Below, piece by piece: positions 1 through 64,000 of a stretch of 64,000 nt of DNA. Location: the NCBI GenBank assembly GCA_027624335.1, contig JAQBWV010000005.1:1-64000 (forward strand). Reading direction: 5' to 3'. The translations under genes were made by a program, and so were the position numbers. This stretch comes from Planctomycetota bacterium. GTDB taxonomy: Bacteria > Planctomycetota > Planctomycetia > Planctomycetales > Planctomycetaceae. Under the pieces are notes generated by a model. That model saw only the letters and a list, made by a program, of their open reading frames with translations, was not told the origin of the DNA and made no database searches. Positions within the stretch are counted from its first letter, which is position 1. Every line of letters starts with the position of its first letter.

Positions 1-1155
1 AGCCGGCGGCAGCACGCGACGACGAACGCTCAACAACAGAACGTCCGCGTCGTTCAGCACGTCGATGCCAGGCAGGTCGTTGCGCTCCTGTTCGTTGGCA
101 AAAACGAAACTGACTCGAAACTCTTTGCCGAGTTGTTCCAGTGCGAACGGCGGCAGGCTTTCGTGCGTGAGATATTCCTGCTCGGCAATCACGATCGCCA
201 CGTGCGGACGAGTGTCGGTCGTGAAACGAAACGGTTCGCCGCCCAGAAACTGGTCACTGGTGATCGTCGGGCAGACCCATTTTTCAATGTGCTCGACGAT
301 CAGATCAGTTCCGGTGAAGTGGCTGACGAACGGCTTTCGCAGAGGGTTGTACATCGTATCGGTCATGTCCCGCATGAGGACGACGTTCTTCCCGTTCTTC
401 GCCATCTGTCGCAGTCCGAACGGGCGACCGAGCACACACATGTTGGTGTGCACTCCCAGCAGGATGACATTCTTACAGTCGTTGCGTTCGAGAATACTCC
501 AGATCTCTTCGCCATTATCGCTGATAAAGTCACGTTCGGCGTCGATCTCCAGCAGATCCATCTGAGCCTTCCAGGGAGCTTTGGGGTTCCGTCCCATCGC
601 CGCCAGTTTCTGCGCCCACTCGGCGTGCTCTGCCAGATCGTCGTCCTCACCGCCGTCCGTCTGATCGATCGGGTATTCGCCCTGCTCTTCCTGCGGAATT
701 CGATAGCACCACTTGCCAATCTCATTCGGAAGCTTCTCCACACGAGTGACGCTCCGGGCTCTCTTTCGAGCTGCATGATCGGCGTAAGTTTCCGTGCAGC
801 TGCTGGGAGCGTGAATGATGATCGCCCCGCGCTCGCGAGCGGCCTGCAGAACTTTGTTCATCCGAGGAGCCATTTCGGTCCCGCGTCGAACAGCGTTGAG
901 GCAGTGATGGTAATCCCACATGTCGCAAACGATGACCGCTGTCTGACCCGCATCCCACGTTTCTGAACGAGTCACCGTGTGAAATCGCCCGCTGTCTTTT
1001 GCGGTTTCGATGCGACTGCGCAGCTGAAGCCTGAGCGACGCATCCGTAGCGTCAGCGGCCTCAGTCACCAGAGTAACAAAAGCTAACAGCACTGCAGAAA
1101 CAGAAATCATCGACATGATCGCCCGCTGGGTTCGCCACTGCATGCTGTACTCCAT
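1..1155 (-). CDS. Isochorismatase-family (cysteine hydrolase) protein with a ThuA-like C-terminal segment; partial, runs off the left edge
   Basis: Manual minus-strand translation from ATG at 1155: MEYSMQWRTQRAIMSMISVSAVLLAF...TAVIVCDMWDYHHCLNAV...NVILLGVHTNMCVLGRPFGLRQM...HVAIVIAEQEYLTHESLPPFA. Signal-like N-terminus and isochorismatase Cys motif. Absent from the ORF track because it has no stop inside the window. Confidence 0.8.
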   Translation of the reverse strand, partial: MEYSMQWRTQRAIMSMISVSAVLLAFVTLVTEAADATDASLRLQLRSRIETAKDSGRFHTVTRSETWDAGQTAVIVCDMWDYHHCLNAVRRGTEMAPRMNKVLQAARERGAIIIHAPSSCTETYADHAARKRARSVTRVEKLPNEIGKWCYRIPQEEQGEYPIDQTDGGEDDDLAEHAEWAQKLAAMGRNPKAPWKAQMDLLEIDAERDFISDNGEEIWSILERNDCKNVILLGVHTNMCVLGRPFGLRQMAKNGKNVVLMRDMTDTMYNPLRKPFVSHFTGTDLIVEHIEKWVCPTITSDQFLGGEPFRFTTDTRPHVAIVIAEQEYLTHESLPPFALEQLGKEFRVSFVFANEQERNDLPGIDVLNDADVLLLSVRRRVLPPA

Positions 1156-1371
1156 GAATAGACCTGAACTGGAAGCGGCCATTGTGGTTCCGCAGGCAGC
1201 TGGTCTGCAACTTCAGCACGCGGACTTCCGATGACACATACTTTGACCACTCAGGCGAGCGGTGAGCGTGAACCACACTCAGCATGGCACGCGATTGTCG
1301 ACTGTGATCAACAACGCCGGTAGGATCCGACCAGCAACATTGCTCACTGATTTCGAAAAGAGGACACCGCC

Positions 1372-1695
1372 ATGAGTGACCCGATATTTTCCTGTCCGCA
1401 GAACCGGGAAGAGGTCATCAATACCTACTTCATGGAACATCGGGCGAAGTTGATCGATCTGGCCGCCTATCTGGACCGCCTTGATCGGGCTCGCCCTGTT
1501 GGCGACGACGCGGACTTTCGTGACACGGCGTTTCGAGATGCCATCGCCATCCTGACCGACGGACAGTCGCAGCGGGCTCGGCGGATTCTTGATCTGCTGA
1601 GCGACCATTCGACGGCCATGCCGCAGTCTGCCGACGGAATGAAAGGCGCTCTGGGCGCTCCGCATCGAGTGTCGACCGAAGGGGGTGCGGCATGA
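1372..1695 (+). CDS. Small conserved-looking hypothetical protein (107 aa), translationally coupled to the TatD-like hydrolase
   Basis: ORF ends in an ATGA overlap with the next CDS (ATG 1692). Confidence 0.65.
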   Translation: MSDPIFSCPQNREEVINTYFMEHRAKLIDLAAYLDRLDRARPVGDDADFRDTAFRDAIAILTDGQSQRARRILDLLSDHSTAMPQSADGMKGALGAPHRVSTEGGAA

Positions 1696-2495
1696 GATAC
1701 ATCGACCCGCACATTCACATGGTCTCCCGCACGACCGACGATTATCAGCGAATGGCTCAGGCCGGCTGCGTCGCTGTTACAGAACCAGCGTTCTGGGCCG
1801 GTTTCGATCGCTCGTCAGCTCAGGGCTTCTTCGACTACTACCGACAGCTGACCGAGTACGAGCCGAAGCGCGCCGCTCAGTTCGGCATTCGCCATTTCAC
1901 CTGGCTCTGCATTAACCCGAAGGAAGCGGATGATCCTGGATTCGCTCGCGAAGTGATTTCGATCATTCCCGATTTTCTGGAACGCGAAACGGTTCTTGGG
2001 ATTGGTGAAATCGGACTGAACAAGAACACTCGGAACGAGCTGATTATTCTTGAAGAACAGATCGCGCTGGCCGAAAAGTACAACCAGATGGTGCTGGTCC
2101 ACACGCCGCATCTGGAAGACAAGTTGAAAGGCACCCGCCTCATCATGGATGCGATCAGTGCCAGCTCAATCGAGCCTGGCCGAGTGCTGATCGACCATGT
2201 CGAGGAACACACCGTCGGCGAAGTTCTTGATCGCGGTTTCTGGGCGGGGATGACGCTGTACCCGGATACGAAATGTACCCCTGAGCGAGCTGCCGACATT
2301 ATCGAGATGTACGGTACCGAGCGGCTGTGGATGAACTCGGCGGGTGACTGGGGATGCAGTGACCCTCTGGCCGTCCCGAAAGCGCGATTGGAAATGGCAC
2401 GGAGAGGTCACTCGGCTGAAACAATCGACACGGTCACATTTGGAAACCCGCAGTGTTTCCTCAGTCAGTGCGAGAAATTCCGACTCGAAGATTGA
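1692..2495 (+). CDS. TatD-family metal-dependent hydrolase (EboB-like)
   Basis: MRYIDPHIHMVSRT (HxH metal motif), GIGEIGLNKNT, VLVHTPH, VLIDHVEEHT. Confidence 0.85.
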   Translation: MRYIDPHIHMVSRTTDDYQRMAQAGCVAVTEPAFWAGFDRSSAQGFFDYYRQLTEYEPKRAAQFGIRHFTWLCINPKEADDPGFAREVISIIPDFLERETVLGIGEIGLNKNTRNELIILEEQIALAEKYNQMVLVHTPHLEDKLKGTRLIMDAISASSIEPGRVLIDHVEEHTVGEVLDRGFWAGMTLYPDTKCTPERAADIIEMYGTERLWMNSAGDWGCSDPLAVPKARLEMARRGHSAETIDTVTFGNPQCFLSQCEKFRLED

Positions 2496-2661
2496 GCTTG
2501 TCCGTTCGGGAATGTGCTCGATCCTGAAACGAAGTGAAGGCACGCACCGTCCGGTCTGAATCACCAGAAAAACACAGCCCTCGGTCGCATGGGCAACCGG
2601 GGGCTGTTTAGATTTTTGAATCACCGAAATGCTTTGTCGACGGCCGTCTCGGAGACTCGCA

Positions 2662-3990
2662 TCACGCTGCTTGAGCGACGGACTTCTTGACTCCTCCATT
2701 GCCGTTGCTGTTCGGATTCTTCACACCGGCCAGTTTCGCAACGATGAACGACAGACCTGCCGCTCCGAAGCTGCCAAGCGCTCCCATCTTGACCGAGTCC
2801 AGTGTCAATCCCGCCGGGAAGGCGGCTGTCGACACGAACAGAGCGACGGTGAAACCGATCGCGGCGATCATTCCCAGTGTCACCACATGCCGGAAGTTCA
2901 TTCCCTCAGGCATTTTCAATCCCAGAACCCTCACGGCCAACCACGTCATGAACGTGATGCCAACTGGCTTGCCGATGATCAACCCGGCAAGAACAAGCCA
3001 CGTCCCGGTTCCGACCGCCGAGAAAGCGACTCCCGCATTCACCAGACCGAATAGTCCAAGGATCAGTTCGACTTTGTCTTTCCACCAGTGCTCGAACGAG
3101 TTGAGCGTGTCGTCGCGGTTGAGTTCTTCCCGTGCAAACAGACCAAGGTCCGATTTCGCATGAGGCATGATCGGGATGATCGGGATCAGTCCCAGTGCCG
3201 GATGAATGCCCGCCTTGTAGAAGGCAAACCAGCTCATCGCGCCAGGAATCAACAGGTACCACCAGAAGCTCTGCAACTTCAGTTTTTGAAATCCGATACC
3301 CAGCGCCATTCCGGCGACAGCCAGTCCCATCCACTCCAGCGCCAACGCGCTCGTCGGATAGAACACGGCGAGAATCACCAGTCCGGCAGCGTCATCAGCA
3401 ATCGCCAGCAGCAACAGGAAGGCGATCGCGGGATGCCCCTGTCCGAAGATCATGCGAGCCACCAGATAACTGAAGGCAATGTCGGTCGCACACGGCACCG
3501 CCCATCCGTTGGCCAGTTCCTGCTGGCCGGTCAGCATCACTCCGCCAATGTAGATGGCCGCTGGTCCAAGCACTCCACCAACGGTCGCGAGCAACGGCGT
3601 CGCTGCTTTCCGCGGATCGGACAACGCTCCGCCAGGCAGCAATGCTTCCCAGACTTCCTTACCGGCAATGGCAAAGAACAATGCCATCAGAACGTCGTTG
3701 ATGAGAAAGTGCAGAGTGACGCCGTGCTGCTCGGATGTGGTCGCGTCGTCACCCAGTTCCGGAGTGTCGGAAGTCGCGACGTGAGCTGTGGCATCGTGGC
3801 CGTCGGCTTCATCCTGAGCAGGTGCGGCGTGATGTTCGCCGCTGCCTGTCAGATCAAGATGGATGAAGTGATGATACGAATCAGGAGCGACGTTCGCCCA
3901 GACCAGAGCAGCGATGGCTCCGGCGATAAGGAACATCGAGTTTTCGTACAGGAACGCGACGGCCGCTGGACGCTGTTTCTTGTGTGACAT
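2662..3990 (-). CDS. nhaA: Na+/H+ antiporter NhaA
   Basis: VTLHFLINDVLMALFFAIAGKEV..., GWAVPCATDIAFSYLVARMIFG, LLLLAIADDAAGLVILAVFY, GIHPALG: NhaA signature motifs. Confidence 0.93.
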   Translation of the reverse strand: MSHKKQRPAAVAFLYENSMFLIAGAIAALVWANVAPDSYHHFIHLDLTGSGEHHAAPAQDEADGHDATAHVATSDTPELGDDATTSEQHGVTLHFLINDVLMALFFAIAGKEVWEALLPGGALSDPRKAATPLLATVGGVLGPAAIYIGGVMLTGQQELANGWAVPCATDIAFSYLVARMIFGQGHPAIAFLLLLAIADDAAGLVILAVFYPTSALALEWMGLAVAGMALGIGFQKLKLQSFWWYLLIPGAMSWFAFYKAGIHPALGLIPIIPIMPHAKSDLGLFAREELNRDDTLNSFEHWWKDKVELILGLFGLVNAGVAFSAVGTGTWLVLAGLIIGKPVGITFMTWLAVRVLGLKMPEGMNFRHVVTLGMIAAIGFTVALFVSTAAFPAGLTLDSVKMGALGSFGAAGLSFIVAKLAGVKNPNSNGNGGVKKSVAQAA

Positions 3991-4007
3991 GAGACTTTCA
4001 AACTGTT

Positions 4008-4078
4008 TATTCGGTTAAGTGGCATCCCGGAGGCTCAGCGTTCCTCGCACGGAATTGCTCCTTCAGAAGAAGAAGGCT
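4008..4078 (-). promoter_or_regulatory. Candidate structured 5' UTR (possible nhaA-associated cation riboswitch) upstream of nhaA
   Basis: Minus strand: CCTTCTTCTTCTGAAGG hairpin then GCGAGGAACGCTGAGCCTCCGGGATGCCACTTAACCG, directly upstream of the nhaA start at 3990. Resemblance to nhaA-I-type RNA is from memory only. Confidence 0.3.
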
Positions 4079-4185
4079 TACTATATCGCCGAGCCAGGTA
4101 GCTCCCAACGGTATGAACGGTGTCCGGCGAATGCCTCATCGCCGATGATTAAACAGCGGTTCTCAAATACGAGACGGATCTCGCT

Positions 4186-7100
4186 ATGCGTTCAGGCTTA
4201 TATGTCGCCATCCGGCAAATGCGCCGCCGTCCACTTGGTTTGCTGATTTTCGCGGCAGTTATCAGCCTGCAGCTGATCGTTCTTGCCGCTGATGCTGATT
4301 CTGCCGAGGATGTATCTGTCCCGGCAGGCTTCGCAGCGACTCTGTTCGCTGACGACGAACTCGCGCACGACGTTTTCTCGATGACGATAAACGCCGACGG
4401 AAATGTGGTAGTTGCCGGTTCCGGCTACGTGAAAACCCTCATCGACAGCGACGGCGACGGGCAAGCTGACACCGCAACAACATTCGCCGACGGTCCGAAA
4501 TCCGGCTCTCAGGGCATGTTCTTTCTCGGGAGTGATCTGCTATGCACCGGAGACGGATCGCTGCTGCGCTATCGGGATGCCAACCGTGACGGACAGGCTG
4601 ACGGGCCGCCCGACCGATTTCTTGAATTCAAGACCGGCGGCGAACACGACGTCCATTCTGTCCAGCGAGGCCCCGACGGCTGGTGGTATCTCAACGCCGG
4701 AAACTATGCCGGCATTACGAGCAAATACGCCACCGAACCGACGTCGCCGATCAAGCAACCGCAGGCCGGAGTCGTCTTCCGGCTGAAGCCCGACTTGACG
4801 GGCGGGGAAATCGTCGCCAACGGATTTCGCAACCCGTACGACTTCGCCTTCCACTCGCTGGGCGACATTTTCGTCTTTGACAGCGACGGCGAACGCGACG
4901 TGTCGTTGCCCTGGTATCGTCCCACTCGAGTCTTCCAGGCCGTGCCAGGTTCTCACGCCGGTTGGGTCTCCCGCAGCTGGAAACAGCCGGACTACTTCGT
5001 CGACATGCCGCCGGTTGTCGCTGAGTTTGGTCGTGGATCTCCGACGGGCGTTGTCAGCTACCGGCACCGGCAGTTTCCGGAGAAATACCGGGACAGCCTG
5101 TTCGTGCTGGACTGGACGTACGGTCGAGTGCTCAACGTGCAACTCACACGTGATGGTGCTGCCTTTTCGGCGACGTCTGAAACGTTCATGACCGGGGTTG
5201 GTCAGTTTGGATTTGCTCCGACTGACGCCGCCGTCGGCCCGGACGGCAGCCTGTATATCAGCATCGGCGGTCGAGGAACCCGCGGCGGCGTTTATCGAAT
5301 CCGCCACGTGAGTTCTGCCAGCGAGTCGTCGCCGACCCCAGTCTGGCCGGGCGAAACGAAAACGCTCGACGATCAGGTAGCCGCCTGCCTGGACGCTCCT
5401 CAGCCGCTGTCCAGCTGGTCTCGCGCGATCTGGGAACCGCTTTCAAAAACCGCCGGGCTCGATGCTTTTTCCCGTGCCGCAACCAACCCCAGCCGAGCCA
5501 CCGTGCAGCGGGTTCGAGCGATCGAAATCCTTGTCGAGATCTTCGGAGGCGTCAGCGACCGGACCCTGGAACAGCTCGTCGCCGATTCGTCAGTCGAAGT
5601 CCGAGCTCGCGCGGCGTGGGCCATCGGTCGGACAAAATCGCCGAGCGAGATTGCCGAACTGAGCGTGCCACTTGTCGCCGATGATGATCCCTTCGTCGGT
5701 CGCATTGCCTGTGAAGCGTTACTCGGCCTGCCGGGTGAATTGAATGGTGCTCCGCTGGCTGCAGCACTGGCAAAGCGACTGGGCAGTGCGACAAGGTTTG
5801 ACCGCATCGCAGCGGCGCGACTGATTCCACAACTCAGCAAAGAGACTTTCAGAACGCTCGCTGTACAGGCGGCGAAGTCTGGCTGGACGGCCGGCATCTC
5901 GAACGCGTTCGGGTTCCTTGGCCGCAAACCAGGATACAACTCCTATGCGTTCGAAATCGCACTGCGAGTTCTCGACCGCGACCTGCCCGGCGAACTGAAG
6001 CTGGAAGCCGTGCGTTTGATGCAGCTTGGTCTGGGAGACCTGACGCCCGACGAAAACGTCGCTGCCGTGTTCGATGGTTACGCTCCGGCTTTGGACCTGT
6101 CTGCGTTTGATCGCGAACTGGATCCCTACCGGATTCGGCTGGCCGAGCTGTTTCCGACCGACGACGAACGCCTCGACTACGAGCTGGCTCGACTGCTGGC
6201 GATGCTGCAGCCATTCAACGCGGCTCTGCTGACCAGGGTTCTCGCGAAGATCACCGACGAGTCGCACCCCACCGACGATGTTCATTACCTGATCGTCGCA
6301 GCTCGCAATGTTGCCTCGCGAGACTCGGCGCATCGAACCGCCGTCGCGCGAGCACTGGTAATGCTTGAGCCCAAGATCAAAGCGAGAAATCTGAACATCG
6401 ATACCAACTGGGGCGAGCGTCTGAAGGAGTTGTATAAGACGCTCGTCGAATTGGACCCACTGCTGCCTGACGTGGTGATTGAGCAGCCGGAGTTTGGCCG
6501 ACCCGATCACGTTCTGTTCATGAGCGAACTGCCCGGCGAGTTGCTTGCTGCGGCGATCGAAGGCTTCTCCCGACAGATCGCCGCCGATTCAGACTATCCC
6601 TGGACCAACGATGTTCTGTTCGTCTTTGGCGAGTCGGAGAAGCCAGCGCACCGGCAACTTGTCCGCGATCAGTTTCCGAATTTCAGTGTTCGAAATGCGG
6701 TGCTGATGGTGCTTGCCTCAGAACCTGAAGAGCTTGAACGTTCGAAGTTTGTGGAGGGTCTGGAAACTCCGCAGGTCGAAGTTCTGGAAGCCTGCCTGGC
6801 AGCGCTGGCCAAACTGTCAGCCAGCAGCAAGGGCGTAGAGAACGTCGCTCTGGTCCGTTGTCTGCGTCGACTTGGCACAGAGAAAAACGAAGCAACCGCG
6901 CGCAGGATGGTGGTTGAAGTACTCCGCCGGAATTCCAATCGAGAGTTTGGATTTGCAATGAATGCGCCTTTCACTGAGCCGCAAAGCGGTGCGATCAACG
7001 CCTGGACCAAATGGGCGATTGGTGCATTCCCGGATGAAGCGACAGCGCTGACGTCAAACGCGGACTCCAACTCGGCAGCCGTCCGGGAACTGCTCCTGCA

Positions 7101-7530
7101 GACAAACTGGAGCACCGGAAACGCAGCCCGAGGCTTGAAGATTTTCAATGCCCGATCGTGCATCCAGTGTCACGGCAGCGGCCAGGCTCTGGGCCCCGAC
7201 CTCGCCGGCGCCGCAAAACGATTTTCAAGAGACGACCTCTTCACGGCAATCGTCAATCCAGACCGGGACGTGTCGTCACGCTACCAGACAACGATGCTGG
7301 TGACGTCAAACGGCAAGGTCTACACCGGACTATTGATCTACGAAGCCGTTGATGGTGTGATCCTGCGCAACGCCACGAACCAGACCTTTCGCATCGAAAT
7401 GTCCGACGTCGACGTGCAGCGCAAACTCCCGCAGAGTCTGATGCCGCCCGGCCTGCTGAAAGGCGCAACCTCACAGGATCTCGCCGACCTGTACGCGTAT
7501 CTGCAAAGCCTCGGAAGGAACAAAGACTGA
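4186..7530 (+). CDS. PVC-type membrane-bound c-type cytochrome / beta-propeller dehydrogenase with HEAT-like repeats
   Basis: 1114 aa; signal peptide; propeller motifs (GPDGWWYLNAGNYAG, FRNPYDFAFHSLGDIFVFDSDGERD); C-terminal CIQCH heme motif followed by GPDLAGAAKRFSRDDLFTAIVNPDRDVSSRYQ. Confidence 0.88.
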   Translation: MRSGLYVAIRQMRRRPLGLLIFAAVISLQLIVLAADADSAEDVSVPAGFAATLFADDELAHDVFSMTINADGNVVVAGSGYVKTLIDSDGDGQADTATTFADGPKSGSQGMFFLGSDLLCTGDGSLLRYRDANRDGQADGPPDRFLEFKTGGEHDVHSVQRGPDGWWYLNAGNYAGITSKYATEPTSPIKQPQAGVVFRLKPDLTGGEIVANGFRNPYDFAFHSLGDIFVFDSDGERDVSLPWYRPTRVFQAVPGSHAGWVSRSWKQPDYFVDMPPVVAEFGRGSPTGVVSYRHRQFPEKYRDSLFVLDWTYGRVLNVQLTRDGAAFSATSETFMTGVGQFGFAPTDAAVGPDGSLYISIGGRGTRGGVYRIRHVSSASESSPTPVWPGETKTLDDQVAACLDAPQPLSSWSRAIWEPLSKTAGLDAFSRAATNPSRATVQRVRAIEILVEIFGGVSDRTLEQLVADSSVEVRARAAWAIGRTKSPSEIAELSVPLVADDDPFVGRIACEALLGLPGELNGAPLAAALAKRLGSATRFDRIAAARLIPQLSKETFRTLAVQAAKSGWTAGISNAFGFLGRKPGYNSYAFEIALRVLDRDLPGELKLEAVRLMQLGLGDLTPDENVAAVFDGYAPALDLSAFDRELDPYRIRLAELFPTDDERLDYELARLLAMLQPFNAALLTRVLAKITDESHPTDDVHYLIVAARNVASRDSAHRTAVARALVMLEPKIKARNLNIDTNWGERLKELYKTLVELDPLLPDVVIEQPEFGRPDHVLFMSELPGELLAAAIEGFSRQIAADSDYPWTNDVLFVFGESEKPAHRQLVRDQFPNFSVRNAVLMVLASEPEELERSKFVEGLETPQVEVLEACLAALAKLSASSKGVENVALVRCLRRLGTEKNEATARRMVVEVLRRNSNREFGFAMNAPFTEPQSGAINAWTKWAIGAFPDEATALTSNADSNSAAVRELLLQTNWSTGNAARGLKIFNARSCIQCHGSGQALGPDLAGAAKRFSRDDLFTAIVNPDRDVSSRYQTTMLVTSNGKVYTGLLIYEAVDGVILRNATNQTFRIEMSDVDVQRKLPQSLMPPGLLKGATSQDLADLYAYLQSLGRNKD

Positions 7531-7827
7531 ACGGTGGCTTGAGGTGGTCTGAAACACGGCATGTTCTATGGTGACTCTGACACGACCTCATCAGAACCTT
7601 CAAAGAATCCGGTGCAGCTCGAAAACCTGCACGCCACACGGTACGACCTGATCGGCATCAACGCAGCCAAAGAACTGATGGCTCCAGGCGACCGATCGAA
7701 ATCGTCAACGATGGAAAAGTTATCAAAGACCTGATCGACTAAGCTGACCGGTTCTGGCAACAGTTTCTGGCAAAATTAGCCGGCACGCGCTAGCGTCCGG
7801 TTGTTGATCGGTTCGCACGCGGTAACC

Positions 7828-7874
7828 GGCGCTAGCCCCGGTTTTTTCGCGGTGACGGAACCGGGGCTAGCGCC
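7828..7874. repeat. 16-bp perfect inverted repeat GGCGCTAGCCCCGGTT / AACCGGGGCTAGCGCC (15-nt spacer)
   Basis: Arms 7828-7843 and 7859-7874; a related GCTAGCG copy lies just upstream (around 7788-7796). Confidence 0.8.
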
Positions 7875-8019
7875 CAATCGGCTAATCCGAACTTGAAGAG
7901 TGTAAATGGCGTTTGGGTCTGTGTTTTGCGAGGTGAGCGACGAATTTCATTTCCGCTTGTAGCCAGAATTTCCGAAATCAGGACCGGGCGCCGGTATGTT
8001 CATTTGCTACAACGGCCCG

Positions 8020-8127
8020 ATGAGCGAACACAAGCCACGCAAGGTTCACATCGAGACCGTCTCGAAATCGCACAAGGGCAAGGTCTATAAGTCCGTGCTG
8101 CTCCGCAGGCAGAATTCGCACGTCTAA
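8020..8127 (+). pseudogene. N-terminal remnant of an IS1634-like transposase
   Basis: Translation MSEHKPRKVHIETVSKSHKGKVYKSVLLRRQNSHV*, resembling the start of IS1634-type transposases, then stops after ~35 aa. Confidence 0.5.
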
Positions 8128-8152
8128 CAGGAATTCGTCTGTTGGCAGCGGA

Positions 8153-8584
8153 TCACTCTTCGATGGGTTTACCGACGACTTTCATCTGAGAGCGAGCCGC
8201 TTCATAGGCTGACTTGAGATCGTCAACGCTGCTTCCTGACTTTACGGCTTCAAGCGCCTTTCGATAGTTCTCAACAGCAGCGGTTTTTGCCTGCTTGCGA
8301 TCTTCAGTGACAAAGTCTGCCGGAATCTCTGACTGCTCGAACTTGTCCAGCGCCGCTGCGAATACTTCAGATGAGATTGCCGTTTTAAATTCAGCCATGT
8401 CACCGCGCTCGTAAGGCATCTCGATTGGCATGAGAACCTCTTCGGAAGAGATCGCCGTCAGGCCATCCCATTCCGGGTATTGAATGTTCTTCCGCATGGA
8501 TGCTGCCGGATCACTGCAACCCCCCAAGGCAAGAATGACGGTCATCACCAGGCAGCGTGCCGCCGCTCCTGAAACATTGGACAT
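8153..8584 (-). CDS. Small secreted lipoprotein-like hypothetical protein
   Basis: 143 aa with lipobox-like VILALGGCSDP; follows the DUF1559 gene on the same strand. Confidence 0.75.
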   Translation of the reverse strand: MSNVSGAAARCLVMTVILALGGCSDPAASMRKNIQYPEWDGLTAISSEEVLMPIEMPYERGDMAEFKTAISSEVFAAALDKFEQSEIPADFVTEDRKQAKTAAVENYRKALEAVKSGSSVDDLKSAYEAARSQMKVVGKPIEE

Positions 8585-8685
8585 TTCCTGATACTCCCAT
8601 TGAGCGTGGTCTGAACCTGAAAGTCGAAAACGGCGGCGAGCACTCTGCTCGCTGCCGCAGGTTTTACGAGATCTGAACGATACTT

Positions 8686-9624
8686 CTACTCAAGAACGTC
8701 GATTTCTTCCCCGCCTCGAGTCGTGGTGTTCTGGTAAACCGTCAGATCGACCGTCTGGTTGACGAATTTAACGGCACCATCACCCATCAGTGCGTGAACT
8801 CCCCCAACGTGCATACTGGATGCAGTGCGACCATTTCCACCTCGACTTAAGTCGAGATACTCGTTCGTCCAATCGACCTGATCGGTGGCGGGATCATTTG
8901 GTGGTCTGACCGAGCCAGCTTCGCAGCGTCCTGCCGCAATCCATCGCTGACAACGATTCTCTGAGATTGGACCGCCACCGAGTCGCTGGAATGGCTTGTC
9001 ACGCCAAACTTCGATGACGGCGATCGTATTACTCAATCCATCAGTGATGTCCCGTGTTTTGGGAGGGCGCGTCGCAGACATGAAGCCCAGACGATTGGAT
9101 GCAGTCGAAGTCAGGTCCGCGCCCGTGCCGCGCATCGCCGCATAGTTCGTCCCTGCGTCACCACCTTTGATCACTTGAGACGGGTCGCTGGGACAAAGGA
9201 AGGCCGAAATAATCGTCTTATCTGCCGTGGCCCATGATGACGAGCTGCTGGCACAGCCACCCGTATAAAGGTGATCAGTGAAATCAATCGTCTCATACAG
9301 CGGCGACTGATCCATGAACGGCAGAATCAGTACTCTCCAGGAGAATCCTCCTGGTCTTTGCCAACCCGCCGTGCAGCTACCCGGAAAGTTGTTCAGATCG
9401 AGGACGCGGACCTGAGGAAAGATGGTGTGGACGTCGTGGTAGTTGTGCAGTGCCAGACCGATTTGCTTGAGATTGTTCTTGCACTGAGATCGACGTGCAG
9501 CTTCGCGGGCCTGTTGAACGGCAGGCAGAAGCAGAGCAACAAGAATCGCGATGATCGCGATCACAACGAGCAGTTCAATCAGCGTAAATGCCCGTCTTTG
9601 GCGACGGAATTTGAGCCTCAACAT
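8686..9624 (-). CDS. DUF1559 domain protein with prepilin-type N-terminal methylation site
   Basis: [55 protein letters not shown]...; C-terminal [17 protein letters not shown]. Confidence 0.95.
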
Positions 9625-9732
9625 TGGCAGCCTTCCATTTCAAAACTGAAAACAGAGAAAGAAATTTCGTATACGGACGTTTACGGGCAAGCAGCTCCAG
9701 AAATCCATAAGCTAACGACAATACGACCATGA

Positions 9733-11976
9733 TTGATTGGAATCAACCTGAGAGTACGGTCAAAATTGCTGCGTGAGACCGTCAGATTGATATCGAGCCA
9801 ATCTGAACATCGACAGTCGCCTTGTTCAGCACAGCGGTTTAAGACAATGTTGCAAACTGACGCCGAATGGGGACAAATCAAACACACGTGGAGGTCGATC
9901 GCTTTGCTCACTGCGATCGTTCTACTCCTTCTTCGTCCGGTCGTGGCTGAGTGTTTCTGGTGGCAGGTTTCTCGCGGTCGAGCTGTCGCCGAAGGTTCGA
10001 TCTCGCCGAGTGCAGACCTGCTGGTCGCTGAGGCGTCCCGGGAGGCCGACTGGCTCGGCGGGCTGCCGTGGTATCTGGGGCTGGTCTTTCTCGGCCCCAC
10101 CGTTGTCAGCGCGGTACCTCTGGGGATAGCGGTGCTGATCCTTCTGGCTGTGAATCGAGAGTACGACGCTGCTTCGAGAGGGCTCGGACTGTTGATTCTT
10201 TTTTGCGGAGTCGTTGCTGCGAATCGTGCCTGGGCACCGACACCAGGCCTCTACGACGTGCTGGGCATTGCGGCTCTCTGGTGGAGTTCGAATCGCTGGA
10301 CAGACAGCCGGTCTGTCGGATCGTTGATCTGTGTCTGCCTGATTCAGGTTTTGTGGGCGAATTCTGGCCCGTTGTCAGTTCTGGGCCTGCCGGTCGTCGC
10401 GTTGGGTGTCGCGCACGGGACGATTCGACGAAACGGATCTACCGAGTCAGTGCCGCAATCACTGTCTGGGGTGATCCCGCTGATGGTGGGCCTGCTGCTC
10501 GCTTCGATCTCAACGCCGGCGGGAGTTCGCACACTTGTCGATTCGGGCGCACAGCTCTTTCCGCTCCTTTTCGTGGACGGCTACGCCCTGATCGGAACCA
10601 CCCTGCAGGCTCCGACGCTTTCGTTCTCAGAACCTGAATCCGTCGCCTTCGTGATCCTGTCGTTAATGGCTGCCGGGGTGATCTGGGTGTCGCGGCCCGG
10701 CTGGCTCGACATCGCGGTGTACCTGTTGGTGCAGGCTGTCGGCTGGTCGTCGCAGGCGGGCCTGCCGCCAGCGGCCTTCTGGCTGACGCTGTGGAGTCTG
10801 CGTCAGTGGCGGGAAGCTCATCACGCTGAGCGGGTTCCCACGGCCCTGTTGCGAATGGACCAGGTTGCAGCACCGGCTGCCGCGATGATTTGTCTGGCAT
10901 TGAGTGTCTTTCTGGGAGCCGGGTTGTCACCGGGAGCTCAAACACGCTGGGGCCTGGGGATCTCGCCTCAACTTGAAACGGGCCTGTTTGAGGACACGCT
11001 GGCGAAGCTTCCGCTGGACGGGAGCGCTCACTGCACTGGAGTACTTGAGACCGGAATGGTCGCCTGGTCGCGACCGGGTGAGCTTCGTCCGTACGATGTT
11101 CCTCAGCGAGCGTTTCTCGGAGGCCGCCTGGCTGCTCACGCTCGAATCAACCACGACCTCGCAAACAACTGGCGAGACCGGCATTACCGAGCAGATGGAA
11201 GTCCAGGCGGCTGGTGGCTGCCTCTGACCGATCGAGATACCCGGTTGATCGTGGTGCCCGCCCGAAATACGAAACTCGTCCGGGCACTCGACGCGACGAA
11301 CTTCCGCCCGGTCGTCCTCGACACTCCCTGTATCGCTTGCGCGTACGCAGGGGATCCGGATCTCACTCCTTCAATTGTTCACGTCCTCTCGCAGTTGGAG
11401 CTGATTGAAAATGGCCCTTGGACATTTCCTGAGCCCCCCGCGGCGGGCACCGGTCGACATATCGACCTGCTGGGGATGATGCTTGGAAAACATGATGTTC
11501 GTGCCGATGTTCGAATCGCCGCGACGCTTCGAGCGATGCAGCACCGGACCGGCGCGTTGCGGCTTCTTCGCCATGCACTCCGCGCCAGAGATCACTCCGG
11601 GCGGGCCGAATTTGCTCGCATCCAAAACGAGCTGGGATTGATTGAAGAAGATCGGACCGGCAGCGTCAGCCAGTTGCGACGAACTGCGGCACAAATCGCC
11701 GCCCCAGACGAAACGCGGTACTCTGTCGGTGACCAGGTCGTTGATACCCCCGCATTCAAAACGGCCGTGCAGACTTATGTTGAGGGGCGTCTTCCTGAAG
11801 CGATTGGCCAATTCGCGGAAGATAATCCGGAAGCAGTCTACGCCCGCGGTCTGCTGGCTCTCGAAAATGGACAGTTGGACCAGGCTGCAGAACAATTTGT
11901 CAGACTGATTCGACAATTCCCCGAAGCTTCCGTGACGATCTCAGGTCGCAATGTCCTCGCAGCATTCAATCACTGA
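9733..11976 (+). CDS. Multi-pass membrane protein with C-terminal TPR-like region; true start may be 9847
   Basis: 747-aa ORF, multiple hydrophobic segments, C-terminal repeat region; overlaps the start of the multiheme cytochrome gene. Confidence 0.8.
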   Translation: MIGINLRVRSKLLRETVRLISSQSEHRQSPCSAQRFKTMLQTDAEWGQIKHTWRSIALLTAIVLLLLRPVVAECFWWQVSRGRAVAEGSISPSADLLVAEASREADWLGGLPWYLGLVFLGPTVVSAVPLGIAVLILLAVNREYDAASRGLGLLILFCGVVAANRAWAPTPGLYDVLGIAALWWSSNRWTDSRSVGSLICVCLIQVLWANSGPLSVLGLPVVALGVAHGTIRRNGSTESVPQSLSGVIPLMVGLLLASISTPAGVRTLVDSGAQLFPLLFVDGYALIGTTLQAPTLSFSEPESVAFVILSLMAAGVIWVSRPGWLDIAVYLLVQAVGWSSQAGLPPAAFWLTLWSLRQWREAHHAERVPTALLRMDQVAAPAAAMICLALSVFLGAGLSPGAQTRWGLGISPQLETGLFEDTLAKLPLDGSAHCTGVLETGMVAWSRPGELRPYDVPQRAFLGGRLAAHARINHDLANNWRDRHYRADGSPGGWWLPLTDRDTRLIVVPARNTKLVRALDATNFRPVVLDTPCIACAYAGDPDLTPSIVHVLSQLELIENGPWTFPEPPAAGTGRHIDLLGMMLGKHDVRADVRIAATLRAMQHRTGALRLLRHALRARDHSGRAEFARIQNELGLIEEDRTGSVSQLRRTAAQIAAPDETRYSVGDQVVDTPAFKTAVQTYVEGRLPEAIGQFAEDNPEAVYARGLLALENGQLDQAAEQFVRLIRQFPEASVTISGRNVLAAFNH

Positions 11977-13180
11977 ATCCGAAAGTTCCACCAGGGATCC
12001 CAATGGGAGTTCCTCCGTCTATCGCTCGGTGCTCGCCGTCGCGGTCCTCGCAGGACTTGGGATCGCGATTCGACCACAGACAGAAGACGCCGAGCCCCCG
12101 GCTTTGGTGCATACGATCACGAGTAACGAAACACCCGTCAGCATGGCGGAGTGTCGGCAGTGCCACGAGCAAGAAGTGGAAGCGTTCGAGGCCGCTCCCC
12201 ACCTGCACACGCTATGGAAGCCTGACGATCCACTCGTCGTTTCACGATTCGACCACGGAAAGTTTCGCTGGCCCACTCCAGGAACCGACGGGCAGGAATT
12301 CCAGTTTCAGTTTGATGACGACGGGGATGGATTGAAGCTGTCCTGCGACGCCTTGCCTGAGTCCGCACGATTCGACTGGGTCCTCGGCTCCGGCCGGCAC
12401 GCGATGACGCCGGTCGAGCTGAAGACGGATGCGGATGGCCAAACGATTTTGAAGCAGTTAAGCGTTACCTGGTATCCCGGCATCGGAACCGGAGTGACGC
12501 TCGGACAGGATCCCAACATACCACCGCCTCACGATCTGAACGCGTTTGGTGAATGGCTGCCACACGCCGAGGCAAAGAACTGTCTCGGCTGCCACGCCAC
12601 CCACCTTCCTGTGACCGGTGGCGTCATTGACGAAGCGCGAATCATCCCGGGAGTCCGCTGTGCCCGCTGTCACGAAAACGGACGCGAGCACATTCGCAAG
12701 GCGAACGAAGGCAGCCCGACAGGCATGGTCCGCTGGAGTAAGCTGTCACCTCGGGAATCAATCAATCGGTGCGGCGAGTGTCATCGCCGTGCTGATCAGC
12801 TGACGAAAATAGATCTCGATTCCGAGCGGAAGGAACTGATCCGGTTTGCGTCTGTCGGTCTCGTCATGAGTCCGTGTTTTCACGGCCAGGACGAATCAGA
12901 ATCAACGCGACCTGCCGTCAGACTCGACTGCCTGGCGTGTCACGATCCTCACCGTCCCGCTGAATCCGCCCCCGACCGCTACGTGGAAATCTGCAACCGC
13001 TGCCACGCTGGTTCCAAACAGTTTGCTCCTGATTGCTCGTCTTCACGGACCGACCGCAACTGCCTGCCGTGCCACATGCCCGGAGTCGAGATCGCTCCCA
13101 ACCTGACGTTCACCGACCACTGGATCCGCGTCCGCTCCGTCATCAGGTCCCGCGAGAACTCTTCTACGGGATCCAACTGA
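11951..13180 (+). CDS. Multiheme c-type cytochrome (7 CxxCH motifs)
   Basis: CRQCH, CLGCH, CARCH, CGECH, CLACH, CNRCH, CLPCH; N-terminal hydrophobic anchor. Confidence 0.9.
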   Translation: MSSQHSITESESSTRDPNGSSSVYRSVLAVAVLAGLGIAIRPQTEDAEPPALVHTITSNETPVSMAECRQCHEQEVEAFEAAPHLHTLWKPDDPLVVSRFDHGKFRWPTPGTDGQEFQFQFDDDGDGLKLSCDALPESARFDWVLGSGRHAMTPVELKTDADGQTILKQLSVTWYPGIGTGVTLGQDPNIPPPHDLNAFGEWLPHAEAKNCLGCHATHLPVTGGVIDEARIIPGVRCARCHENGREHIRKANEGSPTGMVRWSKLSPRESINRCGECHRRADQLTKIDLDSERKELIRFASVGLVMSPCFHGQDESESTRPAVRLDCLACHDPHRPAESAPDRYVEICNRCHAGSKQFAPDCSSSRTDRNCLPCHMPGVEIAPNLTFTDHWIRVRSVIRSRENSSTGSN

Positions 13181-15042
13181 TGCATCGCATGCAGGATCGA
13201 AGCTGTGGTACAGTCACTCGAGCCGGGCGGACGCTGGTCGTCCCGGTCATCGCCCTTGTTCTGACAGCCCTTGTCGTTCTGGCTGGATGGCAGCTTTCAA
13301 CCGGACCGACTTCGCCAGACATCTCACATTCCCAGACTCCCGGAACTCCGATCGCGGAATCGAATGTCGGCCCCGCACAACAGGGACACTCAGTCTCTGG
13401 TTCAGATCCCACTGCACCCGCAGTTTTTCGAAATGTCGCTATCGAGGCCGGCCTCGACTTTCAGCACAACTCACCGCTGACTCCGGAAAAACACCTTCAC
13501 CTGTTTATGGGATCCGGCTTGGGCTGGATCGATCTGGACTGTGATGACTGGCCGGATCTCATGCTCTGCCAGGGTGAGCCGTGGATCGGTACGGCCACAA
13601 CATCGCATAGCCAGTCACATGACGAACCGTCTGGAAACCGTCTCTACCGGAATCACGGAGACGGAGCATTCGGGGACGTCACAAGCAAGACCGGCCTGCC
13701 TGGCAACGGATACGCCATGGGGACAACGATTGGCGACTTCGACAACGACGGCTTCCCGGATTTGTATGTCAGCAGTCTTGGGCCTGACATGCTGTTGAGG
13801 AATCAGGGGGACGGGACGTTCTCCGTCGTGGGTCTGGAGTCAGATGCACTCCGCTTCGGCGCTGGATGCACATGGGCCGATGTCGACAACAATGGCACGC
13901 TCGACCTGTTCCTTGCCAATTATGTCAATGTCGCCCGGCAGAATTATCCGCTCTGCCACGCAACCGTTCACGGAAGGAAAACCGGTTCCGGGTGCCATCC
14001 ACGGTTTCTTGACGCCGAGCACGACGTTCTCCTGAGGAATGAGGGTGACGGTTCGTTTTCTGATTTCACTCAACAGTCCGGAATCGGAAACGCTCCACCC
14101 CGTCAGGGACTGGGCGTTGTGGCAAACGATCTCGACGCCGACGGCGACGTGGACATTTACGTGGCCAACGATTCCGTCGCTAACCAGCTGTGGATCAACG
14201 ACGGCAATGGACATTTCGAAGACCAGGCGATTGTGGCTGGTGTCGCAATGAACCGTGTCGGACTGGAAGAAGCTGGAATGGGGGTCGCCTGTGGTGACAT
14301 AAACGGCGACCTCCACGCCGACCTGCTAGTCACTAACTTCTTCAAAGAGTCGAACACGGTGTACCGGCAGGACCCGTGGGGCTTCACGGATGTCAGTTCC
14401 GAGTTTGGGATGACGGCGGCGAGTCTGCTGCGAACCGCCTTTGGAGTCTCGCTCTTCGATGGTGACAATAACGGGTCGCTTGATGTGTTCGTCGCGAACG
14501 GGCACATCCACACGCATCTCGGAACGGTGGAGCCATTCGAGCAGCAGCAGCAATTCTTCATTAATAGAGGCGGTCAACGGCTGATCGACGTGAGCCTTGA
14601 TGCAGGGCCGTATTTCAAGATACCAACTCTTGGCAGAGGAACTGCGGTTGCCGACTTCGATCGCGATGGCGCACTCGACGTGGCGGTTCAGCATCTCAAC
14701 GCTCCGATGGCACTGTTGCGTAACGAATCCCCAACGATCGGCTCCGCAACTCGAATTCAACTGATCGGAACATCCAGCAATCGCAACGGCATCGGTGCCC
14801 GTGTACTGGCAACAGCAGGCGAACAAACAATGCTGCGATGTTGCCAGGCAAGTTCGAGTTACCTGTCCTGTGACGAAGCCGTGATTCATTTCGGCCGTGA
14901 GTTCGCGAATTCACTGGAGCGGATTGAAGTGCACTGGCCGGGCGGAGGAAAAGAAGTCTGGGAGAATGTTGCAGGTGAAGCATCGACGTCTTCAACGAGT
15001 CCCATCCGTCTGATTGAGGGAACGGGGATGTCGCTGAAATGA
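13180..15042 (+). CDS. CRTAC1-family protein (FG-GAP/VCBS repeats, ASPIC/UnbV C-terminus)
   Basis: Repeated NDGFPDLYVSS/DVDNNGTLDLFLANY/DLDADGDVDIYVAND; LERIEVHWPGGGKEVWENV. Start ATG 13180 overlaps the previous stop (TGATG). Confidence 0.88.
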   Translation: MHRMQDRSCGTVTRAGRTLVVPVIALVLTALVVLAGWQLSTGPTSPDISHSQTPGTPIAESNVGPAQQGHSVSGSDPTAPAVFRNVAIEAGLDFQHNSPLTPEKHLHLFMGSGLGWIDLDCDDWPDLMLCQGEPWIGTATTSHSQSHDEPSGNRLYRNHGDGAFGDVTSKTGLPGNGYAMGTTIGDFDNDGFPDLYVSSLGPDMLLRNQGDGTFSVVGLESDALRFGAGCTWADVDNNGTLDLFLANYVNVARQNYPLCHATVHGRKTGSGCHPRFLDAEHDVLLRNEGDGSFSDFTQQSGIGNAPPRQGLGVVANDLDADGDVDIYVANDSVANQLWINDGNGHFEDQAIVAGVAMNRVGLEEAGMGVACGDINGDLHADLLVTNFFKESNTVYRQDPWGFTDVSSEFGMTAASLLRTAFGVSLFDGDNNGSLDVFVANGHIHTHLGTVEPFEQQQQFFINRGGQRLIDVSLDAGPYFKIPTLGRGTAVADFDRDGALDVAVQHLNAPMALLRNESPTIGSATRIQLIGTSSNRNGIGARVLATAGEQTMLRCCQASSSYLSCDEAVIHFGREFANSLERIEVHWPGGGKEVWENVAGEASTSSTSPIRLIEGTGMSLK

Positions 15043-16166
15043 CCGAATCGCACGAACATGAAGACGAAAATGCGACGGCTTCGTCAGGCAGCTCTGGCTG
15101 GTTACCCGTGGCTGGTCTGGCGATTGCTGCCGCTGTCGGTATCGGGCTGTTCGTCAAGGCCACTCAAGACGCGAAAGCCGTTCGAGATGCGCAGTTCGAG
15201 GAGTTGCTGCAGGCAGCCCAGCCGGAATCTCCCGTAGCGCTGGATGATCCACCTGAAGAATCCCTTTCAGAGCTGCAGGCGTCGCTTCGGAGTCAGCCCG
15301 ACAATCACGAGTTGCGCATTAAAGTCGCCATGATGATTGCGCCACAGAATGTTGGACTCGCGTTCGATTATCTTCGAAAGATTCCCGAGGAGTCTGCCGA
15401 ATACCTCACCGCTCAAAAGCGGATAGCGGCTCTGTTGATCGTGACGCAGCAGAACGAAGAAGCCGAGCGTCTACTGATTACGCTCGCTCAATTGATACCA
15501 CAGGATCCCGACGTGCCGCTGGCCGCTGCCGAATTCTACATCCGCCAGGAAGACTGGCGAGCAGCGCTGCCGTACGCCAGGCGGGTTTCTGAACTGCTCC
15601 CAGACAGAGTCGACATCCTGCAACTAATTGCCGAAATCTGTGATCACACCAACCGGTGGCCTGAAATGATTTCTCCGCTGCGTCGAGCACTCCAGCTGGA
15701 GCCGGACAATTACGATGCTCAGGCCAGGCTGGCCTATGCCCTGCACTCGTGCGGACAAAACGACGAAGCCCACACTCTCGCCGCGACCTGCACCGATCTG
15801 AAACCGGACGACGTCTTCCCGCGTCGATTGCTGGCTTCAATTGAACGCGACCGGGGAAACCTTGCCGAGGCGGCCTCTCACGTAGCCGTGGCGCTGAAGC
15901 TCGATCCGGACGACGTCGAAACGCGCATTGTCGAGTCAGATCTTCTCATGTACGAACGAAAGCCGGAAGCCGCGTTCCAGACACTTCTGCCACTCTTGAA
16001 GTTTAATGATTCTCGTCTGCGTTTTCTCGGCGCTCTTCTGCGAGCCGCCGCCGCGTCCGGACACGCGTCAGAAGTCAGTCAGCTGCGTGCCATGATCGAA
16101 GAGATCCATGCGGCCGCCGAAAGGCGTCGATCCGGGACGGGGCGCTCGGGAGAGGGTGACCAGTAG
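15039..16166 (+). CDS. Membrane-anchored tetratricopeptide repeat protein
   Basis: ATGA overlap with previous CDS; N-terminal TM then TPR-like repeats (RALQLEPDNYDAQARLAYALHSCG). Confidence 0.85.
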   Translation: MTESHEHEDENATASSGSSGWLPVAGLAIAAAVGIGLFVKATQDAKAVRDAQFEELLQAAQPESPVALDDPPEESLSELQASLRSQPDNHELRIKVAMMIAPQNVGLAFDYLRKIPEESAEYLTAQKRIAALLIVTQQNEEAERLLITLAQLIPQDPDVPLAAAEFYIRQEDWRAALPYARRVSELLPDRVDILQLIAEICDHTNRWPEMISPLRRALQLEPDNYDAQARLAYALHSCGQNDEAHTLAATCTDLKPDDVFPRRLLASIERDRGNLAEAASHVAVALKLDPDDVETRIVESDLLMYERKPEAAFQTLLPLLKFNDSRLRFLGALLRAAAASGHASEVSQLRAMIEEIHAAAERRRSGTGRSGEGDQ

Positions 16167-16217
16167 GGTCATCTGGGCAACTGCTGTATCGGGATTCGTC
16201 TTCAAAATGTAAATGAC

Positions 16218-16256
16218 GGAGAGATGCGCCCCGTCTTGCCTTCGGGGCCCATCTCC
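16218..16256 (+). terminator. Strong hairpin downstream of the TPR gene
   Basis: GGAGAGATGCGCCCCG / CGGGGCCCATCTCC inverted repeat about 50 nt after the stop; no clear poly-U tract. Confidence 0.45.
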
Positions 16257-16513
16257 CTGCCTGTTCTGCCAGGATCGTGTTTTGAAGAAGTCAGGTGGTT
16301 CGAGTGACGACAGCGAACTTCCCGAAGACGACTCGCAGGCAATTCAGCAGTCAGACGCCGATGATCATGGAGCAACAGCATCGGCCATTAAAACCAGTAC
16401 GAGCCAAGCGTGCCGCATGTTCCCGTTGGACACAGCGCGTCGAGTCGCAGAGTAAACCGCGATCGTTGGGCATGCAGGTAACTTCCATGGTGACTCCTGC
16501 CAAGAAGAAGCAG

Positions 16514-16546
16514 AAAGGACTCACGCCGAATTGACGTAAGTCCTTT
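16514..16546 (-). terminator. Hairpin AAAGGACT-TACG ... CGTGAGTCCTTT; probably the ancestral terminator of tRNA-Leu, now separated from it by the island
   Basis: Perfect outer 8-bp arms with a T-run; on the minus strand it begins 8 nt after the tRNA 3'-end copy at 16555. Confidence 0.6.
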
Positions 16547-16554
16547 GACATCAG

Positions 16555-16575
16555 TAGCCGAGGCGGGACTTGAAC
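16555..16575. repeat. att direct repeat, distal copy (tRNA-Leu 3'-end fragment)
   Basis: Exact 21/21 match to 27361-27381; flanking bases differ on both sides. Confidence 0.88.
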
Positions 16576-16769
16576 TGAAGCCGGAATACTCGGGAAATCC
16601 GCAAGTTCCCAAGACAGGCGGTGCGGAATGCGGTGCAGTGTCTGCAATCGTTGGTGCATCGGATGCTCGACTTGCGGAACTGGTTGCATGGTGGCCGGAG
16701 TTGTCTGAGGCGGTGCGAGGTGAGATGTATCAACTCGCGGTGAGTTCAACCGCGTCCCATCGCCGGTAG
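16575..16769 (+). pseudogene. Promoterless 64-codon open frame; predicted C-terminal tail of the integrase in the excised circle
   Basis: LKPEYSGNPQVPKTGGAECGAVSAIVGASDARLAELVAWWPELSEAVRGEMYQLAVSSTASHRR*. In phase with gcc-gag-gcg-gga-ctt-gaa of the att core, the same phase used by the integrase at 27363. Confidence 0.65.
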
Positions 16770-16796
16770 TTTTGTGACGTATTTTGTGGAACGCCT

Positions 16797-17972
16797 TCAG
16801 GGCGGTCCTGCGACCGGAAAGCGGTAAAAAAACGACCGGGTATGCCCACCACCGGGGGGCAGGGCAGCGGGTACAGTTGCTTCTGTCGGCATGGCACTGA
16901 TGATGTGCTGAGAATGAACTGGAATTTCTTCGGTTCTGAAGGGAAAGCCACATGGCGAAGACTCCATCCGAAAAACGCACCGCGAAGAAGAAGATCCCTT
17001 CGTCAAAGTTTCCCAAGGCAAAGCGTAAGATCGCTTCGGGAAAGTTTTCCGGTGAGACATCGAAGATCGCTTCCAGCAAATTCGGCAAGGCGAAGAGCAC
17101 GGAGAGTCAGGTCTCGGCAACAGACACTCCGCTGGAACGCCCTGTTCTGCCTTGCCTACACCGGGCGGCGTGCGAGCCAGAACGTCATTAAACAATTCAC
17201 GCCATACCAGGCTAAACGAAATCAGTCCTAAAGGAATCTCGCCGACGTCTTTCGCATTGATCGTGTACGCGGCGCTCTGAATGCCAATGAGACGCCCATT
17301 CTTTAGTAGCGCGCCCCCGCTGGAACCCACCCGGTAATATCCCTCACCGAGGTACTGCAATCCGCTGGATGTTTCCGCGACACCGACAATCTTAACGGGA
17401 CTGATGAGAAAGGTTGGATCGGCTGGCTGGTGAGGGAAGTTGTAATGGCACAGGTGCAAAGTCTCGCCCAATTCGATCGTCGGTCTTTCCCGCGAGAAAA
17501 AGTCTAGGGTGGGCATTTCGCCTTTGGCTTTCAGCTTGAGCACGGCCAGATCGGCCTCGGCGAAGAACCTCGAATCTTTGTTTCTGATCAGTTCCGAATC
17601 ATAGAAATACTCGAGGAACTCGGCTCCTTCCCGATCCGCAAACAACGTCTTGTGAACGTGAACGAAACCCTCAGGGAAAACATTGCCGCGACCTCTCAGA
17701 CTGATGCGGAATTTGTCGGAAAAGACCTTGTCCGCCGAAGCGAATGTCACGTGCCCGGCTGTCAAAACGTGACCATGAGGACTGATCACGACCCCTTGAG
17801 CCCGGCTGACCGTGTTCCCTACGGTGGCTTCGACCAAGACGAAAGGCTTGGGATTTAACGTGGCCAGTCGCTGGATTTCAACAACGGAATTCTGAGCCAT
17901 CCCCGTAATCGGCTGCAGTGCAACGACAGTAACCACCACGGCCAGAAGCATAATTCTATTGAAGTTTATCAC
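16797..17972 (-). CDS. Trypsin-like serine protease (S1 family), cassette-borne; C-terminal ~117 codons look like read-through beyond the cassette end at 17144
   Basis: LTAGHVTF (His), ADLAVLKLKA (Asp), YYRVGSSGGALLKNGRLIGIQS (Ser); signal peptide. The last part is antisense to the Lys-rich ORF. Confidence 0.75.
   Translation of the reverse strand: MINFNRIMLLAVVVTVVALQPITGMAQNSVVEIQRLATLNPKPFVLVEATVGNTVSRAQGVVISPHGHVLTAGHVTFASADKVFSDKFRISLRGRGNVFPEGFVHVHKTLFADREGAEFLEYFYDSELIRNKDSRFFAEADLAVLKLKAKGEMPTLDFFSRERPTIELGETLHLCHYNFPHQPADPTFLISPVKIVGVAETSSGLQYLGEGYYRVGSSGGALLKNGRLIGIQSAAYTINAKDVGEIPLGLISFSLVWRELFNDVLARTPPGVGKAEQGVPAECLLPRPDSPCSSPCRICWKRSSMSHRKTFPKRSYALPWETLTKGSSSSRCVFRMESSPCGFPFRTEEIPVHSQHIISAMPTEATVPAALPPGGGHTRSFFYRFPVAGPP
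16952..17191 (+). CDS. Short Lys-rich protein (MAKTPSEKRTAKKKIPSSKFPKAKRKIASGKF...), probably interrupted at 17144 by the cassette array
   Basis: Highly basic, repetitive KFxxAK(R)KIAS/GKF pattern; sense continues only to the cassette junction. Confidence 0.45.
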   Translation: MAKTPSEKRTAKKKIPSSKFPKAKRKIASGKFSGETSKIASSKFGKAKSTESQVSATDTPLERPVLPCLHRAACEPERH

Positions 17973-18005
17973 GGACTTCAGATCTTTGAGAGACGACGGG
18001 TTTAA

Positions 18006-18096
18006 GGCAGAACGCCTAAGGTAACCCGGCGGCGGCCAAGTAACTTTGATTTTAAAGCCGCGTCATCCGCCGCTCGGGTTGACCGTTTTGTTCGGC
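18006..18096 (-). repeat. Integron attC-like recombination site A (91 bp)
   Basis: Minus strand: GCCGAAC-AAAAC-GGT(C)AACCCG(A)GCGGCGG...CCGCCGCCGGGTTACC-TTAGGC-GTTCTGC; two extra bases in the 2L arm. Confidence 0.78.
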
Positions 18097-18123
18097 GATC
18101 CTGTGATTGGCCGCATGAACTAA

Positions 18124-19347
18124 TCATTTTCCGATACAGAAAAGGTGTTTTTCCCCTCGCAAGTACAGCCGATCGTTGGCGAATACGGGTGAAGCGTCGA
18201 TCATTTCGCCCAGTTCGTTTCGGGCAACTTCTTCGTACTTGTCGCCAGGACGCAGCACAAGGTGCGTTCCCTTTTCGTTTCCGATGTACAGCAAGCCGCC
18301 CGCCAGGGCGAGGCCGCTGTAAACTTTGTCGAACGGTAATCGCTCACGATAAGTAAGCTCGCCGGACTTTGCGTCGATGACTTCCAGAATCCCTTTCCGA
18401 TTGACGCCGAAAAGCTGACCCCCGTGCAAGATCGGTGAAGCGATGGTGTAGCCTCCGTGCGTCGCCTTGGTTTCCCACAGATCACTGGGGGCGACTCCGA
18501 CGCTCTCGGGTAGCCGAACTGCGTGGAACGCCGCTTCGCCATGCACATAGATTGTGTTGCCCAGAACGATCGGCGAGGCGCGGTCGGAGTCGAACAAATC
18601 CCGGGCCAGGATATTTCCATCGCTCGCTCGAACGATCGCCCCGCTGGGGTGGACCAGCACGTCTTCGTTGCCGATCCGAGTAACTGCGGGCGTGGCATGG
18701 CTCGCAGCAAGTTCCGTCCGCCAGACTTCACACCCCGTCTTTGGGTCAATCGCCAACAGATCGTTGAGATGGACTATCAAATAGTCGCCAGCCAACACGG
18801 GCGAGCAACCAAGACCGTACCCGATTTCAGGGTGTTCAATAAACCGAATCCACTTCCGTGTCCCGTTCAGCGAATAAGCGCTAACGACACCATTGCCGAA
18901 CGCACAGAACACAAATTGCCCATCACTGACCGGAGTTGTCTGCGATGAATCGTCGCCCGCTGGCCAATACAGGTCCCTGATCGCTTTGACGGGATGGGTC
19001 CGTTCCATACGCTCCGCTTCGCTCGCGGGTAAAGCGTCGGCATAACCATTCGTTTTCTGCCACAACAGCTTGCCATCCGCGCGGCTCACGCACACGAGTG
19101 AGTTCGGGTAAGACTGCGTAAATATGAACTCGCCGACGATAATTGGCGATCCCTTGCTGGGACCAGGTAGCGGCGTATTCCACAGGACACCTTCTTCGGC
19201 GGACCAACGTATTGGCGGATTCCTCGTCGGATATGCGCCGCTTCCATCATTCCGCCATCCAACCGGTTCTTCTGCCGAGGACGACATGACGCAGATTGTG
19301 ACCGCGAGGATTGAGCGAGCGACTCGCCCTACGAGTGTCGATTTCAC
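18124..19347 (-). CDS. PQQ-binding-like beta-propeller repeat protein (cassette-borne)
   Basis: 407 aa; signal peptide; repeated LVCVSRADGKLLWQK, LLAIDPKTGCEVWRTE, LEVIDAKSGELTYRERL. Confidence 0.85.
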   Translation of the reverse strand: MKSTLVGRVARSILAVTICVMSSSAEEPVGWRNDGSGAYPTRNPPIRWSAEEGVLWNTPLPGPSKGSPIIVGEFIFTQSYPNSLVCVSRADGKLLWQKTNGYADALPASEAERMERTHPVKAIRDLYWPAGDDSSQTTPVSDGQFVFCAFGNGVVSAYSLNGTRKWIRFIEHPEIGYGLGCSPVLAGDYLIVHLNDLLAIDPKTGCEVWRTELAASHATPAVTRIGNEDVLVHPSGAIVRASDGNILARDLFDSDRASPIVLGNTIYVHGEAAFHAVRLPESVGVAPSDLWETKATHGGYTIASPILHGGQLFGVNRKGILEVIDAKSGELTYRERLPFDKVYSGLALAGGLLYIGNEKGTHLVLRPGDKYEEVARNELGEMIDASPVFANDRLYLRGEKHLFCIGK

Positions 19348-19370
19348 GGGTCGATTCCCTCACTTCTATT

Positions 19371-19461
19371 GCCGAACGACCCGCATCACGGGGCGGCGGG
19401 AGTTGACATTGATTTCAAAATCCGCTGGCCACCGCCGCTCCCGTGCATGCGATGGTTCGGC
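19371..19461 (-). repeat. Integron attC-like recombination site B (91 bp)
   Basis: Minus strand: GCCGAAC-CATC-GCAT(G)CACGGG(A)GCGGCGG...CCGCCGCCCCGTGATGC-GGGTC-GTTCGGC. Confidence 0.8.
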
Positions 19462-19468
19462 AATTGCG

Positions 19469-20059
19469 CTACCGAGTCGGTAGTGCGGCAAGTGTCATTT
19501 GACTTTTAACGATTGACTTGATGGTCTCGTCAACCAAGTCAGAGGTAATCGGCTTGGCTGACGTGTGCTGCACGAACACAGCGCCTTTCGGACCGATCCA
19601 AGCACGCCCATGAGCCATCAAATTGTCTCGGTCAGATAACTCGGAGATGAAGCAATACTCAAGTACTTTCAGTGAGGCGATTTTGCGACCAATGTCAACA
19701 ACGTTAATCGCTATCACGTTTGTGGTCGAGTTGGCGTGAGGTTGAGTCCAAACGGCGCGGCCGTGTGGGAAGATTTCAAGCGAGGTATCGGAAAGGTATT
19801 CCAAGCTACGATTTCGAACAGGTTCTGGATGTGTTGCAAACGAAAGGAAGTCGCCGGTTTTCTTGTTCTGAAACACTATCCAGCGGAATGGCAACTTTGC
19901 TTGGATCTCTTCCTTCTCGTCTTCAGCGATGATTTGCCACTCCGCCTCCAGTTTGGGGAGAACGCCGATCGGGGACAGTTCTTCAGAAAATGCCATTGCA
20001 ACGGGGATGAGCGCCGTGCCGACAATTGCCAGAAGCACCGTTTTCAAAAACTTGTTCAT
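19469..20059 (-). CDS. Secreted hypothetical protein (196 aa), cassette-borne
   Basis: N-terminal signal MNKFLKTVLLAIVGTALIPVAMAFS; lies between attC-like sites B and C. Confidence 0.75.
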   Translation of the reverse strand: MNKFLKTVLLAIVGTALIPVAMAFSEELSPIGVLPKLEAEWQIIAEDEKEEIQAKLPFRWIVFQNKKTGDFLSFATHPEPVRNRSLEYLSDTSLEIFPHGRAVWTQPHANSTTNVIAINVVDIGRKIASLKVLEYCFISELSDRDNLMAHGRAWIGPKGAVFVQHTSAKPITSDLVDETIKSIVKSQMTLAALPTR

Positions 20060-20072
20060 CGTTTCCTCGACT

Positions 20073-20163
20073 GCCGAACGCCACCGTTCACCGGGCCGCG
20101 GCGAACGACATTGATTTCAGAACCCGCGCGGCCCGCGGCTCCGTGTGCAACGGATTGTTATTG
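20073..20163 (-). repeat. Integron attC-like recombination site C (91 bp)
   Basis: Minus strand: CAATAAC-AATC-CGTTGCACACGGAGCCGCGG...CCGCGGCCCGGTGAACG-GTGGC-GTTCGGC; shares the TGAAATCAATGTC central block with site B. Confidence 0.78.
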
Positions 20164-20727
20164 CTTTTTTCGCGCTAGGGCGAGCTTTGTAGCTTGTATC
20201 TTTTCAAGTTCGCCATCGAAGGGCGAAAGCAAATGCACAACACGCGCATAATCTCCCGACCGAAACGCTTCTTCCGCGTCGGAGACCGCAGCCTTCAATG
20301 CACGTTGGTGCTCCCATTCCGCGTGTCTCTCGGCGCGCGCTGCCAATTCGTCTTCCGTGGGTTGGTATGCTTCCGCGTGAGCCTTGAGGAAGTACATGTA
20401 GTGGACTGCGGCATCGGGCCAATCGCCCACGTCATCTGGTTGCTCGTCAAGCCAAGCTCTGATTTCGTCCGTGAACGGCAGGACCGTGCGGTAAAAGTCC
20501 GCGACGTCGTCTTCTGGTTGTTTATCGAAGTAATCACCACGAGTGACGTCGCAGGGGATCGCCCACCGTTCGACATAAGGGATCAACTCGCGCAGAGTTT
20601 TCGGCACGTCATCGACGACGACCTTGAAGTACGGGCGATTCTCCGCATTCATGCCGTATTCGTTACGCAATACGTGAGCGGGATACACGTCGCCCGACTT
20701 CAGTGGTTTGCGTGGATGCTGTTTCAT
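20158..20727 (-). CDS. Hypothetical protein (189 aa), cassette-borne
   Basis: ORF starts a few nt after the GTTATTGC core of site D and its TAA stop lies inside the CAATAAC core of site C. Confidence 0.75.
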   Translation of the reverse strand: MKQHPRKPLKSGDVYPAHVLRNEYGMNAENRPYFKVVVDDVPKTLRELIPYVERWAIPCDVTRGDYFDKQPEDDVADFYRTVLPFTDEIRAWLDEQPDDVGDWPDAAVHYMYFLKAHAEAYQPTEDELAARAERHAEWEHQRALKAAVSDAEEAFRSGDYARVVHLLSPFDGELEKIQATKLALARKKQ

Positions 20728-20729
20728 GG

Positions 20730-20815
20730 CAATAACGACTCGGTTAACGTGGCGGCGGCCAGAAATCGTTGCTTCGAGTCGGACGTGGACCGCCGCTCAC
20801 GTTCAACCGTTTGAC
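20730..20815 (-). repeat. Integron attC-like recombination site D (86 bp; left core spacing shortened)
   Basis: Minus strand: GTCAAAC-GGTT(G)AACGTG(A)GCGGCGG...CCGCCGCCACGTTAACC-GAGTC-GTTATTG; 4-5 nt shorter than sites A-C between AAC and the arm. Confidence 0.68.
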
Positions 20816-20918
20816 GAGCAATCCCGTCAGGATGCTTTGGCCATCCTGAAAGGTCGAGCGGAAGCGATGAGGTCTGCGGGCAGCAAGCGAAAACAGTGAA
20901 TCGATGACGCCCCGTCGT

Positions 20919-21080
20919 TCACTCCATCGGAAACAGCCATTGCACGAGTCGACCGGGCCAGCGTCCGATTTCCTTCGGAACGATGTTCAGGCCAAAGAAG
21001 AAGTCGACCATGCACAGCATGACGAACGCCGACACCAACGCGAAGAACGCGGCAAGGAAGATGATGGATGATTTCAGCAT
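20919..21080 (-). CDS. Small membrane protein (53 aa)
   Basis: MLKSSIIFLAAFFALVSAFVMLCMVDFFFGLNIVPKEIGRWPGRLVQWLFPME; one or two TM segments. Confidence 0.45.
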   Translation of the reverse strand: MLKSSIIFLAAFFALVSAFVMLCMVDFFFGLNIVPKEIGRWPGRLVQWLFPME

Positions 21081-21200
21081 GACGAGGTTCCTGTGCCTGA
21101 GCGGCAACGCGGATTGACTGTTGCCGCCGAACCATCGCGACACGTCTTGAAAAGATGGTCACGATGTTGAAATATACAGGCTGGTGTCTCTCCCGATATC

Positions 21201-21791
21201 GTGGACTGTCGAATGTCTTCATCAGCAAAACAGAGATTGTGGGCGACGTGTCTTGGCATTGCCGTTGGCCCGAAGACGACGGCGACGCAAGTCTCTGCAT
21301 TGATCGATGAGTACCAAAGTAAAGAGCAGTGGAAGTCAAAGGCGACGCAAGGCCAGAAACGTCTGGCGAAGCAGATGGGAGTTGATATTAGCGGGGCTGC
21401 GAATCGTCGTGCGGTCGCTGGTATCCTGTACGAAGTCGGGCTTATCTATGGCTGGGTTTTCAGTGTCTGGCGTCGTGAGACGCAACAGAAGGGCGGCTGG
21501 TATTCGGAACTTGGTCTGCCTGCAAACCCTGCAATGGATATTGCCGTTGAACTCTATCGGGCCGGACATGCTGCGGAAGTCAAAGAGTACAGTACAACGG
21601 ACGCCCATGCGGGCGATGTTTTCTTCACGCTTCGCGGTAAGTCCATCAGCGGCGCGGCCTATCAGGAAACGATCAAACGGCTGGCAAAGAGACTGGATCG
21701 GCATGGCTCACCGGGACTGTTGACGACGCTGATTCGAGTTATCGCGGTACTTGGTGGAATCTGGCTGGTGTACGCGATGGCTGCAAATTGA
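21201..21791 (+). CDS. Hypothetical protein with C-terminal TM segment (196 aa); start may be 21213
   Basis: Coding-like ORF; LLTTLIRVIAVLGGIWLVYAMAAN C-terminus. Confidence 0.65.
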   Translation: MDCRMSSSAKQRLWATCLGIAVGPKTTATQVSALIDEYQSKEQWKSKATQGQKRLAKQMGVDISGAANRRAVAGILYEVGLIYGWVFSVWRRETQQKGGWYSELGLPANPAMDIAVELYRAGHAAEVKEYSTTDAHAGDVFFTLRGKSISGAAYQETIKRLAKRLDRHGSPGLLTTLIRVIAVLGGIWLVYAMAAN

Positions 21792-21812
21792 TAACCCTGT
21801 CAGCGTGAGATC

Positions 21813-21959
21813 GTGATCGTGGATATTCATCCGTTGCTTGAATCACTCGCGACGCTTGAGGTGGCGTGTCAGGATGCTGTTGAATGTCTCAACGTCCTGG
21901 CATATCGCAGTTGCGGACCGGAGTTTCGGACTTTGGAAAAGCTGCCACAACTGTGTTGA
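21813..21959 (+). CDS. Possible small ORF (48 aa, GTG start)
   Basis: VIVDIHPLLESLATLEVACQDAVECLNVLAYRSCGPEFRTLEKLPQLC*; read manually, coding-like composition. Confidence 0.3.
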   Translation: MIVDIHPLLESLATLEVACQDAVECLNVLAYRSCGPEFRTLEKLPQLC

Positions 21960-22024
21960 GGAATCGCAACGGCGGGCATAAAGACGTTTGATCAAGTGAC
22001 AGTGTAGTTTGAAAGGCAGACAGA

Positions 22025-22315
22025 ATGCTCAAGCAAGACTCAATCCCCTGCGAGCAATACCAGAAAGTGACGCTCCATCGAGTTGAAACACTTAGTAGTG
22101 GACTCTGGTGTCTTCTGTTTCTGTTCTTGCTCGGTTCAGTTGGCGTATTTGGTTGCCGATACGTGATGAACTCGAAGATTCTGCTGATTGATTGGGGACT
22201 CACCATTTCAATTATTCTGCTGGTCGTCGCTGGTGGCGTCTTCGTCGTACACAACTTTGTGATCCTGCCATACCTGTATTGGCGATGCCAGGTTTGCGGG
22301 CGGGGCGACCGCTGA
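22025..22315 (+). CDS. Small membrane protein (96 aa)
   Basis: Two hydrophobic segments (LWCLLFLFLLGSVGVFGC, LTISIILLVVAGGVFVVHNFVILPYLY). Confidence 0.55.
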   Translation: MLKQDSIPCEQYQKVTLHRVETLSSGLWCLLFLFLLGSVGVFGCRYVMNSKILLIDWGLTISIILLVVAGGVFVVHNFVILPYLYWRCQVCGRGDR

Positions 22316-22435
22316 AACTCAATCGTTGACGAAACAATTTGACGCTAGAAACGTTGAAGCAACAAAGCTTGAGGCTGATCCCCAAAACGTGCGATTGCGG
22401 CTGCGAATTTCGTGTTCTGAACCAGTTCAATAGGG

Positions 22436-23203
22436 GTGTTTGTAATGAGCGGATTGATTCCCTCAGACGCCTCTGCGTTGCGTGATAGTCTGCAAGACGT
22501 CGTTGGTTCGCTCGACTGTATTCGACGTCTCGCAGAAAAGATTCACCGGGTATCGTCAAATCCGTTGGAAGGAAAACCGACGGCTGAAGATTATCGGGCA
22601 CTGAAAGCTGCTTCACCTACAGTCAATGGGCTTGATAGTTCCATGTGGGCGGAATTACTCCACGAAACGCACGAGCAACTGTCGGACTTCTGGCTTGCGA
22701 TTCAGAGTGCCAGCAATGCTTTAACGGGTCTTGAGCCTGCCACGGTCGTCGCGTTGTCGGATGCTTTTCCCGGAAATTGGACCGTTCAATGCCAAGCCGC
22801 ACTGGACGCTGCAACGGCGTGGCTCAAATGGACGCGACCGAATCGGGGGCGAGATGCCGATGCGTCTCGCTTTCTGTCGCTGACAGCGAAACCAATTCCC
22901 GATCTACCGCCTGCAATGTTGAAGCTGGAACAACGTATGGACGAACTGTTCGCGTTGCGAGTTCAGAGCGAACCGGACGGACATGCGAGAAAGAATCATT
23001 CAAAACGAAAAGGGGCACCCCGTCTGGCCCGAACAGGAAAGGAGACGGCCATTGTCAAAGCCCATAAGAAAAACCAGCCGCACGAAAAGACGGCACGACT
23101 CGCGGGCGTATTCACTCGTGACGGACTACCGGACGCCAGCCTGGTGAAGACGGTTTTAAATCGAAAATCCGAACAGAAACGGCGACAGCGACGAAAACCG
23201 TAA
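22436..23203 (+). CDS. Hypothetical protein (255 aa) with basic C-terminus
   Basis: Long ORF upstream of the HTH/primase genes on the same strand. Confidence 0.6.
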   Translation: MFVMSGLIPSDASALRDSLQDVVGSLDCIRRLAEKIHRVSSNPLEGKPTAEDYRALKAASPTVNGLDSSMWAELLHETHEQLSDFWLAIQSASNALTGLEPATVVALSDAFPGNWTVQCQAALDAATAWLKWTRPNRGRDADASRFLSLTAKPIPDLPPAMLKLEQRMDELFALRVQSEPDGHARKNHSKRKGAPRLARTGKETAIVKAHKKNQPHEKTARLAGVFTRDGLPDASLVKTVLNRKSEQKRRQRRKP

Positions 23204-23403
23204 AAACGTTCCACGAAGTCGAGTTCAATTCGTGGAATCTGGCTCTTGCGGAAAAAATTCTTGCTCTGCGGGTGCCTGCATCGCCAGACAAAAGTGATCC
23301 ACGAATTCAGTTCCACGAATTGCAACGTGGAAACCACCCATAAATTCCCGCCCGTCCGGCAGACTTGGTGTCAGCCGATTACTTGTGGCAAAGGAGTTCT
23401 GCA

Positions 23404-23619
23404 ATGGGTGAGGGGCAACGACAGGATTGTCTGGCGGTGACATACCGCGAAGCGGCGAAGTCGCTGGGGGTGTGCGAGCGGGCTGTGTGGCAACTGGTGA
23501 AGGATGGAGAACTGCGGGCTGTTCGCATCGGGCGTTCGGTTCGCATTCCGGTACAGGAACTGAAGCAGTTCGTGGCCATTCGTTCGCAGTCGGCGGACGT
23601 GAAAGGGGGTGCGGTATGA
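23404..23619 (+). CDS. Helix-turn-helix (excisionase/HTH_17-like) DNA-binding protein
   Basis: LAVTYREAAKSLGVCERAVWQLVKDGELRAVRIGRSVRIPVQELKQFV; ATGA overlap with the primase gene. Confidence 0.75.
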   Translation: MGEGQRQDCLAVTYREAAKSLGVCERAVWQLVKDGELRAVRIGRSVRIPVQELKQFVAIRSQSADVKGGAV

Positions 23620-25967
23620 CTGCCCCCATTGACAAGGTGCTGGAAGCGGTTGAGGGGGCGAGCGGTCATCCACCGAAGCAGAATCAGTCAGGCTGGCAGG
23701 CACGATGTCCTGCCCATGACGACCGGAATCCGAGTCTCGCGATTTCAGAAAACGCTGACGGCAAGGTATTGCTGCACTGTCACGCTGGATGTACCTCAGA
23801 TGAAGTGCTTCAGAAGTCCGGACTGCAACAGACCGACCTGTTCCCTGACTCGCGTCAGCGTAAGCAGAACCCCTTAAAGGCAAGGAAAAAGAATGGTTTT
23901 GCAGACAGAGGACGGCCCGGCAAGCAGGTGTTTCCGACGATGCCTGCTGTCGTTGATGAACTGACACGACAAAAGGGTCAACCTTCCCACGTCTGGCACT
24001 ACTGCGATCCAGCGAATCAGGAAGCAGGAGCGGTACTGCGTTGGGATGGCCCGAACGGCAAGGACATTCTCCCGGTCAGTCTGACGAACGACGGGTGGGT
24101 GATCGGAGCCATGCCAGAACCTCGTCCGTTGTATCGTCTGCCGTCGATTGTTGCTGCGGAACGGGTCTACGTTGTCGAAGGTGAAAAGTGTGCTGACGCA
24201 CTGACAACGCTCGACGTTGAAGCAACGACCTGTTCCGGTGGCTCGAAGGCAGCCAGTAAGACGGACTGGCTGCCGTTGGCGGGGAAGGAAGTCTGCATTC
24301 TTCCCGACAACGACGCACCGGGCCGTGGGTATGCGGAGCAGGTTGCGAAAATTCTTCAGGCACTGACGCCACCTTCGCAGGTACGAATCGTTGGCATGAC
24401 GGAACTTTGGGCGGAAGTTCCTGAGAAGGGTGACGTTGCCGACTGGCTGGAGCATTCCCCATCAGTAGATCGATCCGAACTACGGAAGCGACTCGACAGC
24501 GTCTGTCAGGCCGCGATTCCGCGAGTGGTGGAACGAACTCGAATCCCTTGTGAGAGTTTCGAACCGTTCCCGCTGGACGTCCTGCCTAATCGCTTGCAGA
24601 AGCTGGTCGCAGACGGAGCAGCATCCATCGGTTGCAACGTGGCAAATATCGCCCTGCCATTGCTGACGGCCTACGGGGCTGCCATCGGAAACACTCGACG
24701 ATTGCGATTGAAAGACGGATGGGATGTTCCGCCGATTATCTGGTCGATCGTCGTTGGCAAGTCTGGAAGTGGTAAGTCGCCTGCATGGAAGGTCGCCATG
24801 CAGCCAACCGCAAGAATCGAAAAGACCGCAGAACTGCGACACAACCGGGAAGTCGCTCAGTGGATCGATGATTGCGAAGGCTGGTCCAAAGAACACTCGC
24901 AATGGAAGCAGGACGGAAAGGAAGGTCCAGAACCGCAGGAACCCGAACGGCCTGAACTGGAACGTTACACCGTTGTCGACACGACGGTCGAAGGACTGGC
25001 TCCGATATTGCAGTCAAATCCGCGAGGACTACTGCTGTGTCGCGATGAACTCAGTGGCTGGGTCGGTTCGTTCGATCGGTATGCGAAAGGCGGAGTTGGA
25101 GCAGATGCTTCCCACTGGTTGTCGATGTTCAACGGAACGTCGTTGCGGATCGATCGAAAGACCGGTGAGCCTCGCACGATCTTTGTGCCATCTGCTGCAA
25201 TCAATATCTGTGGTGGAATTCAACCGGGGATACTTCGAGCGGCATTTGGAAGCGAGCACCGTGAGAACGGACTTTTTTACCGTTTCCTGACAGCGTGGCC
25301 ACCTCACAATGCTCGCAAGTGGAACGAACATGAAATCGCAGGGGCGACCGTCGATGCGGTCGCTGATGCGTTGGAAATGCTCTACGCACTTGAATTCGAT
25401 ATCGATCGTTTTCAGCAACAAACGCCGCGTATTCTAACATTGGAACCGAAGGCGAAGCACGCATTCGTCGATTTTTTCAACGAGCACGGTGAGGAACAGC
25501 AGGGGCTTGCTGATGACTTAGCGTCCGCGTGGTCCAAGCTCGAAGAGTACGCCGCACGTCTGGCGATGGTCCTGCACTTTGCCGCGTGGGCAGAGGATCC
25601 GAATTCGGTTTCCGACCGCTTGGGACTGCCGGCGATGGAAGGCGGTATTCGACTGGTTCGATGGTTCGGCAACGAAACGCGACGGATCCATCGGATGCTT
25701 GCTTCGGATGAAGAGACACAGACGAGAGAGTCTTTCGTGGAATGGATCGCTCGGAAAGGTGGTGCGGTTACGGTCCGTGAAGTGCAGACTGGGAATCGCC
25801 GATTCGGTACTGCTGACGATGCGGAAGATGCACTGAACGAACTGAACGAAAAGGGGTACGGAGAATGGGAGGACATACCGTCCGGCCCGCAGGGTGGTCG
25901 CCCGACTCGTACGTTTCGACTCTACCCCACTGAATCGGTCTGCAAAACCATTGCGAATTCCGACTGA
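23616..25967 (+). CDS. CHC2 zinc-finger primase / DUF3987 helicase-like protein of a mobile element
   Basis: WQARCPAHDDRNPSLAISENADGKVLLHCHAGC (CHC2), VYVVEGEKCADAL (Toprim-like), IVVGKSGSGKSPAWK (Walker A), LLCRDELSGWVGSFDRY. Confidence 0.82.
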   Translation: MTAPIDKVLEAVEGASGHPPKQNQSGWQARCPAHDDRNPSLAISENADGKVLLHCHAGCTSDEVLQKSGLQQTDLFPDSRQRKQNPLKARKKNGFADRGRPGKQVFPTMPAVVDELTRQKGQPSHVWHYCDPANQEAGAVLRWDGPNGKDILPVSLTNDGWVIGAMPEPRPLYRLPSIVAAERVYVVEGEKCADALTTLDVEATTCSGGSKAASKTDWLPLAGKEVCILPDNDAPGRGYAEQVAKILQALTPPSQVRIVGMTELWAEVPEKGDVADWLEHSPSVDRSELRKRLDSVCQAAIPRVVERTRIPCESFEPFPLDVLPNRLQKLVADGAASIGCNVANIALPLLTAYGAAIGNTRRLRLKDGWDVPPIIWSIVVGKSGSGKSPAWKVAMQPTARIEKTAELRHNREVAQWIDDCEGWSKEHSQWKQDGKEGPEPQEPERPELERYTVVDTTVEGLAPILQSNPRGLLLCRDELSGWVGSFDRYAKGGVGADASHWLSMFNGTSLRIDRKTGEPRTIFVPSAAINICGGIQPGILRAAFGSEHRENGLFYRFLTAWPPHNARKWNEHEIAGATVDAVADALEMLYALEFDIDRFQQQTPRILTLEPKAKHAFVDFFNEHGEEQQGLADDLASAWSKLEEYAARLAMVLHFAAWAEDPNSVSDRLGLPAMEGGIRLVRWFGNETRRIHRMLASDEETQTRESFVEWIARKGGAVTVREVQTGNRRFGTADDAEDALNELNEKGYGEWEDIPSGPQGGRPTRTFRLYPTESVCKTIANSD

Positions 25968-26111
25968 CGATAGGTTTCGCAGACGCTGACAAGGTCAATC
26001 GGGCTGGCGCGCTAACGTCCGTCCGGGTTATCTTTCTTCTCTGATCCTCACTCCGCATCCGGTGGCCCGGTTTCATCCGGGCTGCCGTGCGGGCTTACGA
26101 AAGGCAATGAC

Positions 26112-27413
26112 ATGGCTTCAATCTCAAAGAACGCGAACGGTCGAAAGACGATTCAGTTTGTCAGCACGGACGGCAAACGTCGCAGCATCCGACTCGGCAA
26201 AGTCTCACAGCGAACAGCAGAAGCGGTTAAAGTCAAAGTCGAAGCACTGGTCGGCGCGAATGTTACCGGTCATCTTGATGCTGAAACGACTCGCTGGGTT
26301 GAAGCACTGGACCAACAGCTTGCCAATCGACTGACTGCCGCCGGACTGATCGAAGAACGTGACACGGCAACATTGAAGATCTGGATTGATCGCTACGTCG
26401 CACAGCGAACAGACGTAAAGCCGCTGACTCTCCTGAAGTATCACACCACCAGCGATTACCTGGTTGAATTCTTCGGAGCGAACCGCAGCCTGCGAAGCAT
26501 CACGCCCGGCGATGCCGACGAATTTCGTCTGGCGGTGATGCACCGGAAAGTCGGAAGAGGAACGCCCAACGAACGGCCAGTTTCCGAGAATACCATCCGT
26601 AAGCACGTGGCTGTGGCCAAAGTGTTCTTCAACGCCGCCGTACGGAAGCGACTGATTTCCTCAAATCCGTTTGCAGACCTGAAGGCGACGATCCAGCCGA
26701 ACCCCAGCCGATTCTACTTCGTGACACGAAAAGAGACTGATCAGGTTCTTGACCAGTGTCCTGATGCCGAATGGCGTCTGATTTTCGCTCTGAGCCGCTA
26801 CGGTGGGCTGCGTTGCCCGTCAGAGCACCTTGCCCTGCGATGGGACGACGTCAATTGGGAGCACAACCGAATTCTCGTCAGAAGCCCAAAGACGGAACAC
26901 CATGCTGGCGGGGACTCACGTTTGATCCCATTGTTTCCGGAGTTGGTTAAGCCGTTACAGGACGTGTTTGAACTGGCCGAACCGGGAACCGAGTACGTCA
27001 TCACCAAACACCGCGACACCAACGTCAACCTGCGGACTCAACTTTGCCGGATGATCAAACGAGCCGGCCTGAAGCCCTGGCCGCGACTATTCCAGAACCT
27101 GCGGAGCACACGCCAGACGGAACTGAGTGAATCATTCCCTTCTCACGTCGTCTGCCAGTGGATCGGAAACAGCGAACAGGTTGCGGTGAAGCATTACCTG
27201 CAAGTGACCGACGAGCACTTCAGTAAAGCGGTGCAGAATCCGGTGCAGTGTCTGCACGAATCCCCCCGCAAGACGTCGCAGCCGAAACTGAGCCGGCATC
27301 CGGAAACACAGGAAATGCAAGCCCCTGCGACTCGCTGCGGTATAGTGAACATAAGTTTATTAGCCGAGGCGGGACTTGAACCCGCACGCTCCATTCGGAA
27401 CCCGGGATTTTAA
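26112..27413 (+). CDS. Tyrosine recombinase/integrase whose C-terminus runs into the tRNA-Leu 3' end
   Basis: 433 aa; LSRYGGLRCPSEHLALRWDDV, HVVCQWIGNSEQVAVKHYLQVTDEHF; the last residues (AEAGLEPARSIRNPGF) are encoded by antisense tRNA sequence. Confidence 0.88.
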   Translation: MASISKNANGRKTIQFVSTDGKRRSIRLGKVSQRTAEAVKVKVEALVGANVTGHLDAETTRWVEALDQQLANRLTAAGLIEERDTATLKIWIDRYVAQRTDVKPLTLLKYHTTSDYLVEFFGANRSLRSITPGDADEFRLAVMHRKVGRGTPNERPVSENTIRKHVAVAKVFFNAAVRKRLISSNPFADLKATIQPNPSRFYFVTRKETDQVLDQCPDAEWRLIFALSRYGGLRCPSEHLALRWDDVNWEHNRILVRSPKTEHHAGGDSRLIPLFPELVKPLQDVFELAEPGTEYVITKHRDTNVNLRTQLCRMIKRAGLKPWPRLFQNLRSTRQTELSESFPSHVVCQWIGNSEQVAVKHYLQVTDEHFSKAVQNPVQCLHESPRKTSQPKLSRHPETQEMQAPATRCGIVNISLLAEAGLEPARSIRNPGF

Positions 27414-27446
27414 GTCCCGTGCGTCTGCCTATTCCGCCACTCGGCC
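27361..27446 (-). tRNA. tRNA-Leu (anticodon UAA)
   Basis: Minus: GGCCGAGTGGCGGAATAGGCAGACGCACGGGACTTAAAATCCCGGGTTCCGAATGGAGCGTGCGGGTTCAAGTCCCGCCTCGGCTA; cloverleaf with long variable arm, TTCAAGT T-loop, no encoded CCA. Confidence 0.9.
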
Positions 27447-27801
27447 GTGTGCCTTCTGGATTCTCTCCATACGCCCCGCTGCGTCCGTCCAAACTACTCC
27501 TTCAGTCACAACCGACAACGCAGAATGTCTCTTAGTTCTGTCAGGATGCTTCCCTGATGGGATTTTGTCCGGACCGCGAAGCGTAATCCGGCTGTTCCGG
27601 ATTTTCAGTCGGGAAGGATAGTGGCCGAATTGACGCAGGTGAACCGTCATGGAGTCGGCAAATCGAATATCGAATTCCAATAGTCGCAGAGTCACACGTG
27701 ACGGAAACGTTAATTGGGTGTTAGACTTTCGAGACAGGAAGGGTGGAGTTCCGTGGATGACCTCCCTCTCTTCAGGACGTCGAAATACGGAGGAGTGATC
27801 T

Positions 27802-29148
27802 TTGGCCGTCGCTCATTCTGCATCGCAGTTTCTTGAAATGCTTGAGCGGAGTCGGCTCCTCACTCCTGAGGAGATCGAAGCTGCTGTCGAGAAGCTTGGC
27901 GTCTGTGATGACGACGGTTCGGTTCCGACCGCGAAGGCGTTCGTTCGAGGTAATTACCTCACGCGTCTGCAGGCCAGCCGGCTGCTCGAAGGTCAGCATC
28001 GTGGTTTCTTTATCGACCATTTCCGTATTGATGACATTCTTGGTTCCGGCGGCATGGGGTGGGTTTACAGCGCGACGAATCTTGATACGCACGAGAAGGT
28101 CGCGATCAAGATGTTGTGCGAGCAGAACGATCGCGACGCTGGACTATTGACTCGATTCAAGCTGGAAGCCCGCGCCGGACTGATGCTGAAACATGAGGCC
28201 ATCGTCCGAACTCAGCTCATGGGGCACACTCAGGGAATATTCGGCGACATCCATTACATGGTGATGGACTATGTTGCCGGGATCGGTGTTGACGAATTCG
28301 TGGCGTTGCTCGGTGGTCCGATCAAGTGGCGACTGGCATGTCACATCGCCTACCACGCGGGAGCGGGTCTGCACCATGCTCATCGAAAAGGGCTGATTCA
28401 CCGCGATGTCAAGCCGTCCAATATCCTGGTTGACAAATCCGCCAATGCGAAGGTGCTGGATTTCGGGCTGTCGCAGGTTTCGAAGTCTGATCACAGTGAC
28501 GAGTTCTCTCTGGCGATGATCTTCGGTCAGGACTGCCTGGGCACCGCTGACTACATTGCTCCGGAACAGGCCAGCGACAGTTTCAACATCGATCATCGCG
28601 CAGACATCTACTCGCTGGGAGCGACGCTCTACTACATGCTCACCGGTAGTGTGCTGTTTGATGACTGCAAGACACGAGCTGAAAAAATCGATGCTCAGAA
28701 GACTCGGACGCCGGTTCGCATTCGGCAACTGCAGCCGGATGTTCCGGCTGAAGTTGAGATGATCGTGAACCGAATGCTGGAGAAGAATCCTGGTGACCGC
28801 TTCACCACTGCCAAAATCATGTGTTCGAAGCTGGTCACATTCGCGAAGCCATCGAACATTCGTTTTGACTTCCAGAAGATTCTTGACCGCCGATACACGA
28901 TCGCAAAGCAGCGTGAGAAACTGCTGAATGATCGAGCGAAACGGTCCGCACAGCAAACAAGTCTCACCGTATGCTCGTTGGATTCACAAGCGACCCGGAC
29001 AAGCCCGTCGGCAATCGAAACGTCGATCTTGAAAGACACTGAATTCAGCGATCCATCACAGCGGCCCGATGAGATTCAGCAGCCGAGTGAAAGTCCGACT
29101 TTGAAATCGGTCGATCCAGGTGTCGTTGATCCCGTTGCCACCGAGTGA
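27802..29148 (+). CDS. Serine/threonine protein kinase
   Basis: LGSGGMGWVYSATNLDTHEKVAIKML, LIHRDVKPSNILV, VLDFGLSQ, GTADYIAPEQ. Confidence 0.95.
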   Translation: MAVAHSASQFLEMLERSRLLTPEEIEAAVEKLGVCDDDGSVPTAKAFVRGNYLTRLQASRLLEGQHRGFFIDHFRIDDILGSGGMGWVYSATNLDTHEKVAIKMLCEQNDRDAGLLTRFKLEARAGLMLKHEAIVRTQLMGHTQGIFGDIHYMVMDYVAGIGVDEFVALLGGPIKWRLACHIAYHAGAGLHHAHRKGLIHRDVKPSNILVDKSANAKVLDFGLSQVSKSDHSDEFSLAMIFGQDCLGTADYIAPEQASDSFNIDHRADIYSLGATLYYMLTGSVLFDDCKTRAEKIDAQKTRTPVRIRQLQPDVPAEVEMIVNRMLEKNPGDRFTTAKIMCSKLVTFAKPSNIRFDFQKILDRRYTIAKQREKLLNDRAKRSAQQTSLTVCSLDSQATRTSPSAIETSILKDTEFSDPSQRPDEIQQPSESPTLKSVDPGVVDPVATE

Positions 29149-29215
29149 AGCCATAACCGGTAGACAAACGCCGCTCGGTACGACAGTCAATCGACGTTGC
29201 TCTGGACGTCGATCT

Positions 29216-30064
29216 TCAGCGGTCGCCGGGGCGGTCGAGCGAGTGCGGCTCTGTCAGTGCCCCGTAGAGATCCGGCCGACGGTCGGCGAGGCGATCGATC
29301 GCGTGCCGACCGACTTCCCTGACGACTCGTTTGTTACGAGACCTCGCGGGATCGATTTCGGCATACAGGATTGTTTCCGAGTCGTCTTTTGATGCCGCCA
29401 GTGTTGAACCGTCCGGGCCACAGATTCTGCTCAGGCCGATGAACCGAAATCCTCGCTCTTCGCCAACCCGATTCGCCGCGGCGAAGTAGACCGCGTTTTC
29501 CATCGCTCGCGTATTCAGCACATGACTGGCAACACATTCGGCTCCCGGCGGCCAGTTGGTTGGCAGGGCGATCAAGTCAGCTCCGAGCAGCGTCAGACAC
29601 CGCGACGCTTCAGGGAATGCCGAGTCGTAGCAGATATTCATTCCAACTCTGACGTCTCCCGCCTGATGAACATTGAATGCCCGGTCGCCATAGCTGACGT
29701 GCTGGTCGACGCCGAGAAACGGCAAATGCGTTTTTCGATAGCCGCCAATCACTCCGTCCGGACCAGTGAGGACCGCGGCGTTGAACACTCGATCGCCATC
29801 CCGCTCCAGCATTCCGAAAACGGCGAACACGCCCAGATCGGAGCACACTGCTGACACGTACTCAGTGGCCGGTCCCGGAATTGGCTGAGCAAACGGCAAT
29901 GCCTCGTCGAGACTGTCGAAGCAATAACCTGACACGGCGCATTCAGGAAATACGACCAGTTCAGCGCCGTTGGCAGCAGCCTCGCGAAGACGAGCTTCAA
30001 TCGCCGAAAGGTTCAAGTCTACTTTGCCAAGCGTGACGTCCATCTGGACGGCTGCAATCTTCAT
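29216..30064 (-). CDS. Carbon-nitrogen hydrolase (nitrilase superfamily)
   Basis: VVFPECAVSGYCFD, YRKTHLPFLG, GMNICYDSAFPEASR (Glu-Lys-Cys triad). Confidence 0.92.
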   Translation of the reverse strand: MKIAAVQMDVTLGKVDLNLSAIEARLREAAANGAELVVFPECAVSGYCFDSLDEALPFAQPIPGPATEYVSAVCSDLGVFAVFGMLERDGDRVFNAAVLTGPDGVIGGYRKTHLPFLGVDQHVSYGDRAFNVHQAGDVRVGMNICYDSAFPEASRCLTLLGADLIALPTNWPPGAECVASHVLNTRAMENAVYFAAANRVGEERGFRFIGLSRICGPDGSTLAASKDDSETILYAEIDPARSRNKRVVREVGRHAIDRLADRRPDLYGALTEPHSLDRPGDR

Positions 30065-30275
30065 TCGAACAATCTCCCTGTCTGAGATTCTCTCAAGAGT
30101 TTTTGTTTGGACTTTATATCGTCTGTGACGACGACATGTAGCGGGGCGGAGGTTGTTGGGTTATCGAGCGTCAATTATCCTCAGCCAGCGACGTTCAAAT
30201 TGTTGGAGAGTTGTCGCTGTTCGAACAGGCTCAGCGTGCAGCGTTCGCCGAGGCGATGGAAACACGGATCATCGA

Positions 30276-31661
30276 GTGATTTACGATACTGTCATCATCG
30301 GCGCTGGTCTGTCAGGACTTGCCGCTGGAATTCGGCTGGCTTACTTCGACAAAAAAGTCTGCATCGTCGAAAAACACAATACGATCGGTGGTCTCAATTC
30401 GTTTTACCGTCTGCGGAAACGAGATCACGACGTCGGGCTGCACGCCGTCACGAACTATGCTGAACCAGGCACGAAGACCGGCCCGTTGAGCAAACTGCTG
30501 CGACAGCTGCGGCTTCGCTGGGATGACTTCGCCCTGTGCCCACAGATCGAATCGAGTATCGCGTTTCCCGGTCGCCAGCTGCGTTTTACGAACGACTTTG
30601 AGTTCTTCCGGCAGCAGGTCAATGAGCAGTTTCCCGCTCAGAAGGACAACTTTCAGAAACTGCTCAACCTGATCGACGAGCACGACGAGCTCCACCTGAG
30701 CAGCGAAACGGTGTCTGCTCGGACGGTGCTCGGCGAAACGATCTCCGATCCGGTTCTGATCGACATGCTGTTCTGTCCGCTGATGTTTTACGGAAGCGCG
30801 ACGGTCGGCGACATGGATTTCAGCCAGTTCGTCATCATGTTCAAGGCGCTGTTTTATCAGGGCTTCGGGCGACCGCTTAAAGGCGTGCGGCTCATCCTGA
30901 AGAATCTAGCCAATCACTTTCGCCGACAGGGCGGCGAGCTGAAGCTGCGTTGCGGCGTCAAACGAATCCTTTCAGAAGGCGGCATCACCACCGGTGTCGA
31001 GCTGGAATCCGGCGAGATTCTGGCAGCGAAGAACGTCCTTTCGTCAGCCGGGTCGTCCGAAACGCTGCGGATGTGTGGCGATGTTCCCTCTGATTTTGAG
31101 CAGCGAAACCCGCCAGGGGAGATCTCGTACGCCGAGACAATCTTCTCACTGGACTGCGATCCGCAGAATTTCGGGCACAATCAGACGATCGTCTTTTACA
31201 ACGACTCAGACGTCTTCCGTTACGAACCGCCGAGCGAACCGTGCGACGTCAGCAGCGGCATCATCTGCTCGCCGAATAATTTTCAGTATGGCGATGAGAA
31301 ACTTGCCGAAGGCCGGATCCGCATCACGGCGCTCGCGAGCCCCGCTGCGTGGATGAATATCCCGGACGAAGTCTATTACCCGCAGAAGGATGAATGGTGC
31401 GGGAAGATCGTTGAGTCTGCCTTGCGTTTCATGCCGGACTTTCGATCGCACGTCATCGACACGGACGTCTTCACACCTCGCACAATCCGGAAATTCACAG
31501 GACATGCGAACGGTGCGGTCTATGGAGCCCCCAACAAAATTCGGGACGGTCGCACGCACCTTGACAACCTGTACCTCTGCGGAACGGATCAGGGATTTCT
31601 CGGTATCATCGGAGCGATGCTCAGCGGGATCACTATTACGAATCTGCATCTGCTGAAATAA
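30276..31661 (+). CDS. FAD-dependent oxidoreductase, phytoene desaturase-like
   Basis: YDTVIIGAGLSGLAAGIRLAYFDKKVCIVEKHNTIGGLNSFY (Rossmann); GTG start at 30276. Confidence 0.82.
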   Translation: MIYDTVIIGAGLSGLAAGIRLAYFDKKVCIVEKHNTIGGLNSFYRLRKRDHDVGLHAVTNYAEPGTKTGPLSKLLRQLRLRWDDFALCPQIESSIAFPGRQLRFTNDFEFFRQQVNEQFPAQKDNFQKLLNLIDEHDELHLSSETVSARTVLGETISDPVLIDMLFCPLMFYGSATVGDMDFSQFVIMFKALFYQGFGRPLKGVRLILKNLANHFRRQGGELKLRCGVKRILSEGGITTGVELESGEILAAKNVLSSAGSSETLRMCGDVPSDFEQRNPPGEISYAETIFSLDCDPQNFGHNQTIVFYNDSDVFRYEPPSEPCDVSSGIICSPNNFQYGDEKLAEGRIRITALASPAAWMNIPDEVYYPQKDEWCGKIVESALRFMPDFRSHVIDTDVFTPRTIRKFTGHANGAVYGAPNKIRDGRTHLDNLYLCGTDQGFLGIIGAMLSGITITNLHLLK

Positions 31662-31801
31662 GCACGTCGCTGGACCATGAAATCAGCGGAAATCGATGGC
31701 TGGTGGAGAAACCGATTGAGCAGCACTAAGATGCCGAATCGAATTTCCGCAGTCGTTCACGCTGCCGCGTGTCTTCTTCTTTCCGCTCAGGAGCTGCCCC
31801 G

Positions 31802-32647
31802 ATGAGTAAGTGGCCGATCGGCGTTTTTACATCACTTGACGACGGACTGGGCGTTCATCTGGACGTCGTGAAAGAGTTGCAGATTCCGACTGTCCATCTG
31901 CACTGCCCGCATCCGGAAAACCGGACGGAAGACGCCGCGAAGAAGTATCTGGAACAGGCCGCCGACGCTGGTTTCGAAGCATCAGTTCTGTTCAGCGGCT
32001 TCGCAGGAGAAACATACGAAAGTATTCAGCGAACTGCCGAGACAGTCGGCATTGTCCCTGAGGCTTTGCGTGACTCCCGTGCTGCCGAGTTTCATTCTGT
32101 CTCTGACTTTGCAAAGTTCATCGGGTGCAACGTCGTTGGCATGCACATCGGATTCGTGCCCGGACGAGACACCGACAGCTACAGGAACCTGATCGAGGTG
32201 ACCCGCGGTCTTCTTGACTATGTCAAAGACAACGGCCAGAACCTGCACCTCGAAACCGGACAGGAATCGGCCGATCACCTGCTGGAGTTCATTGGCGATG
32301 TCGATCGCGACAACCTGTTCATCAATTTCGACCCCGCCAACATGATCCTGTACGGGACCGGCGATCCGATCGAGGCTCTGAAGAAGGTCGGACATCTGGT
32401 TCGCAGCATCCACTGCAAAGACGCCACGTGGGCAGCGGAAGATGTCCGCGGCAAAGAATGGGGTGCAGAAGTCCCGCTCGGCGAAGGCGACGTCGGTATG
32501 GAGACCTACCTTCGAACGTTGAAGGAACTTGGCTACGAAGGGCCGCTCACCATCGAGCGGGAAATCGCCCACGACCGGGAACGCCAGAAGGCCGACATCG
32601 GCACCGCCGTCAGCCTGCTCGAAGAACTGCGAACGAGAATCGGCTGA
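31802..32647 (+). CDS. Sugar phosphate isomerase/epimerase (xylose isomerase-like TIM barrel)
   Basis: VVGMHIGFVP, LHLETGQESADHLLEF, VRSIHCKDATWA, PLTIERE. Confidence 0.88.
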   Translation: MSKWPIGVFTSLDDGLGVHLDVVKELQIPTVHLHCPHPENRTEDAAKKYLEQAADAGFEASVLFSGFAGETYESIQRTAETVGIVPEALRDSRAAEFHSVSDFAKFIGCNVVGMHIGFVPGRDTDSYRNLIEVTRGLLDYVKDNGQNLHLETGQESADHLLEFIGDVDRDNLFINFDPANMILYGTGDPIEALKKVGHLVRSIHCKDATWAAEDVRGKEWGAEVPLGEGDVGMETYLRTLKELGYEGPLTIEREIAHDRERQKADIGTAVSLLEELRTRIG

Positions 32648-32661
32648 CCACAATCTGTAGA

Positions 32662-32728
32662 GTGCGTCTTGACGCACCACTGAATTCTCAATGTCAGTTG
32701 CCCAATGCTCTGGTGCGTCAAGACGCAC
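32662..32728. repeat. Pair of palindromic repeats GTGCGTCTTGACGCACCA / TGGTGCGTCAAGACGCAC in inverted orientation
   Basis: 32662-32679 and 32711-32728; each unit is itself a palindrome. Confidence 0.85.
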
Positions 32729-32783
32729 CCTGCGATTCATGGCCGAGTTACTCCGTAGCCAACGCTACAAACCTGAGGTTCTT

Positions 32784-33029
32784 ATGCAAACCCGCAACGC
32801 TCGAATGGGGATCGTCCTGTTCGCCGTCTACCTGGTTCTGTACGGCGGATTCGTGCTGATCAACACGTTCTCGCCCGAGACGATGGAAACCACTCCGATC
32901 GCCGGCATCAACGTGGCGATTCTTTACGGGTTCGGCCTGATCATCGCGGCATTCGTCATGGCTTTGCTGTACGGAGTGCTCTGCGATTCTAACGATGAGA
33001 CTGGTTCGTCGACGGAGGACGACCAGTGA
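32784..33029 (+). CDS. Small DUF485-like membrane protein
   Basis: MQTRNARMGIVLFAVYLVLYGGFVLINTFSPETMET...; directly precedes an acetate-permease-like symporter with ATGA overlap. Confidence 0.82.
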   Translation: MQTRNARMGIVLFAVYLVLYGGFVLINTFSPETMETTPIAGINVAILYGFGLIIAAFVMALLYGVLCDSNDETGSSTEDDQ

Positions 33030-35035
33030 TCTACGAACCGTCAGCGATTGCAGTCGCGATCTTCTTCGTTTTCGTAGGGATCACGCTGGGAATCAGTTTT
33101 TTTCTTGGACGAAAAGCACAGTCGTCACAAGGCTACTTCGCGGCTCACGGCCAGATTCCGTGGTTTGTGAATGGCGTCGCGTTTGCCGGCGATTATTTGT
33201 CGGCAGCATCTTTCCTCGGCATCTGCGGAATGATCGCCTTCTACGGCTACGATGGGTTTCTGTACTCCATCGGGTATCTCGCCGGCTGGATCGTTGCGTT
33301 GTTCGTCATCGCCGAGCCAATGAAACGACTTGGCAAGTTCACGTTTGCCGACGCGCTGGATGCGAAGTTCCAGTCGCCGGGTATCAAACTCGCCGCCGGA
33401 ATCAGCACGCTGGCCGTCAGCATCTTTTACCTGATACCACAGATGGTCGGTGCCGGAGTGCTGGTTCAACCACTGCTCGGATTTCCTCACTGGGTCGGCG
33501 TCGTCATCGTTGGTGTGACGGTCATTCTGATCGTCGTCACAGCGGGTATGGTCTCGACGACCTGGGTGCAGTTCATCAAGGGCACTCTGCTGGTCGTCTT
33601 CAGCGCGATCCTGACGCTGATGCTGTTCGCACAGGGGTTTAAGACCACAACCGGCGGCAACGATGGATACACCTTTCGGCAGCTCGGTCCGTACGAAGGA
33701 GACGCCGATGAATTTGTGAACCAGGAAACGGCGGCCAGGAAACTTGCCGCTGAAATTGGAGAGACGCTCGTCCCTGCCGATGACAACTGGAGTTCGACAA
33801 GTTTTGTACGAACGAGAAATGCGGAATCCGGCCGGAAAACGACCTGGCAGATCCGGTTGCCGGGTCATGGAATGACTCCGGAACAACTGGCAACCGTTGA
33901 CCTCATTTCTGAGGCTTATGCTTACGAAGCGCAAACAGTCGGAGAAGATTCGAAGGGCAACGTGCTCGTCAACGGTGAAATCAAAGGAGCGAAAAAGGGC
34001 GAACCGGAACTGCACCCGGTTGGGCATATCAGCAGATTACCCGGCGGCGTTGAGAAGACCGGGCCTGTCGGTCCACTGTCATTCTTCAGCACGCTCCAGG
34101 ACAGTGAAGTAATTCTGTGGGGCAGCCAGAAGATCAAAGAAGCGGACGGAACGACAACCACCGTCTACTTTCAGAAGCCAACGCCCGGTTCGCAGGTACT
34201 TCGCCCTGGTGAGCATCCCAAGTTCAAAGGTATCCGCGGCAAAGATTTCGTCGGCAAGTTGAACTTCCTCTCCCTGATGCTGGCGCTGTTCTGCGGGACG
34301 GCGTCGCTGCCTCACATTCTCATACGCTATTACACCGTGAAGGACGCCACTGCCGCTCGTAAGAGCACGATTGTCGGCATCGGCAGCATCGGATTCTTCT
34401 ACGTTCTCACGCTTTACATGGGCCTTGGAGCCATGACCAGCGGCTGGATGGACGTGACAGACAGCAACATGGCCGCACCGCTACTGGCTCGCAGTATGGA
34501 CGAGTGGTTGTTTGCAGCCATTTCGGCCATCGCGTTTACGACCGTGCTCGGGACCGTCAGTGGCCTGATTCTCGCCTCGGCCGGCGCTGTGACACATGAC
34601 CTGCTGTCGAGCTATTTCAAGATCGAGATGGACGACCATCAGAAGGTGCGAGTCGCCAAACTGTCGTCTGTTGTGGTCGGAGCCATCGCGATTGGCCTGG
34701 GCATCCAGTTCGAAGGAATGAATGTCAGCTATCTGGTTGGGTGGGCTTTCAGCGTCGCCGCATCCGCCAACCTGCCTTCGCTGATCATGGTTCTCTTCTG
34801 GAAGGGAACCACGAAGGAAGGTGTCATTTCAGCCGTCGTCGTCGGGATGTTCAGCAGCCTCGGCTGGATACTATGCAGTGCTGATTCGATGGAACAGGTC
34901 TTCGGACTGACCGCTGACGATGCTCTCGTCCCGTTTGGGCAACCAGGGATCGTCACGATTCCGCTTGGCTTCATCACGCTGATTGCCGTGTCGTTGTTGA
35001 CTCGGGAATCACAACGGGAAACTACCGCCGCGTAG
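33026..35035 (+). CDS. Sodium:solute symporter (cation/acetate symporter-like) with large soluble insertion
   Basis: NGVAFAGDYLSAASFLGICGMIAFYGYDGFLYSIG, FGTASLPHILIRYYTVKDATAARKS-type motifs. Confidence 0.9.
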   Translation: MIYEPSAIAVAIFFVFVGITLGISFFLGRKAQSSQGYFAAHGQIPWFVNGVAFAGDYLSAASFLGICGMIAFYGYDGFLYSIGYLAGWIVALFVIAEPMKRLGKFTFADALDAKFQSPGIKLAAGISTLAVSIFYLIPQMVGAGVLVQPLLGFPHWVGVVIVGVTVILIVVTAGMVSTTWVQFIKGTLLVVFSAILTLMLFAQGFKTTTGGNDGYTFRQLGPYEGDADEFVNQETAARKLAAEIGETLVPADDNWSSTSFVRTRNAESGRKTTWQIRLPGHGMTPEQLATVDLISEAYAYEAQTVGEDSKGNVLVNGEIKGAKKGEPELHPVGHISRLPGGVEKTGPVGPLSFFSTLQDSEVILWGSQKIKEADGTTTTVYFQKPTPGSQVLRPGEHPKFKGIRGKDFVGKLNFLSLMLALFCGTASLPHILIRYYTVKDATAARKSTIVGIGSIGFFYVLTLYMGLGAMTSGWMDVTDSNMAAPLLARSMDEWLFAAISAIAFTTVLGTVSGLILASAGAVTHDLLSSYFKIEMDDHQKVRVAKLSSVVVGAIAIGLGIQFEGMNVSYLVGWAFSVAASANLPSLIMVLFWKGTTKEGVISAVVVGMFSSLGWILCSADSMEQVFGLTADDALVPFGQPGIVTIPLGFITLIAVSLLTRESQRETTAA

Positions 35036-35090
35036 GATCGCACCGACCACGTTTACCAACGCGGCAAACGTTCCCAGTCATTCCTGGAAT

Positions 35091-35120
35091 GTGTGCCACT
35101 GGCTCTGCCCAGTGGCACAC
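35091..35120. repeat. 12-bp inverted repeat GTGTGCCACTGG / CCAGTGGCACAC
   Basis: Arms 35091-35102 and 35109-35120 between convergent genes; may act as a bidirectional terminator. Confidence 0.8.
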
Positions 35121-35144
35121 GATCCCGCATCGACTTCTTGTGGG

Positions 35145-36437
35145 TTAGCTCAGTGAGTTGAACACGAGTCCGGACAGCAGCTTCGGGTAGAAGAACGTGC
35201 TCTTGGGCGGCATTCGCTCCAGCTCTTCCGAGATCGCCTGCACGTGGTCGATGCCGGCTGGCATCACCAGGATTGCCAACTGGCAGGATTTCTCTGACAT
35301 GCCGGAGTGGACCTCGTCCATCAGATGCACGAACTTGAAATTCGGATCGGCTTCCGGGTGCTTGCCTTTGAGCAGGTGGTCCACGATCAGGCGGTGCAGA
35401 ATACTGACGCCAAGACCTCGCCAGACGTCGCTTTGCTCGGGAGCCAGTTCAATCATGGGGCTGGTGTCGGTTGCCTGCAGCAGCAGCCACTTCCCGTCAG
35501 ACGGCGTTCCGATACCAAAGACTTCCTGACCGCCGTCCATTTCCATGGATTCCCACGCCGCTTCAGCATTGTCGACTTCTTCAATGCGAAAGTGGCAGCC
35601 CAGTGCGGCTTTGATATCGTCGCTGCTCAGCTCAGGAAATCCGGAAACCATCCGGTGCGTCGGCAGAATCGCCAGGCCGGGGTCTTCCATCCCACAGAAC
35701 ATCATCAACGTGCAGTTGGCGGCTGAGGTGTCATTCAGCTGGCCAGCTTCAGCCAGACCGTTCCTGTAATTGCACGACGTTTCGTAGCGATGATGTCCGT
35801 CGGCGATGAAGATCGGCTTGTCGGCGAGGATTGCCTGCACCCTGGCAATCGCTGTCGGATCCGTGACTGGCCACATTCGATGCACGACGCCCAGATGATC
35901 GGTGGCGACCAGCGGAGTCAGCGACAGTGCGGCGTCTTCGAGGATGTTCTGCGTTTCGTTTTCCTTGTCCGGGTACAGGCCGAAGATCGGCGAGAGGTTG
36001 GCTTCGCAGGCGGTCATCAGGGCCAGACGGTCTTTCTTCGGACCGGGCATCGTCTGCTCATGCGGAAAGACGTTGCCCTTGCCGAATTCTTCGAGCTTCA
36101 GGCGACCGAGGAATCCTTTGCGGACGTACTTTGTCCCTTCCCACTCGAATTCCTGATGGTAGACGTAGAGTGCGTTTTCATGCTCGCGAATCAGCACGCC
36201 GTCCTGCTGCCATTGCTTGAAGAACTTTGCGGCACGCGCGTATCGATCTTCGACACCGGCATCTTCGGGTTCATCCCGGTTGAGAATCAGTCGAATGCAG
36301 TTGCAGGGGTGAGCTTTGTAAAGCTCATTCTGAAACGGTCCGTCGATGACGTCATAGGGTGGCGCCACCACGTCCGAGAGATCGCCGACCTGTCCAACGT
36401 CGTAGCGCAATGCCTGAAATGCTTGAACTTCCGCCAT
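35145..36437 (-). CDS. DUF1015 family protein
   Basis: MAEVQAFQALRYDVGQVGDLSDVVAPPYDVI, IADGHHRYETS. Confidence 0.92.
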   Translation of the reverse strand: MAEVQAFQALRYDVGQVGDLSDVVAPPYDVIDGPFQNELYKAHPCNCIRLILNRDEPEDAGVEDRYARAAKFFKQWQQDGVLIREHENALYVYHQEFEWEGTKYVRKGFLGRLKLEEFGKGNVFPHEQTMPGPKKDRLALMTACEANLSPIFGLYPDKENETQNILEDAALSLTPLVATDHLGVVHRMWPVTDPTAIARVQAILADKPIFIADGHHRYETSCNYRNGLAEAGQLNDTSAANCTLMMFCGMEDPGLAILPTHRMVSGFPELSSDDIKAALGCHFRIEEVDNAEAAWESMEMDGGQEVFGIGTPSDGKWLLLQATDTSPMIELAPEQSDVWRGLGVSILHRLIVDHLLKGKHPEADPNFKFVHLMDEVHSGMSEKSCQLAILVMPAGIDHVQAISEELERMPPKSTFFYPKLLSGLVFNSLS

Positions 36438-36597
36438 GATGAGTGAGCCTTTCCGGGTAGTTGTGAAATCACTTCCGTTGTTCTTAATGCACGATTCGCA
36501 GAGGACGCCATGGTTTCGCCAGGAACCAGGAATGATGCTCCCGGAACTCTGCGTTTTTCTTCGGTGAACTCTGCGATTCAAATCTGCATGAGTTTGA

Positions 36598-37260
36598 TTA
36601 TTGCTCTGCCTGCCGGGCGACCTGGATGAATTCTCGAACCAACGTCAGATCTTTGACGCCGCGTTGAGACTCGACTCCGCTGGCGACATCGACTCCGAAC
36701 GGTCTCGTAATACGAATCGCATCAGCCAGATTGCCGGGATGCAGACCGCCAGCGACGATCAGTCGCGGCCAGCGAGCGACATCATACTGATCCGCCAGCA
36801 AATCCCAAGGTGCTGTGATCCCCGTTCCGCCATACTCGCCGTCAACGCGGGAATCGATCAAACACCCTGCCAGGCAAACCCCCAGTTGCCGGCATTCGGA
36901 CAGGTATTCCGCGACGTCCGAAAGGCCTCGATCATCAACCCGAAACGCCCTCAGAATCCTGATGTCGGCGGAACCGGCCTGCAGCTCCGCGAGAAATTCC
37001 GGCGGCTCGTCACCGTGAAGCTGAATCATGGTCAGGCCGCACTGCTGAGCGGTGTCCAGCACGTCGCTCAACTCGTGATTGACGAAAAGCCCGACAGACT
37101 CGATCTCGGAAGGGACGATGGCCGAAATCTCAGCCGCGACCTTGCGATCAACACAACGAGGCGACTTCGCAAAGAAGTTCAGCCCGACGGCGTCCGGCCT
37201 GGACGAGACGATCTGCTCGGCTGTCGCCACGTCTCGGATTCCGCAGATCTTCACCCACAT
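36598..37260 (-). CDS. trpF: Phosphoribosylanthranilate isomerase
   Basis: MWVKICGIRDVATAEQ, VGLNFFAKSPRCV, IQLHGDE, IVAGGLHPGNLADAI, GVDVASGVE. Confidence 0.93.
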   Translation of the reverse strand: MWVKICGIRDVATAEQIVSSRPDAVGLNFFAKSPRCVDRKVAAEISAIVPSEIESVGLFVNHELSDVLDTAQQCGLTMIQLHGDEPPEFLAELQAGSADIRILRAFRVDDRGLSDVAEYLSECRQLGVCLAGCLIDSRVDGEYGGTGITAPWDLLADQYDVARWPRLIVAGGLHPGNLADAIRITRPFGVDVASGVESQRGVKDLTLVREFIQVARQAEQ

Positions 37261-37383
37261 GACGTTGCCTGTTGAGCCGTGAACCGCTGACAGATCATGA
37301 GTGGCCTCAGTTGCTCGCAACCGGGGCGGCGCAGACGCAAGAGGAATTCAACGTCAAACGTTGTTGGCTCTTGTCGCTTCGCG

Positions 37384-37405
37384 ACACAGGTTGGAATCAA
37401 CCTGT
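37384..37405. repeat. Short inverted repeat CACAGGTTG / CAACCTGTG
   Basis: Intergenic palindrome between trpF and the formyltransferase gene. Confidence 0.6.
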
Positions 37406-37455
37406 GCCACCCTCCTGGTTGACTGATTCGAATGATGCTTACGTCGCGGACCCCG

Positions 37456-38382
37456 CTACGCTTCGATCAGGTCTTTCAAATGAAAATGGTGCTTGCCAAG
37501 TTTTCCGCCGTAGTTGCCGGCCGTAATCAGTGTCACGCCGTTGCAGCCGGCGGCCGCGTGCAGTCCTGCCTTCATCGATTGCTGAATCGCTTCGAATGTC
37601 AGGCCGTCGATGACGATCTCGTAAACGGCTTCGGTACCTTCCGGCAAAGACGATTGCGTTCGTGCACGCAGAGTCGGACAGTAGGCATCGTTCGTGCTGG
37701 CCGGCAGCTTCTTGTAGATCGACCCGACTTTACTTCCGCTGCGGACAATCCCGCCGGGGAAAGGAAGAATCGTGTCAGCGACCTGCCGCATCGCAGTAAC
37801 GGCCGTGTCAGCAGCTTTCAAAGCCGCTGCCCGGTCAACTCCGCAGATCAGCAGGTTGCCGCCGCCGATGCCGGTCAAAGTTCCTGCTTTGTCTTCGCAG
37901 ACGAATTCTCCGTCCATCACCGGGACTCGCCAGAATCGCCGATCGCCGAGCTTCTTTGCAATTTGATTGCCATCGCCGAAGAACCGCAGCGCGGCTCCGA
38001 TCGGAATTCGCCGCGCCTTCTCTCCGCCCGGCAGTCCGTCGTAACAGGCTGTCGTCGGGCAGGTCAGCACGCATTGGCCAACTCGATCGGCGACGGCCTT
38101 CGCGAGATCGTCACGGCTGAATGCAAAAACCAGTACGGCAACGCCGGGGCGTCCATCTGGCGTCTCGTCTGGCGAGAGCAACCGCTCCGTCGCGGCTTCG
38201 ATTTTGCACGCGATCACGCTGGTAGCGAATCCACAGAACTCGTCGGCGGCTGTCTGAGCCCAGCGGTGACTCTCGGCGGTGATGATCAGCCGAGTTCCCG
38301 TAACGGGAAAGGCTTCGGCGAATGTGTCTTCTACGTTGACGCCGTTGATCTGAAAATGCGTTGATTCGGCAGTGGCAGACAT
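37456..38382 (-). CDS. ftr: Formylmethanofuran--tetrahydromethanopterin formyltransferase
   Basis: INGVNVEDTFAEAFPVTGTRLIITAE, CPTTACYDGLPGGEK, IGGGNLLICG, GLHAAAGCNGVTLITAGNYGGKLGKHHFHLKDL. Confidence 0.92.
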   Translation of the reverse strand: MSATAESTHFQINGVNVEDTFAEAFPVTGTRLIITAESHRWAQTAADEFCGFATSVIACKIEAATERLLSPDETPDGRPGVAVLVFAFSRDDLAKAVADRVGQCVLTCPTTACYDGLPGGEKARRIPIGAALRFFGDGNQIAKKLGDRRFWRVPVMDGEFVCEDKAGTLTGIGGGNLLICGVDRAAALKAADTAVTAMRQVADTILPFPGGIVRSGSKVGSIYKKLPASTNDAYCPTLRARTQSSLPEGTEAVYEIVIDGLTFEAIQQSMKAGLHAAAGCNGVTLITAGNYGGKLGKHHFHLKDLIEA

Positions 38383-38570
38383 GATGTTCTTCGAGTTGGC
38401 GGAAAATGGGCCGCAGAATGCACAGAGGATTCGCAGAGATTATTCAGGCGCTCCTTTGTCTCAGCGAGAGCCCTGCGCACTCTGCGGTTAAATCCTTCAG
38501 ATGAAATTGTTGAAGGATGAAGCGTACCGAAAACCGACCAATTGCTGAATCGACCGGTATGGCCAGTCGC

Positions 38571-40061
38571 TTACTTATTCTCGACTTGCTTCTCGAAGTA
38601 GCGTTTCACGACCGAGCGGTGTCGCGGGCGGACGGTACCTTTCCAGGTTTCGTCACCCGAAGCGGTCGTGGCAGTACGAGCGGCGCTGCGCGGGGCAGAG
38701 TCAGCGACGTCGGTCTCCGGAGCGGCGATCGTGATACCAACGACTTCGTCTCGCGGTTTGTCGAGCATGCCTGGTGGTAGAACCGATTCCTTGAACTTTG
38801 TGTTCTCCAGCGAAGATTCGTCGCCCCATGTCAGATCGGCATCGCCGCGTCCGCGACTGACGCCGCCACTGCCCGGCATGTTTCCGGCACTGCATTGTCC
38901 GCCGGCGCATCCTCCTTTCGGGCAATTCGGGCAGGTACACGCGACATCCGTCGGTCCCGTGCACGCGCAACCGGCTTCGCAGTCGGCGCAGCCCTGGCAC
39001 TTGCCTCCTTTGCATTTGGAACGTAGCTCGGAAAGCTTCTGCGACTCGCCCTGCAGAAAACCGTCGAGTTCGTCGAGAAGTTCTGACAACTCAGCCGGGT
39101 CTTTCGGTAATTGAAACTGGCCATTGCTGTCTTTCATCAGCCGCTGCAACTGGTCGCTGAGGTCTTTCGGCAGTTTGTCAAACGCTCCCTTGTCGGCCAT
39201 TTTCTGGAGCATCTCAAGGACGTCTTTGCTGAGCATTTCCAGCGACTCGATCGACAGTGAGCTGAAGTCACCATCGGCCGCATTCTTCAATGCCGCCAGT
39301 GCCTGTTGAGCCGTCGCGAGTTCCGCCGCAGTCGTCTCAACCCGCATTCGCATTCGCTCCTGCAGAGCATCCACGGTTTCCCACTTCTCGTGAGTCAGCG
39401 GCGTTTCCCTGGTCTCTTCGACAAGTTTGGCGATCTCGTCTTCCAGTTCCTTTTTCTCTTCTTCGTCGAGAACGTCTGACTTTTCAAGTTCCGTCAGCAG
39501 TTCCTGAAGCTGTGACGTCGCCTGCTCGCCTGCCGTGTTCCTGAGCGCCGGCGCGGCTTCGATCTCGCGCAATGGCACCAGACATGCCGCCAGAACAAAG
39601 GCAAACGGACCAGCCATCTGACGAGCGAATCGGACTGGACGGTACTGCGGAAGACTCGACCTCCAGAGACTTTCCAGTTGTGGCAGTCGTTCTTCCCACA
39701 AGGCGTCGGGAGCTTCGCAAAGTGTCATCAACAGGCCGCCCGCTTCGAGCCGATTATCCAGCAGAGCGACAGACTCGGTCCGCGAGAACAATTCCCGACC
39801 TGAAACCCACCACGCAGCAACGGCAACGGGAACCGCGCCAGCGACCAGCCACAGTACGTTCGGCCAGAACTGTGGAACCGCCAGCTTCGTCAGCAGCACC
39901 GCGCTGCCCAGCACAAACAGGTAAACCGCCAGCCAGTCGGCGGCTGATGTCAGAAACTGCCCGAACCGCAACCGCTTCCAGCACCGGGCGATCCACAGTT
40001 CCGCGTCCGGCGTCGATTGTTTCCCTGCAGCCATGATTCCGACTCCTGCGATAATGCCCAC
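38571..40061 (-). CDS. Membrane-anchored coiled-coil protein with a Cys-rich cluster; start may be 40034
   Basis: 496 aa; CKGGKCQGCADCEAGCACTGPTDVACTCPNCPKGGCAGGQC. Confidence 0.8.
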   Translation of the reverse strand: MGIIAGVGIMAAGKQSTPDAELWIARCWKRLRFGQFLTSAADWLAVYLFVLGSAVLLTKLAVPQFWPNVLWLVAGAVPVAVAAWWVSGRELFSRTESVALLDNRLEAGGLLMTLCEAPDALWEERLPQLESLWRSSLPQYRPVRFARQMAGPFAFVLAACLVPLREIEAAPALRNTAGEQATSQLQELLTELEKSDVLDEEEKKELEDEIAKLVEETRETPLTHEKWETVDALQERMRMRVETTAAELATAQQALAALKNAADGDFSSLSIESLEMLSKDVLEMLQKMADKGAFDKLPKDLSDQLQRLMKDSNGQFQLPKDPAELSELLDELDGFLQGESQKLSELRSKCKGGKCQGCADCEAGCACTGPTDVACTCPNCPKGGCAGGQCSAGNMPGSGGVSRGRGDADLTWGDESSLENTKFKESVLPPGMLDKPRDEVVGITIAAPETDVADSAPRSAARTATTASGDETWKGTVRPRHRSVVKRYFEKQVENK

Positions 40062-40128
40062 TGAGTGAACTGATTTCGACCGCGAAGAATGAGTTTACCG
40101 GACTTTCCTGGCTAAAAGCCACGCGGGA

Positions 40129-41691
40129 TCAGACTCCGTCCGTGTCGGCAGTCGATTGGTCATTCGCTGCCGGGCCTTCGATGGCGGCTCTGTTTAAGGC
40201 TTTAAGATACGCCCGGGCGCTGGCGGCGACTATGTCTGTGCTCACACCTTTGCCGTGGAAGACTTTTCCGTTGACGTTGATCTCGACCATCACTTCGCCC
40301 TGAGCATCTTTGCCGCTGGACACGCTGCGGACCTGATAGTCGGTCAGCACTGCCTCAATACCGACAACACGTTCCAGAGCTCGGAAGATGGCATCGACCG
40401 GGCCGTCTCCCGTCGCCGCATCCTGGAAGACTTCATCAGAACCCTCACGCCGCATTTCGAGCGTCGCTGTCGGAAGCACATCCGATCCCGCAACCGTGTG
40501 GAAGCGATCGAGTGACCATTGTTCCTGAGTCTCGCCAATGTGGCTCTCGATCAGGGCAATGATGTCCGAATCGAAGACATCTTTCTTCTTGTCAGCCAGC
40601 GTGATGAATTCGTCAAACACTTCCTGGATAAGAGAATCTTCGAGCTCATAACCAAGATGCTTCACGCGATCACGAAACGCGTGCCGCCCGCTGTGTTTGC
40701 CGAGGACGAGGTTCGTGCCGATGTACCCGACGTCTTCCGGTCGCATGATTTCGTACGTGCTGCGATTTTGCAGCATCCCGTGCTGATGGATGCCGGCCTC
40801 ATGGGCGAACGCGTTCTGCCCGACGATCGCCTTGTTCCGCTGCACGAGCATTCCGGTGATTCTCGAAACCAGCCGGCTGGTCGAGAACAACTTCTTCGTG
40901 TTGATATTCGTTGCGACCTTGTAGTGATCCGGGCGAGTCTTGATCGCCATGACGATCTCCTCCAGAGCGGCGTTCCCCGCGCGTTCGCCAAGACCGTTGA
41001 TCGTGCATTCGACCTGCCGTGCTCCCGCTTCGATCGCCGAGAGACTGTTCGCCACAGCCAACCCCAGATCATTGTGGCAATGCGTGCTGATGACGGCCCG
41101 CTCGATGTTTGGCACGTTTTCTTTGAGGTGCCGGATGATGTTGAAGTAGTGCGACGGCGTTGAGTAACCGACCGTGTCCGGGATGTTGACAGTCGTCGCT
41201 CCGGCGGCGATGGCCTTCTCGGTGACTTCGCAGAGGAAGTCGAGTTCCGTTCGCGCAGCGTCTTCAGGCGAGAATTCGACGTCGTCGGTAAAGCCTTTGG
41301 CACGTTCGACCATCTCGACCGCGCGCTGCACGATCTCGTCTTTACCCATCTTGAGCTTGTGCTCGCGGTGGATGGCGCTGGTGGCAAGAAACACGTGCAG
41401 GCGTTTTTTCTCGGCGTCTTTGAGCGCTTCGCCAGCCCGATCAATGTCGTCGACCCGGCAACGGGCGAGACCACAGATCGTCGTCTGGCTGCCAAACGTG
41501 CGAGCGATTTGCTGCACTGCTTTGAAGTCGTCGGGCGAGGCAATTGGAAAGCCCGCCTCGATGACGTCGACACCCAGTTCGACCAGCGCCTTCGCGATTT
41601 CCATCTTCTCTTTGGTCGTCATGCTGCAGCCGGGTGACTGCTCACCATCGCGGAGGGTCGTGTCAAAAATCGTGATCACATCGCCGGACAT
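40129..41691 (-). CDS. leuA: 2-isopropylmalate synthase
   Basis: [58 protein letters not shown]; start 41691 (MSGDVI). Confidence 0.95.
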
Positions 41692-41947
41692 CGGATCGCT
41701 CTCCAGGAGCCTTGAGGATCGGAACGTTTCAGTAAAACAACAGAGTCTCGTAAGTCTGACGCAAAGTCGCGAAGACGCTGAGTTTCGCAATGAGAAAAGA
41801 AAGAGATGAGAGCAAACCGAAAATTCCCGGTCGCCGGTATCTCACTCAATTCTTTGCGATGCCTTTGCGTCTTCGCGCCTTTGCGTCAGGTTAAATCTTG
41901 AAAAACAGCTCAAACATGTCGTTCGATCGGACAAACTGTCAGGCGAC

Positions 41948-41983
41948 AAAAAAACCCTGAGGCGGGAAGCCTCAGGGTTGTTT
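41948..41983 (-). terminator. Attenuator terminator upstream of leuA
   Basis: Minus: AACCCTGAGGC-TTCCC-GCCTCAGGGTTTTTTTG; 11-bp stem followed by a T-run. Confidence 0.92.
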
Positions 41984-42015
41984 TCGTCTGATTCGACCAA
42001 AACGGTCAAGACAAC

Positions 42016-42081
42016 CTAAGCCATTCCCGCAGGGAGGGGATGCAGTAGTAGCAGGCTCAGGTTGAAAACGTTGAAATTCAT
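42016..42081 (-). CDS. Leucine-rich leader peptide MNFNVFNLSLLLLHPLPAGMA
   Basis: Six Leu codons (CTG, CTG, CTA, CTA, CTG, CTC), 21 aa; upstream of leuA and its attenuator. Confidence 0.85.
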   Translation of the reverse strand: MNFNVFNLSLLLLHPLPAGMA

Positions 42082-42448
42082 TGTTGCTTCTGTTGGTTGG
42101 TTGCTTCTGTTGGTTGCCGCTGTTGTCGTTTGTCGCATCGCCGATGAAAACCAGCGAGGAACGACTCTACCCCTGACGATCGAGTCCGTCAAGCGGCGAA
42201 ATTAAGCTGAGGTCGTCATTTGCAGCTGACACAAGAGCATCACATCGGGTTCGACATGACTTCCCGGAATTCTATGCAGCACAGCCTTCGGTGTGGGACG
42301 CCCATTTTGTGGATCAGCGGATGGCAGCACACTGCAAGGGCCGTTCCTCTCTGCTTCATTCTCCCTGCGACGATTGATGTTCGCCCAGGCGATGGCGAGC
42401 TCAGCGATCATCACGACCGGTTGGCGGGGGTGTGAGTCTCGCCCCGTT

Positions 42449-44611
42449 CTATTTCTCAAGAGATTCAACGATGGCGGATATTCGACCCAAATCCAGGTTC
42501 GTTCCAGAGGTCGGAAACGCTGACGGGACCAGCCACCATTCCTCGGTGAACGATCCGATCTGCCCTGGTTCTAATCGCTCACGAGGCCCGATGGGTTCCA
42601 GTTCGACGCGTGGACCCTCCGGATACCAGACGGAAATCGTCAGTCCGGCAGCTTCGTTGTAAACGCGATCCGGAAACGTCTTGAACTTCTTGATGAACAG
42701 CAGATCGTTCTTCATCGCGTAGCCCATCCAGCCGGCATACGAATCGAAACCCAGCTTCGGTCGACGGGGAGCGGCAAGGATCTCGAGAAATCCATCACGC
42801 TCGCGGATGTTCGGGTCGACTGGTCGGGCGTTGATCAAAGCTCCGTCTTCGTACATGACGTACTTGTTGGGAAACCGGCTCTGCCCGGCGAGCGGAATCA
42901 AGCAGATGCCTTCCCCCAGAGCGAACGTACGACTCCAGTGGCACCACTCTTTCACCTCGCTCGAAACATTCATGATGGTTTGAGTGCAGCTCAACCGGCT
43001 GGTTTTCGCGTCGAGTTCGAAGTCTCGAACAAGCTGGACGCCGGTGCCTTCGTCGTGCTGACTGGTCAGCCGCGCTGACCGAGGTCCGGTGATCTCGCCG
43101 GTCCACTCGCCCGACCACAATGTCGATCGACGAGGAATGACCAGTTCGGGACCAATGTCAAACCGTCCCGCCGAAGACGGTCCCGGTTCGCCCGGCTTCC
43201 AATCCTTTTCCTGCTCGTCAAAGTACAGCGCGTTCGCGCCGCTCAACGAGTACTCCAGCACGCGACCGCCCGCCTGAGGGCACAGCACCACTTTCGTTGC
43301 GGCATTCGTCAGCTCAATGGCCCGGTCATAGCCGAAGTAGCAAACGACTTTCGCCGAATCCGACTCGGCTCCTCGAATCGACGTGATGGCCGCCTCCTGA
43401 AAGGCATCACGAAGGTCTGAGCCGTCCGCGTTGCCGAAGTTCGTCCGTTGAATCATCAGTACAAAAACGACTCCGCGCTGCGGGTCCATCCAGACTTGCG
43501 TTCCGAACGCTCCGCCATGTCCACAGGTTCCAGGATTCAGCAGCCGCGAAACGCCTTGAGGGTGCCGGACAATGCACCAGCCAAGTCCCCAGCCATTGCC
43601 CGGCGTAAAACCAGTGACCACGTCTCCCGATTGAACGCTAGTCATCAGGTTGATCGACTTCGCAGATACGATGCTGCGACCATCCACTTCGCCACCGCTC
43701 AGAATCATCTGGTAGAACCGGGCGATGTCAGCGGCGGTCGAAAACAGCCCGCCTGAAGGATTCGGCGTTCGACGGATTTTGGGATCCAGAACGACGAACG
43801 CATTGCTCGACGGAACCACGCCGTCCCCTGCTTCCTTCGGAGAGTATGTCGTCGCCAGCCGAGCGACCTGAGCCTCTGACAGGACAAACGTCGTGTCTGT
43901 CATGCCGAGTGGTTTGAAAAGTCGGCTGTGTAAAAAGTCAGCATACGACTCCCCACTGAGGACCTCGATGATTCGAGCGGCGACATTCAAACCGCTGCTG
44001 TACCGCCACTGCGAACCCGGTTCGAAAGCGAGCGGTGCTCGACCGATTCCGTCGACGATTTCTTCGAGCGACTTCGTAAGAAACTCTTCGCCCGGCGGTC
44101 GCGAAAGTCCGGCTGTGTGAGTCAGTGCGTCACGAATCGTCACTGCTCGAACGGCCGTTCCATCCTTCAACATCTGCCCTTTGAACGCCGGAATAAACTT
44201 CTCGATCGGATCATCAATCGACAGTTTCCCTTCATCATGCAGGATCATCATCGCTGTAGCGGTTATCGGTTTCGTCATCGAGGCAATTCGAAAGATCGAA
44301 TTCGGCTGCATGTCGCGGCCGCTCCTGATATCGGCCTGCCCGACAGCACTCAAATGAACGATTCGACTCTTCGTCGCCACCGCTGTGACCGCTCCTGAGA
44401 TTTGGTGCCTCGCAATGAATTCTCTCATTCGAGCATCAATCTGCGTGAGTCGATCCTGATCGAATGCCACCTCCCCAGCATTCACGACCGCCAGACTGGC
44501 TGAAGTCAGGACGGTTAATGTGGCTATCAACCTGATCACGTGCGAAGCAGAGAATCGACGAATCTCGCTGATCGATGAAAATGTGGTCATGCGGTTTCTC
44601 CTGGATGTCAT
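42449..44611 (-). CDS. Serine hydrolase (class C beta-lactamase-like) with additional C-terminal beta-rich domain
   Basis: FRIASMTKPITATAMMIL (SxxK), YSSGLNVAARIIE (YxN), CGHGGAFGT (HxG). Confidence 0.88.
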   Translation of the reverse strand: MTSRRNRMTTFSSISEIRRFSASHVIRLIATLTVLTSASLAVVNAGEVAFDQDRLTQIDARMREFIARHQISGAVTAVATKSRIVHLSAVGQADIRSGRDMQPNSIFRIASMTKPITATAMMILHDEGKLSIDDPIEKFIPAFKGQMLKDGTAVRAVTIRDALTHTAGLSRPPGEEFLTKSLEEIVDGIGRAPLAFEPGSQWRYSSGLNVAARIIEVLSGESYADFLHSRLFKPLGMTDTTFVLSEAQVARLATTYSPKEAGDGVVPSSNAFVVLDPKIRRTPNPSGGLFSTAADIARFYQMILSGGEVDGRSIVSAKSINLMTSVQSGDVVTGFTPGNGWGLGWCIVRHPQGVSRLLNPGTCGHGGAFGTQVWMDPQRGVVFVLMIQRTNFGNADGSDLRDAFQEAAITSIRGAESDSAKVVCYFGYDRAIELTNAATKVVLCPQAGGRVLEYSLSGANALYFDEQEKDWKPGEPGPSSAGRFDIGPELVIPRRSTLWSGEWTGEITGPRSARLTSQHDEGTGVQLVRDFELDAKTSRLSCTQTIMNVSSEVKEWCHWSRTFALGEGICLIPLAGQSRFPNKYVMYEDGALINARPVDPNIRERDGFLEILAAPRRPKLGFDSYAGWMGYAMKNDLLFIKKFKTFPDRVYNEAAGLTISVWYPEGPRVELEPIGPRERLEPGQIGSFTEEWWLVPSAFPTSGTNLDLGRISAIVESLEK

Positions 44612-46308
44612 GGTCGAAAATCTTCAGCGAAGGCTTTCGGGTTCAGACTCGCCCCGGTTGCAAATTCGGTCAGCTCGTTCCAGCTCAGAGTGGCACCGGG
44701 CTCAAACACCTTCTTCTTCAGGAAGTCTCCGACTCGCCGGTCACCCGCGTAGATAACTTTGCGAGGATCGGCATCGCCCGCGACGTCGCGTGCGATCGCG
44801 TGATGCAGTTGCGACGCGAACAGCTCGCCCATCATGTAGTTGTGGTAGTAAACAGGTGCGACCACGATGTGAATTTTGCTGGCATAATCCGGAGCGTTGC
44901 GGCCCTCGGGTCGCTTCACCATCTGATACTTCTCGACAAGGTCCCACCACAACTTGTTGAGGTCCTGCGCCGGGTTCTCGTACAGCCCCTTTTCAAACCG
45001 CAGCATGACCTGACACCAGCGTGAGAAAATCAGCAGTTGATTTCTCAACACTCTCGCCGCGTCATCACTGACCTTTTTGCGGGTCGCCGGATCCTGCGAA
45101 GCGACGCCCATCTTCTCCTGCCACAAACCGTTTTTCGATAACCGGCCGAACATCATGGCGATGCCTTCCGTCGTGAGAATGTGCGAGTTCTCGCGGAGCA
45201 GATACGGCACGGTGTTCGGGATGTTCTTGCTGGAGTAAACCGCGTGGCCGAGTTCGTGCAGCATTGTCTCCATCCACCGTTCACTCGGTACGACGTTAGC
45301 CAGGACGCGCACGTCTCCGTCGCGATCGATGTCCGTGCAGAAGGCGTGCGGGCTTTTACCCGGCTTCTCGAACAGGTCGCTTCGTTCGAGGACATCTTCA
45401 ATCGGAAGATCAATGCCGGCATAGAAGACGCGACACAGTTTCAGAATGTCCTGCTCACGGTACAGGCCGTCCAGGTCCGCACCGAACACCGCCGGTGAAT
45501 CCTGGAAGAACGGATCGTGATAGTGCCACGGTCGCAGCTCTGCGACAGTGATCCCACAGTGCTTGGCGAGTTTCGCATCGAACTCGCCTTTCGCTTTCCG
45601 GAACGGTTCGCGAGTCAACTCGTCGAGTTCGTCAAACAGCTTTAAAATGTCGCCTTGTTTCTGTTCCGAAAGAAACATCTTCATGACGTGGTAATCTGCA
45701 AAGTTAAGCTGTCGCGCGGCACGATTTCGCAGAGCCACGAGTTCCAGCAAATCTTTCTCGACGACCGCTCCAACGCCCTTGCTGCCTTCCCACGCTGCTT
45801 GACGCTCGGTCGAATCCGCAGACTTCAGCAACACGTTCCGCACTTCATTGCCGCTTATCTCTTCGCCGCCAACCTTTGGCCGGAAAGCGTTGAACGCCTT
45901 TTCGATCGTGTTTGACTTCGCGTTCATCTCCTGCAGCAACAGCGAGTCAACCTGCTTCTCCAGACAACGCAGATAAAGAACTTCCAGCCGTCGAGCGACG
46001 ATGCGGTCAGGAATTCCACCACGCTCGCGCAGCGTGTTCAGTCGCTGAAAATGCACCGGATCAGCGAGCATGGCATCAATGCGGTTCTCAGCTTCCTGCT
46101 TCTTCCTGAAAGATTCGTCGTCACCTTTCGTGCTGGCGTCCCACCACGCCAGGTTGACTTCCGTCTGAAGTGGCTGCAGCCGACCGACGAACTCGTTGAG
46201 AAACGCATTCGCTTCCAACGTCCGAGAATCGGGCTCTGTCGCGTTGATCGTCAGTCCCGAAAAAAAAATCGCGACCAAAGCCATCCCGTAGATCGTTCTG
46301 TCAGTCAC
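44608..46308 (-). CDS. Zinc metallopeptidase, M2/M3-like (gluzincin)
   Basis: METMLHELGHAVYSSKNIPNTVPYLLRENSHILTTEGIAMMFG (HELGH plus downstream Glu). Confidence 0.87.
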   Translation of the reverse strand: MTDRTIYGMALVAIFFSGLTINATEPDSRTLEANAFLNEFVGRLQPLQTEVNLAWWDASTKGDDESFRKKQEAENRIDAMLADPVHFQRLNTLRERGGIPDRIVARRLEVLYLRCLEKQVDSLLLQEMNAKSNTIEKAFNAFRPKVGGEEISGNEVRNVLLKSADSTERQAAWEGSKGVGAVVEKDLLELVALRNRAARQLNFADYHVMKMFLSEQKQGDILKLFDELDELTREPFRKAKGEFDAKLAKHCGITVAELRPWHYHDPFFQDSPAVFGADLDGLYREQDILKLCRVFYAGIDLPIEDVLERSDLFEKPGKSPHAFCTDIDRDGDVRVLANVVPSERWMETMLHELGHAVYSSKNIPNTVPYLLRENSHILTTEGIAMMFGRLSKNGLWQEKMGVASQDPATRKKVSDDAARVLRNQLLIFSRWCQVMLRFEKGLYENPAQDLNKLWWDLVEKYQMVKRPEGRNAPDYASKIHIVVAPVYYHNYMMGELFASQLHHAIARDVAGDADPRKVIYAGDRRVGDFLKKKVFEPGATLSWNELTEFATGASLNPKAFAEDFRP

Positions 46309-46326
46309 TGCTGTACCTCATGTCGT

Positions 46327-48537
46327 TCAATACTCGTGCTGCTCGCTGGAATCGCTGTCGAACGAGCGGAAGCTCGACTTGACGGCCTGTCGAACCAGAC
46401 GGGATTCCACTTCCTTCTTCAACTTCGCAACGGCCTCGTCGATCGGCATCATTCCGAGATCCGTCCCGCCCTGCCCCTCCGTGTCTGAAATTCTGTCCCG
46501 CAGCGACACCGCGTTCTGGTCTTCGTCTTTCGGACCGACGACCAGCATGTACGGAATCAGTTCGAGCTGTGCATCGCGAATCTTGGCGTTGACCTTCGCG
46601 CTGCGAGTGTCGGTTGAGACTCGGAAGCCTTCCGACCGGAAGCGAGCTTCGACTTTCTTCGCGTAATCCGTCGTCTTGTCGGTAACGGGGCAGATGCGGA
46701 TCTGCTCGGGAGCCAGCCACAACGGAAACGCTCCAGCGAAGTGTTCGATCAGCATTCCGACGAAACGCTCCATCGAGCCGAACGGAGCACGGTGAATCAT
46801 CACGGGGCGATGCGGCTTATTATCGGCGCCGGTGTATTCCAGATCGAATCGCTCGGGCAGGTTGTAATCGAGCTGGACGGTACCCAGCTGCCACTCACGA
46901 CCGATACAGTCTTTGACCATGAAATCCGCCTTCGGGCCATAGAACGCGGCCTCGCCTTCGCATTCGGTGAAGTTCAGGCCGGAGTCAACCAGCACGCGCC
47001 GCAGTGTCTCTTCGGCGTTGGCCCAGAGCTCTACGGAACCGACATACTTGTCGGAAGCTGGGTCGCGTTTCGATAGCTGCACGCGGTAGTCGTCGAGTCC
47101 GACAGCGTCGAGCACGAACTTGACCAGGTCGAGCGTATCCTTGAATTCGTCTTCAACCTGCTCGGCCGTGCAGAACAGGTGAGCGTCGTCCTGCGTCAGA
47201 CCGCGAACTCGCAGCAGACCGTTCAACTCGCCGGATTGCTCGTGCCGGTAGACAGTGCCGAACTCTGCCAGCCGCACGGGCAGGTCGCGGTAACTTCGCT
47301 GCTGCGACTTATACATCTGCGCGTGATGCGGACAGTTCATCGGCTTCAGCAGGTAACGTTCCTGGCCGTGCTCCCAGCCGTGCAGAATCTTCGCTTTCTC
47401 ATCGGGCGAATTGGCCTGCAATGCTTCGCCGGCGCAGGAACAGCCCAGCAATTGTGCCGTGCGGCCAATCTGCTGTTCGTCTTCGGAATTCAGCTCGCCA
47501 TCCGCCAGCTTCTGCTTCCAGTAGTCGACCAGCTGGCCGGCGTTGTGGCCGAAGATGGGAGCGAACTGCGAATCGCGATAGTACGGAAAATGCCCGCTGG
47601 TTTCGTACAGTTCCGCTCGACCAATGTGAGGCGAGTAAACCGGCTGGTAGCCGCGAGCTGTCAATTCCTTCTTGATGAAGTCTTCCAGCAACGCCCGTAT
47701 GGTGGCGCCTTTTGGTAACCAAAGCGGGAGGCCCTGACCGACTTCCTGACTGATGCTGAACAGGCCGAGTTGTTTACCGAGGACGCGATGATCCCGGCGT
47801 CGCGCTTCTTCCAGCTGGTTCAGATACTCCTTCTGGTCGTCCTTGCTGAAGAACGCGGTGCCGTAGAGTCGCTGCAGATGTTTGTTGTCCGCGTCGCCTT
47901 TCCAGTATGAGCCGGCAACGCTCAACAGCTTGAAGGCCTTGATCTTTCCAGCGTCGGGAATGTGAGGTCCGCGACAAAGATCAACGAACTCGCCCTGCCG
48001 GTAGAAGCTGAGTTGCTCGTGGCTGGCGAGTCCCGTTGCGATGTGTTCGCACTTCAGTTCCTGGTCGAGATCCCCGCAGAACTGCAGCGCTTCGTCGCGG
48101 TTCATGTAAAACCGTTCGAAAGGCTCAGCCTCTTTGACGATCTTTTTCATCTCCGCTTCAATTTTCGGAAAGTCTTCGTCGCTGATCGGAGTCTTCAGAT
48201 CAAAATCGTAATAGAAGCCAGTCCCGGTCGTCGGTCCAAAGGCCAGACCGACACCTTCGTAAAGCCGCATGACAGCGCGGGCCATGATGTGAGCACACGA
48301 ATGCCGCAACACTCCCAGAGCGGCCGCATCGCGAGTGGTGAGCAGCTTCAACTCGACAGGCTGACCGTCGCTTTGAAGCTCGTCGAGCGGTCGCTTCGCG
48401 TCGACGATCGTGCCGTTCACCTCGGCGGCGATTGTCGCCAGAGCCAGCCGCTCGCCAATCGAAGCCGCGACGTCCAGCGCCGTCGTGCCCGCGTCGTATT
48501 CCTTACTCGTTCCGTCGGGAAGGTTCACCTGAATCAT
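46327..48537 (-). CDS. thrS: Threonyl-tRNA synthetase
   Basis: TGS domain [89 protein letters not shown]. Confidence 0.97.
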
Positions 48538-48987
48538 GATGATGACTTGATCTCAAGAAATGGTTGCATGCAAAACACAAATCGCCGCGTCGCACGCGGA
48601 ACGGGCGGTTTTTATAGCATCTGATGATGTCAAACCAGTTCCGGTCCCGTCGTGTTGCCAGAATGTCCAGAGGGATCGGGGCGCCGGGTGACCGGTTGTC
48701 TGCCTGAATCAGCGGTTCGACCACACCGGCTGGCGTTGGCGACTGCCAGCCACTGCCTGGCAAATGTATTCCCGCTTGTCGTGCCAAGCCCGCGCAGGTC
48801 TCACCAGAGAACCGCCTCCACCCCGACACCAGGTCTCATGACGCGATCCCGCTTGCCGACTACTCGGCATGACCTAAACCAATGATGGTTGAGTCGAGCG
48901 GGCGCTGCCAACGAGTTGGCACCTGTCAAATCCGAACGACTCGCACGGCCATGTCATCCCTCGTAATCCCGGATACCGGAACTCAAG

Positions 48988-51414
48988 GTGCCCGCAGCTC
49001 ACACAGCGAAACGTCCCGTCGTACTGCACGTCCGAGTTGTCACAGGCACCGGCGGCGGCCCCGACAAGACGATCCTCAACTCACCGAGGTTTCTGAAAGA
49101 CCTCGGTTACGACTCGGTCTGCGCGTACCTGCATCCACCCGACGATCCAGGATTCGCCGTTCTCGATCGACGGGCTGCGGAGCTGAATGCCGAACTGATC
49201 TCAATTCCGGATCGAGGACTGACTGACTTCTCTGTCGTCGGTCGTCTGCTTCGAATCTGCCGTCAACGAAACGTCGCGATCTGGCACGGGCACGACTACA
49301 AGTCAGACGCTCTCGGGCTGTTGCTCAGCAGGTTTCATCCAATGAAACTGGTTTCGACGGTGCATGGCTGGGGCGTTCGTTCGAACAGAACTCCGCTCTA
49401 TCACGCGATCGATCGATTCAGTCTGAAATCCTATGACCGAATCATCTGCGTTTCGGACAAACTGCTTTTCGAGTGTCTTGCTGCAGGCGTGCCAGTGAGC
49501 AGGTGCTGCGAGATCGATAACGCAATCGATTTTGCCAGTTACCAGTCCCGCCCGACAAAGCTCGCGGTCAGAGCCGAGTTCAGCATCGATCCGGACAAGC
49601 CGACGATCGTCACCGTTGGTCGACTTTCGAAAGAGAAGGCGCTGGACGTTCTGATCCGAGCCTTTGACGATCTGCTGGAAACGGGCCTTGATGCCACATT
49701 GCTGATCGCTGGCGATGGTCCTGAACGAACCTCTCTCGAAGCGTTGATCAGGCAGCTTGACCGGCAGAATTCGATTCACCTCATCGGCCACGTTGGCGAT
49801 CCACGCACGGTGTATGCCGCCGCCGATGTTTTCGCGCTGAGCAGCCTGTCGGAAGGTCTTCCAAACGCCCTGCTCGAAGCAATGGCGTGCGGAGTTCCAG
49901 TGGTTGCGACATCGGTTGGAGCCATTCCGAACGTCGTGGCGGACGAGTTCAACGGACTACTTGTTCCTCCGGGAGAAACCTCACCGCTGGCACTTGCTCT
50001 CTCTCGACTCCTTTCGAACAACGCACTGCAGGATCAACTAGCCTCGTCCGGGGTGGTCACCATCGAACAGAGATTCAGCTTTGAACGACGTATGCAAAAG
50101 GTTGCGGCCGTTTACGACGACGTTCTGTCGGGTCGCGATCGTGACGTCAGGATCGTCCGGACCGATAGAGGGATCTCAGCCGCGACGCAGCTACATCACA
50201 TGGCCTCTGGCGTCGGCCCGAGGCAAGACGACCTGCCAGAGATTGACAGCCGCGAAGCGGCGGCAGCAACTCCGTCCGGTGGCCCATCTGATTCAGGCCA
50301 GAATGTGGCTGCCAGCGGAAGAGCGACTCTGATTCGAACCGTAGCCCCACGCGCGACAGCTCAAACCGTGATCGCCGATCCAGCGATACGAGTTGAGCTG
50401 ACGAGCACGCCTGACACCTGGCAGGAATATCTCTCCGCCAAAGGTCACGCAGGTTTCTACCAACAGGCCGCCTGGCTGCGAGTTCTCAGCAGCGGACTAC
50501 AGCACCAGCCTGTCTGTCTGCAGGCAACCTCCGGCGAGCGTCTGGCCGGCGTTCTTCCGATGGCGTTTGTGGATACTCGACTGTTCGGGCGATTTCTCGT
50601 CAGCCTGCCCTATCTCAACTCATCCGGCATCATCGCCGAAACACCTTCTGTCGCGTCCGCACTGGTTGATCGAGCCATCGACTTTGCGGAACAACTCGAC
50701 GTGCGCTATCTGGAACTCCGCCACGAAGCGGCCGTCGATCATCCCCGGCTGACGGAAGCGGTCACCGACAAAGTTCACATGCGACTGTCGTTGCCCGCGA
50801 CGACTGACGAACTGTGGAACTCGCTCAAGTCGAAGGTTCGCAGTCAGGTTCGCAAGCCGCTCAATGACGAGTCACTCACCGTGTGCTGGGGAACTCATGA
50901 TCTGCTCGACGAGTTCTACGCGGTCTTCACACAGAACATGCGAGACCTCGGCACTCCGCCGTTCAGTCGCCAGCTGTTTGCATCGATGCTCGACGAGTTT
51001 CCGGGAACTGCAGAAATCTGCTGCGTCCGTCTGGACCGTCAACCGGTCGCATCCGGCCTCCTGATTCACGGTCCGGGAGTCACCGAAGTTCCCAGCGCCA
51101 GCTCGCTGCGACGATTCAACTCAAGCAGTTCAAACATGCTGATGTACTGGCATCTGCTGTCCCGCGCGATCGAGCGAGGTCAGCAGGTCTTCGACTTCGG
51201 CCGCAGTTCGACAGGTACGGGAACACACAAGTTCAAGGCACAGTGGGGCGCTCAGGAATTCCCCGCCGTCTGGCAGCACTTCGTTCGCCAGGGAGCAGCA
51301 ACGGACATGCGACCAAACAGCGGTAAGTACGACCTGATGATCCAAACCTGGCAGAAGCTACCGGTCTGGCTCACGAAAGTCATCGGCCCATCAATCGTCC
51401 GAGGAATCCCATAG
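48988..51414 (+). CDS. Fusion: GT4 glycosyltransferase plus FemAB/GNAT-like domain
   Basis: N-term VVTGTGGGPDKTILN...VGRLSKEKALDVLIRAF...SLSEGLPNALLEAMACGVPVVAT; C-term WQEYLSAKGHAGFYQQAAWLRVLSS...FGRSSTGTGTHKFKAQWGAQ. Confidence 0.88.
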   Translation: MPAAHTAKRPVVLHVRVVTGTGGGPDKTILNSPRFLKDLGYDSVCAYLHPPDDPGFAVLDRRAAELNAELISIPDRGLTDFSVVGRLLRICRQRNVAIWHGHDYKSDALGLLLSRFHPMKLVSTVHGWGVRSNRTPLYHAIDRFSLKSYDRIICVSDKLLFECLAAGVPVSRCCEIDNAIDFASYQSRPTKLAVRAEFSIDPDKPTIVTVGRLSKEKALDVLIRAFDDLLETGLDATLLIAGDGPERTSLEALIRQLDRQNSIHLIGHVGDPRTVYAAADVFALSSLSEGLPNALLEAMACGVPVVATSVGAIPNVVADEFNGLLVPPGETSPLALALSRLLSNNALQDQLASSGVVTIEQRFSFERRMQKVAAVYDDVLSGRDRDVRIVRTDRGISAATQLHHMASGVGPRQDDLPEIDSREAAAATPSGGPSDSGQNVAASGRATLIRTVAPRATAQTVIADPAIRVELTSTPDTWQEYLSAKGHAGFYQQAAWLRVLSSGLQHQPVCLQATSGERLAGVLPMAFVDTRLFGRFLVSLPYLNSSGIIAETPSVASALVDRAIDFAEQLDVRYLELRHEAAVDHPRLTEAVTDKVHMRLSLPATTDELWNSLKSKVRSQVRKPLNDESLTVCWGTHDLLDEFYAVFTQNMRDLGTPPFSRQLFASMLDEFPGTAEICCVRLDRQPVASGLLIHGPGVTEVPSASSLRRFNSSSSNMLMYWHLLSRAIERGQQVFDFGRSSTGTGTHKFKAQWGAQEFPAVWQHFVRQGAATDMRPNSGKYDLMIQTWQKLPVWLTKVIGPSIVRGIP

Positions 51415-51546
51415 CACAAGGTGCGAAGTTTCCAATTTCTCGGGCAAATGCCCGAGGCTGCATGCTGTCGCCGCTCAGCGGCTGAGGACTGTGCGACTTC
51501 ACAAAGCACCTGCTGAGTAGTCAATGCCCATCGCGGTTAACAACCC

Positions 51547-54303
51547 ATGAAACCGGTCAAGGACATCCTGAAACACTCATCGGTTTACGCCGTGGGCCAA
51601 ATCCTCAGCCGATTTGCTTCGGTACTGCTGCTGCCGCTTTACACACGTTGCCTCAGTCCAGCCGATTATGGCTGCGTCGCGATTCTCGATCTGACTGCTG
51701 GGATTCTTGCAATTCTGATCGGCTCCGGCATGGCGTCGGCTGTGATGCGTTCGCACTTCGACAGCGAAGACGAGGACGCTCGCAGCCGAGTCTGGTGGAC
51801 CGGTCTGACGTGGGTCGTTCTATCGGCTACCGCGTTGGTTGTTCCGCTGGTCATCGGTCGTCACGCCATTGCCGAACTGACGCTTGGCACAGACATCACC
51901 AACGGAGCCATGTTCTACGTGCTGGCCGCTGGCACGTTGTGGATGAACACGGTCAGCGAACTGCTTGAAACCTGGCTGCGTGTCAAAAAGCGGTCCGGCA
52001 CGTTCGTTGTTCTTTCAATGGGTCGACTGCTGTTGAACATCGGGCTGAATGTCTGGTTCCTTGTCGGTCTTGATCTGGGAGTTGCCGGACTGCTGACCGG
52101 CAACGTGATCGCCGCCACCGTGAATACAATAATCCTGCTGGTGCTGTTCGCGCGGAGCCAGTCACGATTTGCGTTCGACAAAGCTGTGCTGCGAACGCTG
52201 CTCTGCTTTGGTTCGCCGCTGATCATTCAGGCCTTCCTGTCGCTCATGATGCACGAGGCCGATCGATATCTTCTGCGAGCGTACGCCAGCCTGGACGACG
52301 TCGGCGTGTACTCGCTGGCGTACAAAGTCGGACAGGCCGTCAACACGCTGTGCATGATTCCTTTCGGAGCGATCTGGGGCGTCGTGATGTACGAAATCGC
52401 TCAGCAGCCCGACGCAAAGAACACGTACGCGCAGGTCTTCAAGTATTACGTCTACGGTCTGCTGGTCGTGATGCTGGCGGCGGCGCTGTTCGCGTTTCCT
52501 GTCCTGCCGGTTCTGACGCCCGGCGACTTCAGTCAGGCAGTCGACCTGATTCCAATCATCGTGCTGGCGTTCGTCTTCTTCGCGATGCATTCGCAGTTCT
52601 GCGTGCCGGTGCTGCTGGCTCGCAGAACTGCCGCTCTGATTCCGGCGTCGATTGCCGGCGTCGCGGCCAACGTCGTCTGCAACATGCTGCTGATCCCGCG
52701 CTTCGGTGCTCAGGGAGCCGCCTGGGCCAGTGTCGCCACTTACGCCACGTTCTCCTTCACCGGCCTATGGTTTTACCGCAAGGTCGACCGCTATCCGTAC
52801 CCGTTTGCTCGATGCCTGCTGGCGGCCTTCGCAGTCGGCGGAACTTATGTCGGCGTGCGTTTCTTCGTCTTTCCTGAAGTGGTGGGACTCGCCTTTCGCC
52901 TGGCGATTGCCACGCTTGTCACGGGACTCTGGACCGTCGTGCTGTTTGGTCCTGTCGCGCTCCCGCTGCTGCAGGTTCTGGAAGAGAAGACCGGTTTCCG
53001 GTTCATCCCTTCTGCGTTGCGACCCAATTCGTCAACCACCAAACCCCCCGTCGTTGCAGGAACCGAGACTCCGATCATGAAAACACTTCTGCTCAGCGAA
53101 ATCTTCCCGCCGCAAAACGGCGGCAGCGGACGTTGGTTTTACGAAATCTATAGCCGTCTGCCACGCGAGAAGGTTGTCGTTGTCGCCGGCGAACATCCCC
53201 TGCAGTCGAAGTTTGACTCGACGCACGGCATGCATCTCTACCGTCTTGCGTTGATGATGCCACAGTGGGGCTTGAGAAGTTTCTCGGCGCTGCAGGATTA
53301 CTGGCGACTCTTTCGAGCGGTGAAACGCGTCGTCCGCCACGAGAACGTCACACAGCTGCATTGCGGTCGTTGCCTGCCGGAAGGCTGGTTGGCGTTCCTG
53401 ATTAAGAAACTGTGCCGGGTTCCGTATGTCTGCTATGTGCATGGTGAGGACGTCGAATCAGCAGCCACCAGCCGTGAGCTGTCCTGGATGGTGCAGAAAG
53501 TTCTGACCAACGCTGACTACCTGATCGCCAACAGCCAGAACACGGCGAGACTACTCACACAGAACTGGGTGCTGCCTGAATCGCACGTTCGGGTGCTCCA
53601 TCCCGGAGTCGACACTTCTCGCTTCGTCCCCGCACCTCGCAGCGAAGCGGTGCGCAGAGAACTCAGCTGGAACGATCGCACTGTGGTCCTGACGGTCGGG
53701 CGACTGCAGGAGCGCAAAGGCCACGACGTGATGATCGAGGCGTTGTCGACGATTCGCGAAGCGATCCCGAACGTCCTGTTCGCGATCGTCGGAAACGGCG
53801 AGCAACGCGAGCAGCTCCAGCAGCTGGCTGTCAGCCACGGAGTCGTCGACCACGTTCAGTTCCTCGGCGAAGTGGACGATGCCACGATGATCCGCTGCTA
53901 CCAGCAGTGTGATCTGTTTGCGTTGCCAAACCGTCAGGTCGGACGGGATATCGAAGGGTTCGGGATGGTGCTGGTCGAAGCGCAGGCCTGCGGGCGTCCG
54001 GTTCTGGCCGGAGCATCCGGCGGCACTCGCGAAACGATGAACATCGGTCGGACGGGTGTGGTTGTGCCTTGCGAAAATGCCGACGGACTGGCGGCAGAAG
54101 TCACTCGGTTGTTACTCGACCGCGACAGCCTCGAAGACATGGGCAAAGCTGCCAGACCGTGGGTCGTCAGGCATCTTGACTGGAATGCGTTATCGAAACA
54201 GGCGGCTGAGCAATTTGAGATCGAGCTACCAGCGTCAAAAGCGGCAGCGTCGCAACCGATAACGACACAGGCTCCCGCGAACGAAGAAACTGTACAGGTT
54301 TGA
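51547..54303 (+). CDS. Fusion: polysaccharide flippase (Wzx/MATE-like) plus GT4 glycosyltransferase
   Basis: N-term multi-TM KDILKHSSVYAVGQILSRFASVLLLPLYTRCLSPADYG; C-term MKTLLLSEIFPPQNGGSGRWFYEIYSRL...LTVGRLQERKGHDVMIEAL...EGFGMVLVEAQACGRPVLAG. Confidence 0.88.
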   Translation: MKPVKDILKHSSVYAVGQILSRFASVLLLPLYTRCLSPADYGCVAILDLTAGILAILIGSGMASAVMRSHFDSEDEDARSRVWWTGLTWVVLSATALVVPLVIGRHAIAELTLGTDITNGAMFYVLAAGTLWMNTVSELLETWLRVKKRSGTFVVLSMGRLLLNIGLNVWFLVGLDLGVAGLLTGNVIAATVNTIILLVLFARSQSRFAFDKAVLRTLLCFGSPLIIQAFLSLMMHEADRYLLRAYASLDDVGVYSLAYKVGQAVNTLCMIPFGAIWGVVMYEIAQQPDAKNTYAQVFKYYVYGLLVVMLAAALFAFPVLPVLTPGDFSQAVDLIPIIVLAFVFFAMHSQFCVPVLLARRTAALIPASIAGVAANVVCNMLLIPRFGAQGAAWASVATYATFSFTGLWFYRKVDRYPYPFARCLLAAFAVGGTYVGVRFFVFPEVVGLAFRLAIATLVTGLWTVVLFGPVALPLLQVLEEKTGFRFIPSALRPNSSTTKPPVVAGTETPIMKTLLLSEIFPPQNGGSGRWFYEIYSRLPREKVVVVAGEHPLQSKFDSTHGMHLYRLALMMPQWGLRSFSALQDYWRLFRAVKRVVRHENVTQLHCGRCLPEGWLAFLIKKLCRVPYVCYVHGEDVESAATSRELSWMVQKVLTNADYLIANSQNTARLLTQNWVLPESHVRVLHPGVDTSRFVPAPRSEAVRRELSWNDRTVVLTVGRLQERKGHDVMIEALSTIREAIPNVLFAIVGNGEQREQLQQLAVSHGVVDHVQFLGEVDDATMIRCYQQCDLFALPNRQVGRDIEGFGMVLVEAQACGRPVLAGASGGTRETMNIGRTGVVVPCENADGLAAEVTRLLLDRDSLEDMGKAARPWVVRHLDWNALSKQAAEQFEIELPASKAAASQPITTQAPANEETVQV

Positions 54304-54310
54304 ATAAAAC

Positions 54311-56914
54311 ATGATGAACAAAGTCAGTACAGCACTCCTGAATCCAGGCAGGCGGCAGAACGCGGATGCCGCAAAAGTCACCACACTTTGTGTGACCAGT
54401 CAGCTATCGCATTCCGTGCGGGGCGTTCCATTGACCAGCGGTCTGGATCTGCCGCGAGGTTTTCTGCAGGACGATCAGGCACTCATCCTGAAGTCGCCCG
54501 ACGGTAATCGGGTGGAACTTCAATCGACGCCGCTCGCCCACTGGTCGGACGGAAGTGTGAAGTGGACGCTGCTGGATTTCGTCGCCCCGAACGTGTCGCC
54601 TGAGACTTCGCTCTGGAGCATCGAAAGAACGACCGGTAGCGCCGCCACCATGACCGACGCTCCGGTCACATGTTCTGCGGAGACGATTGGACTGCGACAG
54701 GAGAATGCCTCGATCGTTCTCCGTCGCGGAGAGCAGGAAACGCAGCTCAACTTCGTGCTGACCACTGCAAGCGGCCACAAGCTGCAGCCTCAGATCACTC
54801 ACCGGCGGATCGAATCCAGCGGTCCCGTACGTTGGACAGTGATTTATGAGGGCGAGTTTCCGAAGTGTCGCGGACTGCGCTTTGCCGCTCGGATCAGCAC
54901 GTTTCAGAACACTGGTCACGTGAAGTGCGATGTGCGACTTCACAATCCCAACCGGGCACTTCACAAAGGTGGAGTCTGGGATCTGGGCGACGCAGGCTCA
55001 GTCCTGTTTGACTCGTTTGAAGTCGAATGCCAACGATCGACTCCGGCCAGCGCGATTCACTGGAAGACGGAAGTCGACCACGCTGACTGTAGAAGTGACG
55101 GCGGCACACTGGAGATCTATCAGGATTCCAGTGGTCGAGAAAACTGGCAGAGTCGTAACCACAACAACGCCGCAGGCCGGATTCCATGTCGGTTTCGAGG
55201 ATACGAACTGCGCTCCGCCGGTCGAGCGGAAACCGGCCATCACGCGTCGCCCACCGTTTCGCTGGAAGGTGGCGAAGGAACCCTGACTGTCTCCGTTCCT
55301 GAGTTCTGGCAACAGTTTCCTGGTTCTGTCCTGGCCGATCCATTGCAGATCCGTGTCGGGCTGTTTCCCTCGCAATGGGATGATCAGTTCGAACTGCAAG
55401 GCGGCGAGCAGAAGACTCAGACCATCTGGCTGTCACTCGGTCAGGAAGTTGCGAACCTGCAGGAGCTTGACTGGATTCACAAGCCAGTTTGTGTCACGAC
55501 GCCTCCCGAGTGGCATCTCGAAACGCAGGCGATCCCGTACTTCTGCCCGGCTTCGACGGACCCGCATTCGAGACTCTCAACGCTGCTCGCCGGAGCCGCC
55601 AGGGGCGAGCACTCGGTGACGGCGAAACGCGACGCGATCGATGAGTACGGCTGGAGGAACTTCGGGGAACTGTGGGCCGATCACGAAACCGCCTACTACG
55701 ATGGTCCGAGGCCGATCATCTCGCACTACAACAATCAGTTTGATTCGGTTTACGGAGGAATCCTGCAACTGGCAAGGACAGGTGAAGTGGCGTGGTTCGA
55801 CCTGTTTGATCCGCTCGCGCGGCATGTTGCCGACATCGACGTTTATCACACGCAGGAAGATCGCGCGGCCTATAACGGCGGACTGTTCTGGCATACCGAT
55901 CACTATTCTGCCGCGGGAACCTGCACTCATCGAACCTACACCGCTCAGAATGCGAAGCCCGGTCAGAACTATGGCGGTGGTCCGAGCGACGAACACAGCT
56001 ACACGACCGGCCTGTTGTACCACTTCTACCTGACCGGCAATCCGGAATCGCGTGCCGCTGTGATATCACTGGCCGACTGGGTAATTCACATCGACGACGG
56101 TTCGCAAACCGTCTTCGGATTGCTCGATCAAGGTCCGACGGGACTTGCCAGCTCAACAGCTTCGGCTGACTTCCACGGTCCGGGGCGCGGGTCTGGAAAC
56201 TCACTCAACGCGCTGGTCGACGGCTGGTTGCTGACGGGCGAACGGCATTATCTTGACTACGCAGAGACATTGATCCAACGAGTCGTTCACCCTGCAGAAG
56301 ACATCTCGCAACTCGAACTGCTCGATGTGGAATCACGCTGGTCCTACACCGTGTTTCTGTCGGCGCTCGCGAAGTACCTCGACATCAAACACGAAGCGGA
56401 CGAACACGACGACGCTTACCAGTACGCCGTCGCCAGCCTGGCTCATTTCGGTCGGTGGATGCTGCACAACGAGCGGCCCTATTTCGACCATCCCGATCAG
56501 CTGGAATTTCCCACGGAGACGTGGGCGGCTCAGGAACTTCGCAAAGCGAACGTGCTGCGTCTGGCAGCAAAGTATTGCTCCACCGCGGAACGTACAGCGA
56601 TGTTGAAACGCGGAGAAGAACTGGCGGATCGAGCGTGGAGTGACCTCGAACGATTCGAGTCTCGACATGTCTCTCGGTCGCTGGCGATCGCGATGAGTGA
56701 AGGAACACGCGACTGCTGGTTGCGGATGCAGTCCTGCTCAGAGGAGCTGACAGTTGAACCGCGTGACTGGGAACCGAAGCAGAATTTTGTCCCACAGAAG
56801 GAACGAGTCAAACAGCAGTTGAAGTCGCCTCGTGGGTTGATCAGAGGAATTGTTTCAGCGACCAACGTGACTCGTTGGCCCGGAACGATTCGCAGTTTGT
56901 TGAAGCAGTTATGA
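54311..56914 (+). CDS. Large protein with PcRGLX/YetA-like N-terminal RIFT-barrel motif; putative polysaccharide-active enzyme
   Basis: RGVPLTSGLDLPRGFLQDDQALILKSPDGNRVELQSTPLAHWSDGSVKWTLLDF, followed by an (alpha/alpha)-barrel-like region with HTDHYSAAGTCTHRTY. Confidence 0.65.
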   Translation: MMNKVSTALLNPGRRQNADAAKVTTLCVTSQLSHSVRGVPLTSGLDLPRGFLQDDQALILKSPDGNRVELQSTPLAHWSDGSVKWTLLDFVAPNVSPETSLWSIERTTGSAATMTDAPVTCSAETIGLRQENASIVLRRGEQETQLNFVLTTASGHKLQPQITHRRIESSGPVRWTVIYEGEFPKCRGLRFAARISTFQNTGHVKCDVRLHNPNRALHKGGVWDLGDAGSVLFDSFEVECQRSTPASAIHWKTEVDHADCRSDGGTLEIYQDSSGRENWQSRNHNNAAGRIPCRFRGYELRSAGRAETGHHASPTVSLEGGEGTLTVSVPEFWQQFPGSVLADPLQIRVGLFPSQWDDQFELQGGEQKTQTIWLSLGQEVANLQELDWIHKPVCVTTPPEWHLETQAIPYFCPASTDPHSRLSTLLAGAARGEHSVTAKRDAIDEYGWRNFGELWADHETAYYDGPRPIISHYNNQFDSVYGGILQLARTGEVAWFDLFDPLARHVADIDVYHTQEDRAAYNGGLFWHTDHYSAAGTCTHRTYTAQNAKPGQNYGGGPSDEHSYTTGLLYHFYLTGNPESRAAVISLADWVIHIDDGSQTVFGLLDQGPTGLASSTASADFHGPGRGSGNSLNALVDGWLLTGERHYLDYAETLIQRVVHPAEDISQLELLDVESRWSYTVFLSALAKYLDIKHEADEHDDAYQYAVASLAHFGRWMLHNERPYFDHPDQLEFPTETWAAQELRKANVLRLAAKYCSTAERTAMLKRGEELADRAWSDLERFESRHVSRSLAIAMSEGTRDCWLRMQSCSEELTVEPRDWEPKQNFVPQKERVKQQLKSPRGLIRGIVSATNVTRWPGTIRSLLKQL

Positions 56915-57078
56915 TCGAACATCGCCACTTGAAGTTGAACTGCCGGGATCCAGCCTGCAACTTAAAGACTTGCGATTGAAGCTTCCGTGACGCGACATGG
57001 TGGCGCAGTCCACATCAGCAGAGTTCGGACACCTTGAGACTTCGTCAGGCTAAGCCTGACTTACGGAGATATTTTCAA

Positions 57079-57729
57079 ATGAAGTCAGTGATAAAGAAGC
57101 TTGCCTCGTTCACGGCCTTGCTGCTGGTGCTGCCGGCTTACGGTCTGTATCGACTCGGAGCGGCGTTGATCGGTCGTGACCGCGCGTTCCATGGATGGTC
57201 TGAAACCTTCTCGCTGCTGCCCGGTCTGTCGGGTCAGTATTTGCGACGGGCGTTTTACTCGCTGACTCTGGAACGTTGCGGCGAGAACGCGTGCCTTTCG
57301 TTTGGCTCGATCCTCTCGCACTCGACAGCGAGCGTTGGGGCAAATGTTTATGTTGGCTCCTACTGTTCTTTGGGGTCGATCACGCTGGAAGATGACGTCC
57401 TGATTGCGTCCAACGTTTCGATCATGAACGGCTCCCAGCAGCACGGTATTGAGCGAATTGATATTCCGATTCGTGAACAGCCTGGCCTTTTCCTGCCCGT
57501 CACGATCGGCGAAGGAGCGTGGATCGGGGAAGGAGCGACGGTCTCGGCAGACGTCGGCAGACACTGTGTAATCGGAGCCGGATCCGTCGTGACGAAGCCA
57601 ATTCCCGATTACGCCATCGCTGTTGGAGTGCCTGCGAAAGTGATCCGGTTTCGAAATGCCGATGTTCCAATCGAGAATCGACTCGCCGAAACGGAGCGGC
57701 TGGTCAATTCGGTCGTCGAGGAATCGTAA
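57079..57729 (+). CDS. Hexapeptide-repeat acyltransferase
   Basis: ENACLSFGSILSHSTASVGANVYVGSYCSLGSITLEDDVLIASNVSIMNG; GEGAWIGEGATVSADVGRHCVIGAGSVVTKPIPDYAIAVGVPAKVIR. Confidence 0.9.
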   Translation: MKSVIKKLASFTALLLVLPAYGLYRLGAALIGRDRAFHGWSETFSLLPGLSGQYLRRAFYSLTLERCGENACLSFGSILSHSTASVGANVYVGSYCSLGSITLEDDVLIASNVSIMNGSQQHGIERIDIPIREQPGLFLPVTIGEGAWIGEGATVSADVGRHCVIGAGSVVTKPIPDYAIAVGVPAKVIRFRNADVPIENRLAETERLVNSVVEES

Positions 57730-57935
57730 GCACAATCGGCAAGACTGGAACCTGCTGACGGCTCGTGCCAGTTGTCAGCAGGGCGAATCTGTTACGCAGA
57801 CATCGCCCGGCGAAGCTTCATTCAGGCCGCTTCACAGGCAAATACCACCTATGTTTGCAGCAGGACGTTGTAAGAATTTCTGGTTCCGCGGATCTATTCG
57901 GAACCCCAACGGTCTTTGAATCATCGGTCTTGATC

Positions 57936-59882
57936 ATGTGCGGCATCGCTGGCATTGTGTACGCCGAATCCGGACGTTGCGTCGATCCACGCGTTCTGAA
58001 ACGCATGGCGGATTCCATCGCGCACCGAGGTCCAGACGCTGAAGGATTCCACATCGATCACCAGGTCGGATTGGCACATCGTCGCCTTTCGATCATCGAC
58101 CTGGAGGGCGGCGATCAGCCGATCGGGAACGAAGACGACTCCATTCAAGTCGTCTTCAACGGCGAGATCTATAACTTCCGCGAACTGAGATCCGAACTGA
58201 AATCGAAAGGGCATCGGTTTCGAACCAACTCAGACACCGAAGTTATTGTTCATCTCTACGAGGAACTCGGTGACCGCTGTGTCGAGAAACTGCGAGGCAT
58301 GTTTGCCATCGCTTTGTGGGACGCTCGCAAGCGACGGTTGATGCTGGCCCGCGACCGAGTCGGAATCAAGCCACTGTTTGTTTCCGTCAACGAACAGCGA
58401 ATCGTCTTTGGGTCGGAACTCAAACCGTTGCTGGCTCACGGCGACGTTCAACGGCAGATCGATCCGGTCGCCATCGACGAGTTTCTCAACTACGGCGTCA
58501 TCCCTGGCGATCGATGCATCTTCAAAGGCGTCGAGAAGCTGCTGCCGGGACACGTGCTAACCGTCGACGCTGGTCAGTGGCAGGTCGAGCGTCGTCGCTA
58601 CTGGCAGCTCAACTTCGAAGCCGACGAAACTCTGAACATCGCCGACTGGCAGGCAGCGATCCTCGCCAAACTCGACGAGACCGTCCGAATTCACCTGCGG
58701 GCCGACGTTCCGGTTGGATCGTTCCTCAGCGGTGGCATCGATTCGAGCATCGTCACCGGGTTGGCGAGTCGCGCGCTGTCGACGCCGATCCAGACGTTCT
58801 CGATGGGCTTTCGCGAGTCAGCGTTCAACGAACTCCCCGCTGCCAGAGAAATCGCGGAGCACTTCGGAGCGGAGCACACGGAACACACTGTCTCTCCAGA
58901 TGCCGTTTCACTGCTGCCGAAGCTGTCGCAGTTTTATGACGAACCATTCGCCGACTCATCAGCGGTGCCGACCTATCTGGTTTCTCAGATCGCCAGCCAG
59001 CATGTGAAAGTCGTCCTCTCGGGCGATGGCGGCGACGAGGCTCTCGGTGGATATTCACGCTATGCACATGATCTCAAGGAAGCTTCCATCCGATGTTTGA
59101 TCCCGACGTGGATGCAACGGTCCGTGCTGTCAGCACTCGCTACCGCATGGCCGAAGGCTGATTGGTTGCCGCGACCGCTTCGACTGAAAACATTCCTGAC
59201 GAACATGTCGCTGCCCACCGGAGAGGCTTATGCCAACACGCTTTCACTTTGTCGCCTGCCTCTGCGCCATCGGTTATTGAATGCCGACCTGAGAAGGTCG
59301 ATCGGTAATCACGAGACGTCTCGCGCAGCGGCCAGAGGATTTCAGAACGGTGGTTCGGACCCGCTTAACGGCATGATCGCTGCCGACATGGCAACGCTGT
59401 TGCCGGACGACTATCTGGTGAAAGTTGATCGAGCCAGCATGGCCAACGGTCTGGAAGTTCGACCGCCAATGCTGGATCACGAGTTCCTTGAATTGTGCGC
59501 CCGTGTTCCTGCCCGGCTGAAGATCAACGGCGGCGAAACGAAGTGGCTGCTGCGGCAAACGGCTCGCAGTCTCGTCCCGGCGTCGATCATCGATCGACCG
59601 AAACAGGGCTTCGAGATCCCCGTCGATCAGTGGTTCCGAGGCCCGCTTGGCGAGATGTTCCGCGACACCGTTCTGGCATCCGGTTCATCGTTGGCAGGCA
59701 TCGTACATCAGCCGACGGCGGAGCAGATGCTGGACCGACACTGTCGAGGCACCGGTCGTCACGGCAGCACTCTCTGGTCGCTGCTCACTCTGGCGACGTG
59801 GGCGGATCAATACCTCAGCGGCACGGTTGTGCGGGAACAGACTCAACGGCCTGTTCCCGTTTCACAGGGAGGTGCCTCGTGA
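57936..59882 (+). CDS. asnB: Asparagine synthase (glutamine-hydrolysing), exopolysaccharide-cluster amidotransferase type
   Basis: MCGIAGIVYAESGRCV, HRGPDAEGFH, FNGEIYNFRELR, SFLSGGIDSSIVTGLASRA. Confidence 0.92.
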   Translation: MCGIAGIVYAESGRCVDPRVLKRMADSIAHRGPDAEGFHIDHQVGLAHRRLSIIDLEGGDQPIGNEDDSIQVVFNGEIYNFRELRSELKSKGHRFRTNSDTEVIVHLYEELGDRCVEKLRGMFAIALWDARKRRLMLARDRVGIKPLFVSVNEQRIVFGSELKPLLAHGDVQRQIDPVAIDEFLNYGVIPGDRCIFKGVEKLLPGHVLTVDAGQWQVERRRYWQLNFEADETLNIADWQAAILAKLDETVRIHLRADVPVGSFLSGGIDSSIVTGLASRALSTPIQTFSMGFRESAFNELPAAREIAEHFGAEHTEHTVSPDAVSLLPKLSQFYDEPFADSSAVPTYLVSQIASQHVKVVLSGDGGDEALGGYSRYAHDLKEASIRCLIPTWMQRSVLSALATAWPKADWLPRPLRLKTFLTNMSLPTGEAYANTLSLCRLPLRHRLLNADLRRSIGNHETSRAAARGFQNGGSDPLNGMIAADMATLLPDDYLVKVDRASMANGLEVRPPMLDHEFLELCARVPARLKINGGETKWLLRQTARSLVPASIIDRPKQGFEIPVDQWFRGPLGEMFRDTVLASGSSLAGIVHQPTAEQMLDRHCRGTGRHGSTLWSLLTLATWADQYLSGTVVREQTQRPVPVSQGGAS

Positions 59883-61075
59883 TTCAGAGTGCTGCAACGG
59901 CCAGCGACCATCGCCCGGTGATCTGTCAGGTGCTGCACAGCCTCGATATCGGTGGAGCCGAAGTTCTGGCGGCTGGACTGGCGCGGGAACTGTCCGATCG
60001 ATATCGCTTCGTGTTTGCCTGTCTGGATGACGAAGTCGGAGTTCTGGGCAACGAGTTCAGAGAACGTGGTGTGGCGATGCAGGTGCTGCATCGTCAGCCG
60101 GGCGTCGACTGGAAATGTTCGTTGCGTCTGGCCGGTTTCTTTCGTCAGCATCGCGTTCAGATTGTCCACGCCCACCAGTACACGCCGTTCTTTCAGTCGC
60201 TGCTTGCCAGACTGGCGTACCGCTGGCCGCCCATCGTGTTTACCGAGCACGGGCGGCACTACCCGGATTCCCGCAGCTCAAAGCGTGTGGCAGTCAATCG
60301 AGCCTTGCTTCGCTCGGACGATCGCCTGATTGGCGTTGGCGAGTCAGTGCGGCGAGCGCTGGTCGACAATGAAGGACTGCCCGAACGTCGCACCGAAGTC
60401 ATTTACAACGGCGTTCCGTTGGAGAAGTTCCACTCGCTGCGTCACGACCGTGATTTGCGACGGAGCGTGCGAAGCGAACTCGGTCTCGCGCAGGACGACT
60501 TCGCCATTCTGCAGGTCGCGAGACTCAACGCTCTGAAAGATCACGCCACCGCGATCAGGACGGTCGAGCGATTGCGTCATGACAAAGTGCCAGCAAAGCT
60601 GGTCCTGGTCGGGGCCGGCGAAGAACGGTCTCAGCTCGAACAGCTTGTTGCCGAACGTCAGCTCAACGATGCCATCGTCTTTCTGGGAGCGAGAACAGAT
60701 ATTCCTCGACTCTTTGTCAGTGCCGATGCTTTTCTGCTGAGCAGCATCAGCGAGGGTATCCCCCTGACCTTGATTGAAGCAATGGGCGCCGGCGTTCCAA
60801 TCGTCTCAACAGACGTCGGCGGAATTCCGGAAGTCATCGTGCATGGCACGTCGGGCTTACTGGCTGCTGCCCGTGATGATGCAGGATTGGCGTCGCATTT
60901 GAAGTCGCTCTGGCAGAACCCGGACCAGCGACAACAGCTTGCCGAACAGGGCCGCAGCCGCGCCGCCGAACGATTTTCTCTGGACATGATGCATCGTCAT
61001 TACGTCGACGTCTACGAGCAACTGCTGCATCGCGAAGTGAGCACCGAGAGACATCCGATGTGCGTGACAGTGTGA
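59879..61075 (+). CDS. GT4 family glycosyltransferase
   Basis: VLHSLDIGGAEVLAAGLARELSDRYRF...SSISEGIPLTLIEAMGAGVPIVSTDVGGIPEVI; GTG start overlaps previous stop (GTGA). Confidence 0.9.
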   Translation: MIQSAATASDHRPVICQVLHSLDIGGAEVLAAGLARELSDRYRFVFACLDDEVGVLGNEFRERGVAMQVLHRQPGVDWKCSLRLAGFFRQHRVQIVHAHQYTPFFQSLLARLAYRWPPIVFTEHGRHYPDSRSSKRVAVNRALLRSDDRLIGVGESVRRALVDNEGLPERRTEVIYNGVPLEKFHSLRHDRDLRRSVRSELGLAQDDFAILQVARLNALKDHATAIRTVERLRHDKVPAKLVLVGAGEERSQLEQLVAERQLNDAIVFLGARTDIPRLFVSADAFLLSSISEGIPLTLIEAMGAGVPIVSTDVGGIPEVIVHGTSGLLAAARDDAGLASHLKSLWQNPDQRQQLAEQGRSRAAERFSLDMMHRHYVDVYEQLLHREVSTERHPMCVTV

Positions 61076-61114
61076 GACCGTCGGATTCGCTGCGTTTTCC
61101 AGGTGAGATCAAAT

Positions 61115-62371
61115 ATGACATCGGTATCCGACATCCACAAACTGTCGACTTCTGAATCGAGTGCTAATCAGACAGCACGGCCGGAAGTTCTCGTCATCAC
61201 CAGCGAGATTCCCTGGCCGCTGAATACTGGCGGGCATATTCGGAGCTTCCACGTCCTCAAGGCACTGTCCGAGCAGTTCAATGTTCGTGTTATTGCTGGT
61301 GTCGAATTCGCCGACGATCCGGGAATACAGGCGCTCGGTCGACATGGAATTCGTGTCGTCCCGGCGTTTCAGACACCGCGTAACAAGGTGAATGAGCTGG
61401 GCAAAGTTGCCTGGTCGGCGGTTCGAGAGGAACCGTATGTGATGTTCCATCGGCACAATCGCCCGGCCATGCGACAGGAGATTCGACGGCAACTGGCGGA
61501 ACGGACGCCTGATGTCGTGTATCTCGATCATCTGGATCCGCTGGCGTTTCGAAATCTCTTTCCGAAATCGCGCGTCGTTGCGGATCTTCACAATGTCTAC
61601 TCGACGCTCGCGAAACGTGTTGCCACGGAGCGAAGATTCCCGGTCAATCTGTACCTTCATAACGAAGCACGACTGCTGGGCTACATGGAACAGCAACTGG
61701 CCGCCACGGCAAGCGTGATCATGACGGTTTCTGGTCAGGAACAGGACTATTTTCGGAAACTCGGTGGCCGGAACGTGAGTCTGGTACCTAACGGTGTCGA
61801 CTGTGCCGCTTTCAGTAAGTATCCCGTCGGTCGTAATCACGAACGTCCGACACTGCTTTACCTTGGAGCGTTGTCCTGGCAGCCGAATGCAAAAGCAGCT
61901 GAGTTCATGGCTCGCGAGGTCATGCCGCAAGTCCTCAAGGAGCATCCCGATTCCCGGTTACTGATCGTCGGTCGCAACCCCGGGCCCGAGGTCGCCGCGT
62001 TGAGCTGCCTGCCGAATATTGAAGTCCACGCCAACGTTCCTGATGTCGGTGTCTACTTCGAGCAGTCATCGTTGCTGGCCGTGCCGCTGGATTCGGGCGG
62101 TGGCACGCGGCTGAAGATTCTGGAAGCGTTCGCAGCCGGACTTCCCGTCGTCAGTACGCCGGTCGGTTGCGAAGGCATCGACTGTCGGCACGGAGAACAT
62201 CTCTGGGTCGCCGAGCGAGATCAGTTTGCCGCAGGCTTGCTCGAAGCAATCGAAGCTCCACAACTGGCAGCAGAGTTTGCCGAACGAGGCCGGGCTCTGG
62301 CGGAGGCAACGTACGATTGGTCAGTCATCGGCCGTCTGGCATGCGCCGCAGTTGGTGAACTGGTGCGTTGA
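61115..62371 (+). CDS. GT4 family glycosyltransferase
   Basis: VLVITSEIPWPLNTGGHIRSFHVLKAL...PLDSGGGTRLKILEAFAAGLPVVSTPVGCEGI. Confidence 0.9.
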   Translation: MTSVSDIHKLSTSESSANQTARPEVLVITSEIPWPLNTGGHIRSFHVLKALSEQFNVRVIAGVEFADDPGIQALGRHGIRVVPAFQTPRNKVNELGKVAWSAVREEPYVMFHRHNRPAMRQEIRRQLAERTPDVVYLDHLDPLAFRNLFPKSRVVADLHNVYSTLAKRVATERRFPVNLYLHNEARLLGYMEQQLAATASVIMTVSGQEQDYFRKLGGRNVSLVPNGVDCAAFSKYPVGRNHERPTLLYLGALSWQPNAKAAEFMAREVMPQVLKEHPDSRLLIVGRNPGPEVAALSCLPNIEVHANVPDVGVYFEQSSLLAVPLDSGGGTRLKILEAFAAGLPVVSTPVGCEGIDCRHGEHLWVAERDQFAAGLLEAIEAPQLAAEFAERGRALAEATYDWSVIGRLACAAVGELVR

Positions 62372-62426
62372 GCATCGCTCTGGTGAGAGCACGTGACGGT
62401 GCTTCGTTCCAGACTCACGAGTGGAC

Positions 62427-64000
62427 TTAAGCATCGCGTTTCGGGCGGCGGGGTTTGGCCTTCGGTTTTGCTCGCTTTGCCGATTTCTTTTTATGTCGCG
62501 AGACGGCACCTTTCACAGCGTTCTTTGCCGTACCAGTCTCAGCGCTCCGCTTACGGGAATTCCGCCGTTTGGACGAAGCCTTACCAGAGCTCGGCGAGCC
62601 CGGCAACTCAGCACGGGTCGGCTTGTTCTTCGAGGGACTTTTGTGAGACGTAAATCCTTCGCCGACCAGTTCCCAGTGCAGCGTTCGTTCATCCGGGTCA
62701 ATCACGGCGATTCTGACCTGCACGCTGTCGCCCATTCGGTAAGCTCGACCGCTGCCGCGAGCCGTCATGGTGTAAGTGGATCGGTCGTAATCCAGTCGCT
62801 CCCCCTTGGCCAGATTGCTGACGTGAACGAATCCGTCGACCGGATACTTATCGCAGCGACAGAAGATGCCGAACTTTTCGACGCCAGTGATCACGGCGCT
62901 GAACGTCTCTTCAACTTTCGTTGACAGCAGCATCAACAGTTTCACTCTCGTGAGTTCCCGTTCAGCCTGAGCCGCTCGGCGTTCGGTGCTGGAGCAGTGC
63001 GAGCCCAGTTTGATGGTCTCGATCTGGCTGAGCCCGATCTTCTTCGTCTTTCCTTCGATAACTTTTTCAAACAATCGATGCACTGTCAGGTCGGGATAGC
63101 GTCTGATCGGACTGGTGAAGTGGCAGTAGTTTTCGATCGCCAGGGCGTAATGTCCGCTGTCGAGCGCTGTGTACTCTGCCGGTTTCATGCTCCGCAGCAG
63201 AGCGAAGTTGACGGCCTGCTCAAACGGCTTGCCGCTAACTTCCGCCAGAATCTTCTGCAGGTCGAACCGGCTGGCCGCGCTGCTCAGTTTGAGCCCCAGA
63301 CTGTCGACGAATTCAGAAAACGACTTCAACTTGATCGGGTCAGGACTGCCGTGGACTCGCAGCAGGAACGTGATGCCCGCATCGGTAAGTGTTGTCGCGA
63401 CAGCCGTGTTGGCTGCCAGCATGAACTCTTCGATGATCTGGTGGCTTTCGTCGTTAACGACCTCGTGAGCACCGCAAACGACGCCGTCTTTGTCGAGTTC
63501 GACCTTCACTTCAGACAGATGTAGCTCCAGCGAGCCATTTTCGAACCGTCGGCCCCGCAGCAGCATGGCCAGCTCATGCATGTCCGCCAGCAGCTTAAGG
63601 ACGTCAGCAGAAACGTCCGCAGCGAATTTCTCTGGCGACTGCAGGATTGGCATGACGTCTTCATAACAGAAGCGTTTCGTGACCTTGATGGCTGAGTTGT
63701 GAAACTCGGTATGGAGCGGCGTGCCATCCGGCGAGAACTCTATCTTCACCGTCTTTGTAAACCGCACTTGTCCCTGCTGGAGACTGGCGAGACTGTTCGA
63801 AATTGTCTCGGGCAGCATGGGGATGACGCGACCGGGCAGGTAGACGCTGGTGCCTCGCTTCTTTGCTTCCTGATCCAGAGCGCCGCCTTCAGGGACGAAA
63901 TGCGCGACGTCCGCGATGTGGACCGCCAGTTGCCAGTTTCCGTCTGCGGATCGCGATAGCGAAATGGCATCGTCAAAGTCACGAGCGTCAACCGGATCAA
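62427..64000 (-). CDS. rnr: Ribonuclease R (RNB family), partial at the right edge, with Lys/Arg-rich tail
   Basis: DPVDARDFDDAISLSRSADGNWQLAVHIADVAHFVPEGGALDQEAKKRGTSVYLPGRVIPMLPE...; S1-like SAVITGVEKFGIFCRCDKYPVDGFVHVSNL. Confidence 0.93.
   Translation of the reverse strand, partial: DPVDARDFDDAISLSRSADGNWQLAVHIADVAHFVPEGGALDQEAKKRGTSVYLPGRVIPMLPETISNSLASLQQGQVRFTKTVKIEFSPDGTPLHTEFHNSAIKVTKRFCYEDVMPILQSPEKFAADVSADVLKLLADMHELAMLLRGRRFENGSLELHLSEVKVELDKDGVVCGAHEVVNDESHQIIEEFMLAANTAVATTLTDAGITFLLRVHGSPDPIKLKSFSEFVDSLGLKLSSAASRFDLQKILAEVSGKPFEQAVNFALLRSMKPAEYTALDSGHYALAIENYCHFTSPIRRYPDLTVHRLFEKVIEGKTKKIGLSQIETIKLGSHCSSTERRAAQAERELTRVKLLMLLSTKVEETFSAVITGVEKFGIFCRCDKYPVDGFVHVSNLAKGERLDYDRSTYTMTARGSGRAYRMGDSVQVRIAVIDPDERTLHWELVGEGFTSHKSPSKNKPTRAELPGSPSSGKASSKRRNSRKRSAETGTAKNAVKGAVSRHKKKSAKRAKPKAKPRRPKRDA

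Follow-up and report, generated by a model that had tools for sequence, protein, structure and literature searches.

What becomes of an integrase whose gene runs through the site at which its own element recombines? The question is raised by the window analysed here (the whole stretch of 64,000 nucleotides from a Planctomycetota bacterium, assembly GCA_027624335.1, contig JAQBWV010000005.1), in which a tyrosine integrase gene crosses the att core at one end of an integrated element and an open frame continues from the copy of that core at the other end. The features that define the situation are these:

16555–27381, no strand: mobile element integrated in tRNA-Leu(TAA), spanning about 10.8 kb core to core, with the sole 21-bp exact direct repeat at its ends
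16555–16575, + strand: left att core, a displaced 21-bp copy of the tRNA 3′ end (exact repeat)
27361–27381, + strand: right att core, the 3′ end of the intact tRNA gene (exact repeat; the tRNA gene ends at 27361)
27361–27446, − strand: integration target, tRNA-Leu(TAA), called by ARAGORN
26112–27413, + strand: tyrosine integrase in its integrated, tailless form, 433 aa (PF00589)
16575–16769, + strand: displaced integrase tail, 64 codons plus stop, identified by its frame shared with the integrase across the core, its homologues and its codon pattern

The core sequence, TAGCCGAGGCGGGACTTGAAC, is found at 16555–16575 and 27361–27381, and the 64-kb window contains no other exact direct repeat of at least 21 bp. 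The 3′ end of tRNA-Leu(TAA) as placed by ARAGORN coincides exactly with the right copy. The complete tRNA gene thus bounds the element on one side and the matching 21-bp 3′ fragment, at 16555, on the other, as expected of a tRNA-targeting integrative element. The protein also satisfies the criterion for a tyrosine recombinase (R...HxxR...Y), with the R and Y columns invariant in a 16-sequence alignment, and matches Phage_integrase (PF00589, 2e-10, residues 204–369) and Phage_int_SAM_5 (PF13102, 7e-7). The core occupies codons 417–423, beyond the whole of the PF00589 match. The original prediction, made from the letters of this DNA alone, was that the integrase frame spans the core and ends ten codons into antisense tRNA, and that the left copy of the repeat is in phase with a 64-codon frame ending at 16769. 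Both statements hold: the ORF crosses the core and stops ten codons on within the antisense tRNA (C-terminus PARSIRNPGF), and the 5′ part of the integrase joined to the left core copy forms a single open frame of 487 aa that ends LKPEYSGNPQ...VSSTASHRR, with its stop codon at 16767–16769. The last residues common to the two forms, AEAGLE, are encoded by the core.

The 64-aa tail alone matched no family or entry in Pfam, NCBIfam or the PDB, and tblastn against PLSDB found no match to it in plasmids. A single-sequence search of 294 genomes returned candidate relatives in eight other planctomycete genomes, most of them lying directly 3′ of an antisense tRNA fragment. A tail profile matched 118 of the 392 Planctomycetota genomes sampled; within the window's class, a shorter one matched 105 of 199. 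When one genome from each of 85,462 species was scanned with a DNA pattern for WPxLPxA[IVM]RAGI[VIM]A, 28 contigs matched, 27 of them labelled as planctomycete and one belonging to a MAG labelled Leptolyngbya sp. PLA1. Across 132 distinct tails, mean entropy at codon positions 1, 2 and 3 was 1.37, 1.06 and 1.70 bits; the conserved Trp was TGG in 131 of 131, and the conserved Pro, Leu and Arg used many synonymous codons. A profile search favors conserved residues, yet it does not favor free third codon positions. With free third positions, an invariant Trp and synonymous variation at the other residues, the codon pattern shows that the tail is under selection as a protein.

We then took up to 20 kb around or downstream of the tails, searched it without regard to frame for a same-strand integrase, and accepted as pairs those in which the 3′ region of the integrase and the region preceding the tail had 15 bp or more of exact repeat in common. 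The integrase frame reached the core in 34 of 35 such pairs (the window excluded), and in all 34 it was in frame with the tail; the junction was open in 32 of the 34, and in every one of the 28 pairs with a recognized intact tRNA. Chance would give agreement in one third of cases, or 3^-34 = 6e-17 for 34 independent pairs, which is not an exact probability since some of the elements are related by descent. Core lengths run from 15 to 74 bp; the tRNA targets comprise 15 types (Ile, Leu, Ala, Met, Val, Ser, His, Asn, Gly, Tyr, Cys, Glu, Lys, Arg and SeC). Counted from the start of the core, the rejoined genes gain 58–108 aa that end in the conserved tail, and the integrated genes gain 8–135 aa of unrelated sequence determined by the host. 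The comparison thus rests on phylum-wide tail homologues together with 34 of 34 shared-core elements joining in the frame of the tail, and on that footing the inferred swap is beyond chance.

The same arrangement extends to an element at tRNA-Glu (L265), in which the join is in frame and open, and to a 42.8-kb provirus with portal and capsid genes (L224/L225; IMG/VR 3300017649_000112, G415), whose split integrase also joins in frame and open. The provirus lies at the 3′ end of a tmRNA (Rfam RF00023, E 1.7e-23). Of 130 tails, 91 had a T-loop-like sequence in the 220 bp upstream, compared with 3 of 130 and 0 of 126 control stretches. The first round of pairing left 55 of 84 tails unpaired, mostly because no integrase was detected within about 18 kb or before the contig end. 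The L069 pair was rejected as false, its integrase stopping short of the core; for L043, the long repeat first chosen as core was discarded, as it sits upstream of the att core, and the true core joins in frame; and a 546-aa frame at L062, considered as a fused integrase, has no integrase domain. At L083 and L100 the tRNA is in the opposite orientation, on the integrase strand, with the integrase–core–tail frame still kept. In L061 (G257:C102) two copies of the tail lie 2.8 kb from each other, together with a 139-bp repeat, and stop codons interrupt the stretch from core to tail; judged by this layout it is a decaying or nested element.

Unsplit genes were found in viral contigs, where a first degenerate tail pattern gave no match and a looser pattern with a second alignment succeeded. 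Contig L218 (IMG/VR 3300036717_000070, 49.4 kb) encodes integrase, core and tail in one frame of 533 aa and also carries DUF3987 primase and DNA methylase genes. Contigs L228 and L229, which are identical over 5.2 kb, encode the same succession in one frame of 492–498 aa. No tRNA was found near the core of L218 or of L228/L229. A MAG contig (L285) carries a 656-aa integrase–core–tail gene with a single core. In tandem arrays (L060/L167, G306:C270; L265, G515:C21), the integrase of the upstream element continues in frame into the downstream element's tail, and the L060 and L265 fusions are, as deduced from their reading frames, chimeric full-length integrases. The idea that L228 and L229 are circular permutations of one phage was not supported, and L041, which has the closest of the viral integrases from the initial search, showed no tail on the available stretch.

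For the L229 integrase, AlphaFold predicts a three-strand N-terminal domain plus a helix, core-binding and catalytic domains, and a two-helix hairpin at residues 459–491 (mean pLDDT 76.9 for the protein, about 76–83 for the hairpin). Residues 376–458, which correspond to the attP DNA, are predicted with low confidence or as disordered. With its helices known only from prediction, the tail is a conserved, uncatalogued two-helix module. The 487-aa protein obtained by joining the two parts of the window's gene is 36% identical to the native L229 protein over residues 1–471, that is, through the junction. It had been proposed that tailed integrases be sought in unintegrated forms, and that the swap would be refuted if the tail were never fused in frame or if stops lay between core and tail. 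Tailed integrases do exist unsplit in viral contigs, with the L229 alignment crossing the junction, and the in-frame joins and unsplit genes rule out both refuting outcomes. They also support the distinction originally drawn between a 487-aa form in the circle and a 433-aa form in the chromosome.

The DNA flanking the core offers a further clue to how such a gene might be organized:

27228–27256, + strand: putative arm-type site on the integrase side of attP, inside int codons (27 of 29 positions identical to 16618–16646)
16618–16646, + strand: putative arm-type site on the tail side of attP, inside tail codons (27 of 29 positions identical to 27228–27256)

The first copy of this 29-bp repeat ends 104 bp before the right core and the second starts 42 bp after the left core; the window holds no third copy at up to 8 mismatches. 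The two are read in different codon phases, as AVQNPVQCLH in int and as GGAECGAVSA in the tail, and because of this translation in two phases the repeat is a DNA element rather than a protein duplication. In 21 of 33 elements the int side and the tail side had a direct repeat of 11 bp or longer in common, against 0.65 expected from shuffles, and unsplit viral integrase genes have paired repeats as well. The sequences of the repeats differ among elements and their positions are similar, mostly 110–195 bp before the core and 60–170 bp after its start. Purely by analogy with lambda-type integrases, we read the paired repeats as putative arm-type Int-binding sites; with a three-strand N-domain in the L229 model and repeats on both sides of the core, an arm-binding enzyme with a bipartite attP would be possible.

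Considering these observations together, we hold it to be highly probable that the int gene runs through attP, that its C-terminus is swapped, and that the tail is functional. Comparison among sequences establishes that the gene spans attP and is split in frame, that integration removes the tail codons, that the tail is conserved as protein even though only the free form of the enzyme has it, that unsplit genes exist, and that paired repeats lie in coding DNA. Two further genes of the element bear on how the system might work:

23365–23619, + strand: HTH_17 (excisionase-like) DNA-binding protein (PF12728, 4e-11), a candidate directionality factor whose role is inferred
23616–25967, + strand: DUF3987 primase/helicase-type replication protein (PF13148, 4e-69), likely start ATG at 23616

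In the PHROGs collection, the DUF3987 protein matches phrog_2373 (DNA helicase, 5e-38) and phrog_6088 (DNA primase, 2e-32).

In the mechanism that we propose, the excised circle would carry an int gene running through its own attP and encoding 487 aa: arm-binding, core-binding and catalytic domains, an unstructured linker, and the two-helix tail. Integration at tRNA-Leu would be a crossover in the core within the int gene, which would carry the tail codons (16575–16769, which have no clear start) to the opposite end of the element and put 10 codons of antisense host tRNA in their place, giving the 433-aa form; excision would restore the full gene. We infer that the tailed enzyme would perform integration and that the tailless enzyme would have lower or altered activity, stabilizing the inserted state and leaving excision dependent on a helper, for example the HTH_17 protein. 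The C-terminus of the integrase would then report whether the element is free or inserted.

That the tail controls the direction or stability of recombination is an inference, made without activity data, towards which we lean only slightly. The broader proposal, that elements of Planctomycetota carry a dedicated and undescribed integrase tail domain, present only in the free state and combined with different integrase subfamilies and tRNA targets, which serves as a directionality switch (on for integration; off for a locked or excision-competent state), is tentative, and we would stop just short of an even bet on it. The host genome has only four matches to the tail profile for about a dozen tRNA-ending integrases, some of which have no detected tail; this counts against the swap itself, as do the tails left unpaired in the first round. 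Neither the excised circle nor the empty site of the window's element was seen, and an empty-site comparison through the TPR gene of the left flank found only relatives of 34–40% identity with no adjacent tRNA, too distant to be informative.

The swap could also be a mere by-product of a compact attP embedded in int, with the tail supporting Int in the circle (through stability or multimerization) and its loss having no regulatory meaning. Such a view draws on the fact that the arms and core of attP all lie within the int and tail coding region, making integrase plus site one transferable module, and we think it unlikely without being able to set it aside: the architecture keeps its frame at many tRNA targets and over different integrase subfamilies, and the sole characterized analogue, the Myxococcus phage Mx8 integrase, changes activity (PMC4701971).

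An improbable alternative is that the tail is a degradation or instability signal, so that the Int of the circle would be short-lived and integration would create a stable one. The precedent is mycobacteriophage BPs (PMC4557955), which resembles our elements in having attP within a regulatory gene and in that integration alters the C-terminus and activity of a protein; its virus-encoded repressor bears an ssrA-like C-terminal tag that integration removes. The altered BPs gene is a repressor rather than an integrase, and the lost end is a degradation tag. Against such a signal here, the conserved part of the tail is a predicted helical hairpin, not a short terminal signal, and the final residues vary (ASHRR, DATA, EGPR, GNT). 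It is scarcely credible that the tail is a small gene in its own right next to attL, such as a directionality factor, in frame with int by accident: an in-frame start codon of some kind with a Shine-Dalgarno-like sequence does occur in 28 of 132 tails, but a start with a ribosome site is missing from most, all 34 pairs are in frame with 32 open across their cores, and one-frame fusions exist in free viral contigs. Equally hard to sustain is conservation as DNA only, as the far arm of attP with an incidental open frame, for although the GGAECGAVSA part of the tail overlaps the DNA-conserved repeat that int reads in the other phase, the hairpin half has free third codon positions with constrained first and second ones, and the peptide motif stays while the arm sequences vary among elements.

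The reading of the tail as a swapped, functional part of the integrase has its closest precedent in Mx8 (Tojo 1996 and Magrini 1999, via PMC4701971, PMC6070905 and PMC4383910). As reported there, attP lies inside int, integration exchanges a 112-residue C-terminal part for 13 host-encoded residues to give a less active product (PMC4701971), and the Int made after integration has changed specificity (PMC6070905). The Mx8 and planctomycete systems are alike in placing attP in the coding sequence of a tyrosine integrase behind its catalytic domain and in exchanging the C-terminus, which here is inferred from the sequences of both forms. They differ in that Mx8 is one Myxococcus phage type, whereas the planctomycete tail is a family common to elements at many tRNA genes across the phylum. 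Homology with the Mx8 tail was considered and rejected, as the tail profile gave a best domain score of −0.3 bits against Mx8 Int.

The original prediction compared the locus with SSV-type archaeal integrases. This comparison is apt in that the recombination target lies inside the integrase gene, which is split on integration, but those genes are cut into Int(N) and Int(C) halves that are reported to be inactive (PMC8371274); because the planctomycete catalytic domain stays whole and only the C-terminal tail is exchanged, as in Mx8, the archaeal analogy is the weaker one. Streptococcal ICEs in rumA likewise have an att site within the integrase gene but use serine recombinases and target rumA instead of tRNA genes (PMC4701971). 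Att sites within the integrase gene have been described for very few integrative elements (PMC4701971), and self-disrupting recombinases have been called exclusively archaeal (PMC8371274). Our literature search, limited to open-licence papers, found no report of a phylum-wide bacterial family or of a planctomycete case. The principle is thus already known from Mx8, the serine integrases of the rumA ICEs and the SSV type, and what the planctomycetes add, as far as that search goes, is a bacterial family spread over a phylum and equipped with a conserved tail domain of its own. The planctomycete elements amount to a natural test, repeated many times over, of how direction or stability depends on the C-terminal end of a tyrosine recombinase. 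The split integrase–tail pairs allow element ends to be mapped precisely in planctomycetes, and the swap explains both the antisense-tRNA peptides (e.g. GLEPATSRL) that end planctomycete integrases and the orphan AWPxLPxxIR fragments.

At L266 (G430:C2, ORF 2473–3765) the arrangement differs: the tail motif of this 431-aa integrase follows its catalytic domain immediately and no tRNA core is visible in between, which may reflect a deletion or a lineage whose attP lies elsewhere. The host genome of the window (G000) contains about a dozen tyrosine integrases that end at or in tRNA genes (L177–L189; contigs C391, C398, C308, C320, C145, C212 and others), with Arg, Asp, Ala, Pro, Ser, Leu and Gln as targets, and its load of tRNA-targeting elements is unusually heavy. 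Within the window's own element, the cargo adjoining the tail end lies on the minus strand and encodes a trypsin-like protease domain protein (16797–17972) and a PQQ/BamB-type beta-propeller protein (18124–19347).

Follow-up and report, generated by a model that had tools for sequence, protein, structure and literature searches.

A probable ribosome-mediated attenuator of leuA and related leader peptides in Planctomycetota

Organization of the leuA leader region

The stretch analysed here, 64,000 nt of a Planctomycetaceae contig (JAQBWV010000005.1) and hereafter called the window, carries leuA on its minus strand, preceded by a short leader gene and a set of mutually exclusive hairpins. The features, in the order in which they would be transcribed, are as follows.

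42164–42192, minus strand: sigma-70-like leader promoter (−35 TTGACG at 42192–42187, 17-nt spacer, −10 TAGAGT at 42169–42164)
42016–42081, minus strand: leader peptide ORF MNFNVFNLSLLLLHPLPAGMA (ATG at 42081, TAG at 42018–42016)
42054–42064, minus strand: region 1, CAACCTGAGCC, overlapping the first Leu codons and pairing with region 2 (anti-antiterminator)
42012–42022, minus strand: region 2, GGCTTAGGTTG, partner of either region 1 or region 3
41970–41980, minus strand: region 3, CAACCCTGAGG, partner of either region 2 (antiterminator) or region 4 (terminator)
41948–41979, minus strand: intrinsic terminator (regions 3 and 4) with an 11-bp stem at 41979–41953, the 5-nt loop TTCCC and T7 at 41954–41948
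40129–41691, minus strand: leuA, 2-isopropylmalate synthase, the putatively regulated gene (NF002086/TIGR00973 above the NCBIfam cut-off)

The original prediction, made from the sequence of the window alone, had described a 66-nt Leu-rich leader ORF, here at 42081–42016, and both its position and its sequence proved correct. Six of the 21 codons are for leucine (CTG, CTG, CTA, CTA, CTG and CTC, hence two CTA). The promoter-like motif, with a score of 9/12, lies 83–111 nt 5' of the leader ATG, and the leader start in the window has no obvious Shine–Dalgarno sequence. A second in-frame ATG, at 42138, would lengthen the leader to 40 amino acids; the sequences of congeners support 42081 as the likelier start. 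Just 5' of the leader ATG (42082–42115), the window contains a short tandem duplication of AACCAACAGAAGC, which is not found in the congeners.

The pairing scheme of the prediction also held. Regions 1 and 2 were said to pair with one G-U, and the 10 bp given are right, with the full helix extending to 11 bp; the alternative pairing of regions 2 and 3 is present, with one bulged C and one U-G; and region 3 forms the 5' arm of the terminator, whose T-run ends at 41948. Region 2 encloses the leader stop codon, in the window as in many relatives. When folded as a single strand, the element has z = −5.8, with none of 200 shuffled sequences being as stable.

Between the terminator and the leuA start codon (41758–41887), there is also a REP-like inverted repeat, GACGCAAAGGCGCGAAGACGCAAAG, at 41863–41887 on the minus strand, with a two-mismatch copy at 41758–41782 on the plus strand. 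Since similar sequences occur in the leuA 5' region of locus L003 and near other leuA loci, the repeat appears to be interspersed.

Conservation of the element in the family and the class

The gene leuA was found in all 170 genomes of the same order, which in this genome set consists of one family, and the upstream regions of 132 of these genes were examined. The automatic call required a Leu-rich ORF no longer than 45 codons and a terminator 10–70 nt after it. Such an element was called before 121 of the 132 leuA genes of the family and before 49 of 53 from other families of the class, compared with 0/262 in dinucleotide shuffles of the same-family upstream regions. The element is therefore not a product of chance, because it precedes nearly all leuA genes and almost never arises in shuffled sequence. 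Of the 11 same-family regions without a call, most are truncated, displaced by an insertion or equipped with weaker terminators; in L048 the element has been displaced by an insertion, and in L088, L094 and L100 it looks lost or degenerate. The prediction had named the loss of Leu codons or of alternative stems in relatives as evidence that would speak against it; instead, both are kept in the family and, in more diverged form, in the wider class.

The upstream serine-hydrolase-like ORF (42449–44611, minus strand) is co-directional, and the hairpin lies about 470 nt past its stop codon, which would suit a simple end terminator of that gene beside a coincidental small ORF. However, the element follows leuA rather than the upstream gene across the 53 loci of other families, and a promoter of the form TTGAC-N16..19-TAnnnT stands between the upstream gene and the leader in 109 of 125 relatives, against 1.3 expected from shuffles. 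Together with the Leu specificity of the leader ORF and the co-evolution of region 2 with region 3 (see below), these data make an upstream-gene terminator extremely unlikely.

The octamer GCGAACCT occurs within 330 nt upstream of 20 of 127 leaders, against 0.65 expected, often with TGTC 10–15 nt further on; in L003, L004, L010, L016, L030 and others it lies upstream of the leader promoter. It is possibly a regulator site or a repeat.

Control through the Leu codons could also act mainly on leuA translation or by Rho-dependent termination, leaving the intrinsic hairpin a secondary role. Such control was proposed for some actinobacterial leaders, and in Streptomyces leuA the leucine-codon mutations did not behave as in classical attenuation, with a LEU element that has no terminator (Seliverstov et al. 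2005, PMC1262725). In the planctomycetes, however, a strong intrinsic terminator with its T-run is kept in 124/132 upstream regions of the family and 49/53 of other families, while its distance to leuA varies from about 20 to more than 300 nt and no conserved pairing with the leuA start is seen, which makes this reading very unlikely as well.

A covariance model of the leuA leader was built and used on the window's own genome, the class and the phylum. In its own genome there was a single strong match, the window element (E = 2e-25), followed only by its own antisense strand (4e-5). Matches at E ≤ 0.01 were obtained in 227 of 298 genomes of the class, the weak ones including plain terminators, and for this reason raw match counts are not to be taken as counts of attenuators. 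Sixty strong matches from other families were retrieved; 53 of them lie immediately 5' of a leuA orthologue, and the rest are other attenuator-type leaders. The named carriers include Rhodopirellula sallentina, R. rubra, an uncultured Schlesneria and a Gemmataceae metagenome-assembled genome (L377). Twenty matches of E ~ 1e-7 were fetched from other classes of the phylum; four are leuA leaders and two are aromatic leaders before DAHP synthase, and as attenuators the matches of this strength were mostly rejected, being ordinary terminators.

The same search also yielded leuA loci of Omnitrophota, gammaproteobacteria, clostridia and other groups, most of which do not have the element. At three Verrucomicrobia leuA loci (L391, L404 and L414), candidate Leu-rich ORFs were seen together with terminators, a hint that the element may not be confined to Planctomycetota. 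In a public assembly deposited under the name Candidatus Kuenenia stuttgartiensis (L365), leuA is 73% identical to that of the window and has a leader of the Planctomycetaceae type; this assembly is probably mislabelled or mis-binned.

Competing helices and control codons

The prediction had proposed covariation analysis of related leuA leaders as a check. We aligned 75 leaders and scanned all column pairs without a prior structure; trivial poly-T matches aside, the top helices were 3:4, 2:3 and 1:2, and all three competing helices co-vary. The two-sided compensated cells numbered 77 for helix 3:4 (21.7 in column shuffles), 61 for helix 1:2 (40 in shuffles) and 32 for helix 2:3 (18 in shuffles), the shuffle control being uncorrected for relatedness among the leaders. 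The covariation of helix 1:2 is the weakest of the three, with 66% of cells paired.

Because the column shuffle ignores relatedness, we added a cross-species swap test that does not use column-by-column pairs. The native region 3 pairs with region 2 better than that of other species in 69 of 75 leaders (p = 2e-11), and the native 1:2 pairing is better in 47 of 75 (p = 0.0012); neither control pairing, 1:3 or 2:4, is significant in these 75 leaders. In 49 other-family leaders outside the alignment, the 2:3 signal is again significant (p = 1e-4) and the 1:2 signal is weak (p = 0.02), with the spacer control not significant.

The effect of a translating ribosome was modelled by folding the window transcript truncated after region 3, the ribosome being taken to cover 15 nt beyond the A-site codon. 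For the free RNA, the calculated probability of helix 1:2 is 0.94. With the ribosome on codons 5–15, the probability of helix 2:3 is mostly about 0.6, falling to 0.31 at codon 11, and with the ribosome at codon 17 or beyond, or at the stop codon, both helices have a probability of 0, so that regions 3 and 4 are free to pair. With this footprint, the control codons are placed such that a ribosome stalled on them would hide region 1 and leave region 2 free, and the folding order predicted for the successive ribosome positions is that of textbook attenuation. Since the minimum-energy structure at equilibrium is in every case the terminator, switching must rely on co-transcriptional kinetics.

The choice of Leu codons was compared between leaders and leuA at 32 loci. 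CTA makes up 61 of 229 leader Leu codons (27%), against 2 of 1069 in leuA (0.2%, p = 1e-46), and TTG is depleted in the leaders (6.6% vs 21.2% in leuA). The leu attenuator of S. typhimurium has three CUA control codons, whose replacement by CUG lowered its sensitivity (Carter et al. 1986, as described in PMC1183508), and theory predicts UUG and UUA to be poor control codons (PMC1183508). Judged by their codon usage, the planctomycete leaders obey the same rule as the Salmonella attenuator, and their CUA bias repeats, in a distant phylum, a preference for control codons that theory foresaw and that was tested in Salmonella. The preference for CTA may alternatively have a structural reason, namely the avoidance of pairing between regions 1 and 2.

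On this evidence, we consider, with a probability of about 0.92, that the window element controls leuA by ribosome-mediated transcription attenuation and would sense charged tRNA-Leu; the amino acid enriched in the leader matches the pathway of leuA. The anatomy of the locus, its conservation and that of the promoter, the covariation of three helices and the codon bias support this reading, and the conservation, covariation and folding of truncated transcripts, which gives the expected switch, agree with the mechanism originally predicted. Translation of the leader, stalling, the response to leucine and premature termination we infer as follows. RNA polymerase would start some 80 nt ahead of the leader ORF, with a ribosome trailing it through the ORF. 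When leucine is plentiful, the ribosome would reach the stop codon within region 2 and cover this region, leaving region 3 to pair with region 4, and transcription would end near 41948, some 257 nt short of leuA. When leucine is scarce, the ribosome would come to rest over region 1, stalled on Leu codons and on CTA in particular; regions 2 and 3 would then pair as soon as region 3 is made, blocking the terminator and allowing leuA to be transcribed. If the leader is not translated, helix 1:2 would form, followed by the terminator.

Sister leaders, known systems and significance

The same architecture was found before two other genes. Ile-rich leaders (MIHQPTNFGVRIIIIAGQRRS, MTQVRQITDRPTAIRGRIIIGNPRRS and MTRRVIIIPIPHARRS) precede the citramalate synthase gene cimA (TIGR00977 above the cut-off), as at loci L211, L212 and L213 (at about 300–360 in gene orientation), and Phe/Tyr/Trp-rich leaders (MAYNFTAYYWYYFTRPGRGVGGGS and MATAFTYFWFTYFSPGSGAGGSL) precede DAHP synthase (NF006421/TIGR01361), with the set comprising L206, L214, L215 and L230–L255 and, in other classes, L356 and L360. 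A leader with a terminator is present at 14 of 28 cimA loci (L260–L287) and 22 of 26 DAHP synthase loci, and at none or almost none of the shuffles. No leader was found before ilvB (0/24 loci) or trpE (0/25 loci), and these two genes were rejected as further targets.

In the cimA leaders, regions 2 and 3 co-evolve (swap test, p = 0.006). In the DAHP synthase leaders, the first window chosen for region 2 gave no 2:3 signal; with region 2 set further inside the ORF, the native pairing is better in 20 of 22 leaders, at p = 1e-4, a value that is optimistic because the second window was picked after seeing a sequence. In the window's own genome, no aromatic leader or terminator was found before DAHP synthase (L247), and since a congener (L245) carries one, the leader appears to have been lost or displaced; cimA was not found in this incomplete assembly.

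A conserved RNA structure 5' of a biosynthetic gene would also be compatible with a riboswitch or T-box, that is, a metabolite- or protein-binding RNA whose hairpins overlap a small ORF by chance. The Rfam 15 scan of the window, in which only a tRNA reaches the gathering threshold, gave no T-box or riboswitch match, and the T-box covariance model did not match at the locus. The ORF frame, the Leu run and the CTA bias are all conserved, and before genes of other pathways the architecture recurs with codons for Ile or for Phe/Tyr/Trp, for which an RNA aptamer has no need; a binding RNA is thus hardly credible here.

The leuA attenuator resembles leuL of Salmonella and E. coli in its Leu-rich leader with CUA codons, its competing 1:2, 2:3 and 3:4 helices and its intrinsic terminator before leuA. 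It differs in its phylum, in the position of the leader stop codon, which lies in region 2 in many planctomycete members, and in sequence family: no Rfam leader family, the enterobacterial leu leader included, matches at the locus above the gathering threshold, the best weak match being ar14 (28.7 bits, with 58.8 needed). The two are probably of independent origin or very old divergence. The Phe, Trp and Ilv leaders of Enterobacteria (pheL/trpL and ilv) carry aromatic and branched-chain codons. The planctomycete sister leaders do so as well, but their targets are DAHP synthase and cimA rather than pheA, trpE or ilv.

With the actinobacterial LEU element, the planctomycete leader shares a run of Leu codons 5' of leuA. 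The LEU element is a pseudoknot between Leu codons and the leuA Shine–Dalgarno sequence, with no obvious terminator (Seliverstov et al. 2005, PMC1262725), whereas the planctomycete leader has a terminator and an antiterminator and makes no contact with the leuA start; at the window locus a terminator is present and the distance to leuA is not conserved, in place of the pseudoknot without a terminator. The histidine leader before hisS/hisZ in Firmicutes is likewise a leader-peptide attenuator outside Proteobacteria and Actinobacteria (PMC2965389), for another amino acid and another gene. In 2010 the authors of that study knew of no leader-peptide system beyond Proteobacteria, Actinobacteria and this hisS case, and planctomycetes do not appear in their text (Naville and Gautheret, PMC2965389). 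A 2016 survey reported short leader genes in Planctomycetes generally, naming no leucine or leuA case.

We found no precedent for an amino-acid attenuator of planctomycetes in the open-access literature. This and the absence of an Rfam match agree with the original remark that the feature is not routinely annotated in planctomycetes, and, judged on the open-access literature, priority for the planctomycete leuA attenuator is likely. What looks new is not the mechanism, which is textbook, but the phylum, the RNA family and the set of genes under control. We find it fairly likely that Planctomycetota possess a phylum-wide, previously undescribed set of attenuators on committing enzymes (leuA/Leu, cimA/Ile and DAHP synthase/Phe/Tyr/Trp), which would provide a regulatory logic for amino-acid synthesis in a phylum without one in the literature searched. 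The leaders define one or more RNA families that Rfam does not contain and supply dozens of unannotated leader peptides.

The cell plan of Gemmataceae was once argued to separate transcription and translation. Conservation of the element across the class, including the Gemmataceae genome L377, bears on this question because attenuation needs a ribosome close behind RNA polymerase. If the proposed mechanism is true, the leaders would be in vivo genetic evidence for tight transcription–translation coupling in Planctomycetota, Gemmataceae included, and this old question about planctomycetes would become addressable by a reporter experiment.
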